A stretch of DNA of 64,000 nt from Flavobacteriia bacterium. Lineage in GTDB: Bacteria > Bacteroidota > Bacteroidia > Flavobacteriales_D > Crocinitomicaceae. The DNA lies in assembly GCA_947450325.1 (NCBI GenBank), contig CANFUT010000014.1, positions 1 to 64,000 on the forward strand, read 5' to 3'. A program made the position numbers and the translations under genes. Under the pieces are notes generated by a model. That model ran no database searches and was not told the origin of the DNA. It saw nothing but the letters and a program-made list of their open reading frames with translations. Below, piece after piece: positions 1 to 64,000 of the stretch (positions within the stretch are counted from its first letter, which is position 1; the number at the start of each line of letters is the position of its first letter).

Positions 1-107
1 AAATACTCAACCAAATAATCAGGTAAAAGCAACTTTAACAAATCAATATTTTCCAAAAAAAATCATTTAGGAATCAAAGGTTATAAAAAAATCTTAAATT
101 TAGCTCC

Positions 108-154
108 ACAGGTATTTGTTTTGATCCGTTCTATTTTTACGGATAAGTCATAAC
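108..154 (+). repeat. Degenerate terminal CRISPR repeat
   Basis: The first repeat matches the consensus perfectly over its last 27 bp but differs at about half of its first 20 bp, exactly the part that would base-pair with the tracrRNA. No spacer lies upstream, so this half has no crRNA to serve. A degenerate repeat usually marks the leader-distal (oldest) end, which would place the active insertion end at 1998, next to cas2. Confidence 0.85.
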
Positions 155-1998
155 TTGGCCAAAAAGAGATCCACGGAAACCAAGGTTGTGATTTGCTTTC
201 AAAAGTTCTATTTTTACGGATAAGTCATAACGGATATGCCTTTGTCCAATTTGGTTGTGTGTTGTGATTTGCTTTCAAAAGTTCTATTTTTACGGATAAG
301 TCATAACCTGGTCCCACAAGATTATGCGAACTAGTTGGTTGTGATTTGCTTTCAAAAGTTCTATTTTTACGGATAAGTCATAACTGCAAAGTTCAACACC
401 AAAAGTGAACATCAGTTGTGATTTGCTTTCAAAAGTTCTATTTTTACGGATAAGTCATAACACGGAGTAGTTGGAGTTATTGCCGTTTGGGGTTGTGATT
501 TGCTTTCAAAAGTTCTATTTTTACGGATAAGTCATAACTAAGGAAAAAATCAAAATTCGTTTCATTACGTTGTGATTTGCTTTCAAAAGTTCTATTTTTA
601 CGGATAAGTCATAACTAGAGCGTTATCAGCGAAAGCAAGTGCCGAGTTGTGATTTGCTTTCAAAAGTTCTATTTTTACGGATAAGTCATAACACAAACTA
701 TTGATATCATCTTGTATTTTTAGTTGTGATTTGCTTTCAAAAGTTCTATTTTTACGGATAAGTCATAACAAAATTCGTAACCAGGCGCAACCTCTTCCGG
801 TTGTGATTTGCTTTCAAAAGTTCTATTTTTACGGATAAGTCATAACGTAATTATGGAAAAACAAATTAGCGCAGTAGTTGTGATTTGCTTTCAAAAGTTC
901 TATTTTTACGGATAAGTCATAACTACTGGAATTCGAGTTCAACTGTTCAAGCTGTTGTGATTTGCTTTCAAAAGTTCTATTTTTACGGATAAGTCATAAC
1001 TTGATTCGTTGTTGACGTTTCAATTCTTTGTTGTGATTTGCTTTCAAAAGTTCTATTTTTACGGATAAGTCATAACTCAAGTCAAACGGTAACAAGTAGC
1101 GCACCGTTGTGATTTGCTTTCAAAAGTTCTATTTTTACGGATAAGTCATAACTTTTTGGTGAAATATTCAACTGCACTTTTTGTTGTGATTTGCTTTCAA
1201 AAGTTCTATTTTTACGGATAAGTCATAACAAAAATATTTTAGATAGTAAACAATATTTAGTTGTGATTTGCTTTCAAAAGTTCTATTTTTACGGATAAGT
1301 CATAACTAAAATTAAGTGCATTGTTATTAAAGGTAAGTTGTGATTTGCTTTCAAAAGTTCTATTTTTACGGATAAGTCATAACCAACCGATGATCGTTTC
1401 ACGTTGCAATCCGGTTGTGATTTGCTTTCAAAAGTTCTATTTTTACGGATAAGTCATAACTATAAGGACTTCAAAAATCCTTAAAAACTAGTTGTGATTT
1501 GCTTTCAAAAGTTCTATTTTTACGGATAAGTCATAACTTCACAGCTTTTAAATGTTCCACCAGCCCCGTTGTGATTTGCTTTCAAAAGTTCTATTTTTAC
1601 GGATAAGTCATAACAGCACAATTTATCAAAAAAGAGGCAATTTGTTGTGATTTGCTTTCAAAAGTTCTATTTTTACGGATAAGTCATAACTCTGATTTCG
1701 TTTTATAAATCATCGTTGTTGTTGTGATTTGCTTTCAAAAGTTCTATTTTTACGGATAAGTCATAACCGCAACGGAAAAAATCGCAGTTACTAAATCGTT
1801 GTGATTTGCTTTCAAAAGTTCTATTTTTACGGATAAGTCATAACAGTTTCGCAATGAAATGGTTGAACTCGCGAGTTGTGATTTGCTTTCAAAAGTTCTA
1901 TTTTTACGGATAAGTCATAACAAAAGATTTTTTTCTTTTTGGATAAGCCATGTTGTGATTTGCTTTCAAAAGTTCTATTTTTACGGATAAGTCATAAC
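108..1998 (+). CRISPR. Type II-C CRISPR array, 25 repeats and 24 spacers
   Basis: Twenty-four identical 47-bp repeats, starting GTTGTGATTTGC and ending GATAAGTCATAAC, are preceded by one degenerate copy at 108-154. Spacers are 30 bp (20 of them) or 29 bp (4 of them, at 232-260, 1001-1029, 1077-1105 and 1615-1643), so the total length of 1891 bp is fully accounted for. The strand is assigned by the tracrRNA: repeat bases 1-24 pair with the anti-repeat at 8838-8860, so crRNAs read left to right, towards and opposite to the cas genes. The degenerate repeat keeps bases 21-47 unchanged and is altered only in the tracrRNA-pairing half. By eye, no spacer matches anything else in the window. Confidence 0.99.
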
Positions 1999-2053
1999 CT
2001 TGTGGCTTATTACGTAGAAATAGCAAGGGTTTTAAGCGTTTTTTAGGAATTAA

Positions 2054-2085
2054 AATGTTTTATCAAAATAGCCTCTTAAAACATT
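2054..2085. other. Inverted repeat between the array and cas2
   Basis: The 8-bp arms AATGTTTT and AAAACATT are separated by 16 bases, about 50 bp beyond the last CRISPR repeat and about 45 bp beyond the cas2 stop. It could be a weak terminator for the minus-strand cas transcript, or part of the array leader if spacers enter at this end. No clean T-run follows on the minus strand, so the terminator reading is uncertain. Confidence 0.35.
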
Positions 2086-2131
2086 CCAATCAGCTGTTTT
2101 TGATTCCTAGTTATTATTAAATAACGTTAAA

Positions 2132-3369
<1,238 letters not shown>

Positions 3370-3464
3370 GAAAGTAGTTCTTAAAGTTGATAAACTACTT
3401 CAACGGTTTAATTTTGAAAAGGTTATATATTTTTTTGATACTTGTGTAAGACTTTTAATCTAAA

Positions 3465-3501
3465 AAATATGTGACGCAAATATCAATCGCGCCACATATT
3501 T
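3465..3501 (-). terminator. Predicted terminator after cas9
   Basis: Arms at 3465-3477 and 3489-3501 pair with one mismatch (13 positions, 11-base loop). Read on the minus strand, the stem runs into a T-run just downstream of the cas9 stop at 3510. It sits between cas9 and cas1 and could reduce read-through from the effector gene into the adaptation genes. Confidence 0.55.
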
Positions 3502-3509
3502 GAATTAAA

Positions 3510-6500
3510 TTAATATTCTCCGACTTGAACTATTTTTCCGAGGTGATTAATTCTAACTTTTATAATATTTTCCAGAGGCGCCATACTTTTTATTTGCATA
3601 AAACTTGTTTCTTTTAAGACTTTATTATCATTTAGAATAGTTTCAAGATGATTTCTAAATTTGAAGTCACGAATTGTTGAATTTCCATATTGAATAACTG
3701 AGAGAGTTTGAACTCTAAACAAATTAGGACTTATCAAATGATAATTATTAATATCCAATAAATCAATTTCATTTGGTTTAAAACCTGTTTTTTCATTTGG
3801 AAAGACAAAATATTCATTTTGCTTAAGTGTAAATAAAAACGTCCATCCTTCATTACTTTTGAATGTTTTATCCACCGCAGTAAGTCCTTGATTTATTCTG
3901 ATGACTGCTTCATAAAATGAAACAACTTTTTCTTGAAGATTACCTTTTTCGTCTCTGTAAATTGCAACGTGGTGATTGTTTCCAGTATTTACAAAATCAA
4001 CCGCTTGTTTGTTGCCTTTTTTATCTAAAAGTAAATTTCCATTTTTATCTTTTTTGTCATGTAAAGCAACCGCATTGCTGATTCCAGAAATGGTAACTGT
4101 TTTTATAAAAATTCCTTTTTCTTCATTTAACCAAATTGGGAATTCATCTAAATTTGAAAATGCTTTCTTTGCGTCACCAAATTTTTGCAATCTATCTTCT
4201 AATATTTTACGAATTTTCACATCAATAACTTTGTCAACTTTTAATTCAGGAGTGATAGATTTTCGAATAGTATAAATAGTAATCTCAGAAACAAGCTTTA
4301 CCTTTTCAGGAACGAATTGGGTTTTTTCATCATTAATGTAAATTGGATTTTTTTCTAAACTATTTTTTCCAGAAAATGCTTTTTTAGGATCATTGTCGAA
4401 TTCGTTAAGTCTAGCCAATAAAGCTTCTCTGTGAATCTTTTTTGCAACGTTAATAATCATCTCCTCATTGAAATTACTTCCAACCTTTAAAATAGAAGTT
4501 TCATATTGCTTTATACTTCCATAAACTGTTTCTAAATGCAGTTGACCTCTTGGTGTGAGTGTAGTTTGAGCATTTTCATTCCCTTTAGTTTTATTTTTAT
4601 TTGGAGTAACAAGTTTATTCTTCGCTTTGAAAGAAATCAATGTATTTTCAAGATGTTTCTTAGCTTCCGCACGAAATTTATTAAGTTCCATAGGAGGATT
4701 AAACCTTAATTTATTTCTTTCATCTTTGTATAGTTCTTTCTTTTCTATCCCAATAACCTTAGAAAACTCTTTGCTGTTTTCATCTTTTCGAGCGTTTAAA
4801 TGATTTAAGTACTGCACATGACTTGGACGCGTAAATGCAACTGTTAATGCATCCATAGCATGATGTCTATGGTCGTTTCTCTTTGTCCAATCTTCAATTC
4901 GAGGTAATTTTTTTCCTTCTCTGTTTGTCTCGAAATAAGTCAAACCTAGTTTTTCATACTTTTCCCAATTTAATTCTTGTAAAACATTGACCAATTGCCA
5001 ATCTTCACGTAATCTGTTTGTTATACTTCCGGTAGTTGTATTGACAGTGCGGCAAACTTCATAAAGCATTTCTCGTGCTTTTTTGGCTATGTATTGCGAA
5101 TTTCTTAAATCTCTTTCAATAAAACCATCTTCAATTTCCTTAGATTTTTTGAGAAGTTTGTTCAATTTTCCTTTTTTGCCTTCGACATTTTTAAACAAAT
5201 CTTCTACTCTTTGCTCATAGTCTCGCAAACTTCCTTCACCATATTTTTCGAGGATAAAATCATAGGCAGTTTTATCTCCTTTTTCGATGTTAATACTTCT
5301 TAATTCAAGCGTTTTGTTGGAGAAAGAATCGTCAAACATTCTTGATTGTGGAATAATGTGTTCAATGTCAAACTCTTTTGAAAACAACTTGTCTGCAGAA
5401 ATATATGTATTCGAGTACAAAGTTTTGTAGCCATTTGGTTCCAGTTCTTTGTAAAGTTTATACCGTATCAAATCATTTTTGCTCACATATGATAAACCAA
5501 ATTCATTTTTAAGAATTTGCTTAAATTTTTCATGTTCGGCAGTCGATCTATTTATTCCTTTGGTTGTTTCTTCTCGTTCTTTTGCACTTTTTTTCAATTC
5601 ACGAGCCAACTCCAATCGAATTTCATCAGGTTTTCCGTACTCGTCAATAATTGCGTTTACAACATGAATAGTTTGATTTAATATTTTTTCAACTACAGGA
5701 TTTCTTAAACTGTTTTTGTCTAAAAGTGTCAATTTGTCCTTTAATTCCCTTGTAGCTAATTCTTCTTTATTCAACGATTTAGAATGGTTGTATCCAGCTT
5801 TAAAAGCTGCCTCACTATATTCAAAACCGTCTTTTAAATGAGGTAGAATTTTTGAAATTGCTTTAGAACTCAAACTGCCATAATCGGGTTCAAACGTAAT
5901 ATTTGCTAAAAGTGATGCAAATTCTTTTTCGAAACCAAATTTCTCGTTCAATTTGATTATCAAACTATCGTTTCCAGTATTGGAATTATCTCCTTCATAA
6001 GAATATAATAAATGCCAAAGCTGAAATGCAGCTTGTTTTTCAAAAGCTTTGCCCTCTAAATCGGCATTGAATCGTAAAATATCTGTATTTATTCCAAGTG
6101 TTTTGAAGACTTTTTCAACTACATCGAGGATTTCGTTAGCCGACATTTTGGAAAATTCAAACTCTCCATGTCCTGATAAATCAATTATTTTACAGTAAAA
6201 TTCAAATAGATTTGCATTTGTTCTGTTACCATCAATATCTTTAAAGTTTAAGTCTAGTTCCTTGTGATTTTGATAGAGTAACTTTAAAATTTCATCCTTT
6301 TTGAGTGATTTTTTAACGTTAAGTTCTGCAAACAAAATATTTTTACATTCCTCATCCAATCTCCATTTTAATCTGTCTTTTTTATGTAAAACTTCTAAGT
6401 CATTCAAGCGTTGCCAAATTCGAAATTCTTGAAATAATGGAGAAGATTTAGGAGTTACTTTTGGACCAATTAATCTCATTTTAGGCTTTCCATCGATAGA

Positions 6501-7670
6501 AACTTCAATTTCTTTACTTTCAAGTTCGCAAGTACTAATCAAACTTTTTTGTGATTTCAATTTTCTTTGATAGAAAATGCAAATATCCTTTAATTCAGTT
6601 TTCAATTCATTTGAAAGTGAACTGTGATGTTTTGACTGTTCTTTCCAAATTGCATCAAACTCATTATCGTAATCTTTACGATAAAACACTTGCCCTTTCA
6701 ATCGTGTATGGCGATTTTCTTGAATTTGACGGTACATGAATTGTCCAACAGTTTGTTTGTTGAAAAACAGTTCTTTACTACGGTCACTAATATCTCCGAA
6801 ATATCCACTGGATTTATTGATATCGTTATTGATTTCTGTTAAAACATACGCTACTTCCTCTTTGGTCAATTGTTTTTGCAAGCCTTCATTGCGCCATTTA
6901 TAAGCTTGTAATTTCTTTTCTTCCCTATTTCCTTTCTTTTCTGCCGTGTTGAAATTATAAGTTGACCAAAAAATTGCGGAAGTTGCTCTTTGACCTTTGC
7001 CTTTTATTTTTTCTTTGAAATCTTCAGTTAAAATTTCCGAATGAAACTCTTTCTGGAAATCCCAAATTTTATCAAATTCATTTTGTAAATCAGATCGATA
7101 AAAGTCAGGTAGATTTTTTTTGCCTTCATTTAAAAGTAATAAGCAATATTGACCTGGAGTTAGATTTTCTTCATAAAGTTTTAAAGCAACTTCCATTCCG
7201 TCAATCAATTGTCCCTCATCTTCATTTTTTACTTTTCTACTACTTTTATATCCTCGTTTCTTATTTATCGACAATAAAACCCTTGCAAATTCTTCCTTTG
7301 ATATTTTTTCAGTAACAGCTTTAGCTCTCAGCTCAAGTGTCTGATAAGTAGTGTTTTTACCTTCTTCTGAAAAATTTGATTCATTTGTAATAAATCCATT
7401 TTTCATCAGAACTTTAAGCAATACACTTCTTCGTAGTTTATAGCGTTGCAAATTTCTTCTTGCACTTCTGCTGTTTGTTCGGTCTTGGTTAGTTGTTATT
7501 GCTTTTCCTTTTTCAAAATTTCCAATTTCATCAGTACTTAAAGGAATTACTCTCACACCGGTTCTGAGGATTTCAGATTCTTGATTATTTTTTTCAAGAA
7601 CCAAAGCCCAACCTATACTGGTGCTTCCTAAATCCAACCCCAAAATCACTCTCCCATTTTCATTGCTCAT
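3510..7670 (-). CDS. cas9: CRISPR-associated endonuclease Cas9 (subtype II-C, large form)
   Basis: This 1386-aa RNA-guided DNA endonuclease is intact. RuvC-I is at the N-terminus (ILGLDLGSTSIGW, catalytic D13), followed by an arginine-rich bridge helix (RSARRNLQRYKLRR, about 68-81). RuvC-II (IRLELAREL) carries E687, the HNH domain (FDIEHIIPQ) carries H771, and RuvC-III (DHRHHAMDAL) carries H937 and D940. All four catalytic positions are therefore present. The C-terminal part after about 1000 should hold the PAM-interacting domain, but it cannot be read from sequence alone. The length is well above compact II-C enzymes such as those of Neisseria or Campylobacter and fits the long Bacteroidetes branch. 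The upstream neighbour is the HIRAN gene, 39 bp away on the same strand. Confidence 0.98.
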   Translation of the reverse strand: MSNENGRVILGLDLGSTSIGWALVLEKNNQESEILRTGVRVIPLSTDEIGNFEKGKAITTNQDRTNSRSARRNLQRYKLRRSVLLKVLMKNGFITNESNFSEEGKNTTYQTLELRAKAVTEKISKEEFARVLLSINKKRGYKSSRKVKNEDEGQLIDGMEVALKLYEENLTPGQYCLLLLNEGKKNLPDFYRSDLQNEFDKIWDFQKEFHSEILTEDFKEKIKGKGQRATSAIFWSTYNFNTAEKKGNREEKKLQAYKWRNEGLQKQLTKEEVAYVLTEINNDINKSSGYFGDISDRSKELFFNKQTVGQFMYRQIQENRHTRLKGQVFYRKDYDNEFDAIWKEQSKHHSSLSNELKTELKDICIFYQRKLKSQKSLISTCELESKEIEVSIDGKPKMRLIGPKVTPKSSPLFQEFRIWQRLNDLEVLHKKDRLKWRLDEECKNILFAELNVKKSLKKDEILKLLYQNHKELDLNFKDIDGNRTNANLFEFYCKIIDLSGHGEFEFSKMSANEILDVVEKVFKTLGINTDILRFNADLEGKAFEKQAAFQLWHLLYSYEGDNSNTGNDSLIIKLNEKFGFEKEFASLLANITFEPDYGSLSSKAISKILPHLKDGFEYSEAAFKAGYNHSKSLNKEELATRELKDKLTLLDKNSLRNPVVEKILNQTIHVVNAIIDEYGKPDEIRLELARELKKSAKEREETTKGINRSTAEHEKFKQILKNEFGLSYVSKNDLIRYKLYKELEPNGYKTLYSNTYISADKLFSKEFDIEHIIPQSRMFDDSFSNKTLELRSINIEKGDKTAYDFILEKYGEGSLRDYEQRVEDLFKNVEGKKGKLNKLLKKSKEIEDGFIERDLRNSQYIAKKAREMLYEVCRTVNTTTGSITNRLREDWQLVNVLQELNWEKYEKLGLTYFETNREGKKLPRIEDWTKRNDHRHHAMDALTVAFTRPSHVQYLNHLNARKDENSKEFSKVIGIEKKELYKDERNKLRFNPPMELNKFRAEAKKHLENTLISFKAKNKLVTPNKNKTKGNENAQTTLTPRGQLHLETVYGSIKQYETSILKVGSNFNEEMIINVAKKIHREALLARLNEFDNDPKKAFSGKNSLEKNPIYINDEKTQFVPEKVKLVSEITIYTIRKSITPELKVDKVIDVKIRKILEDRLQKFGDAKKAFSNLDEFPIWLNEEKGIFIKTVTISGISNAVALHDKKDKNGNLLLDKKGNKQAVDFVNTGNNHHVAIYRDEKGNLQEKVVSFYEAVIRINQGLTAVDKTFKSNEGWTFLFTLKQNEYFVFPNEKTGFKPNEIDLLDINNYHLISPNLFRVQTLSVIQYGNSTIRDFKFRNHLETILNDNKVLKETSFMQIKSMAPLENIIKVRINHLGKIVQVGEY

Positions 7671-7709
7671 CGTAATATAAATTAAGTTGCTTAAAACTAG
7701 TTAAAATAT

Positions 7710-8708
7710 TCAATTTGATTTCTTTCCGTTAAAATTTGTTTGAAATTCTTTCAAATAGTGAATTAATTTCCTGTTTTTCAATTTGTTCGTCTGGGCAAAG
7801 CCCAACTTTTTTAATCTAGAAATTGTATTGTTTTTATCCTCAAAAACAACTTCAAAATAAGGCAAACCATATTCTCCCACCACTGGCTTAATGCCTGTAG
7901 CTATAAAATTGTTGTCCATTAGTTTATTGATGTCAAATACAAAAAACCTTTCTTGCTTGAGATATTCCTTCTTTTGGTTGTAATGGAAATTGATTTTTTC
8001 CATCAAAAGATCTTCTTCCTGCTGGGTGATAAAAGGTATAATGGTTTGCATCGTGTCTACCGAATTCAGTTCTTTTTCAAATTCATCAATTGAGTCAAGT
8101 GAATAGTAAACAAGAGAAGCTTCATCATATTCATTTGATTTAGACCATTTTTTTTCAAAATAAATATCGGCTTTGATTCTCGGAAGCGATTCACTTTCAT
8201 AGTTACTAATTGTGGAAATTCTCGTCAAAGTATCATCCTCTGATTTCAATGAATAATATTTTGGCGTTTTCAATGCGGCATACGGTTCGATTTTTTTCCA
8301 ATCTTCGTTGTTTTTTATTTCTTTCAAAGCATAAATAGCCACTCTAATTTGTTCCCAATGGTCTGCTTCAGGTTCGATATTTGTAATTTCAGCGTGAAAT
8401 TCTAATAAATCAGTATCCATTAAAATACTGATAGTTTTGTTGCTTTCTCTGGGTACAAATCCAATTTTCTTTTTGTTGAAATACAAAGCTATGGCACGCT
8501 TATCAACAGTGTTTTCAGGCTCGCGAACTAATTCAATCAATCCACTTTTATTGATTTCATCAATGCACTTTGGACCTTCATAGTATTGAAATCCTCGCAC
8601 AAAGAATTGCTTTAAATATACTTTTTCGTATTGTTTTATTTCGAGAGTAGAAATATTGGTCAAACCATAAATTCCAACTAAACTTTTTACAAACTCTATT
8701 CGTTTCAT
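7710..8708 (-). CDS. HIRAN-domain protein embedded in the CRISPR-Cas9 locus
   Basis: This 332-aa protein has a clear HIRAN domain at about residues 30-128: RGFQYYEG, then LIELVREPENTVDKRAIALY (R62, E63, P64, N66, D69), then IGFVPRESN (G83, P86, N90). HIRAN domains are known as DNA-binding modules; in human HLTF the domain recognises 3' single-stranded DNA ends. Residues 130-332 match nothing I recognise and show no visible nuclease, helicase or methylase motif, signal peptide or membrane segment. The gene lies between tracrRNA and cas9, on the cas strand, with 39 bp to the cas9 start, so co-transcription with cas9 is likely. A role in prespacer or DNA-end handling is inference. II-C systems lack Csn2 and Cas4, so such a partner would fill a gap. 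Confidence 0.85.
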   Translation of the reverse strand: MKRIEFVKSLVGIYGLTNISTLEIKQYEKVYLKQFFVRGFQYYEGPKCIDEINKSGLIELVREPENTVDKRAIALYFNKKKIGFVPRESNKTISILMDTDLLEFHAEITNIEPEADHWEQIRVAIYALKEIKNNEDWKKIEPYAALKTPKYYSLKSEDDTLTRISTISNYESESLPRIKADIYFEKKWSKSNEYDEASLVYYSLDSIDEFEKELNSVDTMQTIIPFITQQEEDLLMEKINFHYNQKKEYLKQERFFVFDINKLMDNNFIATGIKPVVGEYGLPYFEVVFEDKNNTISRLKKLGFAQTNKLKNRKLIHYLKEFQTNFNGKKSN

Positions 8709-8801
8709 TTATCAAAATTTTACACAAACGTAGTTTGAGACATCGTAATCTATGTACGTTCTTCATAATCCGTAGAAAATATTTTTTTTTCGTCTGATTT
8801 A

Positions 8802-8832
8802 TTTGTTTACATGAAATTAATTAATAAGTTTG
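8802..8832 (+). promoter_or_regulatory. Promoter of tracrRNA (Bacteroidetes type)
   Basis: TTTG at 8802-8805 and TAAGTTTG at 8825-8832 are separated by 19 bp, an essentially perfect match to the Bacteroidetes primary-sigma consensus (TTTG at -33, TAnnTTTG at -7). The predicted start falls at about 8838-8839, exactly at the first base of the anti-repeat. Confidence 0.85.
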
Positions 8833-8837
8833 TGTCA

Positions 8838-8924
8838 GAACTTTTGAAGCAAATCACAATAAGGATTATTCCGTTGTGAAAACATTTGGGTCGCCTCTTG
8901 TCCATAATCAGGAGGCTTTTTTTC
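8838..8924 (+). ncRNA. tracrRNA
   Basis: The 5' end (8838-8860) is an anti-repeat that pairs with repeat bases 1-24 over 23 pairs, including one terminal G-U, leaving a single bulged U (repeat base 15). It is followed by AAGGATTATTCC (8861-8872), a short nexus-like hairpin, then a single-stranded stretch, then a terminator hairpin (stems 8893-8900 and 8909-8916, one wobble) with a run of seven T. The RNA, about 87 nt, would form the dual guide with crRNA for the downstream Cas9. It is transcribed opposite to the cas operon and in the same direction as the array. Confidence 0.93.
8893..8924 (+). terminator. tracrRNA rho-independent terminator
   Basis: The stem GCCTCTTG / CAGGAGGC (8 bp including one G-T wobble) has an 8-base loop and is followed directly by TTTTTTT at 8917-8923. 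It is also the 3' hairpin of the tracrRNA. Confidence 0.92.
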
Positions 8925-9026
8925 GCCTATGAATTTTGGAAGATTCATTACTGCAATTTATTCCCAAATCGAAACGCAATAATTTTTTTCTAATATCTTT
9001 GATTTTAAATTTATTCAATCAAAATC

Positions 9027-9761
9027 ATGAAACGAATGAAAATTGTTAAAATCGTTTTAGTTCTTTCCATTGTTTTTAATATTGCCGCTGTGGCTTTCAT
9101 GATGGCGGGTGGAATTTGTTACGACGAAAAACACAGTGTATCCAAAAAATTAAAAGCAATTGTTCATCAGCCAAAATCAACTTATTTTATGGGAAGAGAT
9201 TTAATTTTTGAAATTCTACCCGCTGATTCGCAAGCAATTGTTTTCTTAGGTGACAGTCATACAGAACATTTCTTGTTGGAAGAACTATTAGGAAAGGAGC
9301 ATCTCAAAAACCGCGGAATTAATGGCGATCGAGTAAAAAAAATGATTCCGAGACTAGAACCCATTGTGGCAATGAAGCCGAAGAAAATATTCATTCAAGG
9401 CGGAATTAATGATTTAGGAACAGGAGATTCTAAAGAAGATTTGATGGGATATTATACGGAATTGATGGATGAAATCGCACTGAAAACACCAAAATCAAAA
9501 GTCTATTTGCAAAGTATGTTCCCGACTGAATTGAAAGATGGTTCAACTTACTGCAATCCACAAGTAAACAAAGACATACAAGTTGTCAATGAATTTTTGG
9601 AAAAAGAAGCGAAAAAACGTGGTTTTACTTACATTGAAATTTACAAATCATTGGCTGTTAATGGTGTTTTGAATCCAGACTATTCTTTTGATGGCATTCA
9701 TTTGACAGCGGAAGGATATTTACTGTGGACCAGAATTTTGAAACCGTATTTGGAAGAATAA
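9027..9761 (+). CDS. Membrane-anchored SGNH/GDSL-family hydrolase
   Basis: This 244-aa protein has one N-terminal hydrophobic segment (about residues 5-28) followed by an SGNH esterase fold. Block I is FLGDSHTEH with nucleophile S77, the block II glycine lies in RGINGDRV, block III is GGINDLG (N128) and block V is DGIHLTAEG (D222, H225). The complete set predicts an active esterase or acyl-hydrolase facing the periplasm; the substrate is not identifiable. The gene stands alone and diverges from the cas operon, with the tracrRNA in between. Confidence 0.85.
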   Translation: MKRMKIVKIVLVLSIVFNIAAVAFMMAGGICYDEKHSVSKKLKAIVHQPKSTYFMGRDLIFEILPADSQAIVFLGDSHTEHFLLEELLGKEHLKNRGINGDRVKKMIPRLEPIVAMKPKKIFIQGGINDLGTGDSKEDLMGYYTELMDEIALKTPKSKVYLQSMFPTELKDGSTYCNPQVNKDIQVVNEFLEKEAKKRGFTYIEIYKSLAVNGVLNPDYSFDGIHLTAEGYLLWTRILKPYLEE

Positions 9762-9826
9762 ACTGGAATTTGATTCTTTTTCAATGCTTAGCTTGAGCTC
9801 GAAATACGAGTTTCAGCTTAAGTTCG

Positions 9827-9834
9827 TATCTTTG
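9827..9834 (+). promoter_or_regulatory. -7 promoter element upstream of prfC
   Basis: TATCTTTG followed by CAC matches the Bacteroidetes -7 consensus TAnnTTTG and lies 27 bp before the prfC start. No convincing -33 TTG is seen at the usual distance. Confidence 0.6.
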
Positions 9835-9861
9835 CACTCAATTTTATTATAGCACCACTTC

Positions 9862-11451
9862 ATGAAGTACCAAGAATCTATTGAAAAACGAAGAACGTTT
9901 GGAATTATCGCGCACCCTGATGCAGGGAAAACGACATTGACTGAAAAGTTACTGCTTTTTGGTGGTGCGATTCAAACAGCTGGTGCGGTGAAAAATAATA
10001 AAATCAAAAAAGCCGCTACTTCGGATTTCATGGAAATTGAAAAGCAAAGAGGAATCTCGGTTGCCACTTCTGTAATGGCGTTCGAATATGGCGGAAAACA
10101 AGTAAACATTCTCGATACGCCTGGTCACAAGGATTTCGCGGAAGATACTTACAGAACATTGACTGCTGTCGATAGCGTTATTTTGGTGATTGACTGTGCA
10201 AATGGGGTGGAAACGCAAACTGAAAAATTGATGGAAGTTTGTCGCATGAGAAACACGCCGGTGATTATTTTCGTCAACAAAATGGACCGCGATGGAAAAG
10301 ATGCTTTCACGCTTTTGGATGAGTTGGAAGATAAATTAGATATCAAAGTGCGTCCGTTAACTTGGCCGATTGGAATGGGAGATTATTTCAAAGGAGTTTA
10401 CAATATTTACGACGAAAATCTAAATCTTTTTCAAGCCAACAAAACCAAGATTTCAAAGGAAATTGTTTCTATTTCAGATTTGAACGATCCAACGATTGAT
10501 GAATTGATTGGCGACAAACCAGCAGCTGAATTACGCGAAGATTTGGAAATGATTGATGGTGTTTACGATGCTTTCGACAAAGAAAAATATTTGTCGGGTG
10601 AAGTTGCACCTGTATTTTTTGGTTCTGCTGTAAATAACTTTGGAATTCAAGAATTGCTAGACACTTTCATTCGCATTTCGCCTTCTCCTCGCGGAAGAGA
10701 TACAGATTTGAGAATGATCGAACCAAGCGACGATAAATTTTCAGGATTTGTATTTAAAATTCACGCGAATTTAGATCCAAAACACAGAGATAGAATTGCT
10801 TTCTTGCGTATCGTTTCTGGTCGTTTTGAGCGAAATACATTTTACAACCATGTTCGTTTGGGAAAGAAATTCAAGTTTCCAAATCCAACGTCTTTCATGG
10901 CGCAAGACAAAAGTGTCATCGATGAAGCTTTTCCTGGCGATGTAATTGGATTATATGACACTGGAAATTTTAAAATTGGCGACACATTAAACGAAGGAGA
11001 AAAATTCACTTTCAAAGGAATTCCAAGTTTCTCTCCAGAAATTTTCCAAGAATTAGAGAATTTAGATCCAATGAAATCCAAGCAATTGGAAAAAGGTATT
11101 CGCCAATTGACAGACGAAGGTGTTGCGCAAATGTTCGTTCAACAGCCTGGAAACAGAAAAATCGTTGGAACTGTTGGACAATTGCAATTTGAAGTAATTG
11201 CGCACCGTTTAGAGCACGAATATGGCGCTTCTTGTCGTTTTGTTCCTAGAAATTATCACTTGGCTTGTTGGATTACTACCGATAATGAAGAACAATTGAA
11301 AAAATTCTTGAATGCCAAAACTGGAAACATGGCGAAAGACAAAGACGACAATTGGGTTTTCTTGGCTGAAACGCCTTTCTTGTTGACGATGGCAGAACAA
11401 GATTATCCAGATTTAACCTTCCACAGAACGTCTGAGTTTAAGTTGGATTAA
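9862..11451 (+). CDS. prfC: Peptide chain release factor 3
   Basis: This 529-aa translational GTPase removes RF1/RF2 from the ribosome after peptide release. The G1 loop is AHPDAGKTT (residues 17-25), and the G3 motif DTPGHKDF and G4 motif NKMD are present. Domain II and the RF3-specific C-terminal domain (about 390-529, with [16 protein letters not shown]) follow. The length matches the family. It is monocistronic, with a convergent neighbour 5 bp downstream on the other strand. Confidence 0.97.
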
Positions 11452-11456
11452 TCTTT

Positions 11457-11909
11457 TTACAGATTATCAAAATCTGGCAATTCATTCAAAATTTTAATCT
11501 GATTGTTATTTCTATCAATGAAATACAATGCATGTTCAATTCCATTGGTAATCCACAGGTAATCGACATTTAAAGTAGCGTTGTAATGCGCGATTTGTTG
11601 CAAAGTATTTTGATTCAATTTTACTTCTGGTGCTTTGCATTCGACCAATAGTTTTGCGCTTTGGTCTTTTCCAAAAATCACGACATCACAGCGGCGATTC
11701 AGCTGATGAATTTGAATTCCCAGTTCTGAAGAAATGAGTCCCAAAGGAACATTTTTTTGATTGATCAGAAAATGAATTACGTGTTGACGAACCCATTCTT
11801 CTGGTGTTAGAATCAAGGTTTTCTTGCGAACAATACACCAAACACAAAGCTGCTCATTTTTCTTTGAAAGCTTTAAATTTGCTTGGGGTAAATTCAGGGG
11901 AACAATCAT
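11457..11909 (-). CDS. HsdR N-terminal-like (HSDR_N_2) nuclease-domain protein
   Basis: This 150-aa protein corresponds to the restriction-endonuclease-like N-terminal fold of type I R subunits. The motif CDVVIFG followed by LVECKAP gives a D-x(n)-E-x-K catalytic pattern (D at about 85, ECK at about 99-101). There is no helicase or other R-subunit domain and no hsdM or hsdS nearby, so it is not a restriction system. Single-domain proteins of this type are widespread in Bacteroidetes. The gene follows ftsK by 9 bp on the same strand and may be co-transcribed with it. Its function is unknown. Confidence 0.75.
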   Translation of the reverse strand: MIVPLNLPQANLKLSKKNEQLCVWCIVRKKTLILTPEEWVRQHVIHFLINQKNVPLGLISSELGIQIHQLNRRCDVVIFGKDQSAKLLVECKAPEVKLNQNTLQQIAHYNATLNVDYLWITNGIEHALYFIDRNNNQIKILNELPDFDNL

Positions 11910-11918
11910 GAATTGAAA

Positions 11919-14498
11919 TTAATAAATTCCTTTCACTTTCAAAAATTCTTCCAAAGCTTCAATGTCAGAATAAAGTACTTCTCGTGCTTTACTTCCTTGG
12001 AAAGGTCCGATGATTCCATAACCTTCCAATTGGTCAACGATTCGGCCTGCACGGTTGTAGCCTAATTTTAATTTTCGTTGCAATAAACTCGCTGAACCTT
12101 GTTGATGCGTGATCACGATTCGCGCCGCGTCGGCAAACATTGGATCGATGTCATTCAAATCAATTTCTTTGTCTTCTCCACCGCCTTCGCCAGTATATTC
12201 TGGAAGAATCAATGCTTCAGGATAAGCGCGCTGATTTCCGATAAATGCACAAATTTCATCCACTTCAGGCGTGTCCACAAATCCACATTGCAAACGAATC
12301 ATTTCTGAGCCAGTAGAAATCAACATGTCTCCACGACCAATTAATTGATTGGCTCCGGAAGCATCCAAAATAGTTCTTGAATCGATGGCTGATTGAACTC
12401 TAAATGCAATTCTCGCGGGGAAATTGGCTTTGATCATACCCGTAATTACGCTTACAGAAGGTCTTTGTGTAGCGACAATCAGGTGAATTCCAATTGCACG
12501 GGCAAGTTGTGCTATTCTGGCAATTGGATGTTCAATTTCTTTTCCAGCAGTCATAATCAAATCTGCAAACTCATCAATCAAAACGACGATGTAAGGCAAA
12601 TATCGGTGTCCATTTTCAGGATTTAATCTGCGTGAAATGAATTTCGCATTGTATTCTTTGATGGTACGAACTTGCGCGTCTTTCAGCAACTCATAGCGTG
12701 TGTCCATTTCGATACAAAGTGAATTCAATGTGTTTACCACTTTCGAAGTGTCAGTAATAATCGCATCATCTTCACCTGGTAATTTCGCCAAGAAATGACG
12801 TTCAATTCTGCTGTAAAGTGTTAATTCCACTTTCTTCGGATCAATCAATACAAATTTGACTTGCGAAGGGTGTTTTTTGTATAAGATCGAAATTAAAATC
12901 GCGTTCAAACCAACAGATTTACCTTGACCAGTAGAACCAGCAACCAACAAGTGAGGCATTTTGGTTAAGTCGAAAGTATAGGTTTCGTTGGTAATTGTTT
13001 TTCCAATCACAACGGGCAATTCGTAATCAGAATTCTGAAATTTCTCAGAAGCAATCAACGAACGCATGGAAACCATTTCAGGATTGCTGTTTGGCACCTC
13101 AATACCAATGGTTCCTTTCCCTGGGATTGGCGCGATGATTCGGATTCCCAATGCTGATAAGCTTAGAGCGATGTCATCTTCCAAATTTTTAATTTTCGAA
13201 ATTCGAACACCTGGCGCAGGAATGATTTCATATAAAGTTACAGTCGGACCAACAGTAGCTTTGATTTTCGCAATGTCAATTTTGTAATGAGAAAGCGTTT
13301 CAACAATTTTATTTTTGTTGTCCTCAAGTTCTTGCTTGTTGATGTTTACAGAACCGCCGCCCCAATCTCTCAATAAATCAATCGAAGGCAATAAATAGCC
13401 AGATAAATCTAATGTTGGATCATAATCTCCATATTCTTTGCGCAATTTATCTTGTTCGTCGTCAGAAAGAATTTCTTCATTTTCAGGTGCAACAACTGTA
13501 AAATCATCAGCATCTAATGGTTCGGAGAAAACGCTGGTTGGTTCAGGAATATTGATTTCAAAATCATCTTCAATAGGCGTAACAGTTTTTTGTGTTTCCG
13601 GCATTTTCATCGTGATTTCAAAATCACTGTCTGCATCTTCTTCGTCCTCGTCTTCATCGTCAAATAAAACAGGTTCGAACGGTTTGTCAACGATGATTTG
13701 TTCTTCCTTGATAGGATTGATGATGTGAATATCAGCCATTGAGTTTTCAGGCTTGGCTTTTACAGTCTCTATTCCTTCATTGTCATTTTCTAGGAAATTT
13801 TTAGAGATGTATTTGTTCCAAAGTGCTTTAAAATTTGGATTAAACAATGCGACTAGGACAATGTAAAGTAAAACCAAAATAAAAACGAGTGAACCAAATT
13901 TACCAAAAGTAAACATGAGCCAATTGTTGATGTGGTAGCCAAATGCGCCTCCTAAATAATTAACTGAGCCAGCAAAATACCCAAAGAAAAGGGAAGACCA
14001 AATCATTAAAACTATCGAATTGATGGTCGTTTTGGCGATCGGTAAAAGTTGAATAGCCAACAACCATTTAAAACCGATAATGAATATTAGAAAGGAGAAT
14101 GCAAAAGAAGAAATTCCAAACCATCGATAAATAAAAAGATGTGAAGTCCAAGCGCCCATTTTTCCAAACCAATTGGAAACGGGTTCTGTGTTTTCTTCGA
14201 AAAGAAAATCAATCAGTGTTTTGTCGATTACGCGATCTTGATCTGCTTTCCAGGTGAATAAATATGAAAAACAAGCTAGAAAACAATAGAAAGCAGTGAG
14301 CACTAAAATAGCACCAATAATGGTTTTTGTTCGTTTTTTATCAAAACGATTTGAAAGAGAAGCTAATGGATTTTTCTTTGGGTCGAGTGGCGCTTTTTTT
14401 TCCTTTACAGGTTTTTTCTCCGCTTTAGTTTCGACCTTTTTTTCCTCTACTTTTTCTGTTTTTTCATCCTTTGGGATAAATTCATTTTCTTGTGCCAT
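11919..14498 (-). CDS. ftsK: DNA translocase FtsK/SpoIIIE
   Basis: This 859-aa septal DNA pump acts in chromosome segregation and dimer resolution. The N-terminus is lysine- and glutamate-rich, followed by about four membrane segments (about 55-215) and an acidic linker (DDEDEDEEDADSD). The RecA-like motor has the Walker A motif VAGSTGQGKSVGLN and Walker B VVLIDEFADLI. A C-terminal gamma winged helix (YNRAGRIVDQLEGYGIIGP) would recognise KOPS-type sites. The length is normal for Bacteroidetes FtsK. Confidence 0.96.
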   Translation of the reverse strand: MAQENEFIPKDEKTEKVEEKKVETKAEKKPVKEKKAPLDPKKNPLASLSNRFDKKRTKTIIGAILVLTAFYCFLACFSYLFTWKADQDRVIDKTLIDFLFEENTEPVSNWFGKMGAWTSHLFIYRWFGISSFAFSFLIFIIGFKWLLAIQLLPIAKTTINSIVLMIWSSLFFGYFAGSVNYLGGAFGYHINNWLMFTFGKFGSLVFILVLLYIVLVALFNPNFKALWNKYISKNFLENDNEGIETVKAKPENSMADIHIINPIKEEQIIVDKPFEPVLFDDEDEDEEDADSDFEITMKMPETQKTVTPIEDDFEINIPEPTSVFSEPLDADDFTVVAPENEEILSDDEQDKLRKEYGDYDPTLDLSGYLLPSIDLLRDWGGGSVNINKQELEDNKNKIVETLSHYKIDIAKIKATVGPTVTLYEIIPAPGVRISKIKNLEDDIALSLSALGIRIIAPIPGKGTIGIEVPNSNPEMVSMRSLIASEKFQNSDYELPVVIGKTITNETYTFDLTKMPHLLVAGSTGQGKSVGLNAILISILYKKHPSQVKFVLIDPKKVELTLYSRIERHFLAKLPGEDDAIITDTSKVVNTLNSLCIEMDTRYELLKDAQVRTIKEYNAKFISRRLNPENGHRYLPYIVVLIDEFADLIMTAGKEIEHPIARIAQLARAIGIHLIVATQRPSVSVITGMIKANFPARIAFRVQSAIDSRTILDASGANQLIGRGDMLISTGSEMIRLQCGFVDTPEVDEICAFIGNQRAYPEALILPEYTGEGGGEDKEIDLNDIDPMFADAARIVITHQQGSASLLQRKLKLGYNRAGRIVDQLEGYGIIGPFQGSKAREVLYSDIEALEEFLKVKGIY

Positions 14499-14602
14499 TT
14501 CGAAAGACTATTTAACAAAGATAATCACGAAATCAATCAACAAAAAGTGGTTTTAAACCAAGTTTAAACAATCAGGTGTTAATGTAGAAACAAGTCAGAT
14601 AT

Positions 14603-15250
14603 TTATTCTTTTATTTCAGGCTGAAGTTGCATCATTTGGTCTAAAAATTCATCAAAACTGACCTTTTTAAAATCAGATGGAATGCCAAAAAGATCTTTGT
14701 TTACTTCCGAAAATTCAATTTTTTCCAAGGTGTAATGCAAAATTCCATCTTCCAGTTGAATGTAATAATCGACTGGCAATCCTTGAATTCCTTTCAAAAC
14801 ATCTAAATATTTGGGGCTAATTTTCGGGAAATACCACATTTCGATAGGTTTATCAAAACTAGCTGCACTTACCAAAACCCTTTTTGCTTTGATTCCAGCG
14901 ATTTTTTTGGATCCAAATTTCTTTTTGAAAGTGTATTTTGAAGGAATTGTATCTTTCGGCACATGTTGTTGAATGGCAAACTTGGTGTCGTTGTAATTTA
15001 TCAACAGATAATATTTTTGGAAAATCAAATGTTTGATCAAAACTTGCGGTCCTAATTGCCCTGTTTCCGATTCAACTCTCACCAAGGTGTCGTTTGTATA
15101 AACGATTGATTTAGAAATTGTATTCTGTGTGCTATCTACTGGATTGATAAACTCAATTTGATAAATTAATCTTCCTTGAAAAGGCGCTTGTTTTTGCGCT
15201 AGAACTGCAAATTGAATTGATAAAATAAAAAGAAGTAATGCTTTTTTCAT
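14603..15250 (-). CDS. Secreted GLPGLI/DUF4412-like protein
   Basis: This 215-aa protein has an N-terminal signal peptide (about residues 1-18, ending VLAQ). The beta-rich body contains YQIEF, IKHLIFQKYYLLINY and GIQGLPVDYYIQLEDG, reminiscent of the GLPGLI family or DUF4412 of Bacteroidetes. It is probably periplasmic; its molecular function is not known. It stands alone between ftsK and the divergent arginase gene. Confidence 0.55.
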   Translation of the reverse strand: MKKALLLFILSIQFAVLAQKQAPFQGRLIYQIEFINPVDSTQNTISKSIVYTNDTLVRVESETGQLGPQVLIKHLIFQKYYLLINYNDTKFAIQQHVPKDTIPSKYTFKKKFGSKKIAGIKAKRVLVSAASFDKPIEMWYFPKISPKYLDVLKGIQGLPVDYYIQLEDGILHYTLEKIEFSEVNKDLFGIPSDFKKVSFDEFLDQMMQLQPEIKE

Positions 15251-15385
15251 GGTGCTAAATTACAAGTTTTTATAAAACCGACATTTTTATTTTTGTTACC
15301 ATTTTCATTCTTCATTTCATCAATAAAAGTTGATTTTATTCGATTTTAGTTCGGATTCCAGTTTCTTAATCTGCGTCATAAATTG

Positions 15386-15393
15386 TACATTTG
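15386..15393 (+). promoter_or_regulatory. -7 promoter element of the arginase-argS pair
   Basis: TACATTTG matches TAnnTTTG, with a weaker TTTC about 20 bp upstream at 15362-15365. The predicted transcript start is near 15400. A TTG codon inside this element opens the reading frame at 15391 but cannot be translated from that transcript, so the ATG at 15412 is the start. Confidence 0.65.
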
Positions 15394-15411
15394 TATTCTA
15401 CAATCGATTAT

Positions 15412-16365
15412 ATGCAGAAGGAAATTAATTTCATTATCAATACCTCAGAGATAACAGCAGGTACAAGGGGCGCTTCATTGGGTCCATTGGCGATTATCAC
15501 TGCGGCGAGAAAAATCGGAAGTTCCATTTTTGGAGACAATAAAGTAACTTTTTTAGAAGATAAAAATCATTTGTTGGATCACCCAACCAACTATCGTTTT
15601 GCCAAAAGAATCGACGGACTTTTAGATGTTTACAACAACGTGAGCAATGCCGTTTTAGATTCTGTAAATAGCAACGAATTCCCATTTGTTTTGGCTGCCG
15701 ATCATGGTTCTGCAGGAGGAACAATCGCAGGAATTAGAAAATCATTTCCTGACAAAAAATTGGGTGTAATTTGGATTGATGCGCATGGCGATTTACATTC
15801 TCCTTACACAACGCCTTCTGGAAATATCCATGGAATGCCGCTCTCAACAGCATTGAATGAAGATAATATTCCTTGTCAATCAAATGATGTTGATGCCGAA
15901 ACCATCTCCATGTGGAATCAGTTGAAAGAATTACATGGAATTGCGCCTAAAATTAAACCTGAAAATTTGGTTTTTATTGCGGTTCGTGATACTGAACATC
16001 AAGAAGATGCTTTGATGGAGAGATTGAATATCAAAAACTTCAAAGTAGAAGAAGTAAATGATTTAGGAGCCAAACAAGTTGCGGTAAAAACCTTGGAAAA
16101 ATTGAATGATTGCGACATCATTTACATTTCTTTTGACGTTGATTCAATGGATCCAGATATTACTTCCTATGGAACAGGAACGCCGGTCAAAAATGGATTA
16201 TTGCCTTCACAAGTAAGTGAGATTTTCCAGACTTTGATTGCAAGTCAAAAAGTGGTTTGCATAGAATTTGTGGAAGTAAATCCATGTCTAGACGAAAAAA
16301 TCAATACGATGGCAGAAACAGCTTTTGAGTTGTTACAACCCATTGTACAACAAATAAAATCTTAA
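15412..16365 (+). CDS. Arginase/formimidoylglutamase-family (ureohydrolase) enzyme
   Basis: This 317-aa enzyme is counted from the ATG at 15412. It is a manganese ureohydrolase: the metal motifs WIDAHGDLHSP and YISFDVDSMDP are complete, and an upstream ADHGSAGG supplies the first His. GNIHGMPL is typical of arginases. The family cleaves arginine to ornithine and urea, or related guanidino compounds such as agmatine or formiminoglutamate; arginase is favoured, but the substrate is not certain. argS follows after 22 bp, so an arginine-using enzyme and the arginine-charging enzyme share a transcript. Confidence 0.85.
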   Translation: MQKEINFIINTSEITAGTRGASLGPLAIITAARKIGSSIFGDNKVTFLEDKNHLLDHPTNYRFAKRIDGLLDVYNNVSNAVLDSVNSNEFPFVLAADHGSAGGTIAGIRKSFPDKKLGVIWIDAHGDLHSPYTTPSGNIHGMPLSTALNEDNIPCQSNDVDAETISMWNQLKELHGIAPKIKPENLVFIAVRDTEHQEDALMERLNIKNFKVEEVNDLGAKQVAVKTLEKLNDCDIIYISFDVDSMDPDITSYGTGTPVKNGLLPSQVSEIFQTLIASQKVVCIEFVEVNPCLDEKINTMAETAFELLQPIVQQIKS

Positions 16366-16387
16366 AAATAATTGCCAATAATATCAA

Positions 16388-18283
16388 ATGGAACAGCTTA
16401 TAAAACAAATCATTATTACCAATTCTGAAACACTTTTTGGTCAGCAAATCGAAGAAAAAACAATTCAATTTCAACAAACAAGGAAAGAGTTTGAAGGTGA
16501 TTTAACATTGGTAGTTTTTCCATTTGCCAAATTATTGAAAACTTCTCCAGATCAAGCTGCGAATCAAATAGGCGCTTTTTTGAAAGACAATTTAAAAGAA
16601 ATTTCTGCTTTCAATGTGGTTCAAGGATTTTTAAATTTGTCACTTTCTCCTGAATATTGGTTGAATCAATTGGAAACAATCAATCAAAATCCAACTTTTG
16701 GTTTCCGAGAGCCGAATAGCAAAGCGACAAAAATGGTCGAGTATTCTTCGCCAAACACAAACAAACCCTTGCATTTAGGACACTTGCGCAATAACTTTCT
16801 AGGTTATTCTGTTGCCGAAATTTTAAAAGCAAATGGTCACAAAGTTGTGAAGACACAGGTAATTAACGACCGCGGAATTCACATTTGTAAAAGCATGTTG
16901 GCTTGGGAACGATTTTCTCCACTGAATGAAAAAGGTGAACGAGAAACTCCTGAAAATACGGGATTAAAAGGCGATAAATTAGTTGGGAAATACTATGTAG
17001 AATTTGATAAGAATTTCAACAAAGAAGCCAAAGAAATCATCGAAAAATGGAATGCTGGAGATTTTTCAAATTACAGCGACGCCATCAAAAGTGGATACCT
17101 CAAATTTGAAGAAGCAAAAGTAGGAAAGGATGAAAAAGCTGTTGCTGCATTGGATGATAAAATCAAAGATTTAGCCAAAAATCAAACAGGAATTTTACGC
17201 GATGTGAAAGAAATGTTGGTGAAATGGGAAGCACGTGACCCGCAAACGTATCTTTTATGGTCAACAATGAACAGCTGGGTTTACGCTGGATTTGACGTGA
17301 CGTATGAGAAAATGGGCGTCAATTTCGACAAGCTTTACTATGAATCAGAAACCTACATTTTAGGAAAAGATTTGGTCATCGAAGGATTGCAAAAAGGCAT
17401 TTTATTCAAAAAGGAAGATGGTTCAGTTTGGATAGATTTGACGGCTGATGGTTTGGACGAAAAATTATTGTTGCGTTCAGATGGCACATCTGTTTATATG
17501 ACGCAAGATTTAGGGACAGCAACTGATCGTTTTCGCGATTATTCAGATTTAGAAGGAATTGTTTACACCGTTGGAAATGAACAAGATTACCATTTCAAAG
17601 TCTTGTTTTTGATTTTGAAAAAAATGGGCTATTCCTGGGCTGAAAGTTGTTTCCATTTGTCTTACGGAATGGTTGATTTGCCATCAGGAAAGATGAAATC
17701 CCGAGAAGGAACGGTGGTTGATGCTGATGATTTGATTGATGAAGTAGTCGGTAAAGCCAAAGAAATGACGCAAGAGCGCGGGCATTTGGAAGGAATGTCG
17801 GAAATTGAAAGGGAAGAGCTTTTCAAATTAATCGGTTTGGGAGGATTGAAATACTATCTTTTAAAAGTTGATCCTAAAAAACGCATGTTATTCAATCCGG
17901 AAGAATCTATCGAATTAAATGGAAATACCGGTCCTTTCATTCAATATGCGCATGCAAGGATTCAGTCGTTGCTAGCCAAAGCGGGTGAGATTGGTGATTT
18001 TTCAAAAGCAACTTTGGGAGCGGAAGAAAAAGAAATCATCAAAGTATTGGCACAATTTCCAGCAGTTGTAGACGAAGCAGGAAAAATGTATTCACCAGCG
18101 TTAATTGCGAATTACACTTATGAATTAGTGAAAGCTTTTAATCACTTTTATCAAACAGTACCAATCAACATTGAGCCTGACTTGGCAGTTAAAAATTTAC
18201 GATTGATTGTTTGTCAAAACGTTGGATTGGTGATCAAAAATGCAATGAATTTACTTGGAATCAACGTTCCAAATAGAATGTAA
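16388..18283 (+). CDS. argS: Arginyl-tRNA synthetase
   Basis: This 631-aa class I synthetase attaches arginine to tRNA-Arg. The HIGH signature appears as HLGH (129-132) within SSPNTNKPLHLGHLRNN. The KMSKS loop is GKMKSREGT (K435-S438), as often in ArgRS. An N-terminal tRNA D-loop-binding domain and a C-terminal DALR anticodon-binding domain (ending LLGINVPNRM) are present. It ends at a strong terminator. Confidence 0.97.
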   Translation: MEQLIKQIIITNSETLFGQQIEEKTIQFQQTRKEFEGDLTLVVFPFAKLLKTSPDQAANQIGAFLKDNLKEISAFNVVQGFLNLSLSPEYWLNQLETINQNPTFGFREPNSKATKMVEYSSPNTNKPLHLGHLRNNFLGYSVAEILKANGHKVVKTQVINDRGIHICKSMLAWERFSPLNEKGERETPENTGLKGDKLVGKYYVEFDKNFNKEAKEIIEKWNAGDFSNYSDAIKSGYLKFEEAKVGKDEKAVAALDDKIKDLAKNQTGILRDVKEMLVKWEARDPQTYLLWSTMNSWVYAGFDVTYEKMGVNFDKLYYESETYILGKDLVIEGLQKGILFKKEDGSVWIDLTADGLDEKLLLRSDGTSVYMTQDLGTATDRFRDYSDLEGIVYTVGNEQDYHFKVLFLILKKMGYSWAESCFHLSYGMVDLPSGKMKSREGTVVDADDLIDEVVGKAKEMTQERGHLEGMSEIEREELFKLIGLGGLKYYLLKVDPKKRMLFNPEESIELNGNTGPFIQYAHARIQSLLAKAGEIGDFSKATLGAEEKEIIKVLAQFPAVVDEAGKMYSPALIANYTYELVKAFNHFYQTVPINIEPDLAVKNLRLIVCQNVGLVIKNAMNLLGINVPNRM

Positions 18284-18298
18284 TTCAATATGAATATT

Positions 18299-18331
18299 TT
18301 AAAAGCGGGTATTAATTACTCGCTTTTTTTA
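18299..18331 (+). terminator. Terminator after argS
   Basis: AAAAGCGGGT and ACTCGCTTTT pair with one G-T mismatch around a short ATTAATT loop, and a T-run follows at 18324-18330. It lies between convergent genes and could act on both strands. Confidence 0.85.
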
Positions 18332-18358
18332 TGAAATAGATTTTATAAAAAAGAGATT

Positions 18359-19258
18359 TTAAGCAAATTTCTTAGGCAAATTGGAATCAAATCGCATGAT
18401 TTCTCCAGATACTGGATGTTTGAAAGACAAGACTTTGGCGTGTAGTCCCAAACGCCCAATGTGATTTAATTTTGCGCCATATTTTTTATCTCCCACAATG
18501 GGATGTTTGATGTCTTGCATGTGCACACGAATCTGATTTTTTCTTCCAGTTTCCAAGTTGACTTTCAATAGAGTAGTGCCTTTTTTTCTTGAAATTACTT
18601 CGTAGTGCGTGATTGCTTTTTGACCGTAAGTTTCGTTTTGACTTGAATGGACAATCAATGCTTTGCTTTCTTTCAAATACGAAACAATCGTGTCTTTGTC
18701 TTTTCGAACTTCGCCTTCAACCATCGCCACGTAAGTTCTTTCGATGATATTGTCATTCCAGGATTCTTGCAATGTTTTCTTGACTTTTTCTGTTTTTGCA
18801 AAAACCAACAAACCAGATGTATCGCGGTCTAATCTGTGCACGATGAAAATTCTATTCTTTGGATTTGCTTTTTGAACGTATCTTGTCAACATGGCATAGG
18901 CCGTTTTAGTTCGCTCTTTTTCAGAACCCATGGTGAGTAAACCAGCTTGTTTATTTACTACAATAATTGCTGCATCTTCAAAAAGAATATCAATTCCAAC
19001 CAAAGGTTTTTCAGCAACTATTTTTTCAGCCAAAATAGTCATGATTTGGCCAGTTTTCAGTGGAGTGTTGAATTGTGTTTCGACTTTTCCATCAACTGCA
19101 ATTAATTTTTCTTTGAGTAAAAACTTGACATTGTTTCTGCTTTTTCCAGGCAAAGATTCCATGATGAAAACCATTAAAGTGGTTGCAGATTTGACCGTAA
19201 ATTTCAAATCTTTCTTTTTTGCCGGTTTACCAGCAGATCTTTTTTCTTTAAATTTCAT
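18359..19258 (-). CDS. RluA-family 23S rRNA pseudouridine synthase
   Basis: This 299-aa protein converts uridine to pseudouridine in RNA. An N-terminal lysine-rich tail precedes an S4-like RNA-binding region (about 35-90). The catalytic motif IFIVHRLDRDTSGLLVFAK contains the essential Asp of HRLDRDTSG. The later motifs GRKNQIRVHMQDIKHPIVGD and RLGLHAKVLSFKHP are family hallmarks. Whether it modifies rRNA or tRNA (RluC/RluD/RluA-like) cannot be told. Confidence 0.92.
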   Translation of the reverse strand: MKFKEKRSAGKPAKKKDLKFTVKSATTLMVFIMESLPGKSRNNVKFLLKEKLIAVDGKVETQFNTPLKTGQIMTILAEKIVAEKPLVGIDILFEDAAIIVVNKQAGLLTMGSEKERTKTAYAMLTRYVQKANPKNRIFIVHRLDRDTSGLLVFAKTEKVKKTLQESWNDNIIERTYVAMVEGEVRKDKDTIVSYLKESKALIVHSSQNETYGQKAITHYEVISRKKGTTLLKVNLETGRKNQIRVHMQDIKHPIVGDKKYGAKLNHIGRLGLHAKVLSFKHPVSGEIMRFDSNLPKKFA

Positions 19259-19341
19259 TTAGAATCCTTGAGTTGGAGCGCAAAGATACGGTTTTTGTTT
19301 TAGAGTTGTTGTTATTGTTTGATGGATGGACTTGTTTGGAC

Positions 19342-19370
19342 TAAGTGTTTTTATCCGTTAGAATCACTTA
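19342..19370. repeat. 29-bp palindromic repeat, copy 1
   Basis: A 29-bp sequence begins TAAGTG and ends CACTTA, which are inverted 6-bp arms around a core containing TTTTATCCGTTAGAA. An identical copy lies at 19520-19548 in the same orientation. Confidence 0.9.
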
Positions 19371-19519
19371 AGTACCCCTAAAATCTATGGTTTCATTAGC
19401 TTGTTAAGCATTCATTCTACCCCAAAAGAGACAAAGTTGATATCGACAAATTTTAAATCATAATTTGCATTACAAACCAAATGCAATGAATAAAATGCTC
19501 AAAAATTGGTTAATACGAT

Positions 19520-19548
19520 TAAGTGTTTTTATCCGTTAGAATCACTTA
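19520..19548. repeat. 29-bp palindromic repeat, copy 2
   Basis: This is identical to the copy at 19342-19370, in direct orientation, 178 bp further on. Both are inside the 341-bp gene-free interval 19259-19599, which otherwise shows no coding potential. Confidence 0.9.
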
Positions 19549-19599
19549 GCATCCTATAAATACTCAGAAAATGAAATTTGTTTCGACTAAAAAACGGTT

Positions 19600-20250
19600 T
19601 TACTTCAAAAAAGCATACATCAAAATATTCGCACCCATTTGTAGTGCTTGCAGTCTTTTCTCAGATGGATCATTATGTACCGCTTGATCTTCCCAGCCAT
19701 CGCCCAAGTCGGTTTCATAGGTATACAAACAAACCAGTCTTCCTTCGACAATTATACCAAAGGCTTGTGAGCGTTTATCATCGTGTTCATGGATTTTCGG
19801 CAATCCATTGAAATTGTATTTCTGGTGAAAAATTGGATGGTTACTTGGCAATTCAACCAATTCCTGGTTTGGGAAAACTTTTTTCAATTCTACACGAATG
19901 AATTCGTTCATGCCATAGTTATCATCAATATGTAAAAATCCACCTCCCAATAAATAAGTTCTGAGATTTTCAACTTCTGCATTGGAGAAAACAACATTTC
20001 CATGTCCTGTCATGTGCACAAAAGGAAAATTGAAAATATCATTACTTCCTGCTTCAACGTAGGGAACGTCTTTGCTGATATTTGTAGAAAGATTTTGATT
20101 ACAAAAGGAGATTAGATTTGGCAATGAAGTTGGATTTGCATAATAATCGCCACCGCCATTGTATTTCAAAACTGCCAATTGATAGGTTCCCTGAGCAAAC
20201 GAGGAAGCACCTATTAACAAGCTAAAAAAGAACAAGCAATTTCTCAACAT
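19600..20250 (-). CDS. Secreted DUF4159-family protein
   Basis: This 216-aa protein is counted from the ATG at 20250; an earlier in-frame TTG at 20268 overlaps rsmE and would spoil the signal peptide. The signal peptide spans about residues 1-19 (ending SSFAQ). The body contains VHMTGHGNVVFSN, TYLLGGGFLHIDDNYG and a GDGWEDQAVHNDP block, typical of DUF4159 proteins with a glutamine-amidotransferase-like fold. In other Bacteroidetes such genes often sit near MoxR/VWA chaperone modules, but none is present here. The gene directly follows holA and rsmE on the same strand. Confidence 0.75.
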   Translation of the reverse strand: MLRNCLFFFSLLIGASSFAQGTYQLAVLKYNGGGDYYANPTSLPNLISFCNQNLSTNISKDVPYVEAGSNDIFNFPFVHMTGHGNVVFSNAEVENLRTYLLGGGFLHIDDNYGMNEFIRVELKKVFPNQELVELPSNHPIFHQKYNFNGLPKIHEHDDKRSQAFGIIVEGRLVCLYTYETDLGDGWEDQAVHNDPSEKRLQALQMGANILMYAFLK

Positions 20251-20260
20251 AAATAATGAA

Positions 20261-20953
20261 TTAATCAATTAACAAACATTGCATGCAAGCATAAAGCCCA
20301 GCAGTTTCTGTTCTCAATCTATTTTTTCCTAAAGTTACAAAATCATATCCAGCTTTTTTCGCCAGTTCAATTTCTTCCAATGAAAAATCGCCTTCTGGAC
20401 CAATCAAAATAGGGTAGTTGTTTGACTTAAAAACATCATTTAATGTCGTTTTTGCATTTTCATAGCAATGTGCCAATGCTCCATTTGGATGTTGATTTAC
20501 AAAGTCTTTGAATGAAATTAGCAAATTCATTTTAGGCAAGTGAGTTCGTTTGGATTGTTTCATGGCTGAAACCAATATTTTTTCCAATCGATCTTCCTTA
20601 ATTTGTTTTCTCTCGCTGTTTTTACAAAGCAAAAAGGTGATTTCATCAATTCCTAATTCCGTCGTTTTTTCCAAAAACCATTCAATTCTGTCCATGTTTT
20701 TGGTCGGCGCAATCGCTATGTGAACGGATTTTGTCTTTTTTTCCTCAAATTCATATTTCAGCACGGAAACACTGCAATGTTTAGGATGTGCATCTTCAAT
20801 TTCAGCTAAATAAGTTCCACCAACGCCATCAAGTAGTGTTATTATGTCACCATTTTTAAGTCTTAAAACACGGCAAGCATGTTTCGATTCTTCTTCTGAA
20901 AGAGTAATTTGTTTTGAATCTGCTGTTATTGTGGGTATATAAAATAGATTCAT
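20261..20953 (-). CDS. rsmE: 16S rRNA m3U1498 methyltransferase RsmE
   Basis: This 230-aa SPOUT-class methyltransferase modifies U1498 of 16S rRNA with SAM. An N-terminal PUA-like domain (HACRVLRLKNGDIITLLDG) is followed by the catalytic half, with TKNMDRIEWFLEKTTELGI, the knot motif LIGPEGDFSLEE and LGKNRLRTETAGLYA. The length is normal. It starts 1 bp after the holA stop, so translation is coupled. Confidence 0.95.
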   Translation of the reverse strand: MNLFYIPTITADSKQITLSEEESKHACRVLRLKNGDIITLLDGVGGTYLAEIEDAHPKHCSVSVLKYEFEEKKTKSVHIAIAPTKNMDRIEWFLEKTTELGIDEITFLLCKNSERKQIKEDRLEKILVSAMKQSKRTHLPKMNLLISFKDFVNQHPNGALAHCYENAKTTLNDVFKSNNYPILIGPEGDFSLEEIELAKKAGYDFVTLGKNRLRTETAGLYACMQCLLID

Positions 20954-20954
20954 C

Positions 20955-21953
20955 TCAATGCATTAATTTGTAAATCAATTCTTTCATTAAATCCGCTTTG
21001 GTAAATGAAGTGTTATTTACACCTTTTGATTTCAAATCATATTCGTATAAATAAGAAATATTTCTTGAAATCATTTTGGGAGGATAAATTTTACTGGCGT
21101 TTAATAATTCTTTGACAGCAAAAGGATGTATTTTAAGTAGTTGACTCAAAGCTTCATTTGATTTGTTGTTTGAGAAATGAACACGCATCAATTTGAAAAA
21201 CAAGTTGAAAATATTCCCAATTACAACAACTAACTCACCAGATTTTGGGTTGTGTTCAAAGTAATTGACAATGGTAAATGCTTTATTGACATCTCTTACC
21301 GCAATCGCATTGGTTAATTCGTAAACATTATAGTCTTTTGAAATTCCGATGTTTTCTTCAATGTGAACCTCATTTATAGTCGTTCCTTTTTGAAGTAGAA
21401 GCGCTAATTTGTCTAATTCATTGGTGATTTTACTCAAATCATTTCCCAAAAAATCGGCAAGTAGGGTTGAAGCTTTTGGCGTAATGGAAAAATCTGTTGT
21501 TTTTAGATAATTATTAATCCAATCGACCAATTGGTAATCTTTGATTTTATCAGAACAAAAAGCCAAACCATTTTTAGATGCTTCTTTGAAGACTTTTTTT
21601 CGAGAATCAAATTTTTTGTACTTGTACATAATCACCAAAACCGTTGTTGGTTCTGGGTTTGAAAAATAGTTTTCAAGTAATTCGATGTCTTTCAGATCTT
21701 GTGCTTCTCTCACAACAACCAATCGTCGTTCAGCCATCATTGGATAGCCTTTGGCTTCTGAAATAATCGATAGAACCTCAGCGTCTTTTCCGTAGACAAT
21801 CATTTGATTGAAGTCACGTTCGTGGTCTTCTAATGCATTTTCGATAATTGCCTTAGAAATCATATCAATATAATAAGGCTCTTCACCATGTAATAAGTAT
21901 ACAGGCTTGAATTGCTTTTTCTTGATATCTTGAATTATCGACTTGTGATCCAT
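20955..21953 (-). CDS. holA: DNA polymerase III delta subunit
   Basis: This 332-aa protein is the clamp-loader subunit that opens the beta sliding clamp. The N-terminus (VYLLHGEEPYYIDMISKAI) and the later blocks LVVVREAQDL, LADFLGNDLSKITNELDKL and LMRVHFSNN match HolA of Bacteroidetes. The length is typical. It is the first gene of a holA-rsmE-DUF4159 transcript on the minus strand. Confidence 0.93.
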   Translation of the reverse strand: MDHKSIIQDIKKKQFKPVYLLHGEEPYYIDMISKAIIENALEDHERDFNQMIVYGKDAEVLSIISEAKGYPMMAERRLVVVREAQDLKDIELLENYFSNPEPTTVLVIMYKYKKFDSRKKVFKEASKNGLAFCSDKIKDYQLVDWINNYLKTTDFSITPKASTLLADFLGNDLSKITNELDKLALLLQKGTTINEVHIEENIGISKDYNVYELTNAIAVRDVNKAFTIVNYFEHNPKSGELVVVIGNIFNLFFKLMRVHFSNNKSNEALSQLLKIHPFAVKELLNASKIYPPKMISRNISYLYEYDLKSKGVNNTSFTKADLMKELIYKLMH

Positions 21954-22119
21954 GATTCAAAGGTAATAAACTACAAAAAGATATGAATGTTTTTAGGGGA
22001 AAAGTTTTCCAATTCAGCTCATTTTTTAATGCTGATTTTTGATTAAATGAATTAAATGGAAATTATGATAAATTTATTTGGCACAATTTCTGATATTTGC
22101 ACCGTAAATACAAAACAAA

Positions 22120-22752
22120 ATGAAATTTTTATTAATTGCAATCAGCATTATTTCTTTGACAGCATCTGCACAAGATTCTAAATCTCAAGCGATTTTAGAT
22201 AAATTGTCATCTAAAATGAAAGGAATGAAATCCTTTTACATCGAATTTAGCGCAAGTATCAAAAACTCAGCAGGTGCCAATGAAAGTGAAATTGGAAAAG
22301 GTTGGGTAAAAGGAGATAAGTTTTGCGCATCATACGGAGATAATACAATTATTTCCAATGGTTTGAAAACTTGGACTATCGTGAAAGAAGAAAAATCTGT
22401 TTACGAATCAGATGCAAGTGGAGGAGATGAGCAATCAATCAATCCAAAAAAGTTGATGACGATTTGGGAAAAAGATTTCAAAAATGCTTTTGAGAAAGAA
22501 GAAACAATGGGTGGTGAAACTGTTTCAGTGATTAAATTGGTTCCTAAAAACCCAGGTAAAGTAGATTACCATACAATTATCTTGTATATCTCTAAATCTG
22601 ACAATGAGTTGAAAAAAGCCGTTATGAAAGCAAAAAATGGTACAACAATGACTTATTCGTTGACGAAGTTTACCGCAAATGCTACAGTTGAAGATACGAA
22701 GTTTGTCTACGATGCTAAAAAATATCCTGGATACACTTTGATAAAAGATTAG
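22120..22752 (+). CDS. LolA-like outer-membrane lipoprotein carrier
   Basis: This 210-aa periplasmic protein has a signal peptide ending TASAQ. The LolA-type half-barrel is suggested by LSSKMKGMKSFYIEFSASI, GWVKGDKF, the unpaired-strand segment LKTWTIVKEEKSVYES and NPKKLMTIWEKDF. It would ferry lipoproteins from the inner-membrane Lol complex to the outer membrane. Bacteroidetes usually carry several LolA-like proteins, so a specialised cargo cannot be excluded. It is monocistronic and followed by a terminator. Confidence 0.82.
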   Translation: MKFLLIAISIISLTASAQDSKSQAILDKLSSKMKGMKSFYIEFSASIKNSAGANESEIGKGWVKGDKFCASYGDNTIISNGLKTWTIVKEEKSVYESDASGGDEQSINPKKLMTIWEKDFKNAFEKEETMGGETVSVIKLVPKNPGKVDYHTIILYISKSDNELKKAVMKAKNGTTMTYSLTKFTANATVEDTKFVYDAKKYPGYTLIKD

Positions 22753-22778
22753 ATAGCATTTAAACAAATGTTTTTTTG

Positions 22779-22811
22779 AAGCCCATTTCTTTTTGATTTG
22801 GGCTTTTTTAT
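22779..22811 (+). terminator. Terminator after the LolA-like gene
   Basis: Arms AAGCCCA (22779-22785) and TGGGCTT (22799-22805) are followed by TTTTT. Confidence 0.85.
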
Positions 22812-22977
22812 TTGAAGTAATTAATTTGATTTACCATTCCGTGATTTGATGTTCTTTTATTGAATAAACAACCAAGCTTGTATCCAAACTATTATTCGAC
22901 TTTGGATAATATATTCGTTCAAATTTACTTATTACAACTAATGACAACAAACTGATTCCAATTAGATCGGAACGAAA

Positions 22978-23008
22978 ACAAAAAAGGCCTTCTTTTCAGA
23001 AGACCTTT
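22978..23008 (-). terminator. Terminator after citrate synthase
   Basis: The near-perfect hairpin AAAGG-CTTCT / AGAAG-CCTTT sits about 25 bp beyond the gltA stop. Read on the minus strand, it is followed by a T-run. Confidence 0.85.
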
Positions 23009-23033
23009 CACTAAGTATATTAATTGCTTGAAA

Positions 23034-24320
23034 TTATCTTTCTGCAATCGGAACATATTTTCTCAATACTTCACCGTTGTAGATTTGACGTGGACGACCG
23101 ATTGGTTCGTTATTTTCAGTCATTTCTTTCCATTGTGCAATCCATCCTGGAAGTCTTCCTAATGCAAACATTACAGTAAACATATCTGTAGGAATACCAA
23201 GCGCACGGTAGATGATACCTGAGTAAAAATCTACGTTTGGATATAGACTTCTTGATTTGAAATATTCGTCTTCCAAAGCAACTTGCTCTAGTTTTCTAGC
23301 AATTGCCAATAATGGATCATTGATATTCAATTTTTCCAAAACTTCATCACATGCTTTTTTGATAATTGTAGCTCTTGGATCAAAGTTTTTATAAACTCTG
23401 TGACCGAATCCCATCAAACGGAAAGAATCATTTTTATCTTTTGCTTTCAAAACCCATTTGTCTACATCACCACCATCATTATGGATTTGTTCCAACATTT
23501 CCAATACAGCTTGGTTAGCTCCACCGTGAAGTGGACCCCAAAGTGCAGAAATACCAGCAGAAATCGAAGCATAAAGATTTGCTTGTGAAGAACCAACGAT
23601 TCTTACAGTAGATGTTGAGCAGTTTTGCTCGTGATCTGCATGTAAAATCAATAAAGTATTCAATGCATCCGTAATTACTGGATCAACTTTGTATTCTTCA
23701 GTTGGCATTGAAAACATCATGTACATGAAATTCTTGCAATAATCATATTCATTTTTTGGATACATGAAAGGATGACGCATCGAATTTTTATACGCCCAAG
23801 CAGCCAATGTTGGCAATTTTGCCAATAATCTCAATACAGTTAAATTTTTTGCTTCAGGACTTCTATTTGGATCCAAAGATTCAGGATAGAAAGTGGAAAG
23901 AGAACAAACCATTGAAGACAATACACCCATTGGATGCGCTTTCGCAGGATAAGCTTCAAAAAATTGTTTCATGTCTTCGTGAACCAAAGTGTGCTTAGTG
24001 ATATCAGAAGAAAATTTATCTAATTCAGTTTGAGTAGGTAAGTTTCCGTAAATCAATAAATAAGCTACTTCGATAAAAGTTGCTTTGGCTGCTAATTCTT
24101 CAATTGGATAACCTCTGTATTTCAAAATACCTTCTTCACCATCAAGGAAAGTAATAGCACTTTGTGTTGCACCAGTGTTTTTGTATCCAACGTCTAATGT
24201 AATGTAACCAGTTGCTGAACGCAGATTGCTAATATCAATCGCTTTTTCATTTTCGGTTCCTTCGATAACTGGGAATTCATAAACCTTCCCTTCTAATTCT
24301 AATTTAGCAATTTCGCCCAT
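23034..24320 (-). CDS. gltA: Citrate synthase
   Basis: This 428-aa type II citrate synthase condenses acetyl-CoA and oxaloacetate in the TCA cycle. The signatures HADHEQNCSTSTVR, GPLHGGANQAVLEML and GFGHRVYKNFDPRA give the catalytic histidines, and the catalytic Asp lies in the block NVDFYSGIIYRALGI. An N-terminal beta-domain is present, as in hexameric enzymes. The gene is single, with its own terminator. Confidence 0.97.
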   Translation of the reverse strand: MGEIAKLELEGKVYEFPVIEGTENEKAIDISNLRSATGYITLDVGYKNTGATQSAITFLDGEEGILKYRGYPIEELAAKATFIEVAYLLIYGNLPTQTELDKFSSDITKHTLVHEDMKQFFEAYPAKAHPMGVLSSMVCSLSTFYPESLDPNRSPEAKNLTVLRLLAKLPTLAAWAYKNSMRHPFMYPKNEYDYCKNFMYMMFSMPTEEYKVDPVITDALNTLLILHADHEQNCSTSTVRIVGSSQANLYASISAGISALWGPLHGGANQAVLEMLEQIHNDGGDVDKWVLKAKDKNDSFRLMGFGHRVYKNFDPRATIIKKACDEVLEKLNINDPLLAIARKLEQVALEDEYFKSRSLYPNVDFYSGIIYRALGIPTDMFTVMFALGRLPGWIAQWKEMTENNEPIGRPRQIYNGEVLRKYVPIAER

Positions 24321-24527
24321 TTTATTAACGGATTTTATGTATGTGAGTCATTTTTTTAATAACGGCAACTAAAGTAGTAAACAAATAGTAATGTAGAACA
24401 AATTTTTGACACATAATTTTCAAAAAAAACGATAAATTTTTTAAAAAACGATTTTTAATCAATTTTTAGCCAAGAAGTATGACTTTTATCATGATAATCA
24501 ACGTTTGAAACTAAAGTTTTGCTCAAA

Positions 24528-24561
24528 AAAAAGAGGCAACTTTCAAGAAATTGCCTCTTTG
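24528..24561 (-). terminator. Terminator after the DPP-IV-type gene
   Basis: Arms AGAGGCAA and TTGCCTCT are followed by a run of eight T when read on the minus strand, about 28 bp after the stop. Confidence 0.85.
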
Positions 24562-24588
24562 AATATAAAAATATCTTTTGTGGTATAA

Positions 24589-26802
24589 CTACAAATTCTC
24601 TAGCGTATAATTCAAAAGCATATTGAACAAATGATTTCTCGTATTTCCGCCATAAATTCCGTGGTCTTTGTTAGGATAAATGAATAAATCAAATTGAACA
24701 TTTGCATTTGTTAAAGCGGTGATCATTTCCATTGAATTTTGGTAATGTACGTTATCGTCACCAGAACCGTGGATCAAGAAATATTTTCCTTTGATTTTAT
24801 TCGCGAAGTTAATCGGTGAATTGTCATCATATCCTGTCGCGTTTTCCTGTGGCGTGCGCATGAATCGTTCTGTATAGATATTATCATAAAATCTCCAATT
24901 TGTAACCGGTGCCACAGCAATTCCCATTTTGAAATAATCAGCTCCCTTGGTCATTGCCAATGAAGTCATATAACCACCATAACTCCAACCTTGGATTCCG
25001 ATTCTATTTTTGTCTACAAACGACATTTTTCCTAATTCTTTAGCAGCAGCAATGAAATCTTCTAATTCCAATTTACCCAATTGTAAATAAGTTGACTTTT
25101 TGAAAGCAGCTCCTTGGTACATCGTTCCTCTTGGATCAACACTAAAAACAATGTATCCTTTTTGAGCCAAAAGCTGATGATACATGTAGTCGTTTCCATC
25201 AAATTCATCAGTCACGGTATTACTTCCAGGACCGCCATAAATGTTGATATAAACAGGATATTTTTTAGAAGGATCAAAATTCATTGGTTTAATCATCCAA
25301 GCATTTAATTTACCAGCGGCACCATCAATGGTCATGAATTCCTTTTTAGATAGAGTGTAATTATTCATTCTATCCACCAATTTTTGATTGCTTTCTAAAA
25401 TTTCAAGTTCTTCGCCGTTTGCATCACAAAGTGTTACAACATTTGGTTTATTTGCAGTCGAACTGTATTTTACAAAGTATTTCATTCCTTTGCTAAATTC
25501 AGCGCGGTTGTAGCCAGTTTCGATACTCAATGCGGTTTTATTAGAGCCGTTTAAATTGATTTTGTAGATTCCTTTGTAAATAGCACTTTTCTCAGCGGAT
25601 GTATAATAGATTGTCTGATTGTCATCACTAATTCCTAAAAATTCAATCACGTCCCAATTTCCCTGAGTAATTTGTCTATTCGTTCCGTCAAATCCGACTT
25701 GATAAATGTGCATAAATCCAGATGCTTCGCTTGTTCTTAGCAAAGACTTCCCATCATTTAAAATAATCAAGTTGTCGTCGATGTCTACATAAGTATCAGA
25801 TTTTTCTTCAAAAATGACTTTTTGAGTCAAGCTTTTACCAGTAAAATCTGCCAATTGGTATTTTACATGATTTTGATGTCTATTCAAAGTTTGAATAATC
25901 AGCTGATTGGATGAATTCGACCATTGTAGACGAGGAATGTATTCATATTCTCCCAGATTTAGTGCGATTGTTTTTTTAGAGGATAGATTGAAAACGTGCG
26001 CCGTTACTTTTGAATTGTCTTCACCCGCTTTTGGATATTTGTATTTATAAATTTCAGGATATAATTTTCCGTAATAAGCCAATTCAAATTCTTGCACTTT
26101 GCTTTCATTGAATTTTAGAAATGAAATGTATTTGCTGTCTGGCGACCAATCGAAACCCTTGGTCAATGCAAATTCTTCCTCATAAACCCAATCCGTTGTT
26201 CCATTGATGATATTGTTTTTTTGACCATCCAAGGTAATTTGACTGGTTTTTCCAGAAATAAGATCTTTAACAAAAATATTATTGTTGTGAATGTATGCGA
26301 TTTTGTTTCCATCAGGAGAAAATTCCGCCAAAGTAGAACCGGCTCTTTTTTCATCTAAAGGAGTAAGTTTTTTAGTTTTCAAGTCTAAAATGAAAAAATC
26401 TGCGATGTAGCTTCTTCTGTAAACTGATTCAGCATTGGTTGTAATCAATAATTTGGTTTCATCTGCGTTGAAAGAATAGTCGTCTACTTGAATTGAGATT
26501 CCTTTGTATAATAGATCTTTTTCAGAAACCAAAATTTCACCTTCTCCTGAATAATTTAAAAAAGCATGCTTGGTAATTGAAAATTTCCCTTTTTCAAAAT
26601 TCATTTTAGTGAAATGTTCACCGTCATTCATCCCGTTAAACCCAGGAAATCCTTTGGAAGAGAATTCGTAATTTTTCCAAATACTTTCGACAGTCAAAGG
26701 TTGTTTGATGATTTTTTGAATTTGCTCAATAGGTTGACAATGAACAAAATTTGAGATTGCTAAAAATAAAGTAAAGCTGAGAAAATTGATTTTTTTAAAC
26801 AT
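24589..26802 (-). CDS. Dipeptidyl peptidase IV-type serine peptidase (S9 family)
   Basis: This 737-aa exported prolyl-specific dipeptidase has a signal peptide (about 1-22). An eight-bladed propeller of the DPPIV_N type (about 90-460) is followed by an alpha/beta hydrolase peptidase domain. The catalytic triad is visible: S607 in GWSYGGY, Asp 682/683 in GSGDDNVHY and H714 in KDHGIYGG. It trims Xaa-Pro dipeptides from peptides in the periplasm or on the surface. It is monocistronic. Confidence 0.92.
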   Translation of the reverse strand: MFKKINFLSFTLFLAISNFVHCQPIEQIQKIIKQPLTVESIWKNYEFSSKGFPGFNGMNDGEHFTKMNFEKGKFSITKHAFLNYSGEGEILVSEKDLLYKGISIQVDDYSFNADETKLLITTNAESVYRRSYIADFFILDLKTKKLTPLDEKRAGSTLAEFSPDGNKIAYIHNNNIFVKDLISGKTSQITLDGQKNNIINGTTDWVYEEEFALTKGFDWSPDSKYISFLKFNESKVQEFELAYYGKLYPEIYKYKYPKAGEDNSKVTAHVFNLSSKKTIALNLGEYEYIPRLQWSNSSNQLIIQTLNRHQNHVKYQLADFTGKSLTQKVIFEEKSDTYVDIDDNLIILNDGKSLLRTSEASGFMHIYQVGFDGTNRQITQGNWDVIEFLGISDDNQTIYYTSAEKSAIYKGIYKINLNGSNKTALSIETGYNRAEFSKGMKYFVKYSSTANKPNVVTLCDANGEELEILESNQKLVDRMNNYTLSKKEFMTIDGAAGKLNAWMIKPMNFDPSKKYPVYINIYGGPGSNTVTDEFDGNDYMYHQLLAQKGYIVFSVDPRGTMYQGAAFKKSTYLQLGKLELEDFIAAAKELGKMSFVDKNRIGIQGWSYGGYMTSLAMTKGADYFKMGIAVAPVTNWRFYDNIYTERFMRTPQENATGYDDNSPINFANKIKGKYFLIHGSGDDNVHYQNSMEMITALTNANVQFDLFIYPNKDHGIYGGNTRNHLFNMLLNYTLENL

Positions 26803-27150
26803 GATTTTTTCGTTTAGAACTGGTTAAAAATAGTACTTATAGGACGATTAAGCATAAATTGTGCAAAAACCTTTAATCATTGTTAATATTATCATAATGC
26901 AAACACATTAAAAAATGTCTTACATTTGTATCAAGTTTTCGAGTGTTACCCTTGAAGTCATCGACAAAGATTGATTGAAACCATTCGGAAATAAAACAAG
27001 ATAAACTATGAAATAAATGTTCCTATTCTTGATAACCAAAAGGTTGAGAAGTTTAGATGCTTATTTTAACTCATTTAGATTCGGTTTTTTTAAAACTGAT
27101 AAGTTCATAGTAATTCCAATGTATTCCCTTAATTTAAATAAATATCTGTT
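26803..27150 (+). other. Long upstream region of the lamin-tail gene
   Basis: This is a 348-bp divergent intergenic region. A TACATTTG (-7 type) element lies at 26921-26928 on the plus strand, implying a 5' leader of about 215 nt. Inside it, an ATG at 27017 opens a 45-codon frame whose TGA overlaps the next gene's ATG. No known riboswitch or hairpin terminator was recognised. Confidence 0.4.
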
Positions 27151-28182
27151 ATGAAAAAAGCTTTACTTTTCGTTAGTCTTTTTACTTTAGGTTCAACTTT
27201 CGCTCAGGATTGTTCGAAACTTTTTATTTCTGAGTATGTTGAAGGATGGTCTAACAACAAGGCGATTGAAATCTACAATCCAACAAATGCTGCAATCGAT
27301 TTAAGTGAGTACATTATTGCTCGTTATTCAAATGGTGCTAATACAGCAACGATTGCTAATGCAGTTCAATTGACAGGAACAGTTGCAGCGCATGATGTTT
27401 ACGTTGCAGTTTTGGATAAAAGAGATCCACTAGGAACAGGTCAAGAAGCACCAGTTTGGGATTCTTTACAAGTTAAAGCTGACGGTTTTTATGCACCAGT
27501 TTATGCAACAAATAATTCATTTTACTGGAATGGTAATGATGCAGTAGTATTGTTCAAAGGAACATTAACTGGAGCTGCTACAACTCAATTGACTGCAATT
27601 ACTCCAGCATTGGTTCCTATTGATATTTTTGGTAAAATAGGTGAAAACCCTGGTCCAAATACAGGTTGGTCAACTACTGCCCCTTACAATACTGGAGCTG
27701 GTACTGTTGTTACCGTTGATCACTCTTTGATTCGTAAGTCTACTGTTTTGAAAGGTGTTACAAATGTTGCAATCACTGAATTCAATGCATTGGCTGAATA
27801 CGATTCAATTCCTGCTAACACTTATTTGTTTGACATCAATGGAGATACCATTAAAAGTAATGCAGGAAATCCAATCCAATTTGGTAATTGGGCTTCTTTA
27901 GGAACACATGCATGTAATTGCAGTCCTTTGGCAGTAAATAAACTTCCTGAATTAACTCAATTCTCTGTTTTCCCTAATCCTTCTGTAGATGGAACTTTCA
28001 ATGTAGTTGCTACTGCAGGAATTGAGAAAATTGTAGTGATTAATGGTTTGGGTCAAACAGTGAAAACTGTAAAAGCGAATTCAAATTCAGCTGTAATCAA
28101 TATTGGTGATGCTCCAGGAGTTTATATCATTAAAGTTGAGACTGGAAATGGAATTGTTACTAAAAGAGTTATTGTAAAATAA
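27151..28182 (+). CDS. T9SS-exported lamin-tail-domain protein
   Basis: This 343-aa protein has a signal peptide ending STFAQ. A lamin-tail-type domain (about 20-145) is seen in LFISEYVEGWSNNKAIEIYN, DLSEYIIARYS and HDVYVAVLD. The C-terminus is a type IX sorting domain (FSVFPNPSVDGTF through GVYIIKVETGNG). Lamin-tail domains are common on secreted bacterial nucleases and phosphatases, and the downstream endonuclease I and nucleotidase genes fit this. It may bind DNA or tether partners at the surface. A terminator follows, so it can be expressed apart from the TonB receptor. Confidence 0.85.
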   Translation: MKKALLFVSLFTLGSTFAQDCSKLFISEYVEGWSNNKAIEIYNPTNAAIDLSEYIIARYSNGANTATIANAVQLTGTVAAHDVYVAVLDKRDPLGTGQEAPVWDSLQVKADGFYAPVYATNNSFYWNGNDAVVLFKGTLTGAATTQLTAITPALVPIDIFGKIGENPGPNTGWSTTAPYNTGAGTVVTVDHSLIRKSTVLKGVTNVAITEFNALAEYDSIPANTYLFDINGDTIKSNAGNPIQFGNWASLGTHACNCSPLAVNKLPELTQFSVFPNPSVDGTFNVVATAGIEKIVVINGLGQTVKTVKANSNSAVINIGDAPGVYIIKVETGNGIVTKRVIVK

Positions 28183-28200
28183 TTAATATTTAAAGTGAGA

Positions 28201-28226
28201 AGGTCGGAAAAATCCGGCCTTTTTCT
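28201..28226 (+). terminator. Terminator between the lamin-tail and receptor genes
   Basis: AGGTCGG and CCGGCCT pair (7 bp with one G-T wobble, A-rich loop) and are followed by TTTTTC. The next gene starts only 18 bp further on, so partial read-through is plausible. Confidence 0.75.
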
Positions 28227-28243
28227 TTGCTCAAAATTTTTAA

Positions 28244-30994
28244 ATGATGCGTTTCTTAGCTCTATTTATTTTATTTATTCCATTCTGTATTTTCTCACAA
28301 ACTAGTGAAGTTACAGTAATCGTTTCTGATTTTGCTACCAAAACTTCAGTTCCGTTTGCTAAAGTTAAATTATCAGATAAAATCAAAGGAACAACCAATG
28401 ATCAAGGTATATTGATTCTAAAGGATGTACCATTTGGAGAATATACCATGTCAGTCATTATGGATGATACTTTGATAACCAAAATTAAAGTTAATCAACC
28501 TACAATGCGTTTTCCTGTTTCTTTAGGGGAAACATTGGAATTGGAAGAAGTTCAAGTTATCAGTGGGGCTGTAATCGGAAGACGAACTCCAGTGCCTGTA
28601 ACTAGAATCAATCCTAAAAAAATCCAAGAAGAATTGGGTTCAAGAGATATTCCTATGTTGTTAAATGCAACTCCTGGTGTGTATGCTACTCAGCAAGGAG
28701 GTGGTGATGGTGATGCTAGAATTACTGTACGTGGTTTTGATCAAAGAAACGTTGGGGTGATGATTGACGGAGTTCCAGTAAACGACATGGAAAACGGTTC
28801 TGTTTATTGGTCAAATTGGTTTGGTTTGGATGCGATTACTTCAAATATTCAAGTTCAACGAGGTTTGGGAGCTACAAAATTAGCCATGCCATCCATTGGA
28901 GGAACAATTAATATTTTGACTTCTGGAGTTGGAAATAGAAAAGGAACTACAATCAAACAAGAATATGGAACTGGAAATTTGATGAGGTCAACGATTTCAT
29001 ACAATTCTGGGATGATGAAAAATGGTTTTGGTGTAACACTTTCTGGCTCTTATAAACAAGGAGATGGATGGGTTTATGGTACGCCAACTCAAGGAGCATT
29101 TTTATATGCGAAAGTTCAAAAGAAAGTAGGTAAACATTTGATTTCTTTGAGTGCATTTATGGCACCACAAAGACATGCACAACGAGCATTTAATCAAAGA
29201 ATTCAATATTGGGATTCAACAGACGCAAACGAAAATGGAGTTCCTGTTGATCAAGCTCAAATTTACAACCGTGGGATTAGATATAACGAGCATTGGGGTT
29301 ATATAACTGATCACGAAAATAAAGGTACTTTTAAAGAAGGTGATAAAAGAATATTAAGCGAAAGATTGAATTATTACAACAAGCCACAAATCACTTTGAA
29401 AGATTTCTGGCAAGTAAATAAAAAATTATCTGTCTCGAATTTAGTTTATGCTTCGATTGGTAGAGGGGGAGGAACTAAACTTTCCAACTATGGAGCAGCA
29501 GTTCGAACTGCGGATGGAACAATTGATTGGGATAAAATTGTCTATAATAATCAATACACTTCTTTCTTTGGTCAAGTTGCACCAAATATTGATGCCAATT
29601 ATTCAACAACTGAATTGAAATCAAACCAAGTATTGACAGCTTCTATTAATAATCACTTTTGGGTTGGTTATTTGGGACAAATCAATTACAAAATGTCTGA
29701 AGAATGGAGTTTTTCTGGAGGTTTGGATTACAGAAACTACAAAGGGACACATTACAGAGAAATTAAGGATTTGTTGGGTGGCGATTATTTTGTTAATCCT
29801 TCAAATTTGAATGCTTCATCATCTATGAAAAGAGTAGGGGATAAAATTGCAGATACAGATAAACCTTATGAAGATTATAGAGATGGATTCGTTCAGTGGG
29901 CAGGTGCATTTGGTCAAGCTGAATACACCGGAACGCGTTGGACAGCATTTATTAATCTTTCTGGAGTTTATAATGGTTATAAAGGAACAGATTATTTTCA
30001 GAAAAAAGTACTTGAAGTAGGGGATACTACTTTGAGAATTGGTGCCAATGATGTGATTACATACAATGGAAAAACTTACAATGCTCAAAGTGAAGGCTTG
30101 AAAGATTATTCTACCAATTGGAAGTGGATTCCTGGGGGAACTTTCAAAGCTGGAGCGAGTTACATTTTAACTGAAAAATCAACTGTATTTGTTAATGCTG
30201 GTTATTTGTCAAGAACTCCTATGTTTACAAGTGTTGTAAACAATAATGAAAATCAATTTTTCAAAGAAATCAAAAACGAGAAAATTTTAGCTTTTGAAGC
30301 TGGATACAGTTATACAACGAAATTTTTCGGCTTGAATTTGAATGGCTACGCGACCAATTGGAAAAACAAACCATTTCCTAATGGATTAGCAATTCCTGAT
30401 CCATTAGATCCAACTTCAACAATTAGAATCAATGTAAACGGGATGGATGCGATTCACTATGGAGCTGAATTGGATGTTGCCTATAACATTTCTAAAAAAC
30501 TTTCAGCTGAATTGATGCTTTCTTATGGTGATTGGAGATGGAATTCTTCTCAATCAATCATACTTCCCCAATATGATTCGTTGAATGTCAATTTTGACGC
30601 GAAGGGTGTTCATGTTGGAGATGCGCCTCAATCGACATACAGTGGTGCTTTAAGATATGAACCTTTTAAAAATTTCTTTGTAAAAGCACAGTACATGTAT
30701 TTTGACCGATACTATGCTCAGTTTAATCCTTTTAACTTGCAAGGTGCAAACGCAGGGCGTGAATCTTGGAAAATCCCAGGATATGGAATGCTGAATTTAT
30801 TCATGGGTTATAAATATAAAATGAAAAAATCTGAGCTTTTATTCAACGCTATGGTGCAAAATGCGTTAAATAGTAAGTTCATTGCTGATGCAACATTGTC
30901 TAGTACTTATGGTCCTGGTTTCGATGCTGCTTCTGCAGGTGTAATGTATGGCGGTGGATTTAGATATAATATTTCTGTTTCATTGCAATTTTAA
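28244..30994 (+). CDS. TonB-dependent outer-membrane receptor
   Basis: This 916-aa protein has a signal peptide ending CIFSQ. A carboxypeptidase-regulatory-like domain (about 20-100) comes first, then the plug (TPGVYATQQGGGDGDARITVRGFDQRNVGVMIDG is split over about 140-185) and a 22-strand-type barrel ending in an aromatic C-terminus (ISVSLQF). No SusD partner follows, so it is not a classical SusCD pair. Its place before a secreted endonuclease and nucleotidases suggests a nucleotide, oligonucleotide or phosphate-linked substrate, which is inference. Confidence 0.92.
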   Translation: MMRFLALFILFIPFCIFSQTSEVTVIVSDFATKTSVPFAKVKLSDKIKGTTNDQGILILKDVPFGEYTMSVIMDDTLITKIKVNQPTMRFPVSLGETLELEEVQVISGAVIGRRTPVPVTRINPKKIQEELGSRDIPMLLNATPGVYATQQGGGDGDARITVRGFDQRNVGVMIDGVPVNDMENGSVYWSNWFGLDAITSNIQVQRGLGATKLAMPSIGGTINILTSGVGNRKGTTIKQEYGTGNLMRSTISYNSGMMKNGFGVTLSGSYKQGDGWVYGTPTQGAFLYAKVQKKVGKHLISLSAFMAPQRHAQRAFNQRIQYWDSTDANENGVPVDQAQIYNRGIRYNEHWGYITDHENKGTFKEGDKRILSERLNYYNKPQITLKDFWQVNKKLSVSNLVYASIGRGGGTKLSNYGAAVRTADGTIDWDKIVYNNQYTSFFGQVAPNIDANYSTTELKSNQVLTASINNHFWVGYLGQINYKMSEEWSFSGGLDYRNYKGTHYREIKDLLGGDYFVNPSNLNASSSMKRVGDKIADTDKPYEDYRDGFVQWAGAFGQAEYTGTRWTAFINLSGVYNGYKGTDYFQKKVLEVGDTTLRIGANDVITYNGKTYNAQSEGLKDYSTNWKWIPGGTFKAGASYILTEKSTVFVNAGYLSRTPMFTSVVNNNENQFFKEIKNEKILAFEAGYSYTTKFFGLNLNGYATNWKNKPFPNGLAIPDPLDPTSTIRINVNGMDAIHYGAELDVAYNISKKLSAELMLSYGDWRWNSSQSIILPQYDSLNVNFDAKGVHVGDAPQSTYSGALRYEPFKNFFVKAQYMYFDRYYAQFNPFNLQGANAGRESWKIPGYGMLNLFMGYKYKMKKSELLFNAMVQNALNSKFIADATLSSTYGPGFDAASAGVMYGGGFRYNISVSLQF

Positions 30995-31019
30995 ATTTAA
31001 GTAAAAAAAAAAAACAATT

Positions 31020-33188
31020 ATGAAAAAAATCATTTATTCATTGCTCCTTGCGCTAGTTTGCAACCTTTCTGGTTTTGCACAGGCAGTTTTACCAACAACT
31101 TGGAGTTTTACAACCACTTCATTACCGACAGGATGGACAGAAAGTTCAACTGTTTTTTACACAGCGTCTGGAAATACACCTCCTTGTAAGAAGTTTTCAG
31201 CAACAGGAGAGACTTTGACCATATTTTTTGCAAGTAATCCTGGAAATCTAACTTATTATTTAGCAGGGAATAGTTTTAGTGGTGGAACTTTTTTAGTTGA
31301 AGAATCAGCAAATGGGACAACTTGGACAACTCTTCATTCTCATACTGCACCTCCAGCAGCAACTTATACTTTGTTTACTGATGTTCCAAATAGTTTAACT
31401 CGATACATTCGTTTTAATTATACGAATAAAGTTACTGGAAACATTGGCTTAGATGATGTAAACATTGCTCTAGGTGCTGCAACTCCTGCGCAAGAGATTA
31501 ATGTTAAACAAGCAACAACAACCATTTTAAGTGGCGGGAACTATGTAACAGCTTCTCCTGTATCAACAATGTTACCAATCAATTTCACTATTGAGAACTT
31601 GGGTACCACAAATCCATTGAACATTTCGGGTGTGACTATCACAGGTCCAAATGCTGCTGATTTTGCGGTTGGTTCAACACCATCTTCAATTGCTGGATTG
31701 GCAAACGGAACTTTGACTATCAATTTTACGCCTTCGGTTGCAGGAAATAGAAATGCAATTATCAACATTGCCAATGACGATTCTGATGAAAATCCATATA
31801 TCATTAACGTACTTGGGATTGGAGGAAGTTTTGCTACAGAGCCAACTGCTCAACCAACGAACTTAACTTTTGCAAATGTTAAAACTTACCGTTTATCTGC
31901 TTCTTTTACAGACGCGGCAACAATTCCTGATGGATATTTAGTTTTGCGTAAAAAAGGTTCTGCAATTGCAGGTATTCCTGCTGATGGACTTTCTTATAAA
32001 AGAGGAGATTTAGTAGGTGATGCACAAGTTGTTTATAGCGGAGCTTCTACTGCGTTTACGCCAAACAACATCGTTGCTTCTACAGGATATTATTTTGCAG
32101 TTTATGCATATAACGGTCCTGGGGTTTATAGAAATTACTTGCAAGCAAATCCATTGACAGGAAATGTTATGACACCAGCAACAATGATGCCTACAGGTTA
32201 TTACAATGCGATCAATACGGCTAGTGCAACTTTCGTAACAGATTTACATAATTTGATTAATCCGCACATGGAGCAATATTATAGTAATTATTCAACTAGA
32301 ATGATTTCTTTGTTTGCTGCACGTGATACAACAGATGATAGAAGAGTAATCACTTGTGTTTATAGTGGTGAAAACAAAGTTTATACAGAACCTTTTGATT
32401 TTACTACACAAGGATACAGTAGAGAGCACACTTATTGCCACAATTGGATGCCAACAAATCCAGCTGATTTATTGCCAGAATACAATGACTATCACCATTT
32501 ATTCCCGACAAATCAAAATAATGCCAATGCTGTACGAAGCAATTATCCTTTAGGGAAAGTGGTTACTGTTTCATCTAGTTATATGGGGTGTAAATTTGGT
32601 TTAGATGCAAACGGACACATGGTCTTTGAACCAAGAGATGAACACAAAGGTGATGCTGCAAGAGCAATGATGTATGAATCTGTATGTTACAACTCAGTAA
32701 GTGGAAACAACTGGAAATTCCCATCTTATATCAGCGGAAGTATTCCTTATGGTCAAGATCAATATGTATTGAAACAATGGGCTTTACAAGATTTGCCAAA
32801 TAACTGGGAAATTTCCAGAAATGACTTCATCGATTCATTACAAAATAACAGAAATCCATTCATCGACAATCCAGAGTATGTTTGTTATGTGAATTTCTCT
32901 GACATGACTTATGAAACAAACGGATGTTCTGCTTCTATCGAGGAGCAATTGATGAATGCTTTTATTGTTTATCCAAATCCAGCGAAAAAAGAATTGTTTT
33001 TACATGTAGATGCAACAACTATTTTGAGCTACGAAATTATCGATATGCAAGGAAGAACTGTTAAATCAAATGCAGTTTCTAATCTTTCAGTTGTAAATAT
33101 CAACACCGAATCTATGCGTGCTGGTTCTTACATCGTGAAAGTGAAAACGCCTTATGGAGAAGTTCAAAAATCATTGATTATTGAATAA
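31020..33188 (+). CDS. T9SS-exported endonuclease I-family nuclease
   Basis: This 722-aa secreted nuclease has a signal peptide ending SGFAQ. Its order is a jelly-roll-like segment (about 20-155), an Ig-like DUF1573/ASH-type segment (about 160-270), a fibronectin-like segment (about 275-390), an endonuclease I domain (about 395-630) and a T9SS sorting domain (about 650-722, FIVYPNPAKKELF). The catalytic His-Me core is YSREHTYCHNWMP (H470), with YNDYHHLFPTNQNNANAVRS behind it. It should cut extracellular DNA. The gene shares the bases TAATG with the next gene, so translation is coupled. Confidence 0.92.
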   Translation: MKKIIYSLLLALVCNLSGFAQAVLPTTWSFTTTSLPTGWTESSTVFYTASGNTPPCKKFSATGETLTIFFASNPGNLTYYLAGNSFSGGTFLVEESANGTTWTTLHSHTAPPAATYTLFTDVPNSLTRYIRFNYTNKVTGNIGLDDVNIALGAATPAQEINVKQATTTILSGGNYVTASPVSTMLPINFTIENLGTTNPLNISGVTITGPNAADFAVGSTPSSIAGLANGTLTINFTPSVAGNRNAIINIANDDSDENPYIINVLGIGGSFATEPTAQPTNLTFANVKTYRLSASFTDAATIPDGYLVLRKKGSAIAGIPADGLSYKRGDLVGDAQVVYSGASTAFTPNNIVASTGYYFAVYAYNGPGVYRNYLQANPLTGNVMTPATMMPTGYYNAINTASATFVTDLHNLINPHMEQYYSNYSTRMISLFAARDTTDDRRVITCVYSGENKVYTEPFDFTTQGYSREHTYCHNWMPTNPADLLPEYNDYHHLFPTNQNNANAVRSNYPLGKVVTVSSSYMGCKFGLDANGHMVFEPRDEHKGDAARAMMYESVCYNSVSGNNWKFPSYISGSIPYGQDQYVLKQWALQDLPNNWEISRNDFIDSLQNNRNPFIDNPEYVCYVNFSDMTYETNGCSASIEEQLMNAFIVYPNPAKKELFLHVDATTILSYEIIDMQGRTVKSNAVSNLSVVNINTESMRAGSYIVKVKTPYGEVQKSLIIE

Positions 33189-33892
33189 TGAAATTTAAAT
33201 TTTATATTTTCATCTTAGGAGCAGGTCTATCGGCCTGCTCTTTTGGTAAACAAACTTTTGTGAATGGTAAATCCATTCCTTTGTCTGCGGAATATCCCAA
33301 TTCTAGAAGTGTTGATTCTATCGTTTCTCCATACAAAATCGAATTAGATAAAGAAATGAACCAAATTGTAGCGCAAGCAGAAGTAGATTTTATCAATCAA
33401 AGACCGAATGGAAGTTTGGGTTTTTTGGTTGCGGATATTTTACTTGAAAAAGGAAAAGAAGTACTGCCAAATGAAAATATGATTTGCTTAATTAACATCG
33501 GTGGATTGCGCGCTCCGATAAGTAAAGGAAATGTTTTGTTGGGCGATGTTTTCAAATTGATGCCGTTCGACAATCAGTTTTTGTTGGTGAAAATGCCGGC
33601 AAAATCAATCGTTGACATTCAAGCTTATTTAAAAAAATCTGGTGGCGAACCTATCAGCGGATTTAAAGTTTTGCAGGATACTATTTTGACTGGTGATAAC
33701 CAAGTTTGGCAAGCAAACGATTTTTGGGTGGTTACGTCCGATTACCTAATGAATGGTGGCGACAACATGAATTTCTTCCAACAAAAATTGGAAGTTAAAA
33801 ACCCTAATCTACTTTTGAGAAACGTGATTTTAGAGGGTTTTAAAAGCCGAAAAACGCTTTCAAATGTAATTGATACACGCATCAAATTATAG
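33188..33892 (+). CDS. Stand-alone 5'-nucleotidase C-terminal domain lipoprotein
   Basis: This 234-aa protein has a lipoprotein signal (GLSAC). It consists only of the substrate-binding C-terminal domain of UshA-like 5'-nucleotidases: NIGGLRAPISKG, then LGDVFKLMPFDNQ and a late VVTSDYLMNGGDNM. The catalytic metallophosphatase domain is not in this protein but in the next gene, 3 bp downstream. The two probably assemble into one nucleotidase. Confidence 0.9.
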   Translation: MKFKFYIFILGAGLSACSFGKQTFVNGKSIPLSAEYPNSRSVDSIVSPYKIELDKEMNQIVAQAEVDFINQRPNGSLGFLVADILLEKGKEVLPNENMICLINIGGLRAPISKGNVLLGDVFKLMPFDNQFLLVKMPAKSIVDIQAYLKKSGGEPISGFKVLQDTILTGDNQVWQANDFWVVTSDYLMNGGDNMNFFQQKLEVKNPNLLLRNVILEGFKSRKTLSNVIDTRIKL

Positions 33893-33895
33893 GTT

Positions 33896-34798
33896 ATGGA
33901 TAGAAGAAAATTTATTCAAAGTTCAAGTTTGGCTTTTGGTGGATTGATGGTTTCACCGCAATTGTTGGCGGCTCCCAATTTGAAGAAAACGACGAAAATC
34001 ACGATTTTACACACCAACGATACCCATTCAAATATTGATGCTTTTCCAGCGAATCACGCTAAGTATGCCAATCAAGGTGGCGTTTCTCGTCGGCATGAAT
34101 TGATTCAAAAAATCAGGTTAGAAGAAGAAAATGTCTTGCTTTTAGATGCCGGTGATATTTTCCAAGGAACGCCTTATTTCAATCGTTTTGGTGGCGTGTT
34201 GGAAATGAAATTAATGTCGCATTTAGGATATGACGCAGCAACGATGGGCAACCACGATTTCGACGGCGGCATGGATGGATTTTTGAAAGCCAAAGAATTT
34301 GCAAATTTTCCATTTTTATGTTCAAACTACGATTTCAAGAATACGATTTTAGACGGACAAACAAAGTCGCACCACATTTTTGAAAAAAGTGGTGCAAAAA
34401 TTGGTGTGTTTGGACTCGGAGTAGAATTAAACGGACTAGTTCCTGATATTCATTTCAAGGAAACGAAGTATTTAAATCCGATTGAAATGGCGCAAGAATC
34501 AATCAAAAAGCTGAAAGAAGCGAAAGTTGATTTGATTATTTGTTTGTCTCACTTGGGATACGAATACGCGACAGAGAAGATTTCAGATCGGAAATTGGCG
34601 CAAAAAACGGACGGAATTGATTTGATTATCGGCGGACATACGCACACTTTTTTGGAAAAACCGACGGTGGAATACAATTTAGGAGGAAATATTACATTGG
34701 TTAACCAAGTTGGTTGGGCTGGTGTTCAACTAGGAAGGGTAGATTTTTATGTAGGAAAGCATGTGAGATCTGACTCAGGTTTAATTTTAATTGACTAA
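33896..34798 (+). CDS. Stand-alone 5'-nucleotidase catalytic domain (metallophosphoesterase)
   Basis: This 300-aa protein starts with a Tat-like signal (MDRRKFIQSSSLAFGG). It holds the calcineurin-like metal motifs of UshA/NadN enzymes: LHTNDTHSN, LDAGDIFQG, MGNHDFDGG, CLSHLGYE and IGGHTHTF. The usual C-terminal substrate domain is missing and is encoded by the gene just upstream. It would release phosphate from nucleotides in the periplasm. The Tat signal fits a metal-loaded enzyme that folds before export. Confidence 0.92.
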   Translation: MDRRKFIQSSSLAFGGLMVSPQLLAAPNLKKTTKITILHTNDTHSNIDAFPANHAKYANQGGVSRRHELIQKIRLEEENVLLLDAGDIFQGTPYFNRFGGVLEMKLMSHLGYDAATMGNHDFDGGMDGFLKAKEFANFPFLCSNYDFKNTILDGQTKSHHIFEKSGAKIGVFGLGVELNGLVPDIHFKETKYLNPIEMAQESIKKLKEAKVDLIICLSHLGYEYATEKISDRKLAQKTDGIDLIIGGHTHTFLEKPTVEYNLGGNITLVNQVGWAGVQLGRVDFYVGKHVRSDSGLILID

Positions 34799-34850
34799 TT
34801 TAACAACGAATTTTAAGATTCAACGTTTAACCGTTTAAATAATTACAGAT

Positions 34851-35552
34851 ATGAAAAAGCTCTTTTTACTTTATTTTTGTTTTTCAGGTTTACAATTAAT
34901 TGCACAAGACGACAGACAAGTGATTATTTTAGATAGAACATCACAAAGAAATCGTCCTGAAGCTGAAAGAATGCCAAGGAGAATGGTAGAACATATGAAT
35001 GTTTTCAAATTTGATCCATTGCGTATGGCGATTGGTGAAATCAATTTTGCCTATGAACGTGTATTGGATGATCCATTGAGTTTGGAGGTTGAATTGGGTC
35101 CTACAGTTTCGAATTTGGGTAGAAACAGATTTACGGTTAATCAAACACAATCTGTAACCAATTCAGCAATGGGTGTTTTCACTTCAGTTGCGCTCAAATT
35201 TTACCCATTGGACGGAAGACCTGCTTTGAATCAATTGTATATCTCTCCAAAATTCAAGTATAGAAGATACAACGAAACAATTGAAGGAGGTGCAAATAGC
35301 ACGCTATCATCAGTAAAAGGCTTTACTAATGAATCGATTTTCACATTTAATTTTGGGTACCAACAATGGTTGGCAAATCGTTTTTCATTCGATTATTACT
35401 TCGGAGTTGGAATTGGAAGTTATGGTAAAACATCTTACCAATCAACCTCTGAATATGTAAACAACGAATGGAAAGAAATTTGGCAAAAACAAAGCCAGAA
35501 TTACACGCATTTTGTTGCTACAATTGGGATGAAAATAGGAATCGGTAAATAG
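34851..35552 (+). CDS. Putative outer-membrane beta-barrel protein
   Basis: This 233-aa protein has a signal peptide ending LIAQ. Alternating hydrophobic strands (MAIGEINFAYERVL, LSLEVELGPTVSN, FTSVALKFYPLDG, FTFNFGYQQWL, FSFDYYFGVGIGSYG) and a last strand FVATIGMKIGIGK suggest a small porin-like barrel. No family was recognised. It lies 52 bp after the nucleotidase gene, in the same direction. Confidence 0.6.
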   Translation: MKKLFLLYFCFSGLQLIAQDDRQVIILDRTSQRNRPEAERMPRRMVEHMNVFKFDPLRMAIGEINFAYERVLDDPLSLEVELGPTVSNLGRNRFTVNQTQSVTNSAMGVFTSVALKFYPLDGRPALNQLYISPKFKYRRYNETIEGGANSTLSSVKGFTNESIFTFNFGYQQWLANRFSFDYYFGVGIGSYGKTSYQSTSEYVNNEWKEIWQKQSQNYTHFVATIGMKIGIGK

Positions 35553-35556
35553 GTAG

Positions 35557-35629
35557 AAAGACCCGCTTCGCTATTAGACAGTAGACATTAGAACCGTTGC
35601 TACGCAACTATTAGACTTATTTTAGATTA
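35557..35629 (+). repeat. 73-bp direct repeat, copy 1
   Basis: The stretch begins AAAGACCCGCTTCG and contains the palindrome GTTGCTACGCAAC. It recurs at 36378-36450 with one difference in 73 bp. The copies flank the T9SS protein gene at 35713-36375. Confidence 0.95.
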
Positions 35630-35662
35630 TTGGATTGTTAGATTATTGGATTGTTGGAATCG

Positions 35663-35704
35663 TCTAATGTCTTCGGTCTATCGTCTTTGGTCTAATGTCT
35701 AAAA
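35663..35704 (+). repeat. 14-bp tandem repeat, three units
   Basis: Degenerate units of TCTAATGTCTTCGG repeat with a 14-bp period directly before the next gene. The last unit supplies an ATG at 35695 that is in frame with the gene but is probably not its start. The same unit recurs at 56935-57002. Confidence 0.8.
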
Positions 35705-35712
35705 AAAAAGCC

Positions 35713-36375
35713 ATGAAAAAAACAATCTTTTTGGGATTTCTCCTTTCGGTGTTTTTGCAATTCAACGCTTCTTCTCAAACCATTTGCGATTCAATAATCG
35801 TTGAAAATGTCGTGTTGGATGCTAGTTCTATTGATATTCAAGTTTACAACAGCAGTCAACATACGATTATCTATCCGTTTTTCACGGCTACTTTGAACGA
35901 CAATCCATTCATCACCATGGGAGACACCTTGAAAGTGCTTTCATTTTTGAGTGTACCAGGTGATGGAAACAATGGATTTTCGAATGCGCTGTATTCCAAC
36001 GTCACTTTTGCACTAGAATCAACAGTTCCTGCAAATACTTTGTTTTCGGGGAATTTGGTGATCACAGATCCAAACGATTCAACATTTTCTTGCACCAAAC
36101 CATTCAGCTTTACTTATGGTTCAGCAACAGCAGCAACTCCAGAAACAGAATTAGCCAAATTGCAAGTGTTCCCCAATCCAAATGAGGGAAAATGGACCGT
36201 TATTTCGCCAGTTGCACAAGGAAACATCGCAGTATATGACGCGCTTGGAAAAGTTGTTTTTACGCAAGTAATCACCGCTGAATCTTCCACTTTCGAAGTA
36301 AAAAATCCTGGGATTTATACCGTAAAATTTGAAAGCACTGCTGGAAGTTGGATGGAGAAGATTTGTGTCAAGTAA
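35713..36375 (+). CDS. Small T9SS-exported protein of unknown function
   Basis: This 220-aa protein is counted from the ATG at 35713. The in-frame ATG at 35695 lies within a tandem repeat and would put a lysine-rich stretch before the signal peptide. The signal peptide is MKKTIFLGFLL through NASSQ. A beta-rich middle of about 120 residues is unlike anything I recognise. The last about 75 residues form a type IX sorting domain (LQVFPNPNEGKW, GIYTVKFESTAG). The gene is flanked by 73-bp direct repeats. Confidence 0.75.
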   Translation: MKKTIFLGFLLSVFLQFNASSQTICDSIIVENVVLDASSIDIQVYNSSQHTIIYPFFTATLNDNPFITMGDTLKVLSFLSVPGDGNNGFSNALYSNVTFALESTVPANTLFSGNLVITDPNDSTFSCTKPFSFTYGSATAATPETELAKLQVFPNPNEGKWTVISPVAQGNIAVYDALGKVVFTQVITAESSTFEVKNPGIYTVKFESTAGSWMEKICVK

Positions 36376-36377
36376 AA

Positions 36378-36450
36378 AAAGACCCGCTTCGCTATTAGAC
36401 AGTAGACATTAGAACCGTTGCTACGCAACTATTAAACTTATTTTAGATTA
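36378..36450 (+). repeat. 73-bp direct repeat, copy 2
   Basis: This copy matches 35557-35629 at 72 of 73 positions. It opens the 472-bp non-coding stretch 36376-36847. That stretch also holds TTAGATTATTGGATT-like runs, a palindrome ATTCGC-ATA-GCGAAT near 36570, and two CATCCGTGGC motifs (in 36611-36622 and 36755-36766). No gene is visible there. Confidence 0.95.
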
Positions 36451-36847
36451 ATAGATTATTGGATTATTAGATGGTTGGAAAGTGCACTTTTTGAATGATG
36501 CGAATGTTGATGCGTTTTTTAATTTCATTAATGATATTTCTAACATAAATGTAATCCAATAAATCTATTCGCATAGCGAATCTTTCCTTTATTTTTCAGT
36601 GTAATTTGTGACATCCGTGGCGAGTTTTTGATTATTAGATTTTTGGATTTTTAGACTTTAGCACATTTTATGGAAGTATTATTTGTCATATAATGACGAA
36701 TTGAACTGCGAAGTGAATAGCAATATCTTCAATACAATCCACAAAAAAATCCGTGCATCCGTGGCTTATTTTCGACAATTGTATATTTTTACGATGATTA
36801 AAAGTCTTAAAATCTTAATATCCTAAAATCTTAAAATCTCCTTAAGA

Positions 36848-37483
36848 ATGCTCAATTCAAAAAAACAAATCATCTTCACCATATTCGCAGGGATTTTTAT
36901 TACCAGCGCAATTGTGGCGGAGTTGATTTCTGCGAAGTCGGTGCCTACGCCGTTGTCGCCGATTATTGCGGGGATCATTCCTTGGCCGATCGTTTTTTTG
37001 TTGACCGATGTGATGAACGATTATTTTGGGAAAGAAACCGTGAAACGTTTGAGTTACATCACCGCTGGATTGATAGCCTTTTGCTTTTTGTTGGTTTACA
37101 TCGCGGTGGAAGTACCGACGGATGCCAATTCTTATTTGAGCGACAGCGAATTTCGCAAGGCTTTTGGCGGAAGTTTACCTATCATGATTGGAAGCATCAC
37201 CGCGTTCTTGGTTTCGCAGTTGGTGGATGTGCAATTGTTTGGCGTTTTCAACAAACTGACCAACGGACGCATGATTTGGCTGCGTAGCACAGGTTCTACC
37301 GTGATTTCTCAGTTGATTGATGGATTTATCGTCCTTTTTATTGGTTTTTGGTTGCCGGGCGTTTATTCGTTTCAAGAAATTCTCGTGTTTTGGATTTCCG
37401 GTTACAGCGTGAAATTGATTATCGCAGTTTTGTTGACACCCTTTGTGTATTTGATGCACGCTTTGGCGAAAAGGATTTTTTAG
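36848..37483 (+). CDS. Queuosine-precursor transporter, YhhQ/VUT family
   Basis: This 211-aa integral membrane protein has about six hydrophobic segments. The family signature is clear: ISAKSVPTPLSPIIAGIIPWPIVFLLTDVMNDYFGK is spread over about 28-63, and the later RSTGSTVISQLIDGF is conserved in YhhQ. It is predicted to import queuine or preQ precursors. Its coding sequence is visibly richer in G and C than its neighbours, and repeat-rich DNA lies on both sides, so acquisition by transfer is possible. Confidence 0.88.
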   Translation: MLNSKKQIIFTIFAGIFITSAIVAELISAKSVPTPLSPIIAGIIPWPIVFLLTDVMNDYFGKETVKRLSYITAGLIAFCFLLVYIAVEVPTDANSYLSDSEFRKAFGGSLPIMIGSITAFLVSQLVDVQLFGVFNKLTNGRMIWLRSTGSTVISQLIDGFIVLFIGFWLPGVYSFQEILVFWISGYSVKLIIAVLLTPFVYLMHALAKRIF

Positions 37484-37498
37484 ACTTTTTTTTGTTTT

Positions 37499-37580
37499 GG
37501 GCGCCTTGTCCGTCTGCGGCTTCAAGTCCTCGCTGTTTACAACCGCTGTGGGCTTTCCACCTCCGCCGGGGCGTGGGGAT
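37499..37580. other. GC-rich non-coding island
   Basis: By direct count, 52 of the 80 bases at 37501-37580 are G or C, in a window that is roughly one-third GC. It begins right after the transporter gene. It contains CCGTCTGCGGC and CCTCCGCCGGGGCG and resembles the GC-rich intergenic repeats seen in some Bacteroidetes genomes, but there is no second copy in this window. Confidence 0.5.
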
Positions 37581-37710
37581 TGATGTGAAAACTTATGTTT
37601 TTCGTTATGATTTCAAAAAAAATACTTGAAACCAAGTTGCATTCAATTTTTTTAATAAATTTATGGTATGTAGATAAGTTATAGCCAATAATCTATACTC
37701 GAATTAAACA

Positions 37711-38247
37711 TTGGAAATACCAACTAAAATGAAATCAACAATAGTTGAAACACAAAATATATTAATCATAACAACTCCTAAAAGAAAAAGTTGGATTCTA
37801 ATTATCGTATTGTCTTTATATTTAATTCAAAGTTTATATGGACTAATAAGAGGACTTTTTTTTGAAAAAGATTTGATTCCATTTGAGTTAACTATTATCT
37901 TAATCGTATGCCTAATTATTAGCTTTTTTGCAACCAAATGGATTTTATGGCAATTAAAGGGGATTAAATTTATTGAAATTGATTCCAAGAAATTAACCTT
38001 TAAAAGATTGTCCCCTTTGAGATCAAAAATAACAGAATATGCTGTTAAGGATATCAAATCAGTAAATATTAAAGATGATTCTGTAGCAACAGGACCGACC
38101 GCAATGCTTCAACTGTTAAGCATCAAAGATCCAATTAATATCACTTTTAAATATGGAAATGATACAATTAAAACTATTGGTGGTTTTGATTTTGTCGAAG
38201 CATTGGAAATTCAAGAATTAATCAAAAGAAAAATGGAACTAAAATAA
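37711..38247 (+). CDS. Small two-helix membrane protein, PH/YcxB-like
   Basis: This 178-aa protein has two membrane helices (about 28-48 and 62-84) followed by a cytoplasmic beta-domain (FIEIDSKKLTFKRLSPLRSK, TEYAVKDIKSVNIKDD, GGFDFVEALEIQELI) that resembles bacterial PH/YcxB-like domains. The start is taken as TTG 37711, not ATG 37729, because a second truncated copy at 39738 has an ATG at the equivalent position and the same ME-x4-M-x-STIVET layout. Its function is unknown. A tail element related to that of the next gene follows the stop. Confidence 0.6.
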   Translation: MEIPTKMKSTIVETQNILIITTPKRKSWILIIVLSLYLIQSLYGLIRGLFFEKDLIPFELTIILIVCLIISFFATKWILWQLKGIKFIEIDSKKLTFKRLSPLRSKITEYAVKDIKSVNIKDDSVATGPTAMLQLLSIKDPINITFKYGNDTIKTIGGFDFVEALEIQELIKRKMELK

Positions 38248-38251
38248 GCAC

Positions 38252-38301
38252 TGGCTATAGCACGGTTCTAGCTGCATGCCAAAGTTCTTTCTTCGAAAAA
38301 C
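38252..38301 (+). repeat. Gene-tail element, copy A
   Basis: This approximately 50-bp stretch begins TGGCTATA, 4 bp after a stop codon, and ends CGAAAAAC. The first 15 bases and the last 8 match copy B at 38959-39009; the middle is divergent but contains GC-rich short inverted arms in both. Confidence 0.55.
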
Positions 38302-38429
38302 AGTTTTTGAAAAGAAAATTATTTAACTTCGAGTTTAGGTTTACTCTAAAAAGTTGGGCACGCTGCCAGGCCTGATAACGTTTTAGCAAATTTTGGATTT
38401 ATACTGTAAAAAAAATATCAGAATAAACT

Positions 38430-38954
38430 ATGAATGAAATAATACTAACATGTAATAGTGAAGATTTAAGGGAGATTTTTTTCGGTTCAGGAAATCAAAG
38501 ATATTTTTTTGGACCAGAAACAAAAAGACAATCTCTGTTGATGGTTTTAGCGATTATTTTGTTTCCATTCTTTGCAATCTATTCGATTAATTTAGAAGAC
38601 GATTATATTTTTATATTTGGAAGTATACTTTTCGTACTACCAATTTATGATTTCTGGAGCGTTTCAAAACCAATATTCAGGTGGAAAAAATCGGTGGAAC
38701 AATTTTTAATAAATTCACAGAAGATAAAAGATCTAAGATTCAAGTATAATGAAGAATATTTCATTCATATTCAAGATAAAACAGAAAAGAAAATGAATTG
38801 GACGGAAGTAGTAGATGCAACTATTAATGACAGATTAATAGAAATTCATACAACAGAAAATTTTCTATTACCTAAAAAAGCAATGACCGCCGTCGAATTT
38901 GAAAATTTATCAAAAATAATAATGGACAAAGTGAAAAATGTGATAAAAGAATAA
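38430..38954 (+). CDS. YcxB-like membrane protein
   Basis: This 174-aa protein has two membrane helices (about 36-54 and 60-80). The C-terminal domain, with LRFKYNEEYFIHI, NWTEVVDATINDRLIEIHTTENFLLPKKAM and EFENLSKII, fits the YcxB-like C-terminal family. Its function is unknown. It is structurally similar in layout to the preceding gene, though not an obvious duplicate. A tail element follows 4 bp after the stop. Confidence 0.6.
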   Translation: MNEIILTCNSEDLREIFFGSGNQRYFFGPETKRQSLLMVLAIILFPFFAIYSINLEDDYIFIFGSILFVLPIYDFWSVSKPIFRWKKSVEQFLINSQKIKDLRFKYNEEYFIHIQDKTEKKMNWTEVVDATINDRLIEIHTTENFLLPKKAMTAVEFENLSKIIMDKVKNVIKE

Positions 38955-38958
38955 AATC

Positions 38959-39009
38959 TGGCTATAACACACGTCTGGCAAAAGAGCCGAAATCTGAGTA
39001 ACGAAAAAC
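38959..39009 (+). repeat. Gene-tail element, copy B
   Basis: This is a 51-bp stretch related to 38252-38301: it starts TGGCTATAACAC and ends CGAAAAAC, and again begins 4 bp after a stop codon. Confidence 0.55.
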
Positions 39010-39095
39010 TATAAAGTATAAAATTTGCGATTAATGACCGCAAATAATATTAATTTTAAAAAGCGACTTCTTCGCCAATCCCGAACGTTTTGTCC

Positions 39096-39130
39096 AAAAA
39101 AAGCATGGTATTTCATCATGCTTTTTTTTT
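39096..39130 (+). terminator. Strong terminator
   Basis: AAAAGCATG and CATGCTTTT form a 9-bp stem with a TTTTTTTTT tail. It separates the YcxB-like gene from the VOC gene. Confidence 0.88.
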
Positions 39131-39253
39131 TATATTTTTATCCAATCAGCAACGAGCACACCAAAGTTTTTAAAAGATATTCAAAATTTTAGTCTTTTTT
39201 TTCCGTTTGGTTATTTGACGGAAAATATTAAAACAAATCAAACATAAAAAAAC

Positions 39254-39631
39254 ATGGAACAAACATCAATTTTAGGTTTAAGAACCACCATTTACAAAGT
39301 TAGCGACATTCAAAAGGCAAGAGATTGGTATGCAATGGCATTTGAAACAAAAGCATATTTTGACGAGCCATATTATGTTGGATTTAATATCGGCGGCTAT
39401 GAATTGGGACTTCAACCTGACGAGGGAATCAAAGGCGAAAAAATAGAAAGTGTTGTTTCATATTGGGGAGTTGAGAAAATCCAAGACGTTTATGATCGAC
39501 TTATTTCATTAGGAGCAACAGAAAACGAAAAACCATACAATGTAGGTGGCGAAATGATGACTGCTACGGTAAAAGATCCATTTGGTAATGTAATCGGACT
39601 TATTTATAATCCGTATTTTAAGCTAGGATAA
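39254..39631 (+). CDS. VOC (glyoxalase/bleomycin-resistance) family protein
   Basis: This 125-aa protein is a single VOC domain: TTIYKVSDIQKARDWYAMAF opens the first beta-alpha-beta-beta-beta module, YELGLQPDEG and VKDPFGNVIGLIYNP close the two halves. The domain binds a metal and acts in varied small-molecule detoxification reactions; the substrate cannot be told. It is preceded by a strong terminator, so it has its own promoter. Confidence 0.85.
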   Translation: MEQTSILGLRTTIYKVSDIQKARDWYAMAFETKAYFDEPYYVGFNIGGYELGLQPDEGIKGEKIESVVSYWGVEKIQDVYDRLISLGATENEKPYNVGGEMMTATVKDPFGNVIGLIYNPYFKLG

Positions 39632-39737
39632 ATTTGAAAAACACTGCTTTATCTTTATACGAAGATTCATTGTTGAAACCACAACTTTGTTTATCACGGG
39701 AACATACCAGTCAATTTTAATATGAAAGTTAAACAAA

Positions 39738-39827
39738 ATGGAAGAATTTAAAAAGATGACTTCAACAATTGTGGAGACAGCATCGGGATTTACTATTTCA
39801 ACTCCGAAACGTAAAAGTGGGTATTAA
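39738..39827 (+). pseudogene. Truncated second copy of the 37711 gene start
   Basis: The frame from ATG 39738 reads MEEFKKMTSTIVET, then STPKRKSG, then a stop. The intact gene at 37711 reads MEIPTKMKSTIVET, then TTPKRKSW. About 27 codons align with gapless spacing before the homology ends at the stop. The remaining 150 codons are absent, and an unrelated secreted-protein gene begins 31 bp on. It is a decayed or recombined paralog. Confidence 0.75.
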
Positions 39828-39858
39828 TATTTTTTTATCATCAATCACGATTCAATTT

Positions 39859-41175
39859 ATGAATGGAATTGTTCAATCCTTATTTTTTTCCTTAATTGCG
39901 CTAACATCAATAGCACAAAGTAATGTTGCCAATAAAAGCAATGATTCCGTTATTTACTATAAACAAGACCAACCTGCTTATTATTTTGATTTAGCGGGCA
40001 AAAATCAAAGGCTCGTTTTTGATTCTGCTATTTATGACAATAGTCGTCCAATTACTGTATTCATTAAAAATAATACGCCCAATTTAGTGCAGATCTATCC
40101 GCGATTTCATTCAAATACCTTTTGGAAGCTTGATAATAAACAATATTTAGAGCCCAATGCTTATTTTAAAGCTCAACTGATTATAAGTGATACTAAAAAA
40201 TTTGAAAGAATTGGTCCATTTATAGGTTTTTTAAAAATTGAATATTGGGATGCTCCAAATTCAAAGCGCAAGAAGTTCGAATTGAATTTAAAAGGCACCG
40301 TTGGCTTAGGTTCTCTTCCTCCATTTAAAAATAAAACTTTGGACGAGAAATCGACACCCAACGCCGAGACTTTGCCTTTACCAATTCCAAGCATAAAAAC
40401 GGATAAAATCGACACATTATCTAATCTCGGTTCCGGCAAAGAAGATTTAGGACGAAATAAGGGTAAAAACCTCACTTATACTTTTCAAACATTAAATAGT
40501 CAATATTTGACCGAATTTACTTTCAGGCGTTTTGCAGAAACGAGTAATCTAAAATACCATGACAGCATTTTTGTGATAGAATTCAACAGAATCAAAAATG
40601 AGCAAAAACAAGGTGTTTGGTTAGTAAGCAATTTATCGATGGAAGAATTCGTCAATGAACTTAAACGTTTTGAAAAGCTTGCGCTAGGAAAGCCAAGTAT
40701 GGCTAATCGTGAATTCATTTTTCAATATCCTTGGGAAATTTATCAGGACGGGAAATTAAAAGAAAAGCAGTATTACTCTAAATTCGGTGACATTATTAAG
40801 CTAATCAACTACCAAGGAAATGATACCATAGTAACAAATTATGAAAATAAATTATTGATTGATTCCAATCTAGTTAATCTAGAAACGCCACAAGTGATTT
40901 ACCACAATGACACAATCACTTATTTTGATCGAAGAAATTACCATACTGTTTTAGTCTATGAAAACGCAGCGTTGAAACAAAAGACCTCACCAATTTTGCA
41001 AACAATACAATATCATTCGGAATTTCCTGCTTCAAGCGGCATAGAAGATATTTGGATCCCATTTACCATTGAAAAAGGAGAATTTAGAGACCTAAAATTG
41101 TACTTTGGAACGATAGAATATTATGACAAAAATGCGAAGCTGATTAGAATAGCCAACGTTGTTAATGCAAAATAA
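39859..41175 (+). CDS. Secreted protein of unknown function
   Basis: This 438-aa protein is counted from the ATG at 39859, which opens a good signal peptide (MNGIVQSLFFSLIALTSIAQ). The longer in-frame start at 39769 overlaps the truncated paralog and adds 30 implausible residues. Residues about 35-150 look like an Ig/ASH-type beta-domain (FDSAIYDNSRPITVFIKNNTPNLVQI). The C-terminal half is beta-rich and of unknown type. No sorting domain or lipobox is present. It may be periplasmic. Confidence 0.6.
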   Translation: MNGIVQSLFFSLIALTSIAQSNVANKSNDSVIYYKQDQPAYYFDLAGKNQRLVFDSAIYDNSRPITVFIKNNTPNLVQIYPRFHSNTFWKLDNKQYLEPNAYFKAQLIISDTKKFERIGPFIGFLKIEYWDAPNSKRKKFELNLKGTVGLGSLPPFKNKTLDEKSTPNAETLPLPIPSIKTDKIDTLSNLGSGKEDLGRNKGKNLTYTFQTLNSQYLTEFTFRRFAETSNLKYHDSIFVIEFNRIKNEQKQGVWLVSNLSMEEFVNELKRFEKLALGKPSMANREFIFQYPWEIYQDGKLKEKQYYSKFGDIIKLINYQGNDTIVTNYENKLLIDSNLVNLETPQVIYHNDTITYFDRRNYHTVLVYENAALKQKTSPILQTIQYHSEFPASSGIEDIWIPFTIEKGEFRDLKLYFGTIEYYDKNAKLIRIANVVNAK

Positions 41176-41315
41176 ATTTAATCAAACTTTTTATTCGTAA
41201 ACTTGCTGAACAACAAAAGATGGCTGACAGGCGATCGTTACTAATTTGGTAATTAAGGTCATTTCACCACTTGTTGTTTATGGCAGATTTATTTTTTAAT
41301 ACTCAAAATACCACT

Positions 41316-42332
41316 ATGGAAATTGGAATAGATAGTTTTGCAGCGAATCCAATTGAAAGTAATATTTCACCTGCTCAGGCAATGGCTGAACTGATAGAAC
41401 GCATCGTACTTGCTGATGAGGTAGGTTTGGATGTTTTTGGAATTGGGGAACATCATCGGAAAGAATTTCTTGACTCCGCTCCAATCATGATTTTGGCTGC
41501 TGCTGCTGCAAGAACGAATCGTATTCGATTGACAAGCGCTGTTACCGTGCTAAGTGCCAGTGATCCAGTGAGGGTTTTTCAGAACTTTGCGACGCTCGAT
41601 CTCATTTCAAATGGGCGAGTGGAAATTGTTGCAGGAAGAGGCTCTTTCACAGAAGCTTTTGCTCTTTTTGGTTTAAGTTTGAGTGATTATGATGCACTTT
41701 TCTCAGAAAATTTAAACTTACTGCTGAAGATTAGGGAAAATGAAGTCATAAATTGGAGTGGGAAGTTTCGTCCAGCTTTAATAAATCAAGCAATTTATCC
41801 ACGGCCATTGCAAAAAGAAATTCCAATTTGGTTAGGTGTTGGCGGAACGCCTGCTTCTTTTGAACGCGCGGGTAGACTCGGTTTACCATTAATGGTAGCT
41901 GTGATCGGAGGTGAAACACATCGCTTTAGACCGTTGATTGATTTGTACAAAAATGCAGGGAAAGCTGCAGGATTTTCCGATGATCGATTAAAAGTAGGTT
42001 TACATTCCTTAGGTTATGTTGCATCGAGTAATAAAGAAGCCGTAGAAGATTATTATCCTGGATACGCAGAAATGTTCACTCGAATTGGAAAGGAAAGAGG
42101 TTTCCCTCCTGTATCAATGGAAAGATTCAATGCCCAAAATGGACCAACTGGTGCCTTGCTAGTTGGAAATCCTGAAGAAGTTGCTGAAAAAATATTGAGG
42201 CACAGCGAAAGCTTAGGTGGAATTTCACGCTTCACCTTTCAAATGGATGCAGGTCTGACACACAAAAAACTCATGAAATCAATTGAGTTGATTGGAAAAG
42301 TGGTGTCGCCGATGGTTGAGAAAGGTATTTAG
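41316..42332 (+). CDS. LLM-class flavin-dependent oxidoreductase
   Basis: This 338-aa protein is counted from the ATG at 41316; earlier in-frame starts at 41271 (TTG) and 41280 (ATG) only add a non-conserved tail. It is a luciferase-like TIM-barrel monooxygenase: EVGLDVFGIGEHHRKEF, AARTNRIRLTSAVTVLS, DPVRVFQNFATLDLISNGR and EIVAGRGSF are typical of the F420-independent, FMN-using Bacteroidetes/Firmicutes branch. The substrate is unknown. Confidence 0.9.
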   Translation: MEIGIDSFAANPIESNISPAQAMAELIERIVLADEVGLDVFGIGEHHRKEFLDSAPIMILAAAAARTNRIRLTSAVTVLSASDPVRVFQNFATLDLISNGRVEIVAGRGSFTEAFALFGLSLSDYDALFSENLNLLLKIRENEVINWSGKFRPALINQAIYPRPLQKEIPIWLGVGGTPASFERAGRLGLPLMVAVIGGETHRFRPLIDLYKNAGKAAGFSDDRLKVGLHSLGYVASSNKEAVEDYYPGYAEMFTRIGKERGFPPVSMERFNAQNGPTGALLVGNPEEVAEKILRHSESLGGISRFTFQMDAGLTHKKLMKSIELIGKVVSPMVEKGI

Positions 42333-42356
42333 CGCAGTTTTTTAAAAGAAAATTAG

Positions 42357-42851
42357 ATGTATCCAATCAAAACTGATTTACTCCAATTTGAAACTCAACT
42401 TTCTGAAAAAGAAGTAGAAGGTTTTTTGAAAAATCAAATAAATAATAAAAGTTATTTTCAAACAACGAATAATTTTGAGTTTTATGGACAAGTCAATAAA
42501 AATTGCGCCAAATTTGAATTAGGACTATCTCCAATTAGAAATTCATTTACACCAATAATAATTTTAAATTGGCATCCAATCGAAAGCGGATCTATCATTG
42601 AAAGTCATTTGAGATTGGATAATCGAATTAGTATAACTTGTATGATTCTGCCACTACTAGGTTTAAGTTCATTGTTCGAATATAAAATATTAACTCCCCT
42701 CGTAGCAATAATTATAGGTGTAACAATATTTTTGTTTGGAATAATTAGAATTTTTTATGAGTTGAGTAAAAGTGATTCTCTTGAAAAATTGAAAAACTTA
42801 CTTAAGCAAATTGATAAAATAGCTAAACAAAAACTAACTCAAAAAAAATGA
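42357..42851 (+). CDS. Small membrane protein of unknown function
   Basis: This 164-aa protein has a soluble N-terminal part of about 90 residues (SEKEVEGFLKNQI, FEFYGQVNKNCAKFEL, IILNWHPIESGSII) followed by two membrane helices (about 91-108 and 112-134) and a lysine-rich tail. No family was recognised. Its last bases overlap the next start (ATGA), so it is translated together with the GNAT gene. Confidence 0.6.
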   Translation: MYPIKTDLLQFETQLSEKEVEGFLKNQINNKSYFQTTNNFEFYGQVNKNCAKFELGLSPIRNSFTPIIILNWHPIESGSIIESHLRLDNRISITCMILPLLGLSSLFEYKILTPLVAIIIGVTIFLFGIIRIFYELSKSDSLEKLKNLLKQIDKIAKQKLTQKK

Positions 42852-43375
42852 TTGAAACAAATCGATTAATTATCAGAGAATTGGAGTTTTCAGATGACAA
42901 GGATTTATTTGAAATGGACGTTGATCCTGAGGTACATTTATTTTTAGGAAATAGTCCAGTGAAAGCGCTGTCTGAAATTACTGCTGTTATTAATATGCTG
43001 AAAAAGCAATACGATGAAAATGGAATTGCGCGTTGGGCTGTCGTGGACAAATCAACGAATGAATGTATCGGTTGGTCGGGACTCAAACTTTTTAAGGAAC
43101 GCATAAATAACCATGAAAATTTTTATGAATTGGGTTACAGATTCAAGAAAAAGCACTGGGGAAAAGGTTTCGCGACAGAATCGTCTGAGGCCATTTTGAA
43201 GTATGGTTTTGAAAACCTTCACGTCGATAAAATATTTGCCTACACTGATTCAAAAAATTTGAATTCTAAAAAAGTGCTAAGTAAACTAGGATTTGAAAAT
43301 AAAGGAACTTTTGATTGCGACGGGGAATTTTGCGATTGGTTTGAGTTGGAAAAATCCAATTTTATAGCTAGATAA
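42848..43375 (+). CDS. RimJ/RimL-type GNAT acetyltransferase
   Basis: This 175-aa protein opens IETNRLIIRELEFSDDKDLFEM, the standard start of RimJ/RimL-like GNATs. The acetyl-CoA loop is YRFKKKHWGKGFATESSEAIL, and the late strand NLNSKKVLSKLGFENKG matches the family. It acetylates a protein N-terminus or small amine; the target is unknown. It is coupled by a 4-bp overlap to the membrane-protein gene upstream. Confidence 0.9.
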   Translation: MIETNRLIIRELEFSDDKDLFEMDVDPEVHLFLGNSPVKALSEITAVINMLKKQYDENGIARWAVVDKSTNECIGWSGLKLFKERINNHENFYELGYRFKKKHWGKGFATESSEAILKYGFENLHVDKIFAYTDSKNLNSKKVLSKLGFENKGTFDCDGEFCDWFELEKSNFIAR

Positions 43376-43460
43376 ATTGGATGAAAGATTGACTAGAAAA
43401 TTTTGGGAAATCGCCGATGAATTGGAAGAAAAAATTCGAGAACATATAAATTTAAAAAAA

Positions 43461-43928
43461 ATGAACGTTATCAGAGAAATACAACCAAAAGATTTAAAAA
43501 GGCTCAAGGAAGTGATCGACTCAACAGGTCTTTTTCCTTCAGAACTTTTGGATGAAATGACCAATGACTTTTTCACGAATCAAAATACGTCGGACATTTG
43601 GTTAACAAAAGAAATCGATAACAATCCGATCGCGGTCGTGTACTTTGCGCCGGAAAGAATGACAGAGGGAACTTTTAATCTCTATTTAATTGCGATAGAT
43701 CAAAAATTTCAAGGCAAAGGAATTGGTTCTGAAATGATGACATTTGTCGAAAATTTATTGAAAGAAAAAGGGAATAGAATTTTAATCGTTGAAACTTCTT
43801 CTTTACCTGAATTCGAATTGACAAGGAAATTTTATGACAATTTGGGATACACCAGAGAAGCGGTAATCAGAGAGTTTTATCAGGAGGGTGAGGACAAGGT
43901 TGTGTTTTGGAAGAAACTTAACATTTAA
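43461..43928 (+). CDS. GNAT family N-acetyltransferase
   Basis: This 155-aa protein is counted from the ATG at 43461. An in-frame TTG at 43377, just after the previous stop, would add 28 residues rich in charged amino acids, possibly a helix but not part of the fold. The GNAT motif A is AIDQKFQGKGIGSEMMTFVENLL, followed by ILIVETSSLPEFELTRKFYDNLGYTREAVI. The substrate is unknown. Confidence 0.85.
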   Translation: MNVIREIQPKDLKRLKEVIDSTGLFPSELLDEMTNDFFTNQNTSDIWLTKEIDNNPIAVVYFAPERMTEGTFNLYLIAIDQKFQGKGIGSEMMTFVENLLKEKGNRILIVETSSLPEFELTRKFYDNLGYTREAVIREFYQEGEDKVVFWKKLNI

Positions 43929-43933
43929 TCAAA

Positions 43934-44308
43934 ATGAACTTAAATCAAGTCACCATATCATCCTCAAATCTTGAAAAGGCAATTCCTTTTTACCAAACTT
44001 TGGGTTTGAAACTCATTGTGAAATCGCCACAATATGCAAGATTTGTATGTCCTGATGGAAATTCAACGTTTTCCATTCAACAAGTTGAGCAATTTTCAGG
44101 AGGAAATGGAATTCACATTTATTTTGAATGTGACGACCTTGATCAATGGGTTCAAGAATTAACATTGAAAGGAATTCATTTTGATGAAATGCCGAATGAC
44201 AAAGTTTGGTTGTGGCGCGAAGCTCATTTGAAGGACCTTGACGGAAATCATTTGATTTTGTATTATGCAGGAGACAACAGATTAAATCCACCATGGAAAT
44301 TGATTTAA
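43934..44308 (+). CDS. VOC family protein
   Basis: This 124-aa single-domain glyoxalase/dioxygenase-fold protein contains NLEKAIPFYQTLGLKLIVKS, GNGIHIYFECDDLDQWVQEL and the C-terminal metal-site strand AHLKDLDGNHLILYYAG. It starts 5 bp after the GNAT gene and runs 1 bp into the next start, forming a tight group of small genes. Confidence 0.85.
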   Translation: MNLNQVTISSSNLEKAIPFYQTLGLKLIVKSPQYARFVCPDGNSTFSIQQVEQFSGGNGIHIYFECDDLDQWVQELTLKGIHFDEMPNDKVWLWREAHLKDLDGNHLILYYAGDNRLNPPWKLI

Positions 44309-44309
44309 T

Positions 44310-44645
44310 ATGAACAGCAATAATAAATTAACCATCATCTATTCTTTCAAGTTGGTTGAAGGAAAAGAAGAAGATTTCATTCGATATTGGACAGCACTCA
44401 CTCAAATGATTTATGAATTTGAAGGAAGTTATGGTTCCAGGCTTCACAAAGTAAACGAATGCTTGTACATCGGGTATGCCCAATGGCCAAGTAAAGAAAT
44501 TTATGATAAATCGGGAAATAATCTTCCAGAAACATCCACTGTTTTAAGACAAAAAATGCGTGAGTGTTGCGCAGAAATAAAGTCAGAATTCGAAATGGTT
44601 TTGGTGCAGGATTTATTGAAGGATAAAAAATACTTGGATGATTGA
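44310..44645 (+). CDS. Antibiotic biosynthesis monooxygenase (ABM)-like protein
   Basis: This 111-aa protein shows the dimeric ferredoxin-like ABM pattern: TIIYSFKLVEGKEEDFIRYWTALTQM, then EGSYGSRLHKVNECLYIGYAQWPSKEIYD. Such proteins can be cofactor-free monooxygenases, heme-degrading proteins or just ligand-binding folds. It follows the VOC gene after 1 bp. Confidence 0.7.
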   Translation: MNSNNKLTIIYSFKLVEGKEEDFIRYWTALTQMIYEFEGSYGSRLHKVNECLYIGYAQWPSKEIYDKSGNNLPETSTVLRQKMRECCAEIKSEFEMVLVQDLLKDKKYLDD

Positions 44646-44715
44646 AACTAAGAAAACCTTATTTTAGTCGTCTTACCGTTCGTTAATACAAAAACAATCA
44701 GAATTAATACTATTT

Positions 44716-45159
44716 ATGAAGTTTAAACAGATTTTCTGGGCTCTTTTCCTACTCAATTTAATTCTCGCAATTATTTTCATTAATATTCTGCCATTTAAGT
44801 CAAATGGCGACAAAACAGGGTACATGTTGTCCATCAATGTGCTATATCTTTTTACTTATGGCGTTTTTGTTTTGTACTCCCGATTGGCCATTGCCATTGT
44901 CCAGCGAAATGGATTGAAAAAGCGAGAACATTCTGGAATTATAATGGTAAAAATTGTACTTCATACAACTCCATTGTTGGCATTTTACGCAGCACTAAAT
45001 ATTTTAATTTTCACTTTACCAAATGCGATTGCAGACAATGATTACATGAGATTAAATAGCATTAGCATGTTGCTGGGACTAATCTTGGGAGGCACGCAAT
45101 CATTGTTCGAAATTCGAAAAATGAATAAAAAACAGGAAAATGAAAAAGGAAATAATTAG
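44716..45159 (+). CDS. Four-helix membrane protein of unknown function
   Basis: This 147-aa protein has four hydrophobic segments (about 5-25, 36-58, 75-97 and 110-128) and a lysine/glutamate-rich tail. No family was recognised. It is preceded by 70 bp of AT-rich DNA, so it may start a new transcript. Confidence 0.55.
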   Translation: MKFKQIFWALFLLNLILAIIFINILPFKSNGDKTGYMLSINVLYLFTYGVFVLYSRLAIAIVQRNGLKKREHSGIIMVKIVLHTTPLLAFYAALNILIFTLPNAIADNDYMRLNSISMLLGLILGGTQSLFEIRKMNKKQENEKGNN

Positions 45160-45204
45160 GATCAAAATTTCCCAAGACAAACCAAATGATTAAATATTTA
45201 TAGG

Positions 45205-46020
45205 ATGAGATTGTTAACCATCTGTATTTTACTTTTTCTTTCGTCCCAATTATTCGGTCAAACGAATAAAAAAGTTACGAAGCACAAAAAGGACGAAATT
45301 ATTCATAAAATTGAGGGAATAAATACTTTGCTAAATTACTATGGTACACTTTCTCCTTTTTCAGAAAATGATGACAGGTTTGAGATGATTGATTCTATCG
45401 GAAACGAAATTACAACTCGACTACTAAATATTTTGAACGACAAGCGAATAGTAAACTACTCAATTGAAACATTATTGAATCAAGAGGAGATTTCAGTCTC
45501 AAAATCAATTGACAACAAAATTTTCTTTTTTTCAATTGACGAAAAAACTGGTGGCTCATATCGAACAAGTAAAACAATCATACATTATCGACTTTTAAAT
45601 GGATCGGTAAAGGCAAATTTTTTCGGAGGAGAAGCGTCTGAAGTGCTTGCAACGTCAACTTACGATCAGGTATTTTTACTCGACAGTATCAATCAACAGT
45701 ATTTTGTCATTGGCGGTGTACCGACTTGCAATACGTGTTTTGTTTCGTCAGCAATAACTATTCAACTCGATTCAAATTCATTTCAAACAGAATTGATTGC
45801 TCAATTTGATGGGCGTTTTGATGATTTGAAAGTTTTTGAATTCGACAGTATTTCCAAGATTTTCACGTATGAATATTTTGCAGCTGACAACGATGATTCG
45901 CTCTATGGAGGAAATAATGAATACATAGGACTGCAACATAAATTTAAAAGTAAATTCAAATTTATCAATGGAGAATTTCTTGAAGTTGAAAAGTGCGAAT
46001 GGCGGGATGAGAAAGAATAG
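45205..46020 (+). CDS. Secreted protein of unknown function
   Basis: This 271-aa protein has a signal peptide (about 1-18, ending LFGQ). The body has a helical part (about 25-90) and a beta-rich part with GSYRTSKTIIHYRLLNGS and a Cys pair in VPTCNTCFVS. No sorting domain or known family was seen. Confidence 0.6.
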   Translation: MRLLTICILLFLSSQLFGQTNKKVTKHKKDEIIHKIEGINTLLNYYGTLSPFSENDDRFEMIDSIGNEITTRLLNILNDKRIVNYSIETLLNQEEISVSKSIDNKIFFFSIDEKTGGSYRTSKTIIHYRLLNGSVKANFFGGEASEVLATSTYDQVFLLDSINQQYFVIGGVPTCNTCFVSSAITIQLDSNSFQTELIAQFDGRFDDLKVFEFDSISKIFTYEYFAADNDDSLYGGNNEYIGLQHKFKSKFKFINGEFLEVEKCEWRDEKE

Positions 46021-46146
46021 TGATTTTTTTGTTTTATTATAAAATTGATCTTACTCACCTAAAATCAATTTTATTTGATAACTTTCTTTCTTTTTAGCAA
46101 CTTTCCGTTAAGTTTGGAACATTAAAATATTTTTAAAATAAAAATT

Positions 46147-46584
46147 ATGGCACTAATAAATCCCTACATCAACTTCAACGGAAATACCGAAGAAGCATTC
46201 AATTTTTACAAATCTGTTTTTGGCGGAGAGTTCGCAACGATTATGCGTTTCAAAGATATGGCTAGCGAAGAATTTCCTGTTGCTGAACATGAAGAAAATA
46301 AAATTATGCACATCGCTTTGCCGATCGGAAAAAATGTTTTAATGGCCAATGATGTTCCAGAGAGAATGGGGCGCACCAATGAAAACGAAAATCGAAGCAA
46401 AATCTCCATCAGTGCAGAAAGTAAAGAAGAAGCAGATAAATTATTCAACGGACTCTCAACAGGCGGACAAATAGAAATGCCCATCGCAGACAGTCCTTGG
46501 GGTTCTTATTTTGGCATGTTTCGAGACAAATATGGAATAGAGTGGATGGTAGATTTTGACCCGAAATATAAAGGTCAAATTTGA
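46147..46584 (+). CDS. PhnB-like VOC family protein
   Basis: This 145-aa protein opens INPYINFNGNTEEAFNFYKSVFGGEF, the signature of PhnB/3-demethylubiquinone-methyltransferase-like VOC proteins. It ends with DSPWGSYFGMFRDKYGIEWMVDF. Despite the family name, no methyltransferase activity is implied. A DoxX-like gene follows after 54 bp. Confidence 0.9.
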   Translation: MALINPYINFNGNTEEAFNFYKSVFGGEFATIMRFKDMASEEFPVAEHEENKIMHIALPIGKNVLMANDVPERMGRTNENENRSKISISAESKEEADKLFNGLSTGGQIEMPIADSPWGSYFGMFRDKYGIEWMVDFDPKYKGQI

Positions 46585-46638
46585 TTTGTATAAGACAATT
46601 TAGTATTATGAAAAATGGAAATAATTAAATAATAAAAC

Positions 46639-47010
46639 ATGAAAAAAGACAAAATATTTTTTTTGACAGCAACCATAATCGTTGCTTTATTTGAAGGAGT
46701 TATGCCAGCATTGACTTCACAAACTGAATTAGCGAAAGAAGGAATTAGACATTTGGGCTATCCTCCATATTTTGGAAATGCTTTGGTTGTTTTCAAAGTG
46801 TTGGGCGTATTGGTTTTAATTATTCCTCAAGTTCCAAAAAGATTAAAAGAATGGGCCTACGTTGGCTTTGTATTTGACTTTATTTTCGCTACAATTAGTC
46901 ACGGCGCAGTAGACGGAATCAATGGACAAACATTTTTTCCTTTAATCATTTTCGCAATTTTAGTCGTGTCATACATTTACTACCACAAATTAAATTCCGT
47001 TAAAAATTGA
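46639..47010 (+). CDS. DoxX-like membrane protein
   Basis: This 123-aa protein has four membrane helices. The segments HLGYPPYFGNALVVFKVLGVLVLIIPQVPKRLKEWAYVGF are spread over about 37-77, and SHGAVDGINGQTFFPLI is typical of the DoxX-like (DoxX_2) family. The role is unknown; related proteins are linked to redox stress. It lies in tandem with the PhnB-like gene, a pairing often seen in Bacteroidetes. Confidence 0.8.
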   Translation: MKKDKIFFLTATIIVALFEGVMPALTSQTELAKEGIRHLGYPPYFGNALVVFKVLGVLVLIIPQVPKRLKEWAYVGFVFDFIFATISHGAVDGINGQTFFPLIIFAILVVSYIYYHKLNSVKN

Positions 47011-47047
47011 ATTTACTTTCAGTTTTAAAATTGATAATAAAGCCAAC

Positions 47048-47464
47048 ATGAAGCGCATTTATCACGGGAATTATTTCTCTTTTGATTTTGAGGGAAATGA
47101 AAACCCTTTTCATTTTAGAATTGAAGTTGAAATTGATAAAAATTTCAGTTTTACAGGAACCGTTTGGGAGAAAGATTATGTCGAGGTTACTGGCGAATTG
47201 TCAAGCGTTAAAGGATTTATCGATAACGATCATATAAGTTTTGTAAAGAAATATCCTTACGCATTTCACTACTATAAAAACAGAGAATTAATCGTTGACG
47301 AAGCAGTTCATGGGCACGAAGTGCTATACGATGGATACTGGGATGAAAATACTGGTTCTTGGCAAGGTGATTGGGAAATACTCAATGAATCTGGAGTTTT
47401 TCATGCACGCAAATTTAAATCGAAAGGTCGGATTGGTAGATTTGAAATGAGGATGATTGAATAA
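47048..47464 (+). CDS. Small beta-rich cytoplasmic protein of unknown function
   Basis: This 138-aa protein has no signal peptide or membrane helix. Alternating strands (FHFRIEVEIDKNFSFTGTVWEKDY, EVTGELSSVKGFIDNDHISFVKKYPY, HEVLYDGYWDENTGSWQGDWEI) suggest a small barrel, lipocalin-like in appearance. No family was recognised. Confidence 0.6.
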   Translation: MKRIYHGNYFSFDFEGNENPFHFRIEVEIDKNFSFTGTVWEKDYVEVTGELSSVKGFIDNDHISFVKKYPYAFHYYKNRELIVDEAVHGHEVLYDGYWDENTGSWQGDWEILNESGVFHARKFKSKGRIGRFEMRMIE

Positions 47465-47523
47465 ATAATAACTTCGTGAAATCAGATTGACCACGAGAAA
47501 ATCAACCATAAATTAATTCTCCA

Positions 47524-48225
47524 ATGAAACAAGATTTATCACCTTTTGAAAATCAAATTCAAAAAGTTTCAACTTTTGAAGCGCTTGTTTCAACGCCTTT
47601 TCGTGGAGAAATGAATGCCATTTGCTGGGATCGAAATTTAGAAGGTGATTTTGCTGAAATCGTTGATAAATTTGAAATTACAGAGAATTTGGAGGAAATT
47701 GATTTGGATGATCTTCGCGATTTGAAATTAAGTCAACAAGGCAATTTAGCACGTGAAATTCTACTGAATGATTACCAATTATTAAAAGATTATGGTGCTT
47801 CGCCTTCGCTCAATATTATTGAGTTTTATGAGCGAGATGACAGCTTTCCCTTTTTTTCCACGGACGTTTATTCTTACCATGTCGATCGTTCACCGATTCC
47901 AACAGCCACATTTTTATGTACTTATTTTGGTGCCGCAAGCGAATTGATTTCAAATGCTGAAGCGGAACAAAAAGTTCTGATTCCTGAAATCAGAGCGGAA
48001 CTCAGAAAGTTATTTCATGGAAACGAGGAAGATTTTGATGCATTTTTGACTGAAAATTTCTTTGATTTGCATTATCAAGCCAATGAATTAGCCATTCCAA
48101 TCAACTTGGGAATCGGAAATTTGTGGCGATTGGCAGTCGATCATCCAGAAAGCAAAAGTCTTCCTTGCGTTCACCGCGCACCGAAGGAAAAAATAGGAGA
48201 GAAGCGATTATTGTTGATTTGTTGA
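47524..48225 (+). CDS. DUF1826-like protein
   Basis: This 233-aa protein has two blocks matching my memory of DUF1826: YHVDRSPIPTATFLCTYFGAASELI (about 115-139) and CVHRAPKEKIGEKRLLL near the C-terminus. The H-x-D plus a late His/Arg arrangement is reminiscent of a 2-oxoglutarate/iron oxygenase site, but that is inference. It appears cytoplasmic. Confidence 0.55.
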   Translation: MKQDLSPFENQIQKVSTFEALVSTPFRGEMNAICWDRNLEGDFAEIVDKFEITENLEEIDLDDLRDLKLSQQGNLAREILLNDYQLLKDYGASPSLNIIEFYERDDSFPFFSTDVYSYHVDRSPIPTATFLCTYFGAASELISNAEAEQKVLIPEIRAELRKLFHGNEEDFDAFLTENFFDLHYQANELAIPINLGIGNLWRLAVDHPESKSLPCVHRAPKEKIGEKRLLLIC

Positions 48226-48324
48226 AATGAATTTTAACGACTAATTTTAATTAAGATCTAGCTAGGTTAAAATGAATAAAATTAATTAAGTTCAAAAGTT
48301 TAAAAACCGCATAAAAGCAGAATC

Positions 48325-49446
48325 ATGAAAATACCAAAAATGGCAATTATATTGATTTTAATGTTCCTTGGAAGTAAATCAAAATGTCAAACATTAGATT
48401 CTGTTAATTACTCCATTTTTTTCAATGATTGTTGTTCAAATAAAACACCAATTGGAACCTTTTATTCTAAGTGGTTTGTTCAAGATGAAAATGAAAATAA
48501 GTACTTTCCAAAAAATAATTGGGTTAAACTTGACAACGCGAAAAGCTACTTTTTGGTTTCAACATTTATGTACAATGTGCCAATAAAAATAAACATCAAC
48601 AATCAAACAACGATTGATACTTTTCAAACGAGTTGTTTGCAGTATAAATATCCTGATAATTTATTTACTTGGATGCCAATTCATCTCGTATGCAGCGATA
48701 CAATCAATGGCAATTATTCAGAATATTATTTCAACGGCAAATTAAGATTAAAAGGGAATTTTTTACACGGGAAAATAGTAGATTCGCTAAATACGTATTT
48801 TTTGAGTGGAAATCTGCAATCTACTGCAGCTGTTGACGGAAAACACGTTTCCTATAAAACCTTTTTTCAGGATAGAAAGTTGGAATATATTTATGATTCA
48901 AAATTAAAACACAAAATCCAATATACTATTGAGGGCAAAATTAGGTCTAAATATTCCAATAAAAATGGAAATTCATTCTACAAATATGACAGAGGAAATT
49001 TAAGGTCTAAAAAGAAAGGGAACAAAGAATTTATTTGGTATTCAAATGGAAAATTGCAAGAAAGTTTAACAAGAAAACCCCTCTATTTATTGCAAAGATT
49101 GAAGTTTCATAAAAAAAATATTACCTACAACTATTGTTGGACAAAGTACGATTCTTTGGGGCTGAAAACCAAAGAAATCATGTTTTATTCTAAAGATAAT
49201 TGTAGTTTGAATTCAAACCATCTTTATGGCAATGCGGATGAATTTTCATTAGTAACCTATTATAGTTTAGGGAAAAAGAAAATTGTAATTTCACCTATTT
49301 ATTATCATGCTGAAGATGAAAATATTCCAGTTTTATATTATTTATTTGAGTATGAAAATGGTAAATATAAATCTTCTAAAGATTTATTACCAGGTGATTA
49401 TGAAAAGTTAATGCTAGATTACGAAAAGGATAGGGAAAAATTTTAG
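48325..49446 (+). CDS. Secreted MORN-repeat-like protein
   Basis: This 373-aa protein has a signal peptide ending SKCQ. The middle (about 130-260) holds imperfect repeats of the MORN_2/YwqK type: YSEYYFNGKLRLKGNFLHGKI, TYFLSGNLQSTAAVDGK, IEGKIRSKYSNKNGN and WYSNGKLQESL. In Bacteroidetes such proteins are often labelled YwqK-like antitoxins, but no toxin partner is seen here. The function is unknown. Confidence 0.65.
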   Translation: MKIPKMAIILILMFLGSKSKCQTLDSVNYSIFFNDCCSNKTPIGTFYSKWFVQDENENKYFPKNNWVKLDNAKSYFLVSTFMYNVPIKININNQTTIDTFQTSCLQYKYPDNLFTWMPIHLVCSDTINGNYSEYYFNGKLRLKGNFLHGKIVDSLNTYFLSGNLQSTAAVDGKHVSYKTFFQDRKLEYIYDSKLKHKIQYTIEGKIRSKYSNKNGNSFYKYDRGNLRSKKKGNKEFIWYSNGKLQESLTRKPLYLLQRLKFHKKNITYNYCWTKYDSLGLKTKEIMFYSKDNCSLNSNHLYGNADEFSLVTYYSLGKKKIVISPIYYHAEDENIPVLYYLFEYENGKYKSSKDLLPGDYEKLMLDYEKDREKF

Positions 49447-49579
49447 AAGGTTGTCCTATTTTATAAATGGAAAAGCCAAAGTTGAACTGAATGGAAGGAA
49501 ATTCTTTATCGATAAAAAAGAAAATAAATTAAGCGATTTTTAAAAATCAAATCAAACAAATAAACAAACAAACTCAAAC

Positions 49580-50302
49580 ATGAAATTAGCAAACAACAAA
49601 ATATTAATCACCGGAGGTGCAAGTGGAATAGGATTCGGATTGACTGAAAGATTTATTCAAGAAAATAATACCGTTATTATCTGTGGTAGACGAGAAGATC
49701 GATTGCAAGAAGTGAAGGAAAAATTTCCAACTGTCATTACCAAAGTCTGTGATTTATCCATTGAAGCAGAAAGAATTGAACTTTATAATTGGATTTCTCA
49801 AAACCATTCAGATCTAAATGTTTTAGTTAATAACGCGGGACTTCAAAATTGGATGCATGTTTCAGATAATGATTTTTATTCAAAAGCATCGAATGAAATT
49901 GAAACTAATTTAATGGCTCCTGTGCACTTAACTTCTCTTTTTGTAAATTTACAATCGTTAGAAACAATCATGAATGTGACTTCAGGTTTAGCTTTTGTTC
50001 AACTTTCAAAAGTTCCGATTTATTGCGCTACGAAATCATTTTTTCATTCTTTTACATTGTCTTTGAGACACATGCTTAAATTTAAGAATATTGAAGTCAT
50101 CGAAATTATTCCTCCAGCGTTAAACACAGATCTCGGCGGAATTGGTTTGCATGATGGTCAACCAGCAGTTTCAGATTTTGTGAATGCTATTTTTGAGCAA
50201 TTGAAATCAGGAAAAATTGAATTGACTTTTGGATTTAGTGAAATTGTTTCAAAAGCAAATCCCGAAGCCATTGCAGAAACATTTAATCGAATGAATCCTT
50301 AA
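49580..50302 (+). CDS. Short-chain dehydrogenase/reductase (DltE-like)
   Basis: This 240-aa protein has an SDR Rossmann fold: the cofactor loop is ITGGASGIGFGL (about 10-21), the structural motif is VLVNNAG, and the catalytic YxxxK is in PIYCATKSFFH with a preceding Ser in NVTSGLAF. It resembles DltE-type oxidoreductases. The substrate is unknown. The next gene starts 4 bp after the stop. Confidence 0.9.
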   Translation: MKLANNKILITGGASGIGFGLTERFIQENNTVIICGRREDRLQEVKEKFPTVITKVCDLSIEAERIELYNWISQNHSDLNVLVNNAGLQNWMHVSDNDFYSKASNEIETNLMAPVHLTSLFVNLQSLETIMNVTSGLAFVQLSKVPIYCATKSFFHSFTLSLRHMLKFKNIEVIEIIPPALNTDLGGIGLHDGQPAVSDFVNAIFEQLKSGKIELTFGFSEIVSKANPEAIAETFNRMNP

Positions 50303-50306
50303 AAAA

Positions 50307-51077
50307 ATGAAATTTCTGATGAAAAATTGCCATTTACTTCTTGTATTTTCTTTGGTTTGTGTTAATCTTGGATTTTCTCAAACAAAACCAACCATAGAAT
50401 TTGTCGAAATTCCTGCAGGTACTTTTACGATGGGAAGTCCAACTACTGAGGTCGATCGATACGACGATGAGGTGCAGCATGAAGTCACCGTCAGTGCTTT
50501 CAAAATGAGTAAATTCGAAGTTACTTTTGAACAATACGATTTATTTTGCGAGGCTACAGGACGAGTAAAACCCAAAGACGAAGGTTTTGGTCGTGGAAAA
50601 CTTCCAGTTATACATGTAACTTGGGTAGATGCAAACGCATTTGCAACGTGGATTGGCGCAAGATTGCCAACAGAAGCCGAATGGGAATACGCTTGTCGTG
50701 CAGGTGCGACAACACCGTTTTACACAGGAAAAAATATTTCCACAAATCAAGCCAATTTCGACGGTACTTCTCCATACAACAAAGGCGAAAAAGGAATTTA
50801 TAGACAAAAAACAACAGCAGTTGGAAGTTTTGTGCCAAACGCTTTTGGATTGTATGACATGCATGGAAATGTTTGGGAATGGTGCAGCGATTTTTATTCA
50901 CCTTATTCTAAAGAGCCTCAAATCAATCCAAAAGGACCAGAAAAAGGGATTTATCACCCCATTCGCGGCGCAAGTTGGTTTTTCCCATCAAGATTTTGTC
51001 GCGCTGCTCGAAGAGGCACAAATGTGCCAGATTATCATGGTGATGATTTGGGATTTAGGGTTGTAGCTTTGATATAA
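50307..51077 (+). CDS. Secreted formylglycine-generating-enzyme (SUMF1)-like protein
   Basis: This 256-aa protein has a signal peptide ending GFSQ. The FGE-sulfatase fold is clear: FVEIPAGTFTMGS, HEVTVSAFKMSKFEVTFEQYDLFC, RLPTEAEWEYACRAG, LYDMHGNVWEWCSDFY and IRGASWFFPSRFCRAARRG. Authentic FGE has two active-site cysteines in the last block; here the first is phenylalanine (F226) and only C231 remains. It is therefore probably not a true formylglycine generator but one of the many non-canonical family members. No sulfatase lies nearby. Confidence 0.88.
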   Translation: MKFLMKNCHLLLVFSLVCVNLGFSQTKPTIEFVEIPAGTFTMGSPTTEVDRYDDEVQHEVTVSAFKMSKFEVTFEQYDLFCEATGRVKPKDEGFGRGKLPVIHVTWVDANAFATWIGARLPTEAEWEYACRAGATTPFYTGKNISTNQANFDGTSPYNKGEKGIYRQKTTAVGSFVPNAFGLYDMHGNVWEWCSDFYSPYSKEPQINPKGPEKGIYHPIRGASWFFPSRFCRAARRGTNVPDYHGDDLGFRVVALI

Positions 51078-51318
51078 AGTGAATTAAAAATTTAACTTGA
51101 TTTATAAAATTAGTTAGAGATTAAAAAATAATATATAATTTTATTGTTTGAAGAGATTCAATTAATTGGATCATTTTTATCAATTTTCTACAAGATTTCT
51201 TGATGAGATTATTTGATTAGAAAATTGCGATACAATTGATGTATCATTATTAATAATTGAGGTGTTTAATAATTTGAATTGAAAAATTAGAATAAAACGC
51301 CAATAGATATTTGGTTTT

Positions 51319-52326
51319 ATGAAAAAATATTCAAATTTAGAAGATTTAAATTTTCTCAGTGAAAGTGCTCTAGAAAGTTCGTTGGCAGGGTTTTGGGATT
51401 GGAATATTGAGACAAACGAAGAATATCTAAGTCCAAGATTCAAGGAAATGTTTGGCTACGCTGACGATGAAATGGAGAATTCCCCCGATTCATGGAAAAG
51501 AATTGCTTTTGAGGAGGATTTGCCTCACATGTTTAAGAGTTTTGAAGAACATGTTCAGTCAAGTGGCAAAATACCTTTTAAATCAGTTGTCAGATATCAC
51601 CACAAAAATGGAAGCGTTGTCTGGGTTAGATGCAATGGAAAAGTTGTCAGTTGGGCAGAAAATGGTGCACCAATTCGCGCAATCGGTTGTCATGTTGATA
51701 TCACAGAGGAAAAAGAATTAGAAAATCAGTTAAAAAAGACCATTTTAGAGCGAGATTTCTTTTTGAAAGAAGTACATCACAGGGTAAAAAATAACCTTCA
51801 ATTACTTTTGAGCTTAACGCGTTTAAAAACCAAAGAAGGGAAGATCGAAACGCATGAAATTGAAGACTCTATTTCCTCAATTGCAAGGGCGTATGAAGCA
51901 ATTTATCAATCAGAAGAGATTCATAATATTTCAATTGAAAAGTACTTAAATCAAATCATTAAACCCATCATTTTTGGTCGAGAAATTGAATTCTCATTGA
52001 TTTCTATCGATTTTAATCGAAACATTGACTTCATGATTCCAATAGGTCTGGTAATTACTGAATTGGTCAACAATTCCTTAAAGCATGCATTTGTTAGTGA
52101 TGGTAATAATAAGATAGATTTTTCAATTTCAATTGAAGGTAATCAATTGAATTTAAGATATACTGACAATGGAAAAGGTTTTGGTGCAGATCTATTGGAT
52201 AGACTGCAATTTTCTGATTCTTTTGGGATATCGATCATGCAAGGTTTGATTGAACAATTGAACGGAGTTATTTATTTTTCTGACAATCAAGGAGCTGTTG
52301 TTGAAATCAAAATTGATTTGGACTAA
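51319..52326 (+). CDS. PAS-domain sensor histidine kinase (HisKA_2 type)
   Basis: This 335-aa cytoplasmic kinase has a PAS_3 fold (about 18-130: GFWDWNIETNEEYLSPRFKEM, VRYHHKNGSVVWVRCNGKVV), then the HisKA_2 dimerisation box LKEVHHRVKNNLQLLLSL with the phospho-acceptor His (about 154). A HATPase domain follows, with N-box ELVNNSLKHAF and G-box YTDNGKGFG. No response regulator is adjacent, so the partner is elsewhere. The 241 bp upstream (51078-51318) are very AT-rich with no gene. Confidence 0.92.
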   Translation: MKKYSNLEDLNFLSESALESSLAGFWDWNIETNEEYLSPRFKEMFGYADDEMENSPDSWKRIAFEEDLPHMFKSFEEHVQSSGKIPFKSVVRYHHKNGSVVWVRCNGKVVSWAENGAPIRAIGCHVDITEEKELENQLKKTILERDFFLKEVHHRVKNNLQLLLSLTRLKTKEGKIETHEIEDSISSIARAYEAIYQSEEIHNISIEKYLNQIIKPIIFGREIEFSLISIDFNRNIDFMIPIGLVITELVNNSLKHAFVSDGNNKIDFSISIEGNQLNLRYTDNGKGFGADLLDRLQFSDSFGISIMQGLIEQLNGVIYFSDNQGAVVEIKIDLD

Positions 52327-52373
52327 AAATAAATATTTTAATCTACCTTTAACCGCAGAATTAACAAGTTAAA

Positions 52374-52898
52374 ATGGATAAAAACGGTTTTATTGATTAT
52401 ATGAAAAATTGGTTGAATTCTAAATTTAATTTATTAGAATCCATTTTTGCATTAACATTTTTGTTGGCGATAACTTTAAAATCAAGTGGCGTTCATAATA
52501 TGGCAATTGTGATATTAGTTGCAATAAACTTGCTTACATTGCTTTATATTTTCAATTCCTCATTGATGTCACGAGATGATAATTTCAATGGAACCATAAT
52601 TTTCATCAATAAAATAGTTTTTTATAGTTTGGCTATATCCTTGGTTGGTATATTATTCACTCTTTTCGGTTGGCCAAATGCAGATCAATTTCTATTGATG
52701 GGATTAATCTCTAATGGAATATTTTTAATATTTGTATTAGTTAAGATGTCCAATAAGAATGATTTTTCGTTTAATGAAAGATATTTAATTCGAATGTTAC
52801 TCATTTTATCGGTGGTTATTTCTCTTAAATTTGTTCCTAAATCACAACTGGTGCAATGGAAGATTATTGCGAAACCTCAAGTAATACAAATGAAATGA
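52374..52898 (+). CDS. Integral membrane protein of unknown function
   Basis: This 174-aa protein has about five hydrophobic segments (about 18-36, 40-62, 75-96, 105-123 and 135-150). No family was recognised. It follows the histidine kinase by 47 bp in the same direction and could be co-transcribed. Confidence 0.55.
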   Translation: MDKNGFIDYMKNWLNSKFNLLESIFALTFLLAITLKSSGVHNMAIVILVAINLLTLLYIFNSSLMSRDDNFNGTIIFINKIVFYSLAISLVGILFTLFGWPNADQFLLMGLISNGIFLIFVLVKMSNKNDFSFNERYLIRMLLILSVVISLKFVPKSQLVQWKIIAKPQVIQMK

Positions 52899-52962
52899 AA
52901 ATTTTCAACTCGGTACGCTCTTTATCCGTTATCGAGATGTGTCTATTATTCAAAGTGCTAAT

Positions 52963-53916
52963 ATGAAAATTTCAAAATTAATTTCAATTTCTACTTTTGT
53001 TTTAATATTGGCGCTGTTTTTATTATTTCAAGCGTGTGAAAAAAGTCCAACAAAGCCGAGTTACAAAACGCAAAATGTATTTATCATTGTAGTTGATGGC
53101 GCTCGTTATACAGATACTTGGGGTGAAGCAACGCATCAATTTATTCCATACCGCTCAGTTTTATTGAAGCAAGGCGTACTTTGCAATAATTTTTACAACA
53201 ACGGTTTCACATTTACTTGTTCAGGTCACCAAGCAATGTGTACCGGAGTTTATGAAGACATCAACAATAACGGAACGCAATATCCAACGAATCCGTCCAT
53301 ATTTCAATATTGGTTAAAAACGACAAGTGAACCAAAGTCAAAAGCATGGATTGTAGCGACCAAAGACAAATTAGAAATCCTTTCAGATTGTTTAGATCCA
53401 CTTTGGAATGGAAAATTTAGACCAAGCACAGACTGTGGTGTAAACGGTTTATTTACTGGCTACAGAGAAGATAGTGTAACATTTAATCACTTGAAAACAA
53501 TCGTAACAAATAATCAAGTGCGCTTGGCAATTGTAAATTTCAAACAACCCGATGCAGCTGGACATGCGGGTGATTCACTTGCGTATTTACAAGGAATCAG
53601 AGATACAGATAAATACATCCGTGATTTTTGGAAAATGTTGCAAAATGATCCGAAATACAAAAATAAAACAACGTTGATTGTCACAAACGATCATGGTCGA
53701 CATACCGCAGGACATGCAGATGGATACATCTCTCATGGTGATTTATGCGAAGGTTGCCGACATGTAGAGTTTTTTGGATTGGGACCAGATTTTAAGAAAA
53801 ACCATACTTGTGAAACGCTTTATGAGCAAGTTGATATCGCAAATACTGTGGCTGAAATGTTGCACTTTAAAATTCCAACTTCCACTGGGCGAGTGATGAA
53901 AGATGTGTTTAAGTGA
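52963..53916 (+). CDS. Alkaline-phosphatase-superfamily lipoprotein
   Basis: This 317-aa protein is counted from the ATG at 52963; a GTG at 52939 only adds 8 residues before the signal. The signal segment ends in LLFQAC, a plausible lipoprotein site. The metal motifs of type I phosphodiesterase/phosphopentomutase-like enzymes are present: VFIIVVDGARYTDTWG, the nucleophile region TFTCSGHQAM, and VTNDHGRHTAGHADGY with the histidines. It probably hydrolyses phosphate or sulfate esters in the periplasm. The substrate is unknown. The sulfatase C/S-x-P-x-R motif is absent. Confidence 0.82.
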   Translation: MKISKLISISTFVLILALFLLFQACEKSPTKPSYKTQNVFIIVVDGARYTDTWGEATHQFIPYRSVLLKQGVLCNNFYNNGFTFTCSGHQAMCTGVYEDINNNGTQYPTNPSIFQYWLKTTSEPKSKAWIVATKDKLEILSDCLDPLWNGKFRPSTDCGVNGLFTGYREDSVTFNHLKTIVTNNQVRLAIVNFKQPDAAGHAGDSLAYLQGIRDTDKYIRDFWKMLQNDPKYKNKTTLIVTNDHGRHTAGHADGYISHGDLCEGCRHVEFFGLGPDFKKNHTCETLYEQVDIANTVAEMLHFKIPTSTGRVMKDVFK

Positions 53917-54002
53917 TTTGGTTTTATAGTTTTGATTTTTAATCAATTAATTGGTATAAAATCTTAAATCTCACTTCTAATCTCTTGTTTGTAAATTCTC
54001 CT

Positions 54003-54010
54003 TACCTTTG
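54003..54010 (+). promoter_or_regulatory. -7 promoter element abutting a start codon
   Basis: TACCTTTG (TAnnTTTG) ends 5 bp before the ATG at 54016. With transcription starting about 7 bases after the element, the mRNA would begin at or beside the ATG, leaving almost no 5' leader. Confidence 0.6.
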
Positions 54011-54015
54011 CACCC

Positions 54016-54480
54016 ATGAAAATTTTAATGGTTTGTTTAGGGAATATTTGCAGGTCGCCGCTTGCAGATGGACTTTTGCGCCAAAAAGTAAGTGAAAATA
54101 ATTTAGCTGTCGACGTAGACTCAGCAGGAACTTCTGCGTTCCATGTTGGAGACGCGCCTGATCAAAGAATGACTGCAACAGCTAAAAACAGAGGAACTGA
54201 TATTTCTTTTTTGCGTGCAAGACAATTCAAAGCCAAGGATTTTCAAGAATTTGACTTGATTTATGTTATGGACCAAAGTAATTTGAAAAATGTTTTGTCC
54301 CTTGCAAAAGAAAAAGAAGATTTTAAAAAAGTAAAACTGATTCTAAATGAAATTTCAAACTCAGACGCAGAAGTCCCAGATCCTTATTTTGGAGGACAAG
54401 CAGGGTTTGAACATGTGTATGATCTATTAGATGAAGCAACAGAAATTATTATAGAAAAAATTAAAAAAAATCAATTGTAA
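54016..54480 (+). CDS. Low-molecular-weight protein tyrosine phosphatase
   Basis: This 154-aa protein carries the active-site P-loop at the N-terminus: MVCLGNICRSPLADG, i.e. C7-x5-R13-S. The general acid lies in VPDPYFGGQAGFEHVYDLL. It removes phosphate from tyrosine and often works with bacterial tyrosine kinases in capsule or exopolysaccharide control; no kinase is adjacent. The next gene starts 1 bp after the stop. Confidence 0.95.
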   Translation: MKILMVCLGNICRSPLADGLLRQKVSENNLAVDVDSAGTSAFHVGDAPDQRMTATAKNRGTDISFLRARQFKAKDFQEFDLIYVMDQSNLKNVLSLAKEKEDFKKVKLILNEISNSDAEVPDPYFGGQAGFEHVYDLLDEATEIIIEKIKKNQL

Positions 54481-54481
54481 A

Positions 54482-55195
54482 ATGGCAGCTGGAAAATTAT
54501 ATTTATTACCAACAACTTTAGGAAGTGAAGGAACATCGCACGTAATTCCTGCTGATGTGATTGCAATAGCCAAAGAATTGAGATTTTTTGCAGTAGAAGA
54601 TTTAAAATCTGCGCGCAGGTATTTGAGAAAATTAGACCGTGAATTTCCTATTGATGAATCCACGTTTTACATTTTGAACAAAAAAACACCACACGAAAAT
54701 TTAAATCAATTTTTGAAAGTGGTTCGAGAAGGTCATAATATGGCAATCCTTTCAGAAGCTGGTTGTCCAGGAATCGCCGATCCAGGTGGAAATTTAGTAG
54801 CATTGGCTCACCAACAAAATATCCACGTTTTGCCATTGGTTGGTCCTTCTTCAATCTTATTGACTTTGATAGGAAGTGGTTTCAACGGACAAGAATTTGC
54901 TTTTCACGGTTATTTGCCAAGAGAAAGAAAAGAACGCATTCGCAAATTGAAAGAATTTGAAATTTCAGCGCGCAAAACTGGAATGACGCATTTGTTCATG
55001 GACACGCCTTTCAGAAATATGCATATTCTAGAAGATTTATTGAATGAATTGATGGATGAAACATATTTGTGTATCGCTTCCAATTTGACTTGTTATGATG
55101 AGCGTATCAAATCAATGCGAATTGTTGATTGGAGAGAAAACGCATACGATTTTGGGAAAATTCCTGCCATGTTTGCCATTGGAAAATTAGCGTAA
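54482..55195 (+). CDS. RsmI-like SAM-dependent methyltransferase (tetrapyrrole methylase family)
   Basis: This 237-aa protein has the tetrapyrrole-methylase fold: KLYLLPTTLGS, NMAILSEAGCPGIADPGGNLVALAH, VLPLVGPSSILLTLIGSGFNGQEFAFHGYLP. It resembles RsmI (2'-O-methylation of C1402 in 16S rRNA), but the N-terminal PLGN-type motif is changed and the protein is shorter, so it may be the second, non-RsmI paralog found in many Bacteroidetes. It is tightly linked to the phosphatase and gtrA-like genes. Confidence 0.8.
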   Translation: MAAGKLYLLPTTLGSEGTSHVIPADVIAIAKELRFFAVEDLKSARRYLRKLDREFPIDESTFYILNKKTPHENLNQFLKVVREGHNMAILSEAGCPGIADPGGNLVALAHQQNIHVLPLVGPSSILLTLIGSGFNGQEFAFHGYLPRERKERIRKLKEFEISARKTGMTHLFMDTPFRNMHILEDLLNELMDETYLCIASNLTCYDERIKSMRIVDWRENAYDFGKIPAMFAIGKLA

Positions 55196-55201
55196 GTTGC
55201 A

Positions 55202-55678
55202 ATGAGAGATAAGATTGTTGGTTTCATTGATTTTTTTCATCCTTTATTTAGGAGAATTATGCCTTTGCAAACATTTCGTTACGCCGTTTGCGGTGGAACA
55301 AATGTGGTATTGGACTTAGTTTTGTTTTTCATCAGTTTTCATTTCATATTGCACAAAGAGGTTTTGGATTTGGGATTCATTATTCTGAAGCCCTACAATG
55401 CGGCTTTGGTCATGGCATTTTTTATCACATTCCCAACAGGATTTTTGATGTCAAAATACATAGTTTGGACAGAATCAACATTGAGTGGTAAAGTTCAATT
55501 ATTTCGCTATTTTTTGTTGGTGATGACCAATTTTTTTCTCAATTATGTCATGATGATGTTTTTTGTTGAAATTCTTCATTTTTATCCAACGTTAGCTAAA
55601 TTTTTGACTATTATTATCGTTGTTTTTTATAGCTACACGAGTCAGAAATATTTCACTTTCAGAGAAAAGAAAGCATAA
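55202..55678 (+). CDS. GtrA-family membrane protein
   Basis: This 158-aa protein with four membrane helices contains the GtrA-family motif FRYAVCGGTNVVLDLVLFF and the late YFTFREKKA. GtrA proteins are thought to move polyprenyl-linked sugars across the inner membrane during polysaccharide synthesis or modification. It follows the methyltransferase by 6 bp. Confidence 0.88.
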   Translation: MRDKIVGFIDFFHPLFRRIMPLQTFRYAVCGGTNVVLDLVLFFISFHFILHKEVLDLGFIILKPYNAALVMAFFITFPTGFLMSKYIVWTESTLSGKVQLFRYFLLVMTNFFLNYVMMMFFVEILHFYPTLAKFLTIIIVVFYSYTSQKYFTFREKKA

Positions 55679-55702
55679 AAAAAGAGGAAATAAATTCCTC
55701 TT
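55676..55702 (-). terminator. Terminator after gmhA
   Basis: AAGAGGAA and TTCCTCTT (55682-55702) form an 8-bp stem. On the minus strand it is followed by TTTTTTT, so it mainly serves gmhA and possibly also the convergent gtrA-like gene. Confidence 0.8.
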
Positions 55703-55727
55703 ACTATTTTTCTTTTGCGATTTTTAT

Positions 55728-56303
55728 TCAATCCAATAAATATGTTTCCACATAATCAATCAAACTGTGAATCACTTTGATATGTATTTCTTGCGCCCTG
55801 TCTGCGTATTTTGATTCAGGGGCTCTTACTTCTACATCACAAAGATCCGCCATCGCTCCTCCATCTTTTCCAGTCAATCCGATCACCTTCATTCCTTTTG
55901 CTTTAGCTGCTTCGATTGCGTTTAAAACATTTTTAGAGTTACCTGAAGTTGAAATTCCAACCAAGACATCTCCAGGTTGACCGAATGCCTCTACAAATCT
56001 TGAAAAAACAAATTCATAGCCGTAATCATTCGAAACACAAGAAAGGTGACTCGGATCTGAAATTGAAATCGCTGGAATCGCTTTACGATTATTGCGATAT
56101 CTTCCCGTTAATTCTTCAGCAAAATGCATCGAATCGCACATCGAACCTCCATTACCACAGCTAATTATCTTGTGGTCGTTTTTCAAAGATTCGACTAAAA
56201 TTTGACCCGCTTTTTCGATCAACTCCATATTTGCTGAATTGTTAAATTTTAGCAAAATTTCGGCAGCTTCAGAAAAATGGCTTGCAATTTGTTTTGTGCT
56301 CAT
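55728..56303 (-). CDS. gmhA: Sedoheptulose-7-phosphate isomerase
   Basis: This 191-aa SIS-domain enzyme converts sedoheptulose 7-phosphate to D-glycero-D-manno-heptose 7-phosphate, the first step of ADP-heptose synthesis for the LPS core. The signatures [42 protein letters not shown] and the late [13 protein letters not shown] are intact. Its length matches GmhA. It stands alone; envelope sugar genes lie close by. Confidence 0.94.
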
Positions 56304-56407
56304 CGTGTTTGATTTTTGTCAAAATTAATTAATTTCGTTTTGACTAGCTACATTTAAATCAAACTTACTATATTTGGAACTGAGGAAACTCATAAATTAA
56401 CAAGAAT

Positions 56408-56836
56408 ATGAAAAAAAGTTTACTGTTTAGTCTAACATTACTGCTATCAATTAGTGCGTTTTCTCAGTCTGACGACTGTTTCAAGAAATTGGAAGAAGCA
56501 TTCACAAAACGAGGTTCTTACACGATTGCAGACGATATGCACAGAAATGTGATCATTAGTTTTTTCGAAGGTGAAAATACAAGTTGTGTTTCTGGAAAAG
56601 TACGTGTTGAGAATGGAGTAATTGTTTCAGTATTTTTACAATACAAAGACGATACTTATGAATTGTACATGGATAAAAACGTATACAATGCAAAAAAACA
56701 ACCACCAACAATCACCAACGGGATTTCAGAAATGATTATCACTCCAACTGGCGAAAAGTTCAAAGTTGTTTTCATCGACAAATTGAAACCGAAAGCAAAA
56801 TCATACAAAACAGTTCAGTTACCAGAAGACTTGTAA
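56408..56836 (+). CDS. Small secreted protein of unknown function
   Basis: This 142-aa protein has a signal peptide ending SAFSQ and a compact alpha/beta body with two cysteines (SDDCF, NTSCVSGK) that could form a disulfide. No family was recognised. Confidence 0.6.
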   Translation: MKKSLLFSLTLLLSISAFSQSDDCFKKLEEAFTKRGSYTIADDMHRNVIISFFEGENTSCVSGKVRVENGVIVSVFLQYKDDTYELYMDKNVYNAKKQPPTITNGISEMIITPTGEKFKVVFIDKLKPKAKSYKTVQLPEDL

Positions 56837-56934
56837 TTAGCTAAAGAATATTTGAGAGCCATTGTAGAAATACAGTGGCTTTTTTGTTTGAATAAATTGG
56901 TAGTTTTCAAAATTCTAAATTCAAGAGTCTCTAT

Positions 56935-57002
56935 ACTAATGTCTTCAGTCTAATGTTTCCATTCTAATGTCTCCAGTCTAAAGTCTTCTGTCTAAGATCT
57001 TC
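56935..57002. repeat. 14-bp tandem repeat, five units
   Basis: Units resembling TCTAATGTCTCCAG repeat with a strict 14-bp period (56935, 56949, 56963, 56977, 56991). The last two units lie inside the 3' end of the minus-strand glycosyltransferase gene, supplying its last residues and its stop codon. The same unit occurs at 35663-35704. Confidence 0.85.
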
Positions 57003-58174
57003 TCAACCAAAACCCCATTCGCACTTGACCATTGATAATTCGCTTTCACAAAATTTTGACCAGCTTCAGCTATATTTTTCAATAAAATAGGATCGTTCAA
57101 TAATCGTTGAATTTGATTTGCAAACGAATCTGCATCGTCAGCAATTAATATTTCCTTTTCTGGAGTTGCCAAGAGTGCATTGTTTGCCAAAGTTGTCGTA
57201 ATACAAGGCAAACCCATTGCCATGGCTTCTAAAAGCTTGTTTTGAAGTCCTGTTCCAATCATCATCGGTGCGATGAATATACGTGCAGATAAATAACTTT
57301 CGCGAATATCTTCAACCCAGCCGTTGACTACAAAATGATTAGAAGAAAGTGCTTTTAAATTTGGATTTGGAGTTGCACCTGAAATCAAACAGTTTATTGC
57401 TGGTTTGAAATGCATTATTTTGGGCATGATTTCCTTTTCGATATACATCGCAGCATCAATATTCGGCGGATAACCCATATTTCCTGTGAAAACTAAATCG
57501 AACTTTTTCTCTGTTTCAAAATTTTCAAAAAACTGATTGTCAACACCATTGGGTACTAATGTAATTTCTTCTCGATTTGGATGAATGATATAATTTCTGT
57601 CTTGTTTTGAAATGATTGTGTGGTTCTCAAAATAATCGAAAATTTGACGTTCATATTTTGCCAAACGTTTGTATTCAGTAGTAAATATCCACTTTTTTAT
57701 TCCCCAAACATGCTCAATTCTTCTCTCCATGCCTTTGGACAATGCATCCATGTAATCTAAGGTCTTATGGCAAGAATGGTAATTTTTAACATATTCTGTT
57801 GTTCTAATTAATTGACAATAAATATGTTCAGGCTGAACGTCTTTTAATATTTGGTTAATTGCTTTTTGAATCCAATTTTGGTGGAAAAATCGCACTTGAA
57901 AAGGTTTAGAATCAAATACCGCCCAACATAAATTAAAGAAAAGGTTGATTTTTTTGAGTTTAAACACATGCAATGTTTCGCAAAGTTCTGAGATTTTAGC
58001 GTAATCATTTGCTAGAATTTCCTTCTCAGATGTGCAAATTAAGTGAACTTCAAAAGTCTTTGCTAAATCTACCAATTGATAATAAGCACGTAATTTATCT
58101 CCTTTTTCCAATGGATATGGAAAACGGGAAAGAAAAACCGCAATTTTTGGCTTATATGGATTGGATGAATGCAA
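56978..58174 (-). CDS. Family GT4-like glycosyltransferase
   Basis: This 398-aa GT-B glycosyltransferase opens IAVFLSRFPYPLEKGDKLRAYYQL, similar to sugar transferases of exopolysaccharide systems. The nucleotide-sugar half contains FTGNMGYPPNIDAAMYIEK, NGWVEDIRESY and the E-x7-E-like block PMMIGTGLQNKLLEAMAMGLP. Its C-terminal residues (ILDRRL) are encoded by the 14-bp tandem repeat. It overlaps the upstream glycosyltransferase by 23 bp. Confidence 0.88.
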   Translation of the reverse strand: MHSSNPYKPKIAVFLSRFPYPLEKGDKLRAYYQLVDLAKTFEVHLICTSEKEILANDYAKISELCETLHVFKLKKINLFFNLCWAVFDSKPFQVRFFHQNWIQKAINQILKDVQPEHIYCQLIRTTEYVKNYHSCHKTLDYMDALSKGMERRIEHVWGIKKWIFTTEYKRLAKYERQIFDYFENHTIISKQDRNYIIHPNREEITLVPNGVDNQFFENFETEKKFDLVFTGNMGYPPNIDAAMYIEKEIMPKIMHFKPAINCLISGATPNPNLKALSSNHFVVNGWVEDIRESYLSARIFIAPMMIGTGLQNKLLEAMAMGLPCITTTLANNALLATPEKEILIADDADSFANQIQRLLNDPILLKNIAEAGQNFVKANYQWSSANGVLVEKILDRRL

Positions 58175-59339
58175 GGAGTTTTTTTGAAATGTTATGAATA
58201 TTGAAAGTTTCTATCGCCAGAATTTGGCCTTTTTCTCCGATTTTATGTGCTAAGTCAGCATTGGTAGCGAGTAGTACAGAAGCATCGACAAAATCTTTCG
58301 TGCGATTGGCAATCATCCCATGAATCTCATTTTTCACTGGAATTCCTTCAAAACCAACTTTCGATGATACAACCGGAATTCCCAACGCCAATGCTTCAAG
58401 AATTTTAATTCGGATTCCCGATCCAGATTTTAGAGGGACTAACAAAATGCCGTTTTCACTCAAAAATCGCTTCACATCCGTTACTTTGCCGTGAATAAAG
58501 ACATTTTTTTGCTTCAGATTCAATAATTTATCGGACATAAACGAACCAGCAAGATGCAATTCAGCATTCGGAATTTTTTCTAGAATTTTTGGGAAAATTT
58601 TATTTAGCAATAAATCAACAGCTTCAATGTTTGGTTTCCAATTCATCGATCCTAAAAAGCAAAATTTATTTTGCTGAATCGAAAGTGGATTATCAGTATC
58701 AAAATCCATAGAAACGGGAATCGAACTAATCGGCGTGTAAATACCCAAACTTCTGAAATGCAATAAATCTTCTTCTGAAATACAAGCAATTCCATCTACT
58801 TTTTTCAATGCGTTAACTTCAAACTTCATTAAGTCTTTAGCCAATTTCCGCAAGAAAAGTTTTTTCGCAATTCCAATTTCTGACGCAGCCAGTCTTTCCC
58901 AAATTTTATATTCAACGTTGTGAGCTCTCAAAATCACTTTACCAGAAAAATTAGCCCTTATTGCTGGTAAATAAGGCAATAGATATGCACTTTCTAATAT
59001 GATCACACCAAAATTTGAAGTTTGTAAGTGTTCGATGATTTTGTTCTCAAATTCTGTATTGTAAAATCTGGAGATGTTGTAAGAAGTGCTTCCAAATAGA
59101 GATAAGAAAGCATCTTTGGCTTTGATTTGAGTGTCAACAAATACAGCCTCTGGAAGTATGATTTCTTTTAAAGGTGAAGGATAAGATTCTAAATCAAAAG
59201 GATGTTTGGAGGTTTCAATGGTTAAATTTTTTACTTCAAAGCCAAGTTGCAATAAATTTTTCAAAAGTTCATGCATGGCAATACACCCACCATCTAATAA
59301 AGGGAAAATTGGTTTATTAGTGAGATGAAGTATTTTCAT
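58152..59339 (-). CDS. Glycosyltransferase (GT-B fold)
   Basis: This 395-aa protein is related in layout to its downstream neighbour: LTNKPIFPLLDGGCIAMHELLKNL at the N-terminus, FLGSMNWKPNIEAVDLLLNKI in the middle and LVPLKSGSGIRIKILEALALGIPVVSS as the donor-binding block. It probably adds a sugar to a cell-envelope polysaccharide. Its start overlaps the permease stop (ATGA), so the three genes form one translationally coupled operon. Confidence 0.88.
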   Translation of the reverse strand: MKILHLTNKPIFPLLDGGCIAMHELLKNLLQLGFEVKNLTIETSKHPFDLESYPSPLKEIILPEAVFVDTQIKAKDAFLSLFGSTSYNISRFYNTEFENKIIEHLQTSNFGVIILESAYLLPYLPAIRANFSGKVILRAHNVEYKIWERLAASEIGIAKKLFLRKLAKDLMKFEVNALKKVDGIACISEEDLLHFRSLGIYTPISSIPVSMDFDTDNPLSIQQNKFCFLGSMNWKPNIEAVDLLLNKIFPKILEKIPNAELHLAGSFMSDKLLNLKQKNVFIHGKVTDVKRFLSENGILLVPLKSGSGIRIKILEALALGIPVVSSKVGFEGIPVKNEIHGMIANRTKDFVDASVLLATNADLAHKIGEKGQILAIETFNIHNISKKLLAFIQSI

Positions 59340-60787
59340 ATCGTAGTATCTTTTTTGGTTTTCTTTTTGAAAAATTTAATCCAAGAATCTTTATTGAATA
59401 CCTTGGAATCATTGGCCGCACTTCGCATCAATATGATGGCAACGGGTGACAAAATGAATGTAGCCATCCACATGCCCCAGAATGGTGAAACTACACCTTC
59501 GTTTGCTAAACTTTCGCCCACGCTATTGAGAATAAAGTAAACCATAAAAAGTAACGCTGCAATCACTACTGGCGCACCAAATCCTCCTTTTCGAATAATA
59601 GCGCCCAGGGGAGCACCGACGAAGAACAATACCAAAATCGTCGCAGTCAGTGAAAATTTTCGATTGAATTCTATGTAAAATTTAGAAACTTCTTCAATGA
59701 TGGTTTCTGTAAACAATTTTTGGCTTTGTAAATTATCCTTGCTTGTGCGCATTTTGCTGATCGACATATTATATGCCTGTCTTAAATCTGGAATTGCTAT
59801 ATCACTTAATTTGACTATTTCATTGGGGATTGTCATGGTATCAATTACGCGCAAACTGATACTGTCGTGTTTAAATTTATGCGCTTGAAAATAGGGGTGA
59901 CTGTTTTTTAAACCTTCCACAAAATTATTTAAAATGGCATTTGTTTGTTTTTGAATGGAATCGACTGCCTGATTAATTTGAAAAACATTGTACATCTCAT
60001 GTTTATCTTTGAACAAATCCTCGTCTGATTTATTCATTTTGAATCCAGAAATATCAATTTTATAGGTGGCATCGTCAAAAGAATATCTTCTACTAGGATG
60101 GAAATTACTGTTTGATCCTGAACCTGTTCCTGAAAAAGACGATAATTCTTCGAATACTTGACCATTTTCCAAATTGAAAAACAGATATAGCCCATTTTTT
60201 GATTTAAAAACCTCTCCGCGTTCAGCTTTTACCGTTTTTACTACGTTCAAATTGGTGTGGTCATGAATCGTAATTCCTTCAAATTTACTGTCGTTTCCTT
60301 TGTCTATTTTGATTGAATAGCCATCAAGTTGATTGTTGTACTTACCTGGTGTTAAAATCGTTGAAATCTTAGTTTCTTGAATATCATAAATGATGGTGCG
60401 CCACTTCAAATTGGCAACAGGAATCACAAAATTCGCAAAATAGAATGTTCCTAAGCAAATAAGTAAAACAACGCCAGTAAGTGGTCTTAAAATGCGATAT
60501 AGAGATAAACCAGAAGATTTTAGTGCGGTCAATTCGTTGTTTTCAGCCAAATTTCCGATGGTCATGATCGAAGACAAAAGCATCGCAAGCGGCAAAGCCA
60601 AAGGAATTAAACTTGCAGAAACAAAAAATAAAAGCTCGAGAATTACTGTAATACTAATTCCTTTGCCCATTAAATCGTCAATGTATTTCCAGAAAAATTG
60701 CATGATTAACATGAACATGGAAATACAAAAAGTAACCACAAATGGACCTGCGAAGGATTTGATACTAAAAACGTACAGTCGTTTCAA
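59336..60787 (-). CDS. LptF/LptG-family permease
   Basis: This 483-aa inner-membrane protein of the YjgP/YjgQ family has three N-terminal helices (about 10-120), a large periplasmic beta-jellyroll (about 130-330) and three C-terminal helices (about 380-465). IPLALPLAMLLSSIMTIGNLAENNELTALKSSG is spread over about 62-94 and carries the coupling helix that meets the LptB ATPase. It helps extract LPS for the transport bridge. Co-transcription with two glycosyltransferases links it to envelope glycolipid export. Confidence 0.92.
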   Translation of the reverse strand: MKRLYVFSIKSFAGPFVVTFCISMFMLIMQFFWKYIDDLMGKGISITVILELLFFVSASLIPLALPLAMLLSSIMTIGNLAENNELTALKSSGLSLYRILRPLTGVVLLICLGTFYFANFVIPVANLKWRTIIYDIQETKISTILTPGKYNNQLDGYSIKIDKGNDSKFEGITIHDHTNLNVVKTVKAERGEVFKSKNGLYLFFNLENGQVFEELSSFSGTGSGSNSNFHPSRRYSFDDATYKIDISGFKMNKSDEDLFKDKHEMYNVFQINQAVDSIQKQTNAILNNFVEGLKNSHPYFQAHKFKHDSISLRVIDTMTIPNEIVKLSDIAIPDLRQAYNMSISKMRTSKDNLQSQKLFTETIIEEVSKFYIEFNRKFSLTATILVLFFVGAPLGAIIRKGGFGAPVVIAALLFMVYFILNSVGESLANEGVVSPFWGMWMATFILSPVAIILMRSAANDSKVFNKDSWIKFFKKKTKKDTTI

Positions 60788-60898
60788 AATAAAGGAAATT
60801 CTTTTTTCACAAAAGTAACGAATGATAAGAGAATTAATTTTGAATTTTCTAAAATGAAAATGTTCTCTATCAAATAAAAATGGCTTAAAGTAGTTGGA

Positions 60899-61288
60899 TT
60901 AAGCCCCTAAAACTCTTTTTAATTCTTGAATAGATGACTCCCAAAGCATTGTAACTTCTTCTACATCATCTTCTTCAGCGAAATCAGTGATGTGTAAAAC
61001 CAAGGTTTTGGTCATTGGATCAACTTCATATTGAATTTCAAAAAATGTATCATTTTCTTCTTCTTCTTGTCTCATCCATTTCCATTTCATGTGATGACCA
61101 GCTTTTCTACTCAGTAATTTAGCTTGTTCTTCACTTCCATCCCAATAGAATGTGTAAATATCTTCTTTAATATTTACATCATCTGCAAACCATTCAGCCA
61201 ATCCACTTGGGGTAGAAACCATGTTTTCAAAAACTTTTGGTGAAGTTTTTAATAAGTATTCTAATTCTATTTTGTGTTTATCAGTCAT
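60899..61288 (-). CDS. START-like domain protein
   Basis: This protein is about 129 aa from the ATG at 61288; a second ATG at 61300 gives 133 aa. The frame extends further upstream, but that part overlaps the promoter and start of the divergent gene and looks non-coding. It contains KIELEYLLKTSPKVFENMVSTPSGLAEWFADDVNI, split over about 5-39, and DFAEEDDVEEVTMLWESSIQELKRVLG. This is the START-like (START_2) family common in Flavobacteriales, with a hydrophobic-ligand-binding fold. The role is unknown. Confidence 0.82.
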   Translation of the reverse strand: MTDKHKIELEYLLKTSPKVFENMVSTPSGLAEWFADDVNIKEDIYTFYWDGSEEQAKLLSRKAGHHMKWKWMRQEEEENDTFFEIQYEVDPMTKTLVLHITDFAEEDDVEEVTMLWESSIQELKRVLGA

Positions 61289-61353
61289 ACTATTTTTCAT
61301 TTTATTACCTTCGCACTTTATTTGAAGATTTGAAATATACATAATTCTTTTCA

Positions 61354-62103
61354 ATGGCATTAGTACACACACTAGAAAAAAATGGAAATTTTTTATTTAA
61401 ATACCGCGGACAGATCCCCGTTATTTTGTTTTTAATGGCAATTCCAACCATTTATTTTACTGATTATGAATTTATTAAAGGAAATGATGATTGTAAATTA
61501 ATTCTCACAATCGTGGCAGGAATTATTTCTTTCGCAGGTCTCGTAATTCGTTCAATTGCGATCGGTACAAGCAATAAAAACACTTCTGGGAGAAACACCA
61601 AGGAGCAAGTTGCAGAAGCTTTAAACACCAAAGGAATTTATTCCACAGTTCGTCATCCACTTTATTTGGGAAATTATTTCATGTGGATTGGAATTGTTGT
61701 TTACACTTTCAATATTTGGTTTGTGCTTTTAATTAGTTTGATGTTTTGGTTATACTACGAAAGAATCATGTTCGCAGAAGAGCGCTTTTTGGAAAAAAAA
61801 TTCGGTCAATCTTATGTTGATTGGTCAATGAAAGTAAATGCTTTCTGGCCAGGATTTAAAAATTATGAGAAAACGAGCATCCCTTTTTCTATGAAAACAA
61901 TCATGAGAAGAGAATACTCTGGCGTAACTGCAACGATTATTGGATTTGTTTTTATTGACTTTTTCAGAGATTGGTTTACTGAAGGTGAAGTTCAATGGAA
62001 AGTAAATCATGGAATTGTTGTAGTAATTGCTTTGTTAATTTCTTTGATTTTCAGAACATTGAAACACAACACCAAAATTTTATTTGAAGAAGATAGATCT
62101 TAA
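61354..62103 (+). CDS. PEMT/isoprenylcysteine-type membrane methyltransferase
   Basis: This 249-aa protein has about six membrane helices. The conserved block TKGIYSTVRHPLYLGNYFMWIG and the following YYERIMFAEERFLEKKFGQSYVDW are the hallmarks of the PEMT family of SAM-dependent membrane methyltransferases. The substrate (lipid or prenyl group) is unknown. It diverges from the START-like gene. A TACCTTCG element (variant -7) lies about 45 bp upstream. Confidence 0.85.
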   Translation: MALVHTLEKNGNFLFKYRGQIPVILFLMAIPTIYFTDYEFIKGNDDCKLILTIVAGIISFAGLVIRSIAIGTSNKNTSGRNTKEQVAEALNTKGIYSTVRHPLYLGNYFMWIGIVVYTFNIWFVLLISLMFWLYYERIMFAEERFLEKKFGQSYVDWSMKVNAFWPGFKNYEKTSIPFSMKTIMRREYSGVTATIIGFVFIDFFRDWFTEGEVQWKVNHGIVVVIALLISLIFRTLKHNTKILFEEDRS

Positions 62104-62127
62104 GCTATTTTGAAATAAATATTTGCG

Positions 62128-62135
62128 TATATTTG
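62128..62135 (+). promoter_or_regulatory. -7 promoter element of tRNA-Met
   Basis: TATATTTG followed by CACCC matches TAnnTTTG, about 50 bp before the tRNA. A TTTG at 62109-62112 is somewhat too close to be a standard -33. Confidence 0.55.
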
Positions 62136-62186
62136 CACCCGCAAACAGGCTGAAAGTTTTGAAATTTCAGCTGAAAACGCAAAAAT

Positions 62187-62260
62187 GGCGAGGTAGCTCA
62201 GTTGGTTAGAGCGCCGGATTCATAACCCGGAGGTCGGGAGTTCAAATCTCCCTCTCGCTA
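62187..62260 (+). tRNA. tRNA-Met (CAT)
   Basis: This 74-nt cloverleaf has acceptor GGCGAGG pairing with TCTCGCT (ends G-T), D-arm AGCTC-AGTTGGTTA-GAGC, anticodon loop TTCATAA with CAT at 62221-62223, and T-arm GGGAG-TTCAAAT-CTCCC. No CCA is encoded. The base-paired first position argues against an initiator tRNA. A lysidine-modified tRNA-Ile with a CAT anticodon is a less likely alternative. Confidence 0.93.
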
Positions 62261-62271
62261 CAGATAAATGC

Positions 62272-62299
62272 AAAGCTTTCAGAAATGAAAGCTTTTTTT
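62272..62299 (+). terminator. Terminator after tRNA-Met
   Basis: AAAGCTTTC and GAAAGCTTT form a 9-bp stem with an AGAAAT loop region and a following T-run. Confidence 0.88.
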
Positions 62300-62325
62300 C
62301 TGGAATAAAGTTTTACATTTGAATT

Positions 62326-63306
62326 ATGCATTCGCTTCCGTTCAAATTGCTTTTCGTTTTTCTACTGCAAGTTTCATTCACTCATAGTCAAGTTGCTGAT
62401 AGCTCCTTCTATTACAAGTATCCTCATCGCCCTTCAAGATTGGCTTCAATCGTCGAGTTTGTCGCTAAAAACTTTCTTCCATCCAATAAAATCCAAAAAC
62501 ATGTCGAGAATCCAAATTATGTTTCGCTTCCTGTTAAAATTCCTTTAGATGTAAGAAAACAATGTCAAATCGATACTGTAATTATTGCTGGACGAAAAGT
62601 ATTCAAGCTGTCACCAAAGTCCAGTAAATCGAATAAAACGGTTCTTTTCTTACATGGTGGTGGCTATGTGAATAATATTTTCAAACAACATTGGATTTTT
62701 GCGTCTAATTTGGTTCAAACGACCAACTGCACGGTAATTATTCCAGATTATCCATTGGCTCCAAAATCTAGTTATTCTGATGCGTTTAAAATGCTCGATT
62801 CGTTGTATCAAAAACTTTTGTTAGAGGTAAATTCAGAAAATATCATTTTTATCGGTGATTCAGCAGGAGGAGGTTTGGCGCTGGCTTTTGCTCAAAAGCT
62901 AAAAACAGAAAATGTTTCGCAACCCAGTCAGCTGATTTTAATTGCTCCTTGGCTGGATGTCAGTCTAACCAATCCTGCAATTGATTCTATTCAAAAATTC
63001 GATCCGATTTTGAAAGTGAAAGATTTAACTTCGATTCATGCGACTTGGGTGAAGGATATTTCAATCAAACATAAGCTTGTGAGCCCAATTTATGGCGATT
63101 TAACTGGTTTGCCGAAAATTTCTATTTTTATCGGTACTCATGATATTTTGCTGGCTGACTGCCAGTCATTGAAAGAAAAGCTTGAAAAGAATAAAATTGT
63201 ATTTAACTATTTCGAATATCCGAAAATGTTGCACGATTGGGTGATGTACATCCCTTTGAAGGAATCCAAATTTTCGATTCAGCAAATAGGGGAGTTGCTA
63301 AAGTGA
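62326..63306 (+). CDS. Secreted alpha/beta hydrolase (HSL/acetyl-hydrolase type)
   Basis: This 326-aa protein has a signal peptide ending FTHSQ. The hormone-sensitive-lipase-type oxyanion motif is LFLHGGGYVNN, the nucleophile elbow is FIGDSAGGGLAL, the acid is in GTHDILLAD and the His in MLHDWVMY. It is predicted to be an exported esterase or lipase. It is convergent with the next gene, with 3 bp between stops. Confidence 0.9.
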   Translation: MHSLPFKLLFVFLLQVSFTHSQVADSSFYYKYPHRPSRLASIVEFVAKNFLPSNKIQKHVENPNYVSLPVKIPLDVRKQCQIDTVIIAGRKVFKLSPKSSKSNKTVLFLHGGGYVNNIFKQHWIFASNLVQTTNCTVIIPDYPLAPKSSYSDAFKMLDSLYQKLLLEVNSENIIFIGDSAGGGLALAFAQKLKTENVSQPSQLILIAPWLDVSLTNPAIDSIQKFDPILKVKDLTSIHATWVKDISIKHKLVSPIYGDLTGLPKISIFIGTHDILLADCQSLKEKLEKNKIVFNYFEYPKMLHDWVMYIPLKESKFSIQQIGELLK

Positions 63307-63309
63307 TGC

Positions 63310-64000
63310 TTACTTTTTGAAGACTTTCATCACTTTCTGATTGCCATTTATTTCAATATGAACAAAGTAAATTCCAGTGAGGAAATTTTCAAAATTGACA
63401 TCCAAATCACTTTCAAAAGAATTTGCAAAGACTGTTTTCCCCGTAAGATCCAAAATACTCATCTTAATTGTACCAGAATAGGTTGACTTTAGATGTAAAA
63501 TTTCATCAACCGGATTTGGAAAAATAGAAAGTAATTCGTCATTTTCGATTGTTTCGACAGACAATAGGCTTTGTTCTATCGGCGCAGTATAAGAAGCGGG
63601 ATAGTCGTCATTTGGACCAATTTTTACTAGCGTAATATTTTTTCCTCCTGAGCCAAAACTGGTATTGTAACCCACCAAAATTGCGCCACCATCCGACGTT
63701 GGAATAAATTGATTTGATTGATCTTGTCCTAAATTTGAAGTGTTTAGCGCTGGAAAATTTTCCCAAAATAAATACTCAGAATACCTGCGTACAAAGCAAT
63801 CTTCACCTACACCAAAAACAGGAATTGTGCTATTGGTTGCCTGTTCGGCGATGTAAAATTTGGTTGGATTTCCATACGAAGTCAAGTAATCTATTCGCGC
63901 ATCGGTGCCACTTTGATCTAATAATTCAAAAATCAAGCTTCCATCTACATTAGCTAAATATTTATAAATGTAGGTGAATTGTGTTAGATCGCTGTTCACA
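63310..64000 (-). CDS. T9SS-exported protein, C-terminal part (cut by window edge)
   Basis: The final 229 or so residues are visible; the start lies beyond 64000. The part at about 40-130 resembles delta-60-repeat/SBBP-type outer surface segments (FIPTSDGGAILVGYNTSFGSGGKNITLVKIGPN). The last about 75 residues are a type IX sorting domain (LLSIFPNPVDEILHL, GIYFVHIEINGNQKVMKVFKK). The protein is exposed on or released from the cell surface. Confidence 0.82.
   Translation of the reverse strand, partial: VNSDLTQFTYIYKYLANVDGSLIFELLDQSGTDARIDYLTSYGNPTKFYIAEQATNSTIPVFGVGEDCFVRRYSEYLFWENFPALNTSNLGQDQSNQFIPTSDGGAILVGYNTSFGSGGKNITLVKIGPNDDYPASYTAPIEQSLLSVETIENDELLSIFPNPVDEILHLKSTYSGTIKMSILDLTGKTVFANSFESDLDVNFENFLTGIYFVHIEINGNQKVMKVFKK

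Follow-up and report, generated by a model that had tools for sequence, protein, structure and literature searches.

The HIRAN domain of the human protein HLTF binds the 3′-OH of single-stranded DNA (PMC11237066). HLTF removes Cas9 after cleavage and induces multi-turnover behaviour of Cas9, and the removal requires both the HIRAN domain and the 3′ end freed by RuvC (PMC11237066). HLTF also requires its motor, and the isolated HIRAN domain inhibited Cas9 removal by HLTF (PMC11237066). The interaction between HLTF and Cas9 is so far known only from human proteins and genome editing. Accessory genes in type II-C CRISPR loci are of a known kind (PMC13153721, PMC12669027); one of them encodes PcrIIC1, a PIN-domain pro-CRISPR factor of CbCas9 (PMC13153721).

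We analysed a stretch of 64,000 nucleotides of bacterial DNA (the window) that contains a HIRAN gene within a type II-C cas locus. With HLTF and Rad5, the window protein shares a HIRAN domain that profile comparison recognises (the window-type alignment matches HLTF chains at E ∼ 6e-6) and in which the key Asp and the aromatic pair are kept; HLTF has a documented link to Cas9 products. Unlike HLTF and Rad5, the window protein is bacterial, is encoded within a cas locus and consists of 332 aa with the HIRAN domain only, lacking an SNF2 motor or a RING. Like PcrIIC1, it comes from an additional gene of a locus with a large II-C Cas9, the two Cas9s being broadly alike, but PcrIIC1 is a PIN-domain protein to which it has no detectable similarity; we rejected identity with PcrIIC1, since Pfam found only HIRAN and there was no PDB match to PcrIIC1.

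The best solved match of the cas9-linked HIRAN proteins is lp_0118 (PDB 3k2y; E of 6e-11 for the short clade and 9e-8 for the window type), likewise a stand-alone bacterial HIRAN-like protein. At 109 aa it is uncharacterised, and it lacks both the tail described below and the window protein's C-terminal part. HipI and the PDC-M03B models also place a HIRAN domain in candidate defence loci, but the match is restricted to that domain (PDC-M03B profile positions 125–234 of 250) and the window gene has no HipA neighbour. By these tests the protein is not a HipI or PDC-M03 antitoxin: no full-length model matched, and the gene is flanked by cas9 and a GDSL lipase gene.

The HIRAN domain is absent from the main text of both the 2025 CRISPR classification and the 2023 clustering survey, and full-text literature searches that paired HIRAN with Cas9 of type II-C, or with both Cas1 and Bacteroidetes, returned nothing. 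Zhang 2024 (Nature 630:484) reportedly describes new genes in II-C loci; this work and the 2018 neighbourhood survey may already include HIRAN.

The HIRAN gene in its II-C locus

The locus comprises the following features.

108–1998, plus strand: CRISPR array; degenerate repeat at 108–154, 24 identical 47-nt repeats at 185–1998, spacers of 29–30 nt
2132–2470, minus strand: cas2 (TIGR01573)
2473–3369, minus strand: cas1, type II (TIGR03639)
3510–7670, minus strand: cas9, 1386 aa, with RuvC_III and HNH_4
7671–7709, minus strand: gap between the HIRAN gene and cas9, 39 bp, without a TAnnTTTG promoter box
7710–8708, minus strand: HIRAN-domain gene, 332 aa; HIRAN at about residues 34–126, residues ∼135–332 without a known domain
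8709–8732, minus strand: leader of HIRAN and cas9, with the box TACGTTTG, which starts 24 bp before the start codon of HIRAN
8825–8832, plus strand: tracrRNA promoter box TAAGTTTG
about 8832–8925, plus strand: tracrRNA, start approximate; anti-repeat at 8837–8859, terminator at 8893–8916 plus a T run

The presence of cas9 with RuvC and HNH, cas1, cas2, a tracrRNA and an array assigns the locus to type II-C, and the operon contains neither csn2 nor cas4. On the minus strand, the order is HIRAN, cas9, cas1, cas2 and then the array, cas1 and cas2 being the only genes that separate cas9 from the array. The closest solved structure to the window Cas9 is CbCas9. The tracrRNA anti-repeat agrees with the repeat in 23 of 24 bases (predicted duplex, −35 kcal/mol) and is followed by a good intrinsic terminator. 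Since the tracrRNA lies on the plus strand, it is divergent from HIRAN, which is thus framed by CRISPR parts, with the tracrRNA on one side and cas9 on the other. The initial annotation had described this arrangement of a 332-aa HIRAN protein 39 bp upstream of a same-strand cas9, and the open reading frame, the Pfam match and the anti-repeat confirm it. The range that it gave was 7710–8838; the part 7710–8708 is the gene, and the remainder extends beyond it into the promoter region.

The Bacteroidetes TAnnTTTG box is present in both the HIRAN and the tracrRNA promoters. Locus L058 has the same tracrRNA and a Cas9 78% identical to that of the window, without HIRAN, and its cas9 leader (box TATATTTG) aligns with the window HIRAN leader. 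Since the leader of cas9 in L058 corresponds to that of HIRAN in the window, and since the gap between HIRAN and cas9 has no box, the cas9 unit probably begins with HIRAN; judging from these sequences, HIRAN and cas9 probably form one transcription unit.

The HIRAN domain (PF08797) matches residues 34–126 with E = 1.4e-12 and 47.7 bits, against a cut-off of 24.7; the Pfam scan recognised no other domain in the protein and, in particular, no nuclease domain. The gene is the only HIRAN gene of the window genome. The window's genus keeps the arrangement: the HIRAN proteins of its loci L001 (from a sister genome) and L002 are 96% and 62% identical to the window protein, and both genes lie directly upstream of cas9. 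Between the window and L002 genes, dN/dS is ∼0.1, with dS near saturation, and by this comparison the window gene is under purifying selection. In L001, an in-frame TGA (codon 315) cuts the HIRAN gene (L001:10001–10996) 18 codons short, so the extreme C-terminus may be dispensable.

The ∼200 C-terminal residues, proposed in the initial annotation to be a new domain, do not recur: they are found only in the window's genus, and the other linked HIRAN proteins end differently. Comparison with the C-terminus of the L131 protein gave no significant similarity, the score not exceeding that of shuffled sequences, and we therefore discarded the idea of a shared C-terminal domain. AlphaFold, run on an alignment of three sequences, gave a mean pLDDT of 32. 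A phage, viral or plasmid origin was also rejected, since the queries had no relatives on phage or viral contigs and only two distant plasmid HIRANs were found. The N-terminal MxRxxFL motif is not a Tat signal, as it lacks the second arginine and also occurs in unlinked HIRANs.

The aromatic and Asp residues of the HIRAN pocket are largely kept, and every member of the short linked clade has the Asp. In the window protein, D69, N66 and Y42/Y43 align with HLTF residues that we take to be Asp94, Asn91 and Tyr72/Tyr73, respectively. HLTF Arg71 is not kept.

HIRAN genes in cas9 loci of Bacteroidia

Repeated linkage in distant genomes had been set beforehand as the test of the association, and, with the window counted, it was found in 15 Bacteroidia II-C loci, which represent 13 genera and 9 families. 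Since the linkage recurs in distant genomes, a functional tie of HIRAN to the II-C locus is well supported, and the gene probably assists Cas9 immunity as a so far unstudied factor and is not a chance neighbour. In the 15 loci, HIRAN is placed as follows.

Upstream of cas9: window, L001, L002, L054, L128, L129, L145
Downstream of cas9: L085, L091, L124, L125, L127
One gene away from cas9: L131
After cas2, between cas2 and the array: L130, with the N-terminal part of HIRAN broken by a stop
Divergent: L142

HIRAN thus directly adjoins cas9 in 12 of the 15 loci, it lies on the cas9 strand in 14, and the two genes are mostly laid out like a single unit. In L054, L091 and L125, cas1–cas2 are on the opposite strand and HIRAN stays with cas9; in L091 and L125, HIRAN and cas9 overlap by 4 bp. 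In L085 and L124, HIRAN is situated between cas9 and cas1.

Within the window's family, Cas9 occurs in 33 of 240 genomes. Beyond the window's genus, the family search adds a genome of another genus (G008), in which the HIRAN gene of L054 lies 18 bp upstream of cas9 and encodes a protein with 31% identity to the window protein over the matched part. The order-wide search adds L085 (G333) and L091 (G319), with HIRAN immediately after cas9 in both. A class-wide search with a model built from the linked HIRANs found HIRAN in 32 of 395 genomes, nine of which, besides the window, carry it in a cas locus (L124, L125, L127–L131, L142 and L145).

Cas9 is present in 96 of the 395 genomes of the class sample. 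HIRAN occurs in 16 of these 96 and in 16 of the other 299, more often with Cas9 than expected (Fisher P ∼ 0.001). Of the 17 HIRAN genes in Cas9-positive genomes, 10 lie in the cas locus (9 of 16 without the window); the corresponding binomial probability of ∼2e-20 assumes a 0.4% chance per gene and independent genomes and serves as a guide only, the loci coming from many genera. To counter the bias of a search begun from linked HIRANs, we retrieved most of the remaining Cas9 loci in the class sample; a Cas9-centred rescan with a broad HIRAN model, covering about 90 loci, returned the same 10 and no further HIRAN. Roughly one in ten Bacteroidia II-C loci therefore carries HIRAN, and ∼90% of cas9 loci in the class, including that of the close relative L058, do not.

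HIRAN genes are also common away from CRISPR loci, so HIRAN proteins taken together are not specific to CRISPR. Locus L126 was considered as a hidden CRISPR locus and rejected: its contig ends nearby and bears no CRISPR repeats or cas genes. In a genome of another class (G988, L270), HIRAN lies ∼1.2 kb from cas9, divergent and with one further gene between them; we left this case uncounted.

Clustering of the cas-flanking genes ranks HIRAN as the second commonest non-cas family in the collected loci, a generous rank since the set includes loci fetched for their HIRAN. The commonest extra gene encodes a REP-associated tyrosine-transposase-like (Y1/HUH) protein. It is found in 21 collected Bacteroidia II-C loci, often between cas9 and cas1 (e.g., L219:9105–9758, L085:1301–1876, L124:3790–4407 and ∼18 others), and matches NF047646 with E = 1.7e-18, below the model's cut-off. 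RhuM-family genes, some fused to Fic, recur in L059, L068, L069, L073, L075, L125, L178, L194 and L216, again often between cas9 and cas1. An ATPase gene (PF01637; L130:5573–6706) lies between cas9 and cas1, and its family recurs in six II-C loci. HTH/WYL-type regulator-like genes stand beside cas9 or HIRAN at L145:6837–7751 (the only one covered by a Pfam scan), L270:2819–3841, L228:4177–5127 and L079:2543–3463. In G009, a GIY-YIG nuclease-like gene (L060:4427–4753) is directly upstream of cas9, the position of HIRAN in the window.

Lineages, exchange and a C-terminal tail

HIRAN is distributed patchily over the Cas9 tree, with 12 changes, of which at least 11 are required by well-supported branches in this small sample. 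The linked Cas9s belong to distant clades, some sharing only 25–34% identity with the query that they match best. The linked HIRANs in turn come from several HIRAN lineages. A first clade (support 97/97) has nine members, all but one of them CRISPR-linked. A looser second group contains the window, L001, L002, L130 and L131 together with the unlinked L126 and L132 (and the pair L145/L146), and L142 is a single separate case. In these samples, which are small, HIRAN distances follow neither those of Cas9 (Mantel P 0.80) nor those of Cas1 (P 0.13). We thus rejected co-divergence with either protein, and HIRAN genes appear to have been exchanged between loci.

All eight linked HIRANs of the first clade carry the tail [AS]D[DN]xx[DE]xYR (ADDxxDxYR), no more than 11 residues from the C-terminus. 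None of the 35 unlinked HIRANs of this small set has it, nor does the window protein. The motif suggests that at least the first clade also docks on some conserved protein.

A possible role after cleavage, and its alternatives

On the evidence of its linkage, the window gene probably codes for an accessory factor that serves the II-C Cas9 locus; its mechanism we infer from HLTF. Other Cas9s stay on their own cut DNA. We tentatively propose, by analogy with HLTF, that the HIRAN proteins bind the 3′ end freed by RuvC after cleavage and aid Cas9 turnover or destruction of the target. Once cut by RuvC, the non-target strand would expose its 3′ end, single-stranded and free, on the surface of Cas9, and the HIRAN domain would bind this end and prevent it from re-annealing. 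Bound HIRAN would then help Cas9 to leave the cut product, deliver the end to helicase-nucleases of the host for final destruction of the invader, or do both, and the released fragments could secondarily supply Cas1–Cas2.

HIRAN would target the cut DNA, a product that all Cas9s share, instead of a tailored Cas9 surface, and this would allow its gene to pass from one Cas9 clade to another; that HIRAN and Cas9 do not co-diverge likewise suits DNA as the partner. Since the isolated HIRAN domain of HLTF is inhibitory, a bacterial HIRAN without a motor may either free Cas9 or shield the end; turnover with hand-over to host nucleases is our preferred option over end shielding, held with low confidence. 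DNA-end handling, as already suggested in the initial annotation, is inferred from the largely kept pocket residues and from the action of the HLTF HIRAN domain on Cas9-made 3′ ends (PMC11237066).

An adaptation factor would instead bind 3′ overhangs and protect prespacers or deliver them to Cas1–Cas2, the role of Cas4 or Csn2 elsewhere. Prespacers carry 3′ overhangs, and II-C systems are without Csn2 and Cas4. The position of HIRAN next to the array in L130 and next to cas1 in L085 and L124 fits this role, and so does array turnover (none of the 15 spacers in the 16-repeat array of L001 is common to the window). However, HIRAN shows no co-divergence with Cas1, no nuclease domain was recognised in the window protein, and in L054, L091 and L125 the gene is on the cas9 strand, opposite cas1–cas2. 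Since HIRAN goes with cas9, an acquisition role is less favoured than one after cleavage, and we consider it unlikely. A direct Cas9 partner, which would bind the protein and raise DNA binding or cleavage as PcrIIC1 does for CbCas9, seems improbable to us as well: the HIRAN protein is not a PIN protein and has no PDB match to the CbCas9–PcrIIC1 entries, its linked Cas9s come from distant clades with which it does not co-diverge, and the window protein lacks the tail. That tail (8 of 8 linked members of one clade, none of 35 unlinked) does resemble a docking peptide, CbCas9 is nearest to the window Cas9 among solved structures, and pro-CRISPR genes are known in large II-C loci (PMC13153721, PMC12669027).

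HIRAN could also be a passenger or separate defence gene (e.g., HipI antitoxin-like, PADLOC PDC-M03) that moves between defence islands and settles by cas9 without a joint function. Its patchiness on the Cas9 tree, its several lineages and the recurrence of RhuM and REP-type transposase genes in the same loci agree with this, as do the matches of PDC-M03B models to the HIRAN domain and the described HIRAN–HipA pairs (PMC11706625). Yet HIRAN is adjacent to and co-directional with cas9 far above chance, and one well-supported HIRAN clade has 8 of its 9 members in cas loci; moreover, the PADLOC matches span the HIRAN domain only and no HipA is present among the Pfam-scanned neighbours, and we judge this explanation rather doubtful. 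As the first gene of the cas9 unit, HIRAN might tune expression of cas9 or the tracrRNA: it lies between the two, takes over the leader and has regulator-like HTH/WYL genes beside it in L145 and apparently in L270. To our knowledge, HIRAN has no role in promoter recognition, and it is downstream of cas9 in five of the loci listed above (L085, L091, L124, L125 and L127), which makes a locus regulator very improbable.

Extending the post-cleavage proposal to the class, Bacteroidia II-C systems may repeatedly have recruited HIRANs that are dedicated to Cas9 and seize the 3′ strand end released by RuvC; the HLTF–Cas9 interaction would then have a natural parallel. We regard this scenario as possible but uncertain. 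If HIRAN raises turnover or end processing, it could be of use in genome editing. The linkage bears on how II-C Cas9 is recycled in its native hosts, if II-C Cas9 stays on cut DNA, and on how DNA ends are managed in II-C systems without Csn2 or Cas4; with a cas9-linked protein that carries an HLTF-type domain, both questions are testable with two purified proteins.
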